From IMG/VR virus record IMGVR_UViG_3300020204_000441, positions 1 to 21,581 of that record: a stretch of DNA of 21,581 nt; one strand, 5' to 3'. The translations under genes were made by a program, and so were the position numbers. Shown here piece after piece: positions 1-21,581 of the stretch (position 1 is the stretch's first letter; every line of letters begins with the position of its first letter). The stretch is from a virus. The notes beneath the pieces are model-generated. The model did no database searches. It had not been told where the DNA came from and saw only the letters and a program-made list of their open reading frames with translations.

Positions 1-628
1 CTATTTGATTTTCTTTTAGGATTAATTCTTCTGGTATTCCCTCTTTCCAAATTACGATACCACCACAATGTTTACTCCACATCCTTTGTTTACCTATTAA
101 TTCCTCTGCGATTCTTAAACATTTATTTTGGGTATATGTATCGGAAAATATTTTTTGAATACGAAAATATTTTGGCACAAATTTTCTATAACCACATTTA
201 CGTATTGCCTCTCTTAATGCTGATTTTTCTGTATATTTGACACGATTGGAAATACGAGAAACCATATTAGGATATTTTTCACCGATTGCGGAAAGTATTT
301 CATCTCTCACATCATATGGAACATCTATATCAAAATCTGGTTGGTCCTCTCTAGTCCAATTAAGGAATCTTTCTAATGGTATATTTTCTTTTATAGGGTC
401 AATGTCGTGAATACCCATATAATATGCAACTAATGAACTTGCACCGCTGCCCCTTAATAACCAAAGCGAGCCTTTTCTTTTTATAATTTGTATAATATCC
501 CAGACCTGTTTGTAGGTTTCAATAAATCCTTTCTCCTCAATAATTTCAAACTCTTCTTTTAACCTTCTAACATAATCAAAGTGTAATGGATATTCTTTTA
601 CGAATTTATCTATTAATACTTTACACAT
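1..628 (-). CDS. dnaE: DnaE-like DNA polymerase III alpha subunit (C-family), partial, lacking PHP domain
   Basis: This frame stays open from an ATG at 628-626 to the left edge, giving at least 209 residues, so the 3' part is missing. The translation follows the palm of bacterial DnaE. Residues 59-70 (RGSGASSLVAYY) match the family's GRGSaaGSLVAY block. Residues 72-90 contain GI-x2-IDPI and ERFLN. Residues 97-102 (PDFDID) carry the paired aspartates that bind the catalytic metals, and a later HCGGIVI resembles the family's HAAGVVIS. The enzyme would be the phage replicative polymerase. In cellular DnaE this block lies some 350 residues from the N-terminus, after a PHP domain; here only about 58 residues precede it, and the only upstream sequence in this frame is the endonuclease I gene, ended by TAA at 634-632. 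The PHP and early palm parts are therefore absent or encoded elsewhere. The call as C-family polymerase is firm; the start is inferred. Confidence 0.85.
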   Translation of the reverse strand, partial: MCKVLIDKFVKEYPLHFDYVRRLKEEFEIIEEKGFIETYKQVWDIIQIIKRKGSLWLLRGSGASSLVAYYMGIHDIDPIKENIPLERFLNWTREDQPDFDIDVPYDVRDEILSAIGEKYPNMVSRISNRVKYTEKSALREAIRKCGYRKFVPKYFRIQKIFSDTYTQNKCLRIAEELIGKQRMWSKHCGGIVIWKEGIPEELILKENQI

Positions 629-631
629 AAC

Positions 632-1048
632 TTATTCTTCAAACCAACTATTTGGAATTTCTTTGTCTGCATATTTAAATCCATACTTTTCACACCACAT
701 TGCGTAGGTGGTTTTGGATTTTTTATTTATCTTATTCTTTGAATTTGTAAATACGAAACGAATATCCAATTCAGGATGTTGTGATTTGACTAACAAATGT
801 TTTTTTCTATCTGCAAGAACAAACCTGCCTTTTGTTTCTACTCTAATCCCATTAGGTAAACGAAAATCAGGATGGTAATTATGTTCAGAAGCAGGTACAA
901 TATAAGAAACCTGTTCTGTTTCATACTCAACTTTAATTCCTTTACCTTCGATTTGTTGGGAAATGTTTTCTTCAAGACCTGACTTAAATCCATGCTTTTT
1001 TGCAACCCATTTAGAGTTGTTCTTTTTTGTAACTTTTTTCTTAATCAT
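632..1048 (-). CDS. T7-type endonuclease I (Holliday junction resolvase)
   Basis: The 138-residue product closely follows phage T7 gene 3 endonuclease I (149 residues), a homodimeric nuclease that cleaves four-way junctions and branched replication intermediates. The four catalytic residues known in T7 (E20, D55, E65, K67) are all present with unchanged spacing as E26 in FKSGLEE, D61 in HPDF, and E71 and K73 in VETKG. Flanking blocks also match: VPASEHNYHPDF, LPNGIRVETKG, DRKKHLLVKSQHPELDIRFVF and, near the C-terminus, CEKYGFKYADKEIPNSW. The first 18 residues are Lys-rich. The gene starts four bases after the 70-residue gene ends, and its TAA is separated by one GTT codon from the in-frame ATG of the DnaE-like gene. 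It would trim branched DNA before packaging. All catalytic residues are intact, so it is probably active. Confidence 0.96.
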   Translation of the reverse strand: MIKKKVTKKNNSKWVAKKHGFKSGLEENISQQIEGKGIKVEYETEQVSYIVPASEHNYHPDFRLPNGIRVETKGRFVLADRKKHLLVKSQHPELDIRFVFTNSKNKINKKSKTTYAMWCEKYGFKYADKEIPNSWFEE

Positions 1049-1052
1049 TAAA

Positions 1053-1265
1053 TTATTTCTTTACCGTATCGGAGTATTTTTTCTCATTAATCTCTCCACC
1101 TCTACCAACTTTAAATTTTGCAGCCGTTAATACTTGCTCATCAGCCTTTTTCAAATCGTTTGTAGTATATGGTGTTTTTGCATTTACACCCGCATCAAAT
1201 GAAATTTTATCTACACCAATAGCTGTTTTGTTTTCTTCGTATGTTTCTAAAATACTTTTTGCCAT
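1053..1265 (-). CDS. Small hypothetical protein (70 aa)
   Basis: This short gene encodes a hydrophilic 70-residue protein with no signal peptide and no hydrophobic segment. The N-terminal part (ILETYEENKTAIGVDKISF) and the segment around residues 32-45 (PYTTNDLKKADEQV) look helical, and the C-terminus is Lys-rich (residues 51-70). I recognise no enzyme motif. It starts 26 bases after the 391-residue structural gene and has the candidate promoter motif 13 bases upstream of its ATG. It ends four bases before endonuclease I, so it sits at the join between structural and DNA-metabolism genes. It could be a minor virion protein or a small DNA-metabolism protein. The dense packing and an upstream motif support it being a real gene; its function is unknown. 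Confidence 0.75.
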   Translation of the reverse strand: MAKSILETYEENKTAIGVDKISFDAGVNAKTPYTTNDLKKADEQVLTAAKFKVGRGGEINEKKYSDTVKK

Positions 1266-1278
1266 AGTTTTTGTTTTA

Positions 1279-1287
1279 TATAAATAT
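1279..1287 (-). promoter_or_regulatory. Candidate phage promoter motif (ATATTTATA)
   Basis: On the gene strand this reads ATATTTATA followed by TAAAACAAAAAC and then the ATG of the 70-residue gene, with 13 bases between box and start. It is one of four exact intergenic copies of the nonamer. The shape TATATTTA resembles the Bacteroidota -7 element TAnnTTTG apart from the last base. The promoter role is inferred. Confidence 0.4.
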
Positions 1288-1291
1288 AAGT

Positions 1292-2467
1292 TTATGTATC
1301 AAATCGTACAATAAAATTAAGTGGAATATCTGGTTCTGATTTTATTGGTGTTGCTAATTTTGCAACCGCAACCATTTCTGCATTATCATCATATAAACCT
1401 ATTGTTGTAATAAATGGAGCAAGAAAAGAACCTGTTCTATCTACTGATGAACTTAACTCAAAATGTTCAAATCCTCCCGATACTGATGATATTGATGAAC
1501 CATATCTATAATCCAAAACGGTTCCATTATTTAAATTTGTTTTTCTTCTAATATATTTTACCCCCGGATTTGTAACAACATTATGAACAATTCCATCAGA
1601 ATCTATAAACGTATCAGTTTCTTTACCAACCTCTACAAATGCAGATGGGTTTTGTGATACATTAAATTCATCTGAATTTACCGATATTAAATATTCATGC
1701 TCATATATCGTTTCTGTTGATTTATAATCCAGTGTCCAATTCGCAGTTAGTCTAGATGGTACAGATTTTGTTAATACAAATAAACCATGCTCATAAAATA
1801 CATTCCCTATTCGTGCTCCAGCCACTGCCGATGGTATTAGTTGTAAATTATCTACAACCATTTGGCCGGTATTTGAATCATATGATATAATTTGTATTGG
1901 GTTACCAATTGTCCCATATGTTACACTATTCGTTGTAAAAGTTATTTGTCCACTTTGTAAGTTAAAAAAATTAGAACTTATTGAACAAGAATAAACATTA
2001 CCTGCTATATCATCAAAATTGAAAATACCGGATTGTAAATCAATTTTGGTAACAAACAAACGATTTTCAGGACTAATTAAATTACCATATCCATCATCTA
2101 CATAATCCGTTCCATTATCAGTAAGCTCTACTGATTTTGGTTTTATTCCTTCTCCAATGTATATTTGAGGAATTGATATAACTTTTGCTTGTCCTTCAGA
2201 TAAACTTCTTTCTTTTAAAAATATATCAGTTGTATAAATATTTGTTTTTCTACCAAATCTTAAAAATGGATTATCTTCATGTCCATTGTAAAACATTGTA
2301 CGGATTTGTCCATATATTGAATCTTTTGGAAATCCATTTGATAAGGTTGTAGAACCTGAATTTGCTTCGTATATTGTTAATTCAATAGAGGTGTTATTAA
2401 ATGACCAATCTTTGTAAGCTTTGAATGGCCTAATACTAATGTCCGATTTTGGTATTTTTTTCAACAT
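1292..2467 (-). CDS. Virion structural protein, paralogue of the 418-residue protein
   Basis: The 391-residue product is rich in Ser, Thr, Asn and predicted beta structure, as is usual for phage tail or baseplate proteins, and has no signal peptide or enzyme motif. Its last 130 or so residues match the product of the gene at 2544-3800: the segment EFNVSQNPSAFV here corresponds to EFNFSNNPTFV there, and FITTIGLYDDNAEMVAVAKL to YITTVGLYDDANELLAVAKV. A middle block with RIGNVFYEHGLFVLTK also resembles GWGLFYPDMGIILLNP of the paralogue. The N-terminal regions do not visibly match, so each copy may have its own attachment part and a shared C-terminal fold. The gene follows a terminator and a candidate promoter motif only six bases from its ATG. 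The family probably forms a peripheral baseplate or fibre part; the exact position in the virion is unknown. Confidence 0.82.
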   Translation of the reverse strand: MLKKIPKSDISIRPFKAYKDWSFNNTSIELTIYEANSGSTTLSNGFPKDSIYGQIRTMFYNGHEDNPFLRFGRKTNIYTTDIFLKERSLSEGQAKVISIPQIYIGEGIKPKSVELTDNGTDYVDDGYGNLISPENRLFVTKIDLQSGIFNFDDIAGNVYSCSISSNFFNLQSGQITFTTNSVTYGTIGNPIQIISYDSNTGQMVVDNLQLIPSAVAGARIGNVFYEHGLFVLTKSVPSRLTANWTLDYKSTETIYEHEYLISVNSDEFNVSQNPSAFVEVGKETDTFIDSDGIVHNVVTNPGVKYIRRKTNLNNGTVLDYRYGSSISSVSGGFEHFELSSSVDRTGSFLAPFITTIGLYDDNAEMVAVAKLATPIKSEPDIPLNFIVRFDT

Positions 2468-2473
2468 GTCAAC

Positions 2474-2482
2474 TATAAATAT
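2474..2482 (-). promoter_or_regulatory. Candidate phage promoter motif (ATATTTATA) after terminator
   Basis: This exact copy of the nonamer lies between the terminator at 2491-2518 and the ATG at 2467, six bases from the start codon. Its place directly after a terminator is the best contextual support for a promoter. If the box acts as a -10 type element, the transcript would begin at or almost at the ATG, giving a leaderless or nearly leaderless message. Confidence 0.4.
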
Positions 2483-2490
2483 TCTACTAC

Positions 2491-2518
2491 AAAAAAACCC
2501 AACCTTACGGGGCTGGGT
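2491..2518 (-). terminator. Intrinsic (Rho-independent) terminator
   Basis: On the minus strand, arms ACCCAGCC and GGTTGGGT can form an 8 bp stem that includes one G-U pair, around a six-base loop CCGTAA, followed at once by seven T residues. It stands about 25 bases after the stop of the 418-residue gene and before the 391-residue gene. It should end the transcript of the long structural operon or cut read-through into the genes to the left. It is the only strong hairpin plus T-run I found between genes. The remaining 25 bases between it and the stop codon (2519-2543) show nothing further. Confidence 0.88.
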
Positions 2519-2543
2519 CTCCTAGTCTGTTGGTTATTCTATA

Positions 2544-3800
2544 TTAGAAATCTAATTTTACTTTTATTGCCACTTCTTTGTCGAATGACTTTTCGATTGG
2601 CTTTGATACTTTTGCTACGGCTAACAGCTCGTTAGCGTCATCGTATAAACCAACAGTAGTTATGTATACTTTAGGGTCTCTTTCAAATAATGATTGTGCA
2701 AATTGTCCAGTTGAACCTGTAACAAATGTTGGGTTGTTTGAGAAATTAAACTCTCTGTTATTTGCTCTAACAAAGAAATGTGAAGTTGAAATGTTTTCAG
2801 TTCTACGAGCTTGAAAATCTCCACCTCCTTCAATTCTTCTTAATAATGCGATTGAACCGGAATTAATTCCATATGTACTTCCACTCAATGAATTATTGTG
2901 ATATACACCTTCAATTGAACTGTAAGCAGGTGCTAATGTTGGGTCAATTGATGCAGAAATAGCATTAGGGTTTAAAAGAATAATACCCATATCAGGATAA
3001 AATAATCCCCAACCCTGTCCGTTAGATGCCGTATATGAGTTAATTGATGATGTTAATGCCGTTCCTATGTTTAATGAACCAGATACAACATTATAAACTC
3101 TACCTGCTGTAGTTACCGCTTCATTACTTCCACCACTATCATCAATTAATGTTACTGTTCTTACTGAACCTGAAATTTTTAATGAAAAGTTTCCTGGATC
3201 TAATCTTTCTTTGTATCTAGCTCTATTAACATTGATAACGTAAAAACTATCTAAATCGTAAGCTGCTGGAGTTACGTTACTGTATACACTAAATTTAGTA
3301 TCTCCTGGGCTTAATAATATATTTGCTAATTGTTTGTAAATGGCTTTAGAAGGAAGTGTAGAATCTTCATTACCTTGTTGTAATGTAGGTGCACCATATC
3401 CATTAAAATCACCATAAGCAATTGAAAACTGTACTTCCGCTGCGGTAGATGATGTTGGTATATTATAAACATCAATATAATACTTACCCGTTGCACCTTG
3501 TGTTTGTATACTTGATGTATAAAATGATGTTAATGAACCACTATCTCCACTCCAAATACCAGATGTTACAATTTCTGTTTTGTTTGTTACTTTATCAATG
3601 GCGCCAAATTTTTTATAAACACCATTAGCAATAAGCGCAGCATCTACATTAACTTGCTCACTTTGTCCTAAAAATTGATTTAGGATTTTTACAACCTCAG
3701 AGGTATCGATTGGCGTACCTGCGGTGTTAGCTGCACCTGCTAAATATTTTGATAAATTACTTGCTAAAAGGGCTCCTCTATTATCTCTAATTATTGACAT
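2544..3800 (-). CDS. Virion structural protein (418 aa), baseplate or fibre-type
   Basis: The product has a helical N-terminal part (residues 1-65, including SNLSKYLAGAANTAG and VVKILNQFLGQSEQV), followed by a long Ser/Thr/Gly-rich, beta-predicted body and a conserved C-terminal block (YITTVGLYDDANELLAVAKV) shared with the 391-residue protein. There is no signal peptide, membrane segment or catalytic motif. It starts eight bases after the 207-residue gene, so the two are probably co-transcribed, and a strong terminator follows. The composition and position point to an abundant structural protein in the tail or baseplate. I cannot assign it to a named T4 gene product; a wedge, fibre or neck role remains possible. 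Confidence 0.85.
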   Translation of the reverse strand: MSIIRDNRGALLASNLSKYLAGAANTAGTPIDTSEVVKILNQFLGQSEQVNVDAALIANGVYKKFGAIDKVTNKTEIVTSGIWSGDSGSLTSFYTSSIQTQGATGKYYIDVYNIPTSSTAAEVQFSIAYGDFNGYGAPTLQQGNEDSTLPSKAIYKQLANILLSPGDTKFSVYSNVTPAAYDLDSFYVINVNRARYKERLDPGNFSLKISGSVRTVTLIDDSGGSNEAVTTAGRVYNVVSGSLNIGTALTSSINSYTASNGQGWGLFYPDMGIILLNPNAISASIDPTLAPAYSSIEGVYHNNSLSGSTYGINSGSIALLRRIEGGGDFQARRTENISTSHFFVRANNREFNFSNNPTFVTGSTGQFAQSLFERDPKVYITTVGLYDDANELLAVAKVSKPIEKSFDKEVAIKVKLDF

Positions 3801-3808
3801 AGTTTATA

Positions 3809-4432
3809 TTATTGAACGTAAGTTACTGTTACTGGAATAGTTTGTGAACCACCTGTTTCATTACCATAAACTGTAATTGTAGTTCTGATAGTTGAAGTTA
3901 AAGATGGATTTGGAATAAATTTGAAAGTCAATCCTTTGGCGATTGCCGCTGTTGCTGATACATCATCGCCTATAAATACTGGTACTGAACCACCATCTAT
4001 TACAACGCCTTCACCAATAATATCTCCGGCATTTTTGTTAGAAAGGATGAGCGTATATCCCATATTTCTATTACCTGCTGGTGAAGTTGTTGGTGAAAGA
4101 GAAACCTCACCACTTTTTTGATTTACTGCAATATTTGGAACACCAAATTCTACAACTGGAATTCTTGTAGTATTTTTTGGAAGCGTTACTAATTTGTATT
4201 TCATTACTTGTGTTTCATCAGGAGTTGCTTCCAATACTGGCATATTCTTAATTGCCGCATCATAATAAGCAGACCCTAATGGGTGAGCTGGCTCGTATAA
4301 AGAGTAATCAATTTCGTCATCAGCCAATGAAAATTGTGTAATGTTTAGTCCCTGTCCTGCTGCTAATTTTTCTCTACCTTTTTTAGTAAGGATAGCATCT
4401 ACAGTCAATTCGGTATTATTTAAATATCCCAT
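3809..4432 (-). CDS. Virion structural protein (207 aa), tail-associated
   Basis: The protein begins MGYLNNTELTVDAILTKKGR, followed by EKLAAGQGLNITQFSLADDEIDYSLYEP, an N-terminal pattern I associate with small structural proteins of T4-like environmental phages. That association is from memory and not a named family. After residue 80 it becomes beta-rich, and the last 45 or so residues (from about LTFKFIPNPSLTSTIRTTI) look like one beta-sandwich or Ig-like module. There is no signal peptide. The gene stands eight bases before the 418-residue structural gene and has a candidate promoter motif 25 bases upstream. It may be a tail-tip, fibre-base or baseplate component. I am confident that it is a virion-type protein, not of its exact place. 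Confidence 0.8.
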   Translation of the reverse strand: MGYLNNTELTVDAILTKKGREKLAAGQGLNITQFSLADDEIDYSLYEPAHPLGSAYYDAAIKNMPVLEATPDETQVMKYKLVTLPKNTTRIPVVEFGVPNIAVNQKSGEVSLSPTTSPAGNRNMGYTLILSNKNAGDIIGEGVVIDGGSVPVFIGDDVSATAAIAKGLTFKFIPNPSLTSTIRTTITVYGNETGGSQTIPVTVTYVQ

Positions 4433-4457
4433 AATGTGTATATATTATTTCTTTTGT

Positions 4458-4466
4458 TATAAATAT
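4458..4466 (-). promoter_or_regulatory. Candidate phage promoter motif (ATATTTATA)
   Basis: The gene strand reads ATATTTATAACAAAAG, with 25 bases between the box and the ATG of the 207-residue gene. It is an exact copy of the nonamer in the 52-base gap after the 287-residue gene. The downstream ACAAAA extension is shared with the copies at 1279 and 10638. Confidence 0.42.
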
Positions 4467-4484
4467 AGTATTTTTAATTTTTAA

Positions 4485-5348
4485 TCAGCGACCCCCAAAT
4501 TCATTACAATTAAAGTATACATCTCCACCTGCTATAGAATCAGGTAATTCAGAGAGTGGCTCTGCCACCACGCTGCACTGTCCCGCAATATCTGAACCGC
4601 CAAAATCAGTCACACGACCAATTTGTTTTGCAGCATTAAAATAAGTATTAGCGTAGTTATTCCAAAAATTTATTCTTTGTGTATAAATCGTACTATTTCT
4701 AGTTGACCAAAGCTTTTTTAAATTACATCTAATTCTACCTACATTACTTCTGCCTGCTGTGTCTAACTCTCCCCAAATATGCGATATGTCTTTATGAAAA
4801 TTTTGTTCACTAGGATAAGCTTCGTTATTTTCAGGAAAACGGGCATACTCCTGTATTATACTATCTAACCACTCCGTGTAATTATCCATAGATGTTTGGC
4901 CCTCTAACCAAACATCAGGAGGAGTTATTATTACAACCCTTTTAACATGAACATGTTTAAAAAAAGCGCTATCTTCTTCAGATATCCCAAACTGTTCTAT
5001 CACATCGGTTTTCCTTAATAATTGTGTTTCTTCCGCGTTCTCTGATATTATAAAGTGCCCACCTACCTCTCTATTATTTCTTGCATGAGTCATTGGGACA
5101 ACCACATCGGGTGGTAAAGCTATATTAGGTCCTCGTCTATCTCCATTACATTCGGCCAGGACATCCGCTCGACGATTTTGTGTGTAATAATTCGCTTGAA
5201 AAAAAGGCCTAAACTTTGTATAAATAGTAGACGAATTATTAGCACGGTATTGTCTTCCTGAACCTGGCATTCCGTGGTATAATAATATTTGTAAATGGTA
5301 GTGACTATTACGACCACCGTCTTCGGTTACTGGGCGGATTATTGGCAT
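4485..5348 (-). CDS. Hypothetical protein (287 aa), possible late accessory gene
   Basis: I do not recognise this protein. It lacks the Ser/Thr/Asn-rich look of its neighbours and has many Arg, Trp, His and Tyr residues, suggesting a compact globular domain. Visible segments include a likely buried strand at about residues 134-143 (VKRVVIITPP), a Trp-rich region (WLEGQTSMDNYTEWLDSII) just after it and a C-terminus with two cysteines ending CNEFGGR. There is no signal peptide or membrane segment. It is the only complete gene here clearly ending in TGA, has an AAAGGA Shine-Dalgarno-like stretch just before its ATG, and parts are much less AT-rich than neighbours (29 of 60 bases G or C at 5101-5160, against 9 of 60 at 8161-8220 in the giant gene). 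These traits suggest recent acquisition. It could be a fibre-tip or accessory protein; function unknown. Confidence 0.78.
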   Translation of the reverse strand: MPIIRPVTEDGGRNSHYHLQILLYHGMPGSGRQYRANNSSTIYTKFRPFFQANYYTQNRRADVLAECNGDRRGPNIALPPDVVVPMTHARNNREVGGHFIISENAEETQLLRKTDVIEQFGISEEDSAFFKHVHVKRVVIITPPDVWLEGQTSMDNYTEWLDSIIQEYARFPENNEAYPSEQNFHKDISHIWGELDTAGRSNVGRIRCNLKKLWSTRNSTIYTQRINFWNNYANTYFNAAKQIGRVTDFGGSDIAGQCSVVAEPLSELPDSIAGGDVYFNCNEFGGR

Positions 5349-5364
5349 AATTCCTTTTTTTATT

Positions 5365-5373
5365 AATAAATAT
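5365..5373 (-). promoter_or_regulatory. Candidate phage promoter motif (one mismatch, ATATTTATT)
   Basis: The gene strand reads TTATATTTATTAATAAAAAAAGG, and 17 bases separate the box from the ATG of the 287-residue gene. It differs from the exact nonamer at the last base. It would give this atypical gene its own transcript start. Confidence 0.33.
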
Positions 5374-5384
5374 AAAAATTATTA

Positions 5385-8300
5385 TTAAGTTTCTAATATT
5401 GGTTCAGTATTATCTCTGTTTGCTCTACCAACTTTTAATATATTTGGATTAGTTGCAAACGTTTCAACCGGTGCAGTACCATCTAATGTAGTTGCAGATG
5501 TATTTTTTGCACCTTTAAAGTATGAATTTTGTAATCCTGTAGGTAATCCTTTGTTTTTGTAATGATTTGGTAAATATCCTGTCAATGGTTTTGATGCTAC
5601 CACACTTCCTGTTCCTGGTCCAATAACTTTTGCAGTATCAAATGGTTGTATGTTTATTTCATTTTCTGTATATTCTTCTAAAACAATTTGCTGGCCGGAT
5701 CTCGGGTCTTCAACTCCATTAACAGTTTGAATAGGTCTCAAAACATACCTATATTTTTTATTTGTTAAAATATCAACTCTTACTCTTTCCTTTTTAAGAT
5801 TACCATCTTTATCTCTGTATAGTCTAATAGTATATCCTTCTTCTGCGTATAGTGAAGAACCCAATTCCGAAATACTATTTTGTCCGGCTATAACATTTAT
5901 ATCTGCTAATTTAAATTCAGAAAGTTGCGTTCCTTTATATAAATCAGTTGGTATTTTACTTTCATATTGAAAATTATTTCCTGCAATATCTTTTAATTCT
6001 GCGTTTATAGTTGATATTTGTTGATACGATTCTCCAATTAATTCATCTATTGGTTTATCAATTTTACTTTCATATTGATTATTTTCACCATTAAAAGTTT
6101 TATAAAGTTCGGTATCCAATACACTTTGATATTGATTATTTGTTGCAATAACATCAACAAAATCAGAATAAGTTATATTACTATCAAATTGATTATTTTC
6201 ACCTTTTGGTTTTGTGTATTGATATTTACTTCTTTCTAAAAAGTGTGGTTCAATTAACAAACCTGTAGTGGCTTTAACTCTGGCTGGTAGCATTTTTTTA
6301 ATATCCTCAAACATTGCTTTTTCGTAAAGTTTGATAATATTAATATATTCATAAATATCTCTATTGTTAATACGTTTAAAGTAATAATTTCTTAACTTAT
6401 CTAAAGATTTATATTTGTCAGAGTATCTATTCGATGGGTCTGCAATATAGTTATCTAAATTAATTCCACCCATTGATTTTGCTATATCAAAGTTTAGTTC
6501 TTTATTTGGTGAGAAAAATAATCCAACTCTGTTGGAATCCATTGGTGCGTTATCCAAAGATTTTATAGTAGCTCTACTTTTAACAGAAAGGTCTATACCA
6601 TTTACGGAATTTATTTGAGAACCATCTAAATCATATTGTGATTCAAAACGAACCTTATTTGTTATATATCTACTTGCACCCAAATCAGGAATTTCCAACA
6701 CAACTGTCCTATCAATTACTTCAAATTGATATGGATATGATGTAACAGATGTAAATCCACTACACGATGCTGTAAATGTTGCATTTGAATTTAATGAATA
6801 AAAAGTTAAAGTAGGGTCTATTTCATAATCATTTCTATTCAAACTTCCTGAAAAATATATATTAGGGTCTACACTTATTAAAGTTGTATTTGTATTTACA
6901 TTTTTAGGATATTCAAAATCCAAACGAAAATAAAGGTCTTGGGTAGAAGATGATATGTGATTACCATTTATCATTTCAGGATAAAATGTATGTTCAATAA
7001 ATCTTTCAGTATCTAAAACATCTGACCACATTCTAAATTCTTCAACGCTACCACTAAAATTCCCATCACCAATTTTTACACTTGTTCCTGTATTCCAGTT
7101 AGTTGCATTTGATGAAGTTATTGATTGAGAAAATATTAATCTTTCTCCTGTAGTTTGTGCTACATCTAATTTTAATCCGGTTGAACCACTACTAACTGAT
7201 ATTCCAAAAAATCTATCATTAAAAATGGGTATTAAAGATGATGTTATTTGATTTGAATTTGTATAATTAAAAATTACTTTACCATATTTACTATCCGTGG
7301 AACCACTTATACCTACATTCCAATTAGAACCGGATAATAAAGTCCAATCTCTAGCATATGAAGGTTTTACAAATAATTCTATTGTATTTGCTTTAGTTCC
7401 CTTATCAGTAGTATTCCAATTAACCGTTATAGCAGATCCTGTATTAAATTTAAGAACATTAGTTAAACTATCCATAACAAGTTTACCTTTTTGGTCTCCA
7501 GCTGGTTCAGGACCACCAAATTCTAATATTGAAAGATTTGATGATGGAATACCATAACAACTTAGTAATGCATAAATTCCTTTTCTTGTTCCTTTTTGTT
7601 TTAAAAGATATGGTAGATTATTTATAATTCTTCTCCACAATTCATATGTTCTTTTTTTAGCAGGATTTGTTTCTACTTGCGCACCATCGTTGTTTAATCC
7701 TAAAGCATACTCCCACAATTTATTATCATATGATAAACTCTTAGCATCCCATCCAAAGGATTTTAAAGTATCAAAAATTAATCTATCAGATATTGTATTT
7801 TTAGCTTTGTAACCAAGTCCTCTACTTTTTTCAATTGATTTTGTAGTAAAATACAAAGTATCAAAGTGCTGACCTAATAAAGATAGTAATAATAAAAAGT
7901 TTTGATTTTCAGTATTAATTAAAATATATTCAGGAATATTATTTTTTATAAAATTTTTATTTATAGAATCATAATCTTCAGCCAAATTTACTATATTGGT
8001 ATACCAATCATTAACTTCTAATGTATTACTTGCAAGTCTTATACTACCGCTATATGGCCAGGTTATAGAATTACTTCCTGAATTTGTATATAATGATTCG
8101 CTTTGATATGCTGGTGTATATAAAAATTTTTCAAATCCATCAAATCCTTGAATTATTTTTTCTTTTTTTATTTTTTGTCTTGATAATTCATTTTTTTCAT
8201 TTATAGAAACACTATAAATAGGAGAATTTATAGAACTACTTATTAATTCTTCGTATGCTTCAATTAACTGAACTTTATATACAAAATTATCAACTCTTTC

Positions 8301-10625
8301 TTTAGCTGAACTAAAATTCACAAAATTATTCCAAATTATTGAACCAGTTAGGTAAATAGTTCCATCGTAATACTTTATATTTAAATCATCGGTATTAAAT
8401 AAAGATGTAGTTACATATGTTTGCACTAAATTATCTAAAGATGTTGTCGTTGGTGCAGAAAATATTAAATTATCTAGTGATTCAAATCCAATTGAATTTC
8501 CAGCGATATAATCAAAATCAATACCAAAATTCGGGCCTTTTATTGGTGGACATTCTATATTATTCTGTTCACTTAATATAACCGTTTCAATCAATGGGTT
8601 TGTCATTAATTTTGTAATCCAAAAAGTTGAATTCACAACGATATCCGCCGGTAATGGTGAATATAATTTTAATATTATAGAATCAACCTGTTTTGATATT
8701 TTTTGATTACCGAGTTCATCTTCTATTTTTTCTGATAAAGTCCAATTATCTGTTTCCCATGATGAAATTAATATGTGTTCATCATTACTAAAATTAGCTA
8801 AATGTGTTAAAAATTTACTATCTGGTTCTGGTTCTACAAACCTCAAATGTTCTTTGAATGCATCAAATATTGCAGTTTTAATTATATCTTCATCTAACTT
8901 TATTGGTGAATAAGATATATTTGTAATTACTTCATATTCATTTCCAATTAATTTTTTTGAGCCTGCATTATTAATTGGTTTAAAAATAAGATTTAAAGTT
9001 TCACTACCATTCCACCCACTATAATTTTTTGAAATGGTTTTTAAATTTATTTTGAAAGTTCCATTATTTGGTAATGATGTAAATAATGGTGTTCTGGTTT
9101 TATCTTTTAGTAATATATCTACATCAACGCTTGTTACAGCAAATGATTCATAGGATACTTCAAATTCAATATTTAAATCGGAAAAACTTGGTATATCTAT
9201 TGTTTCAGGCGCCGTTATTTGTATGATTGATGGAAAATCATTTACAGCAATAAAGTTTATTAAACACTCCGTTCTTACACCCGTTCCATATTGATTACTA
9301 AATGGTAATATATAAATCTTTTTTCTACCAAATACCCCATTAAAATCTTTATTAAAAAATAATCTTATAAAACCATCTACTGCTGGTATTCTTAATTTTT
9401 TTTCTGGACTTATATAAACATCAACACCATCGGCATTTATTGGTGCAAATGGTATAACTATTTCTTTCTCACTTTCTGATTCTTTTATTTCAAATTCAGA
9501 ATTAAATTTACCTAATATTATTTCAGGTACATTTACTTTTACATTTTTCTCAAATATTACAGCAACAACTATTCCATCACTAGCTTCATTACCATTTACT
9601 CTAAATACATTTAATACTTTATTCCAAACTGAAAAATTATTAGAATTTTTTTCTGCTATACTTTTTGGGGCCCAATAAAATTCTCTATACTCATATCCGA
9701 TTGGTAATCCATTTGCTCCTAAAGATATTTTTGCTGTCGGGTTTGGAAATGACTGTATTTCAAAATTTAAATAACCATTTCTTAGTTTATTTGATTCAAT
9801 TGTATTTGTATCCGTATTTCCATCCGATAACATTATACTATCGGATATTAAAAGGTCGTTTTCAACACTTGCTAATTGATAGTTTAATTTTACAAAATCA
9901 CCAAGTTCGTTTGGAAGATTTGAAACAAAATCTACACTTAAATCAGTAACCATAGGTGCTGGTGGTAATTCTGCTACATCTGATGATAATCTAAATTCTA
10001 AATTAATACTTCCATTTGTAGAATTTAAATTCCTTTCATTAGTAATAATGTAAGTATTATTCGGTTGTAAAGTGTATTCTTTTATCTTAATAATTTCATC
10101 ATATAATCTACTTAAAGCAGTTGGCGTTTGGTTTCCTACTATATTTGTTGGTTTATTTCTAAATCTTAAAAAATTAGGTACAACATCGCCACCATCTTCT
10201 TCTGATGGAGTAATTTGTGTGTATTTTTTTTCAATACTTACTTCATAATAATTAAGTGATGTTCTTCCGTTTGAAAGTGTTTTATAAGTTCTTAAATTAC
10301 CAAATGTAAGTGATGGTGAAAATGAAATTACCTGTGATTCTCCTGTTCCTATATTTACATCATTTTCTAAAAATTGAACAATTTCATTTGCTAATAAACT
10401 AATATTAAATGTTCCTAAATTTTGTTGTACTACACTTGGTGGTACAAATATAGGATTTGGTTGCACAGGTGGTATATATTGACCACCTCCACCGCCACCA
10501 TTTCCAGTAGTTAAATTTCTTGGCAATCCAGAATTGCCGACAAATGGCGTATAATCACCTAAACCATTAAAAGGTTCGTTGATTTGGTTTCCACCTAATT
10601 CATTTGGGTCAAAAAATGCAGCCAT
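5385..10625 (-). CDS. Giant modular baseplate/tail protein (1746 aa) with LamG-like domain and C-terminal repeats
   Basis: This very long protein begins with a short Gly/Pro-rich stretch (residues 39-60, six Gly in a row) and a beta-rich region to about residue 580. Around residues 880-1035 it becomes helical and resembles tail protein I/baseplate wedge proteins: ELWRRIINNLPYLLKQKGTR followed by KGIYALLSCYGIPSSNL, where KGT and the downstream L-x3-G are typical of the P2 gpI group. Residues 1045-1235 look like a LamG/concanavalin-type beta-sandwich (IELFVKP, WTLLSGSNW, GSVEEFRMWSDVLD, LYFRLDF). Residues 1407-1467 form a helical block ending LPARVKATTGLLIEP and HFLERSKY. Residues 1479-1572 hold five copies of an 18-19 residue repeat. 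The gene lies after gp6 and three structural genes, so it may replace T4 gp7 and its partners in the outer wedge, with the LamG part possibly binding sugar. Structural role is firm; domain assignments are by eye. Confidence 0.88.
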   Translation of the reverse strand: MAAFFDPNELGGNQINEPFNGLGDYTPFVGNSGLPRNLTTGNGGGGGGQYIPPVQPNPIFVPPSVVQQNLGTFNISLLANEIVQFLENDVNIGTGESQVISFSPSLTFGNLRTYKTLSNGRTSLNYYEVSIEKKYTQITPSEEDGGDVVPNFLRFRNKPTNIVGNQTPTALSRLYDEIIKIKEYTLQPNNTYIITNERNLNSTNGSINLEFRLSSDVAELPPAPMVTDLSVDFVSNLPNELGDFVKLNYQLASVENDLLISDSIMLSDGNTDTNTIESNKLRNGYLNFEIQSFPNPTAKISLGANGLPIGYEYREFYWAPKSIAEKNSNNFSVWNKVLNVFRVNGNEASDGIVVAVIFEKNVKVNVPEIILGKFNSEFEIKESESEKEIVIPFAPINADGVDVYISPEKKLRIPAVDGFIRLFFNKDFNGVFGRKKIYILPFSNQYGTGVRTECLINFIAVNDFPSIIQITAPETIDIPSFSDLNIEFEVSYESFAVTSVDVDILLKDKTRTPLFTSLPNNGTFKINLKTISKNYSGWNGSETLNLIFKPINNAGSKKLIGNEYEVITNISYSPIKLDEDIIKTAIFDAFKEHLRFVEPEPDSKFLTHLANFSNDEHILISSWETDNWTLSEKIEDELGNQKISKQVDSIILKLYSPLPADIVVNSTFWITKLMTNPLIETVILSEQNNIECPPIKGPNFGIDFDYIAGNSIGFESLDNLIFSAPTTTSLDNLVQTYVTTSLFNTDDLNIKYYDGTIYLTGSIIWNNFVNFSSAKERVDNFVYKVQLIEAYEELISSSINSPIYSVSINEKNELSRQKIKKEKIIQGFDGFEKFLYTPAYQSESLYTNSGSNSITWPYSGSIRLASNTLEVNDWYTNIVNLAEDYDSINKNFIKNNIPEYILINTENQNFLLLLSLLGQHFDTLYFTTKSIEKSRGLGYKAKNTISDRLIFDTLKSFGWDAKSLSYDNKLWEYALGLNNDGAQVETNPAKKRTYELWRRIINNLPYLLKQKGTRKGIYALLSCYGIPSSNLSILEFGGPEPAGDQKGKLVMDSLTNVLKFNTGSAITVNWNTTDKGTKANTIELFVKPSYARDWTLLSGSNWNVGISGSTDSKYGKVIFNYTNSNQITSSLIPIFNDRFFGISVSSGSTGLKLDVAQTTGERLIFSQSITSSNATNWNTGTSVKIGDGNFSGSVEEFRMWSDVLDTERFIEHTFYPEMINGNHISSSTQDLYFRLDFEYPKNVNTNTTLISVDPNIYFSGSLNRNDYEIDPTLTFYSLNSNATFTASCSGFTSVTSYPYQFEVIDRTVVLEIPDLGASRYITNKVRFESQYDLDGSQINSVNGIDLSVKSRATIKSLDNAPMDSNRVGLFFSPNKELNFDIAKSMGGINLDNYIADPSNRYSDKYKSLDKLRNYYFKRINNRDIYEYINIIKLYEKAMFEDIKKMLPARVKATTGLLIEPHFLERSKYQYTKPKGENNQFDSNITYSDFVDVIATNNQYQSVLDTELYKTFNGENNQYESKIDKPIDELIGESYQQISTINAELKDIAGNNFQYESKIPTDLYKGTQLSEFKLADINVIAGQNSISELGSSLYAEEGYTIRLYRDKDGNLKKERVRVDILTNKKYRYVLRPIQTVNGVEDPRSGQQIVLEEYTENEINIQPFDTAKVIGPGTGSVVASKPLTGYLPNHYKNKGLPTGLQNSYFKGAKNTSATTLDGTAPVETFATNPNILKVGRANRDNTEPILET
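5913..6193 (-). repeat. Five tandem 18-19 residue repeats within the giant structural protein
   Basis: Within residues 1479-1572 of the giant protein the pattern Q-[YFQ]-x-S-x-[IL] recurs with starts at residues 1479, 1498, 1517, 1535 and 1553: QFDSNI, QYQSVL, QYESKI, QQISTI, QYESKI. Most are preceded by Asn-Asn or a similar polar pair. At DNA level the copies share TTTCATATTGATTATTTTC-like segments (plus strand) but have diverged, which argues for an old protein repeat and not a recent DNA duplication. It may form a fibrous or self-stacking element near the C-terminus. Confidence 0.75.
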
Positions 10626-10637
10626 TTACTTTTTGTT

Positions 10638-10646
10638 TATAAATAT
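10638..10646 (-). promoter_or_regulatory. Candidate phage promoter motif (ATATTTATA)
   Basis: The gene strand reads ATATTTATAAACAAAAAG, 12 bases upstream of the ATG of the giant gene. This exact copy fits the full extended consensus ATATTTATAA-ACAAAA. It fills most of the 23-base gap, so it may allow separate expression of the largest gene in the window. Confidence 0.42.
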
Positions 10647-10648
10647 TT

Positions 10649-11926
10649 TTATTCCATATTTTGAGATTCTCTAGGGTCTACAACATTTGTGCCATCTCCG
10701 AGATTATCAATTGGATTGGTAATACCATTACCTCCACCACCTCTAGGGTTACTTCCTCCACCACCACCACCACTAAATCCACCGTTTAATATACGTGGGG
10801 GTTCGATTATTTTAATTGGTTCTGGTTCTTTTATTTGAACAGGAATTGGTTCTGGTTTTGGTTTTGGAACTATATCTAATGAAATTTCTTTTTTCGGTAT
10901 ATCTTGCGTTTCTTTAATAACCACTTTATTAGGTATAAAAACATTTTTTACTAATACTTCCGGTGTTTCAAACGCTGCCAATGAATCTTCAACTAATTTT
11001 TTTGTTTCAATTTTTAAAAATTCTTTAGGTGATGATTTTACAGATACATCTCTTCTTTTTAAATTTTTTGTATTCGTTTCGATACATAAAAATAAAATAC
11101 TGGCCATATCGTTTGATATATTTGTAAAATCATAAACTTCACAATCTTCAAATCTTACTTCAGATGGTTTTCCAAAATTAGATTCAGTTATATCATAGTA
11201 TTTATTGGTAAGATAGTATTGAACAGCTATTTTAAAATCTTCAAATATTTTTTTTCTATAAATTGAAAATTTACTCAATCCAAAATCTTTTTTTAAAATA
11301 TTAAAAAAATCTTTACCGAATTTTGTTTCTAAAACTGAATCAATTTTTTCTAAAAAATTATTTTCAAATGATGTTAAAGAATTAAATATTTCTTTTTTAT
11401 AATATTTAAAATCTTTATTTAAATTATTAATATTATCAAATTCTTTTTTATTTTTTTCGGTTGTGCTTTCAAATTTTGTTTTAAGAGGTAATATTCTAAT
11501 TTCTTCTCTTGATGGGGATATTTCTTGAATCCATACTCTTTCTAATTCATTTTCACTACCAATTTTATATCTTACAAAATTTAAATTTATTTTTAATATT
11601 CCATTTCTAAAACCCAATGTATTTAATAATTTTTCGTAATTAATTACCAATTCTTTTTTACCACTTCTATTAGTTACAGAATACATATAGTTAGCTATAT
11701 CATTCGATTTTATATATGCTACATTATTTCCTGATTTTTGGGGTAATAAATTATTATTTATATCATACACAGAAACTTCCATTACATCATACTTACATTC
11801 ACCAAAATCAGTTTCTTCTATTTCATTTTTAGAAACAATAAATAGGTCTTCCGCTTGAAGATATTTACCTTCATTTTCAGTTTTACTATTTACTGCATCA
11901 AAATTTGTATATTTTTGAATACCCAT
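10649..11926 (-). CDS. Structural protein (425 aa) with Pro-rich and Gly-rich C-terminus
   Basis: The N-terminal 150 residues look beta-rich and end in a segment WIQEISPSREEIRILPLKT of a kind I associate with phage tail and baseplate proteins. Residues 155-245 are strongly helical and Lys/Phe-rich (KKEFDNINNLNKDFKYYKKE). A Pro/Glu/Lys-rich hinge at about 350-377 (KPKPEPIPVQIKEPEPIK) leads to a Gly-rich tail at about 379-402 with runs of six and four glycines. No signal peptide or membrane segment is visible. It starts five bases after the coiled-coil gene ends and the giant gene starts 23 bases after it. The Gly-rich end next to the Gly-rich start of the giant protein suggests flexible linkers in two interacting wedge components. 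I assign it as a peripheral baseplate protein with no named homologue. Confidence 0.8.
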   Translation of the reverse strand: MGIQKYTNFDAVNSKTENEGKYLQAEDLFIVSKNEIEETDFGECKYDVMEVSVYDINNNLLPQKSGNNVAYIKSNDIANYMYSVTNRSGKKELVINYEKLLNTLGFRNGILKINLNFVRYKIGSENELERVWIQEISPSREEIRILPLKTKFESTTEKNKKEFDNINNLNKDFKYYKKEIFNSLTSFENNFLEKIDSVLETKFGKDFFNILKKDFGLSKFSIYRKKIFEDFKIAVQYYLTNKYYDITESNFGKPSEVRFEDCEVYDFTNISNDMASILFLCIETNTKNLKRRDVSVKSSPKEFLKIETKKLVEDSLAAFETPEVLVKNVFIPNKVVIKETQDIPKKEISLDIVPKPKPEPIPVQIKEPEPIKIIEPPRILNGGFSGGGGGGSNPRGGGGNGITNPIDNLGDGTNVVDPRESQNME

Positions 11927-11931
11927 AATTT

Positions 11932-13050
11932 TTAATCATATGATTTTGGATGCATTATACCAATTCTAGTTTTATATTCTTTAGTTTCTTCGGTATTATC
12001 TGCTAATCTTTTTACTTTAATTTTTAATGTTCCCATATGTTCTACACTTTTATCTCTTTTATCAAAACTACATCCACCAGGAGTAATAGTTAAACCAACT
12101 TTATCATTCTGACCAGCTGCTATTGTAAATGATGATTTTGGAATACTAAACCATCTTTGATTTGGAGCAAAAGTAGCTCTGATTTCTATTTGTACATCTT
12201 TAGTATCATTGTTTGTTATATCGAGCGTACTACCCGCTATCCAAGCAGAATCCTCTGTTTTATTATTGATTTTACCATTAATATCAGGATAATTTGGATT
12301 TTCTTTTGCTGGATTTATCTTAACTGCAACAACTTTATTTACAACTTCTGCACCACTTGCTAATGCTACGTTTGCTGTTGATTGTTGAATTGCTTGCTGT
12401 TGTTGTACCGCACCCAGCTGTGCCTGCAATCCTTCAATAATAGAATTAAGCGAATCAATTTGTTTAATTAATGCTTTAATCTGTGCTTTAAAACCTGTAT
12501 TTTGTGATTGAAGTGATGCTCTTAAAATACTTTCATCAACTGATTTTTGTAATGATGTTGCTATTTGTTTTGAAAAATCTTCAATAGTACCTATTAATGT
12601 ATTCAATTGATTGACCAAAACATCATTCGTTTGCTCAATTGTTAATCTATTATTTATTTCATTTTCTATTTGTATATTTAAATCAGATATAGTTGCATTT
12701 AAATCACTAACTGTATTATTAAGTTCTAATACCTGGACTCTTAATTGTGCCGATGCAGTAGCTTCGGCATCATATAATGGTTTTGGAACTAAATTTTTTA
12801 TTTCTTTTGGAAGGTTTGGTTTTAATTCTTTTACCTCAACATTGATTGCCTTTTGCAATTCTTCAGTATCTATTTTACTTTTAAAAAGTGGTTTAAAAAT
12901 AAAAGATGATGCAGATGTTTTATCATTAGCAATAGTTACATTATATTCATTTTTTTCAATAGCTTCTGAGCCGGATATTTTAAGTATAGCTTCTAATTCC
13001 AGTTCTTTTCTGTTTTTTAACTTTTCTGCTATTGATTCTAAATTATTCAT
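11932..13050 (-). CDS. Coiled-coil plus C-terminal beta-sandwich structural protein (372 aa)
   Basis: Residues about 93-225 form a long heptad-type coiled coil with few breaks (VQVLELNNTVSDLNATISDL and later IKALIKQIDSLNSIIEGLQA), ending in a Gln-rich stretch (QQQQAIQQ). The last 115 residues, from SAWIAGSTLDITNNDTKDVQ onward, look like an Ig-like or similar beta-sandwich (FAPNQRWFSIPKSSFTIAAG, then a conserved-looking GTLKIKVKRL strand). The layout suggests a trimeric or dimeric shaft carrying a globular tip, such as a short fibre or wedge pin. It starts two bases after the DNRLRE-like gene ends and precedes the 425-residue gene by five bases, so all are probably in one transcript. There is no signal peptide. 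The coiled coil is evident; oligomer state and role are inferred. Confidence 0.82.
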   Translation of the reverse strand: MNNLESIAEKLKNRKELELEAILKISGSEAIEKNEYNVTIANDKTSASSFIFKPLFKSKIDTEELQKAINVEVKELKPNLPKEIKNLVPKPLYDAEATASAQLRVQVLELNNTVSDLNATISDLNIQIENEINNRLTIEQTNDVLVNQLNTLIGTIEDFSKQIATSLQKSVDESILRASLQSQNTGFKAQIKALIKQIDSLNSIIEGLQAQLGAVQQQQAIQQSTANVALASGAEVVNKVVAVKINPAKENPNYPDINGKINNKTEDSAWIAGSTLDITNNDTKDVQIEIRATFAPNQRWFSIPKSSFTIAAGQNDKVGLTITPGGCSFDKRDKSVEHMGTLKIKVKRLADNTEETKEYKTRIGIMHPKSYD

Positions 13051-13052
13051 AC

Positions 13053-14138
13053 TTATACAACTTCAAATAAAAGTCTTTCATCTATAATTGTTGATGTTTC
13101 ATTTTCAACTATTTTCAATTTGATTCTATATGTTCTATCAATTGCAAACGTATTCAAATCTAAATTAAAATAATTTGATGTAGTATCACAACTTACTTTT
13201 GTATAATCACTAAATGGAATTAAAACTTCGTTTGTTCTATAATCTTCTAACTGATAATATGTAGTAGCTGGTAGATATTTTGATTGGTCATATTCAAAAA
13301 TTGTTCCAAAAGATTTATTTGGATATAAATCTCTACCTTTAACTCTTATTTTAATTTTTGTATTTTCTAAATATTCTTTTTTAAGAGTTGTTAAAACTAT
13401 TTTATAATCCCCATCTGAAGCTGAACCTGTTACTGGTAATAAACTTCCTGTATTGAAAATAAAATCTTTCCAAAGCAATTCTAATGTTGGTTCATATATT
13501 GTATTTGTTTCTTTTGAAAAAAACTTTAACATTCCATAATCTGTATCGTTTTCTTCATTTGTTAAGCTGTGTCTAACAATAAATCCATTATTTTCTATTG
13601 ACCCACTTAACCACAATTTAACAATGTTCGTAACATCCATTCTAATATCATCGGGTTCATATGAAAATGATTGTGAAGCCTGTGATGCTGTATACCAAGT
13701 TCCCCCTTCAGCATTTGCTGATCCTGTTGTACCTAATGTAAATACTGCAGTTCCTGCAATTGTATTTTTTTGCCAACTATTTATTCCATCTCTATATTTC
13801 CAACTAACTCCATCCGATGATATATTATCAAATTTTGTACCAGTTCCCATAGACCAACTTTGAGAAACTGCGTTTGCATAGATTGTATATTCTAGTGGGA
13901 TTTCTTCGGCATTTGCTGATTTAAAGTTTAAATAAGCAATAAAACTACTAGATATTGAACCATTTGCTATAGACTCTGATATTGTATTAATATCAAATTT
14001 TATAAAAGTCCTATGAATATCTTTGATATTATCATAGTAAGTTTTTCCTACTTCCAATATCTCATCACGGCCTGAATTTTGTTCAGGTTGTTGAAGATAT
14101 ACACTTGCGTCATATATTGAATTGTAAAATTTATGCAT
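13053..14138 (-). CDS. Structural protein with DNRLRE/CBM96-like beta-sandwich (361 aa)
   Basis: The first 230 residues resemble the DNRLRE (carbohydrate-binding, TGF-propeptide-like) domain seen in bacterial surface proteins. Visible marks are DASVY near the start, FIKFDINTISESI around residue 44 (compare the family's LLRFDLSSIP), a strand run ISSSFIAYLNFKSA, the SQSWS motif near 95, a later DIRMDVTNIVKLWLSGSI followed by NNGFIVR around 163-190, and FFSKETNTIYEPTLELLW at the domain end. The remaining 130 residues look like a second beta domain. The ATG overlaps the gp6 stop codon as TAATG, which suggests translational coupling to gp6. In a baseplate this domain could bind a cell-surface glycan or simply serve as a rigid structural module. 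The domain call is by pattern and moderate in confidence. Confidence 0.78.
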   Translation of the reverse strand: MHKFYNSIYDASVYLQQPEQNSGRDEILEVGKTYYDNIKDIHRTFIKFDINTISESIANGSISSSFIAYLNFKSANAEEIPLEYTIYANAVSQSWSMGTGTKFDNISSDGVSWKYRDGINSWQKNTIAGTAVFTLGTTGSANAEGGTWYTASQASQSFSYEPDDIRMDVTNIVKLWLSGSIENNGFIVRHSLTNEENDTDYGMLKFFSKETNTIYEPTLELLWKDFIFNTGSLLPVTGSASDGDYKIVLTTLKKEYLENTKIKIRVKGRDLYPNKSFGTIFEYDQSKYLPATTYYQLEDYRTNEVLIPFSDYTKVSCDTTSNYFNLDLNTFAIDRTYRIKLKIVENETSTIIDERLLFEVV

Positions 14139-16150
14139 TATAATGCCCTCCCTTTAATGTCTTTATTTGGATATTTAACTTCAAATACGCAAGGGTCCAT
14201 AGATGGAAAAATAATTTTTCCTCTTGTTGCTTGCTCTATATTATATTTGTTTGGTGAATAAGTACCATCGGAACCACATAAATTATATATTTTAACAGAT
14301 GATACACTCATAACACCCTCAACATTTGCAATAACTAATTCCAATTCAGAAATATTAATAGTTTTATTAAATGTCCAATTATCTGTATTAAAATATTCTT
14401 GCAATTCTGTTATACAATTTGTAACAACTTCTCTTTTATTATAATCACTATAACAAACTATTTCAAAATCAACTCCAATGTTTACTATAAATCCATCTAA
14501 AATGTTTACACCATCTGTTATCATCCTATATTGACTTACATACGTTTTAAGATTTTCTTTTGCTGCTAAATTTAAATTTGTTAAGTTTTTATTAGAGTCA
14601 TATCCTAAAACATACATATTAATTGCAAATGGATTATTTTGTTGTGATATTCCATGCTTTCTTTGATTTATATAACTTATAATTCCTTTTTGTATTTCTT
14701 GTCTATTTTTATTCTGCAACTCTTCAACTAATCCAATAAATTCAGAAACGTTTTTTGGATTAGAAAGAATTGTATTTGGTGAATTTACATCAACTTCACT
14801 ATCGGGAGAAACATAAACTTTAGCAACACTACCATATCTAGCGGGCATTGATAATGCTCTAACTATATAATCTTCTCTAGTCACTGCACGATTTTGTGAA
14901 CCAAACATTGCCAATGCATTTTGTCTAATTTCTTCAATAGATTCACCACCTCTACCACCAGTTGCTGACTCTAAATTATCAACTGCTAAAGATTCCTTAC
15001 CGGCCTGATATGTTGATAATAAACTGGTATTTATTGATAAAATATCTTCATCAAATTCTATTTTATTTATAATATTTAACTGATTAGAATTAATATTTGC
15101 TTCAACACCACCACCAATCAAATATTTTATAGTTAATGTTTTACCTGCGGGCGCTATACCAAATGTATTTGTTTTTAAAAAATTAGATGGGTCTATTCCC
15201 ATATTCAATCTACTAATTGAATTTGCGGTTCCAATTCCTATATTTTTTGTATTTGGTAAAATTTGTTCATCTGCCAAATTAACATCTCCGCTACCAAATT
15301 GTAAATCAATGGTATTATCATTATTTATTTTTACAGAAAACCTTCTAGGAACTTTTTGTATTTCTAACAAATAAGGGACGGTTGAACTATTCTGATGTAA
15401 ATTTCCGTTATATGCTGTATTTTCTTGTTCTACAAATATACTTTCTTGTGCTAAATAAGGAACCTCATAATATTTGTTATTATCCGAATCCGTTACTGAT
15501 GTTATTGATATTATATTATTATCTGATAATGTAATACTTGGATAATCTCTTTCGTTTAAAGGAACGCTTGTTGTTATTGTTTTTTGAATGGCTGATATTG
15601 CTTTTACTTTTTTTGTTACTAAATAAAAAGTAGGTAAACCACTATTATCTCTTTCAAAAACATCATATTCTCTATCAGTTTCTTGAGAAAAATCAACCAC
15701 ATCTGTTGTTCTAAAAATAATTCCTGTATTTGTTGATACTTCTAAACCTTCTTTTATTCTTAAAAATAATCTCTCATCTGGTTCATAATTTGGTGCACCA
15801 GCTGCAGGAACAAGTTGATAAATTGTTAATGTGGTTACGGCAGGTGTAGTTACTTTTGGTTTATATCCCATTGATTGTGCAAGAGACATTATGTTTTTTC
15901 TTTCGGTGGCGTGTAAAAGTAATGATTCTTTTAATTGAGCGTCTTGATAAAATGAAAGAACATCTCCTATATATGATGCCATTTCAACAAAAACCATACC
16001 GGGAGAGGATTCATTAAAATCAGAATATGTATTTGGAAAATAAGTTTTTGTAAAATCAATAAGATTTTCTTTTAAAGAAGCAAAATCTTTACCAACATAA
16101 TTTATGTCTTTTTTATTACCCCAATTTTTATCATTAGATTTAATAGCCAT
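14138..16150 (-). CDS. 6: Baseplate wedge subunit gp6 (T4-like, baseplate J family)
   Basis: The 670-residue length is close to T4 gp6 (660). The N-terminal block contains INYVGKDFASLKENLIDF and then, around residues 46-98, NESSPGMVFVEMASYIGDVL, FYQDAQLKESLLLHATER and QSMGYKPK, a pattern typical of gp6 and baseplate J proteins. Residues 390-447 hold GGRGGESIEEIRQNALAMFG and RAVTREDYIVRAL, the other conserved baseplate-J block. In T4, gp6 dimers tie neighbouring wedges into the inner ring around the hub and drive sheath contraction. The gene starts seven bases after gp25 ends, and its stop overlaps the next start as TAATG. The gp25-gp6 order matches their physical contact in the wedge. There is no sign of truncation. 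Confidence 0.95.
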   Translation of the reverse strand: MAIKSNDKNWGNKKDINYVGKDFASLKENLIDFTKTYFPNTYSDFNESSPGMVFVEMASYIGDVLSFYQDAQLKESLLLHATERKNIMSLAQSMGYKPKVTTPAVTTLTIYQLVPAAGAPNYEPDERLFLRIKEGLEVSTNTGIIFRTTDVVDFSQETDREYDVFERDNSGLPTFYLVTKKVKAISAIQKTITTSVPLNERDYPSITLSDNNIISITSVTDSDNNKYYEVPYLAQESIFVEQENTAYNGNLHQNSSTVPYLLEIQKVPRRFSVKINNDNTIDLQFGSGDVNLADEQILPNTKNIGIGTANSISRLNMGIDPSNFLKTNTFGIAPAGKTLTIKYLIGGGVEANINSNQLNIINKIEFDEDILSINTSLLSTYQAGKESLAVDNLESATGGRGGESIEEIRQNALAMFGSQNRAVTREDYIVRALSMPARYGSVAKVYVSPDSEVDVNSPNTILSNPKNVSEFIGLVEELQNKNRQEIQKGIISYINQRKHGISQQNNPFAINMYVLGYDSNKNLTNLNLAAKENLKTYVSQYRMITDGVNILDGFIVNIGVDFEIVCYSDYNKREVVTNCITELQEYFNTDNWTFNKTINISELELVIANVEGVMSVSSVKIYNLCGSDGTYSPNKYNIEQATRGKIIFPSMDPCVFEVKYPNKDIKGRAL

Positions 16151-16157
16151 TTTTTAT

Positions 16158-16595
16158 TTATTGTTTTATATTTAAACTAATTGAATCTCTTAAATTTGGG
16201 TTTGACCTCAATGAAAATTTCATATCTAAAGTTATTGTATTTTTATCAATAGATATATTATCATAATCAAATATTATTTCATCTATATTAATATATGGCA
16301 ACCATTTTGAAACAGCATCATTTATAACAAACTCAATTTTACTATCTATTTCTGTATCAACAATTTGTTCAAATATTAATTTCCAAATATCACAACCAAA
16401 CTCAGGTTGCATCACTCTTTCACCCTTTCTTGTCATTATTAAATTTATAAGATTATTTTTTGCTTGAGAAAGTGTAGTGTAGTTTACAGAAAATATGCCA
16501 CCTACATTAGAAACAGTATTAATACCAATTCCTAATATTTTATGATTATTTTCTTTTAAATCAGCTACATTTACTTTACCTATCTCAATTGGCAT
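16158..16595 (-). CDS. 25: Baseplate wedge subunit gp25 (GPW/gp25 family)
   Basis: The protein (145 residues; T4 gp25 has 132) shows the family core: a helix with QAKNNLINLIMTRKGERVMQ at about residues 44-63, followed by PEFGCDIWKLIFEQ, corresponding to the conserved R-x-M-x-P-x-F-G segment. A C-terminal beta hairpin (IIFDYDNISID, TITLDMKFSL) follows. In T4, gp25 joins gp6 and gp53 at the wedge core and contacts the first sheath ring, acting as a trigger for contraction. It is not an active lysozyme despite older naming. The gene begins one base after the 167-residue gene ends and is followed at seven bases by gp6. The short N-terminal extension is the only departure from the usual size. Confidence 0.94.
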   Translation of the reverse strand: MPIEIGKVNVADLKENNHKILGIGINTVSNVGGIFSVNYTTLSQAKNNLINLIMTRKGERVMQPEFGCDIWKLIFEQIVDTEIDSKIEFVINDAVSKWLPYINIDEIIFDYDNISIDKNTITLDMKFSLRSNPNLRDSISLNIKQ

Positions 16596-16596
16596 A

Positions 16597-17100
16597 TTAT
16601 CTAAACCCTTTTTGTTTTTCTTGTTTTATAAATACTTTTGTCAATTGTGTATAATCTTTATTTAATGCCTTTTGAATTGCATCTAATCCAGCATTACCAG
16701 TTGAGGGTAATTGTTGTGGAATAGATTGTTCTCTGTAATCCATAGTTTCCCAACCATCTTCTTCATATCTTTCAGGCTGCATCATATCTAACACAGAACT
16801 TTCATCCATCATGCCACCCTCTGCTCTTTCTTCTGCCGTAAATGGTGTTGTATTATTTAAAACTTCGTTTAACATTTGATTGTTAGTATAATTTTTTACA
16901 GGTCTATTGATTGCTGCTTGTGTATTTTTTACAAGTCTTTTCTTAGTTTCTGTCATCTCCATTAAAGATGTACCCTTTTTTTCTTTGTTTAATGTAACTG
17001 CTCCGGATTTAATCAGTTTTGCCAATTCTTCTTTTACTTGTTGTTTTACTTCTTTCCTAACGACTTCTTTGATTAATCCGACTAATAATTTCGAATCCAT
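16597..17100 (-). CDS. Small helical baseplate-region protein (167 aa)
   Basis: The N-terminal 35 residues form a charged helix (LLVGLIKEVVRKEVKQQVKE) that could be a coiled coil. The middle is acidic and polar with several Met residues (around 95-125, EERAEGGMMDESSVLDMMQPE), and the C-terminal 35 residues are again helical and Lys-rich. I recognise no domain. It stands between the protein with hydrophobic segments and gp25; the ATG is preceded by a candidate promoter motif at 17114-17122, and a further weak copy lies inside its own 3' end. It may be a small wedge-associated protein or an assembly chaperone. Spacing of one base to gp25 supports co-expression with the wedge core. Function unknown. 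Confidence 0.78.
   Translation of the reverse strand: MDSKLLVGLIKEVVRKEVKQQVKEELAKLIKSGAVTLNKEKKGTSLMEMTETKKRLVKNTQAAINRPVKNYTNNQMLNEVLNNTTPFTAEERAEGGMMDESSVLDMMQPERYEEDGWETMDYREQSIPQQLPSTGNAGLDAIQKALNKDYTQLTKVFIKQEKQKGFR
16627..16635 (-). promoter_or_regulatory. Weak candidate promoter motif inside the 167-residue gene
   Basis: The gene strand reads GTATTTATAAAACAAG within the coding sequence, 31 bases upstream of the gp25 ATG. It differs from the exact nonamer at the first base and shares the downstream AACAAG-like extension. It could start a gp25-gp6 transcript, but its coding location makes chance more likely. Confidence 0.2.
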
Positions 17101-17113
17101 AATAATTGTTTTT

Positions 17114-17122
17114 AATAAATAT
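17114..17122 (-). promoter_or_regulatory. Candidate phage promoter motif (one mismatch, ATATTTATT)
   Basis: The gene strand reads ATATTTATTAAAAACAATT, 13 bases upstream of the ATG of the 167-residue gene, in a 35-base gap. It keeps the downstream AAAACAA extension and the spacing found at 1279 and 10638. Confidence 0.35.
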
Positions 17123-17135
17123 TGAAAGTTATAAT

Positions 17136-18296
17136 TTAGTTTATACTACCAGTTTCCTCATTTTCGGCTTTATTATCATTTTTCTTTTTTATTAATAAAG
17201 CTGCTGTTACTGCAGTTCCTAATAATGGAAGTCCTATACCAACTTTAGGTATTTTATTATCCGTTATATCTAAATTGTTTTTAGGTCCTATTGTGTTATT
17301 ACTATCAGATGTATTACTAGTATTATTTCTGACCACATTGTTTATAGGTTCAAAATTTGCTAATTTACCTAAAGCAACACCAGCCGCTGCCATAGCTTCT
17401 TCATCTTCATCTAATATAGCATTCATAGCATCCCTATACTCCTTTGGTGATGATGATGGTGGAAAAATTTGATTCAATTGTCTTTCTCTGTCTTTTAATG
17501 ATTTTTTTTTATTTTTCTTTTTTGTATTTAAAAGTTTTGCCAATGCCACCAAAGCCGTAACCGTAACTACGCCACCACCTATTAAAACGATTAATTTTTT
17601 AAAATTAATTCCTGACAATGGTTTTCCTGAAAATGGTTTTACAAAATAACCAACCCAAGGTAACATTCCCGGTGCCGGAGGTGCTGGTGGTGGGTATTGG
17701 CAATTACAACTAAAAAATCCACCAACTGTTAATAAGTGTATTGCGGCCGATAATATAAAATTTAATAAAAATGGTCCGTTACTACCTTGCGGTCCCATAC
17801 CCGAAGGTGACCATACACCAGGAAATAAAGCAAGAGCAGTTATAGTGTTTATATTTTTTACAGAACCTATACAGGGCATAGTTGGTGCAGGAAATTTTTT
17901 CAATTTTGCTCCAGTCCAATAAGCTAAAACTGCAGGTCCTATTGCATTTAATAAATTTCCTTTTGGATTTTTTTGAGTTGATATTAATAGATTCGTTAGT
18001 GTTAATGCCATTAACCTTTTATTGCCAGATTCAACAGCAACACCACCAATTAAAGTTTTTCCGTTTTTAATTAATTTATCATATTCATCGGTTATAACAT
18101 TTGCAAACCACCAAGCATCAGCCGCAGTTATTATAAACTCTAAACCTGCTACTTGTTTTCCTGCCTGTTTTTTTACTTGTTTTTTAATTTGAAATGTTCT
18201 TGCTAATTGTTGGTTTGTCACATTTATATAAAAATCTGTCCAACTATTAGAAGTACCCGAAGATGGTAATCTAAAATTTTTTAAAGAAAGTGCCAT
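17136..18296 (-). CDS. Virion-associated protein with hydrophobic segments (386 aa)
   Basis: I do not recognise this family. The N-terminal 60 residues are polar with a Lys/Gln-rich helix (FQIKKQVKKQAGKQVAG). Hydrophobic stretches follow at about 175-195 (LLNFILSAAIHLLTVGGFFS), 234-257 (KKLIVLIGGGVVTVTALVAL) and 349-367 (VGIGLPLLGTAVTAALLI); the second is long enough to span a membrane and is followed by a strongly basic run (KKKNKKKSLKDR). A Pro-rich stretch with CNCQYPPPAPPAP lies near residue 200, and the tail is Asn/Ser-rich. Its ATG overlaps the stop of the gp5-like hub gene as TAATG, indicating coupled expression. A protein with membrane-seeking segments next to the hub could be released to form a channel during DNA entry, or could act as a tape-measure-like core part; both are inference. 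Confidence 0.8.
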   Translation of the reverse strand: MALSLKNFRLPSSGTSNSWTDFYINVTNQQLARTFQIKKQVKKQAGKQVAGLEFIITAADAWWFANVITDEYDKLIKNGKTLIGGVAVESGNKRLMALTLTNLLISTQKNPKGNLLNAIGPAVLAYWTGAKLKKFPAPTMPCIGSVKNINTITALALFPGVWSPSGMGPQGSNGPFLLNFILSAAIHLLTVGGFFSCNCQYPPPAPPAPGMLPWVGYFVKPFSGKPLSGINFKKLIVLIGGGVVTVTALVALAKLLNTKKKNKKKSLKDRERQLNQIFPPSSSPKEYRDAMNAILDEDEEAMAAAGVALGKLANFEPINNVVRNNTSNTSDSNNTIGPKNNLDITDNKIPKVGIGLPLLGTAVTAALLIKKKNDNKAENEETGSIN

Positions 18297-19576
18297 TAAG
18301 TTTTACTTAAATAATTTTTAGCAGATAAAATAACTTTTAATTTAGATTTTATTCCATCAAATTCGGCTTTATTTTCTGGTGAAAACTTTGTAGGGCCCGA
18401 TGGTGTTAAATAAAATTGTGCATTTATAGCATCAATTAGTTCTTCTAATATTTTGACTAATTCACCACCTAATACCATTTGTTGTACCGCAGCTCCGGCA
18501 TCACCTGCTCCTGAATTTTTTCCTAAATATATTGTACCATTATCCGAATTGAGGAATATCTGATTAGCCCCTTCGGAATGTAATGTTATATTTTGTTTAT
18601 TATGTATATAAACTTCATTTTCAGCATCAATTGAATAATTACCATCGGTAATAACGCCTGTGTTGCCTTTTCCAAATATAATAAATTCATTGGCTTTTGC
18701 AGATAAAATAATTCTATCGGAATTCATCCATAATTGTTCTCCTTTTAAATTATCCGATGTAGGATATTCTTTAAATCCAATTTTCGTTTTTTGTATTGTT
18801 TCTTTAAATGGAACTTTAACTTTGCCTGATGTTAGATAAATTGATGTTCCATCTTTATTAATATCTTCTTCAATTAAAGTACCAATTTTCTTATCATCTA
18901 ATTCAGGATTCTGTTTGTTGCGTATGAATATAGATGGCGATGAAGTTTTATTATCCTCAGTTAAGAAAAATTCAGAAAAACGAATCGTATTTCCAACTCT
19001 ACCTTGAATTATTGTATCACCTTCTTTTGGTTTAAGAAACTTTATTTTTTCATTAATTTCGTATTTACTTTTAGAAGCACTTTTTGTATTTGATTTATTT
19101 GGTATTCCTGTTTGTGAAACTTGATTATAATTTTTCGATGAACCACCTTTGCCATCTTCACTTAAAGTTTTTTCCGATGTTGATTTTGTAGTTTTAAAAT
19201 CTTCTCTAAAATTTGAATATTGTGTAATTGTATATGGTAAATAAAAATGTTCTGCTTCATTAATTACTAATATAATTACAGTCTCACCACTAATAGGAAA
19301 AGTAAAATTGTTCTTATCAAAGGGGTAGGCATAAGATATTTTTTTTATTGTATCTTCTGAAAAATAAGTTATAGCACCGTAAAATCTTACGTCCTTTTCT
19401 GCAAAGTTTTTATTTCCGTTATAAATTAAAACAGTATCTTCATCTTTTAATAGTTTATTAAAATCCTCTTCTGTTTTATAAACTTTATCTACTTTCGCTA
19501 AAAATGATGTTACATTTTTATTTATATCTTTTTTAGTTTCATCGATATAATTCTTAATTGCTTCGGGTCCTGCCAT
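18296..19576 (-). CDS. 5: Baseplate hub/spike protein, gp5-like, without lysozyme domain
   Basis: The 426-residue product resembles the gp5-type central spike of T4-like environmental phages. Residues about 34-125 look like the OB-fold (SYAYPFDKNNFTFPISGETV, then HFYLPYTITQYSNF). A polar linker with many Ser, Lys and Asn fills 130-175. Residues 180-255 hold DTIIQGRVGNTIRFSEFF, IFIRNKQN and EDINKDGTSIYLTSG, typical of this group. Residues about 285-355 show short alternating strands (IILSAKANEFIIFG, EVYIHNKQNITLHSEG, FLNSDNGTIYLGK) as in the triple-stranded beta-helix. The C-terminus (MVLGGELVKILEELIDAI, LTPSGP, KLKVILSAKNYLS) is a helical cap. T4 gp5 carries a lysozyme domain between OB-fold and helix; none is visible here. 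Overlaps at both ends (TAATG) join it to its neighbours. It should pierce the outer membrane or cell surface as the tail contracts. Confidence 0.88.
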   Translation of the reverse strand: MAGPEAIKNYIDETKKDINKNVTSFLAKVDKVYKTEEDFNKLLKDEDTVLIYNGNKNFAEKDVRFYGAITYFSEDTIKKISYAYPFDKNNFTFPISGETVIILVINEAEHFYLPYTITQYSNFREDFKTTKSTSEKTLSEDGKGGSSKNYNQVSQTGIPNKSNTKSASKSKYEINEKIKFLKPKEGDTIIQGRVGNTIRFSEFFLTEDNKTSSPSIFIRNKQNPELDDKKIGTLIEEDINKDGTSIYLTSGKVKVPFKETIQKTKIGFKEYPTSDNLKGEQLWMNSDRIILSAKANEFIIFGKGNTGVITDGNYSIDAENEVYIHNKQNITLHSEGANQIFLNSDNGTIYLGKNSGAGDAGAAVQQMVLGGELVKILEELIDAINAQFYLTPSGPTKFSPENKAEFDGIKSKLKVILSAKNYLSKT

Positions 19577-19983
19577 TACTTAATTTTTTTACTAATTTCT
19601 TCAATTTCTATCTCAATATCAGCAATCCTTTCTTTATTTTTTGCATCCACTTCATCAACTGCTTCTTCTAATTGATAAAACAGTTGTGCTTTTTCATGCT
19701 CACTTAACCAACCCTCTTCACCAATACCTTTTGCTTCGGCTGCAGCTAATCTTTGAGCAATAGTTGCCATTTTAATTAGGTGTTCATCATTTTTTACCGA
19801 TACCTCAATAAGGTCTTTAATGATAGGGGCAATAACAGTTGCTTCACCAACATTTTTAATTAATTTCCTTAATGATTCAATCAAATCAGAAATGTTTTTC
19901 TTTTTATTTTGTTGGTTTTCGTATATATCTCTAAATAATGATGATAGGTTTTTACCATCAAATAATTGAAATTCTGAACTCAT
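19576..19983 (-). CDS. Small helical hub-associated protein (135 aa)
   Basis: The protein is almost wholly helical and acidic: residues 10-45 (LFRDIYENQQNKKKNISDLI, then ESLRKLIKNV), a middle helix with APIIKDLIEVSVKNDEHLIK and MATIAQRLAAAEAKG, and a C-terminal helix (EEAVDEVDAKNKERIADIEI) with coiled-coil spacing. There is no signal peptide. Similar short proteins sit before the gp5-like gene in T4-like environmental phages, as far as I can recall, with no known role. Its stop overlaps the hub gene start as TAATG, so its synthesis is probably tied to that of the hub. It may be an assembly chaperone or a minor hub part. The gap of 25 bases before it holds an AT-rich stretch described as a candidate promoter. 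Confidence 0.8.
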   Translation of the reverse strand: MSSEFQLFDGKNLSSLFRDIYENQQNKKKNISDLIESLRKLIKNVGEATVIAPIIKDLIEVSVKNDEHLIKMATIAQRLAAAEAKGIGEEGWLSEHEKAQLFYQLEEAVDEVDAKNKERIADIEIEIEEISKKIK

Positions 19984-20008
19984 TTTTTACAAATTTATAT
20001 ACCTATAA

Positions 20009-21581
20009 TTATTTATAAATTATAAAGTTGTTAATAACCAGTATATCCATATCACAATTTAAAAATGTCCAAATCGCTTTTTGAGGGTCATTTGTCATTG
20101 TGTGGTCTTTAAGATTAAACGATGTATTTAATAGAATTGGTGTTCCTGTAAGTTTTTCAAATTCTTTTAACAACTTATAATAAAGTGGATTTTGTTCTTT
20201 TGTTACCGTTTGTATTCTTGCACTATTATCCACATGTGTTACAGATGGTATAGGTATTTGTGAAACTACTTGAACAACTTGATTCATATAGGGAACATCT
20301 CCTTCTGAACGGAAATACTTTGTATAATCTTCTTGCGTTACCGATGGTGCAAATGGTCGAAACATTTCTCTTTTTTTAACAACTTTATTTATTTTATCTC
20401 TAATATTAGGTAAGTGTGGATTTGCTAATATTGAACGATTGCCCAATGCTCTTGCACCAAATTCTGTTCTACCTTGAAACCACCCAACTATTTTACCTCT
20501 TTTAATAAACTTTGCAATTATTTGACACAAATCTTTCTCATGTGCAATTTCAACACAAAGTTTATTTGATTGATTTAGTATATGACTAAGTGATATATTC
20601 CAATCCGGCCCCAAATATGGTGATTGATTATCTCCACCCTTTATTTTTGGATTACCTAATGTTTGATGCCAATGCCACAGGCAAGCACCAATAGCCGAAC
20701 CAGCATCCGATGGTGCGAATGGAATCCATACATTTTGGAAAGTTGTATGATATTTTATTTTACCGTTTGCAGTTCCATTATATGCACATCCACCACCCAA
20801 TACTAAATTATCACTACTCCAATTATTATTTGCTCTATTTAAAATAAAATAAAAAGTATTTTCATACCAACTTTGTAAAGCCGCAGCTAAATCTTTATGT
20901 TGTTGTTCTATTTTTTCTTCTTTAAAACGAGGTGGAAAACCAATTAAATCAATCAATTTAGAATTAAACATATCCGTTTCAGATGTTCTATATGTAAAAT
21001 ATTTTTGATTTATATTAACTAATTCACCTAATCGATCCCAATACGAAATTTTATCAAATACATATTCATATTTTGTTTTATCTCCATATGGTGCCAATCC
21101 CATAACTTTATATTCTCCCTCATTTGGTTTGAATCCCAAATAGGAAGTCAATGCAGAATAAACCAATCCTAATGAATTTGGAAACTTTAATGATTTTATC
21201 TCCTTAAATTCATTGTCTCTTATATAACATACTAATAGGGTTTCATCTTCACCGACCGCATCTACTGATACCCCTATTGCTTTATCAAATGGCGATGTAT
21301 AATAAGAAAAAGCTAAATGAGAAAGATGATGTTTTGTATAAAAAATTTCACCACTATATCCAATACTTTCTAATAATCCTTTTAAATTTCCTTCGGTTTC
21401 ATTCCATCTCCTTTCAAATGCTCTCCATTGTGGAAACCATCTTCTTAATGGATACCACTTTGAACCAATTTGATTTTCAACTCTTTTAAATTTGAGGTCA
21501 GGTCTTTCATACCAACAAACCATATCAACTTCATCGATAGTAATTTGTGCATATTCTAAAACCCATTGTATTGCCTTAAAC
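20009..21581 (-). CDS. NodU/TobZ-family carbamoyltransferase, 5' end beyond window
   Basis: The reading frame is open to the right edge: 19 further codons precede the Met at 21523, reading FKAIQWVLEYAQITIDEVD, which matches the family's N-terminal helix and strand. That Met is therefore internal and the gene is partial. About 523 residues are visible. The N-terminal Kae1-like domain has the metal-binding KHHLSHLAFSYYTSPFDKAI followed by VSVDAVGEDET, then KVMGLAPYG and LGGGCAYNGTANGKI. The C-terminal YrdC-like domain shows GRTEFGARALGNRSILANP, EMFRPFAPSV, HVDNSARIQTV and NTSFNLKDHTM. These enzymes make carbamoyl-adenylate from carbamoyl phosphate and ATP and pass the carbamoyl group to a hydroxyl of a small molecule. 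All landmark motifs are intact. In a phage the acceptor could be a hydroxymethylated base in its DNA or a surface sugar; the sequence does not tell which. It lies just upstream of the baseplate genes. Confidence 0.95.
   Translation of the reverse strand, partial: FKAIQWVLEYAQITIDEVDMVCWYERPDLKFKRVENQIGSKWYPLRRWFPQWRAFERRWNETEGNLKGLLESIGYSGEIFYTKHHLSHLAFSYYTSPFDKAIGVSVDAVGEDETLLVCYIRDNEFKEIKSLKFPNSLGLVYSALTSYLGFKPNEGEYKVMGLAPYGDKTKYEYVFDKISYWDRLGELVNINQKYFTYRTSETDMFNSKLIDLIGFPPRFKEEKIEQQHKDLAAALQSWYENTFYFILNRANNNWSSDNLVLGGGCAYNGTANGKIKYHTTFQNVWIPFAPSDAGSAIGACLWHWHQTLGNPKIKGGDNQSPYLGPDWNISLSHILNQSNKLCVEIAHEKDLCQIIAKFIKRGKIVGWFQGRTEFGARALGNRSILANPHLPNIRDKINKVVKKREMFRPFAPSVTQEDYTKYFRSEGDVPYMNQVVQVVSQIPIPSVTHVDNSARIQTVTKEQNPLYYKLLKEFEKLTGTPILLNTSFNLKDHTMTNDPQKAIWTFLNCDMDILVINNFIIYK
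20010..20017 (-). promoter_or_regulatory. Possible T4-late-type promoter box TATAAATA
   Basis: On the gene strand TATAAATA, identical to the T4 late core, lies 26 bases upstream of the ATG of the 135-residue gene and overlaps the stop codon of the carbamoyltransferase gene. It could start the baseplate transcript. The surrounding ATTTATAAAT is self-complementary and very AT-rich, so chance occurrence is quite possible. Confidence 0.28.

Follow-up and report, generated by a model that had tools for sequence, protein, structure and literature searches.

The window analysed here is a virus record fragment of 21,581 bases from a large aquatic phage. It ends in an open reading frame that is free of stop codons up to the contig end and encodes 523 visible amino acids, and that runs on the minus strand into a set of baseplate genes. 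The features that matter for this locus are the following:

14138–16150, minus strand: baseplate J / gp6-like wedge protein (PF04865, 2e-4; phrog_219, 7.9e-26)
16158–16595, minus strand: gp25-like baseplate wedge protein (PF04965, 5.8e-12; phrog_261)
19576–19983, minus strand: conserved 135-aa protein of unknown function, the first gene after the carbamoyltransferase and the downstream border of the cassette described below
20009–21580, minus strand: gene for the O-carbamoyltransferase, truncated on its 5′ side where the contig stops (523 aa visible out of about 565); phrog_1601, Foldseek match to GdmN
20114–20128, minus strand: NTSFN motif (residues 485–489), in which S487 corresponds to TobZ S530
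20432–20458, minus strand: GARALGNRS motif (residues 375–383), in which G380 and R382 correspond to TobZ G421 and R423 (C/G and T in the 5-hydroxymethylcytosine, or 5hmC, carbamoyltransferase clade)
20480–20482, minus strand: W367, equivalent to TobZ W408 (I/V/L in the 5hmC carbamoyltransferase clade)
20774–20800, minus strand: LGGGCAYNG motif (residues 261–269)
21317–21331, minus strand: HHLSH motif (residues 84–88), in which H84 and H88 align with TobZ H114 and H118

The visible protein contains the Pfam domains Carbam_trans_N (3e-42) and Carbam_trans_C (2e-64), with bit scores well above the cut-offs (PF02543, 145.6 vs. 24; PF16861, 216.4 vs. 27), and matches PHROG 1601, "Nol-like carbamoyltransferase" (9e-110). 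Foldseek comparison of an AlphaFold2 model (pLDDT 83.8) retrieved GdmN (3.2e-39), NovN (7e-39) and VtdB (TM 0.86), as well as TobZ, and a PDB sequence search with a full-length relative as query gave NovN (6e-86) and GdmN (1e-80). The window protein thus shares with NodU, TobZ, GdmN, NovN and VtdB (PF02543 plus PF16861) the two-domain fold, the metal-site His/His/Asp and the carbamoyl-adenylate residues, but differs from these NodU/TobZ-type enzymes in being phage-borne and beside a baseplate operon. The one NodU sequence aligned has F at position 408, unlike the W of the window protein.

TobZ residue numbers were verified by a count against the aligned PDB chain (offset 6), in which W408 is the W of GWxxGR, and G421 and R423 are the G and the R of ALGxR. 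In the alignment, TobZ H114, H118 and D338, which we take to be the metal ligands, correspond to H84, H88 and D292 of the window protein, and K443, M473 and S530, which are mutated in PDB entries, correspond to K402, M432 and S487; residues of both the carbamoyl-adenylate site and the metal site are therefore retained. The first-pass annotation held that all major motifs were kept. This is correct for HHLSH, LGGGCAYNG, GARALGNRS and NTSFN, whereas the N-terminal His motif GLSGFYHDSAAA (TobZ H14) falls among the approximately 42 residues missing from the window because the contig ends there. The His of GLSGFYHDSAAA was found in all 24 lineage proteins long enough to reach the N-terminus, and full-length relatives among the loci listed have 564–569 aa.

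Between the window gene and its relative in locus L002, dN/dS is 0.11, with 56, 30 and 171 differences at the first, second and third codon positions; values of about 0.1 against the nearest relatives indicate purifying selection, and the catalytic residues are invariant across the lineage sequences. The window gene is thus under selection and encodes an O-carbamoyltransferase of the NodU/TobZ family; it extends this known family by a new member from a phage, of ordinary chemistry. The enzyme is most likely active, in agreement with its earlier description as an active enzyme and no relic. That the gene is merely a passenger, functionless and kept by chance, could be suggested by the 14 sites, out of 98 that are otherwise conserved, at which it is missing, but is highly improbable given this selection and the invariance of the catalytic residues.

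The proximity to baseplate genes noticed in the first-pass annotation is real for the gp25 and gp6/J-type wedge genes, although the immediate neighbor is the 135-aa protein. Among related phages, which reach 245 kb, the gene order is peptide deformylase, small membrane protein, a conserved 230-aa gene, enzyme, 135-aa gene and baseplate genes. The enzyme is present at 84 of 98 non-redundant sites; at the other 14 (L141, L142, L290, L360 and ten others) the same flanks are separated by approximately 45 bp, or by approximately 235 bp with a short ORF. These results indicate that the enzyme is an optional cassette adjoining the structural operon. In 29 of the 84 occupied cases the next conserved gene lies approximately 750 bases farther away, and the loci of this kind that were read contain an SGNH/GDSL hydrolase gene there; L052 retains what appears to be the 3′ end of such a gene, left as a scar.

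Other genes were observed around these loci. UvdE (UV-damage endonuclease), peptide deformylase and Hsp20 lie upstream of the enzyme in L002 (6820–7707, 8279–8914 and 5000–5395, respectively) and recur in related loci, and a variable upstream stretch (L064, 538–4220; L002, 1013–4221) carries 2OG-Fe(II) oxygenase, SGNH, sulfotransferase-like and radical SAM genes. At the other end of the window, a DNA polymerase fragment (2–628, phrog_405) and an endonuclease (632–1048, phrog_945) both follow the tail genes. The sequence ATATTTAT directly precedes the window ORF starts at 1265, 2467, 4432, 5348, 10625 and 17100, and the 45 nt ahead of ORF starts in the related record G009 are enriched for it about tenfold (23 occurrences vs. 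2.1 expected); it is possibly a phage late promoter. No photosystem genes (PF00124) were found in 17 records.

A carbamoyltransferase acting on 5hmC has been shown experimentally (eLife 2021, PMC8670742); this is the virome study to which the first-pass annotation referred in proposing that the phage may carry hypermodified DNA. In that work, positions W408, G421 and R423 (TobZ numbers) scored highest in the differential comparison of modified with unmodified contigs, and the thymidylate synthase homologs of modified contigs had mostly Asp177. The window enzyme belongs to the same Pfam family and shares the reaction type, but its identity to the 5hmC clade (the characterized enzyme, those of phages Xp15, HHU4 and BF503P4, and one IMG/VR contig) is only about 21%. 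All five members of that clade have I/V/L, C or G, and T at positions 408, 421 and 423, with M in place of R449, whereas W/G/R occurs in 26 of 26 sequences of the window lineage (the window and 25 relatives), all of which also keep R449. Even GARALGNRS, a motif cited in the first-pass annotation, reads GPRALCNTT in the DNA-acting enzyme. R412 and R449 (lineage numbering) are both kept in the window protein, as in NovN, GdmN, VtdB and TobZ, and the W, G, R and R are likewise found in NovN, GdmN and VtdB, and in the segment seen of TobZ. W408 alone is not diagnostic, however, since it is absent from the T4-like phage homologs P-SSM2 nol, S-CAM8 and Bellamy, which keep G421 and R423.

Overall identity follows the same direction, with the window lineage showing 34% to NovN, 33% to GdmN and a median of 38% to bacterial relatives, vs. 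a median of 21% to the 5hmC clade. In the tree, the 5hmC group forms a single clade with full support and a long branch. Nesting of the window lineage inside it was rejected (AU, 5e-30 and 1e-5), which counts against the DNA reading, whereas a position of both as neighbors, on long branches, was not (AU p 0.53), so that the tree alone leaves the deeper order unsettled.

The search for a hydroxymethylase suggested in the first-pass annotation was run in 20 related records, 19 of them with the enzyme, which are relatives and not the window's own genome and for which there is no completeness estimate; no Asp177-type dCMP hydroxymethylase was found among the 19. A PF00303 gene occurs only in G014, and its sequence (PPCHYGF, FNIASY) makes it an Asn177 dUMP thymidylate synthase; ThyX is present in G001, G009 and G015. 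When run against 307 loci, among them the 238 kb of G009, a hydroxymethylase profile built from three 5hmC-clade enzymes with Asp at 177 by inspection recovered nothing beyond its three source sequences. The PF00303 search is not blind to divergent enzymes, since it recognized those of the 5hmC clade at 3.5e-16 to 5e-6. Additionally, there was no C5 DNA methylase in the 20 records and no TET/JBP match, in a search without positive control. Conversely, the three 5hmC-clade phages examined (Xp15, HHU4 and BF503P4; loci L176, L190 and L191) each encode a 5hmC-type carbamoyltransferase and, no more than a few genes away, an Asp177-type hydroxymethylase; from this combination we predict that their DNA carries 5-carbamoyloxymethylcytosine.

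It is therefore very unlikely that the window enzyme carbamoylates 5hmC in phage DNA or dNTPs, shielding the genome from restriction. Membership of the family of the 5hmC enzyme and the tolerated neighboring position in the tree would allow it; against it stand the diagnostic residues (W/G/R vs. I/C/T), the search of the 19 records that found no Asp177-type hydroxymethylase, the lack of a C5 DNA methylase or TET/JBP match under the scope given above, the ThyX genes and the location of the gene among structural, not replication, genes. The refutation test set in the first-pass annotation itself, applied to related records and to the phylogeny, goes against hypermodified DNA; the alternative offered in the first-pass annotation, a host or virion sugar, is better supported.

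Bacterial genomes scanned with phage-lineage rows alone yielded no match, and relatives were found once bacterial rows were added. These bacterial proteins are 34–41% identical over their full length. SxtJ-like and DUF5989 genes occur in the vicinity of most of the near ones, joined in some cases by SGNH genes, and small-molecule and polysaccharide genes also lie beside bacterial relatives; these neighborhoods recall the sxtI-sxtL gene set (PMC2684587), with an order like sxtI-sxtJ-sxtK-sxtL. An SGNH/GDSL neighbor gene is common to part of this bacterial group and part of the phage group, but a Pfam scan of ten L002 neighbors identified neither SxtJ nor DUF5989. Among phages, the window protein shares phrog_1601 ("Nol-like carbamoyltransferases") and the T4-like phage type with homologs from cyanophages and pelagiphages (29–33% identity). 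Several of the homologs examined are surrounded by sugar genes (those of Bellamy and HTVC008M and the second copy of P-SSM2), and at position 408 most carry a residue other than W, whereas the window lineage forms its own clade.

Sugar genes are also found in the relatives of the window phage. In the first set, nine records with the enzyme measure 80 kb or more, and every one of them contains three or four sugar epimerase genes. G009 carries genes for an RmlC-type epimerase/isomerase, a C-methyltransferase, a GHMP kinase, a sugar nucleotidyltransferase and glycosyltransferases, and is the only record with PF08484; some of its sugar genes form a cluster of approximately 21 kb, past a long gene of 1,693 aa and tens of kb away from the enzyme. 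In the window, no acceptor-making enzyme adjoins the carbamoyltransferase. A tight link between enzyme and epimerases was suggested by G017, which lacks the enzyme, the epimerases and the sugar cluster and in which the flanks of the cluster align. This link was weakened by G027 (24.9 kb), which has an epimerase gene without the enzyme, and by G022 (116 kb, not among the empty sites), which has no epimerase gene; the association is thus loose.

Taken together, we favor, with a probability of roughly 0.6, a sugar-type O-carbamoyltransferase that acts on a sugar hydroxyl of a virion or host glycan and not on 5hmC in DNA. This reading derives from the W/G/R signature together with R412 and R449, as in NovN, GdmN, VtdB and TobZ; from the higher identity to NovN, GdmN and bacterial relatives than to the 5hmC clade; from the rejected nesting in that clade and the search of 19 records that found no hydroxymethylase-type gene; and from the epimerases of related records, the T4-like homologs in sugar clusters and the SxtJ, DUF5989 and SGNH genes near bacterial relatives. 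A sugar or small-molecule acceptor is the best-supported reading, and both the sugar nature of the acceptor and its placement on virion or host are inferred from these comparisons. By homology, the two-domain NodU/TobZ/GdmN-type enzyme would form carbamoyl adenylate from carbamoyl phosphate and ATP and then pass the carbamoyl group to a hydroxyl, most likely that of a sugar, on a glycan or a nucleotide sugar. The acceptor sugar would perhaps be made partly by the phage's own sugar genes, and the carbamoylated product may decorate the virion (tail or fibers) or the surface of the infected cell. As a tentative extension, the phage might make its own sugar and carbamoylate tail or fiber glycans for host binding or to evade host defenses.

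A somewhat doubtful variant is that during infection the enzyme modifies a host molecule, for instance a polysaccharide of the cell surface or some small metabolite, altering the host surface or blocking further adsorption, with a product that never enters the virion. The small-molecule and polysaccharide genes next to bacterial relatives, the SGNH/GDSL hydrolase in the longer gaps and the optional nature of the cassette are consistent with it; the SxtJ and DUF5989 partners, however, were not identified among the Pfam-scanned phage neighbors, and the gene leads into the baseplate operon across intergenic gaps that are short, suggesting late expression and a virion target.

With a sugar hydroxyl as the favored acceptor, the presence of a carbamoyltransferase in a phage is no ground for inferring carbamoylated DNA. 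A few residues, together with whether or not an Asp177 hydroxymethylase is present, split the DNA-acting clade from the sugar-type clade, and Xp15 and the Bacteroides fragilis phages are isolates in which DNA modification can be tested directly.
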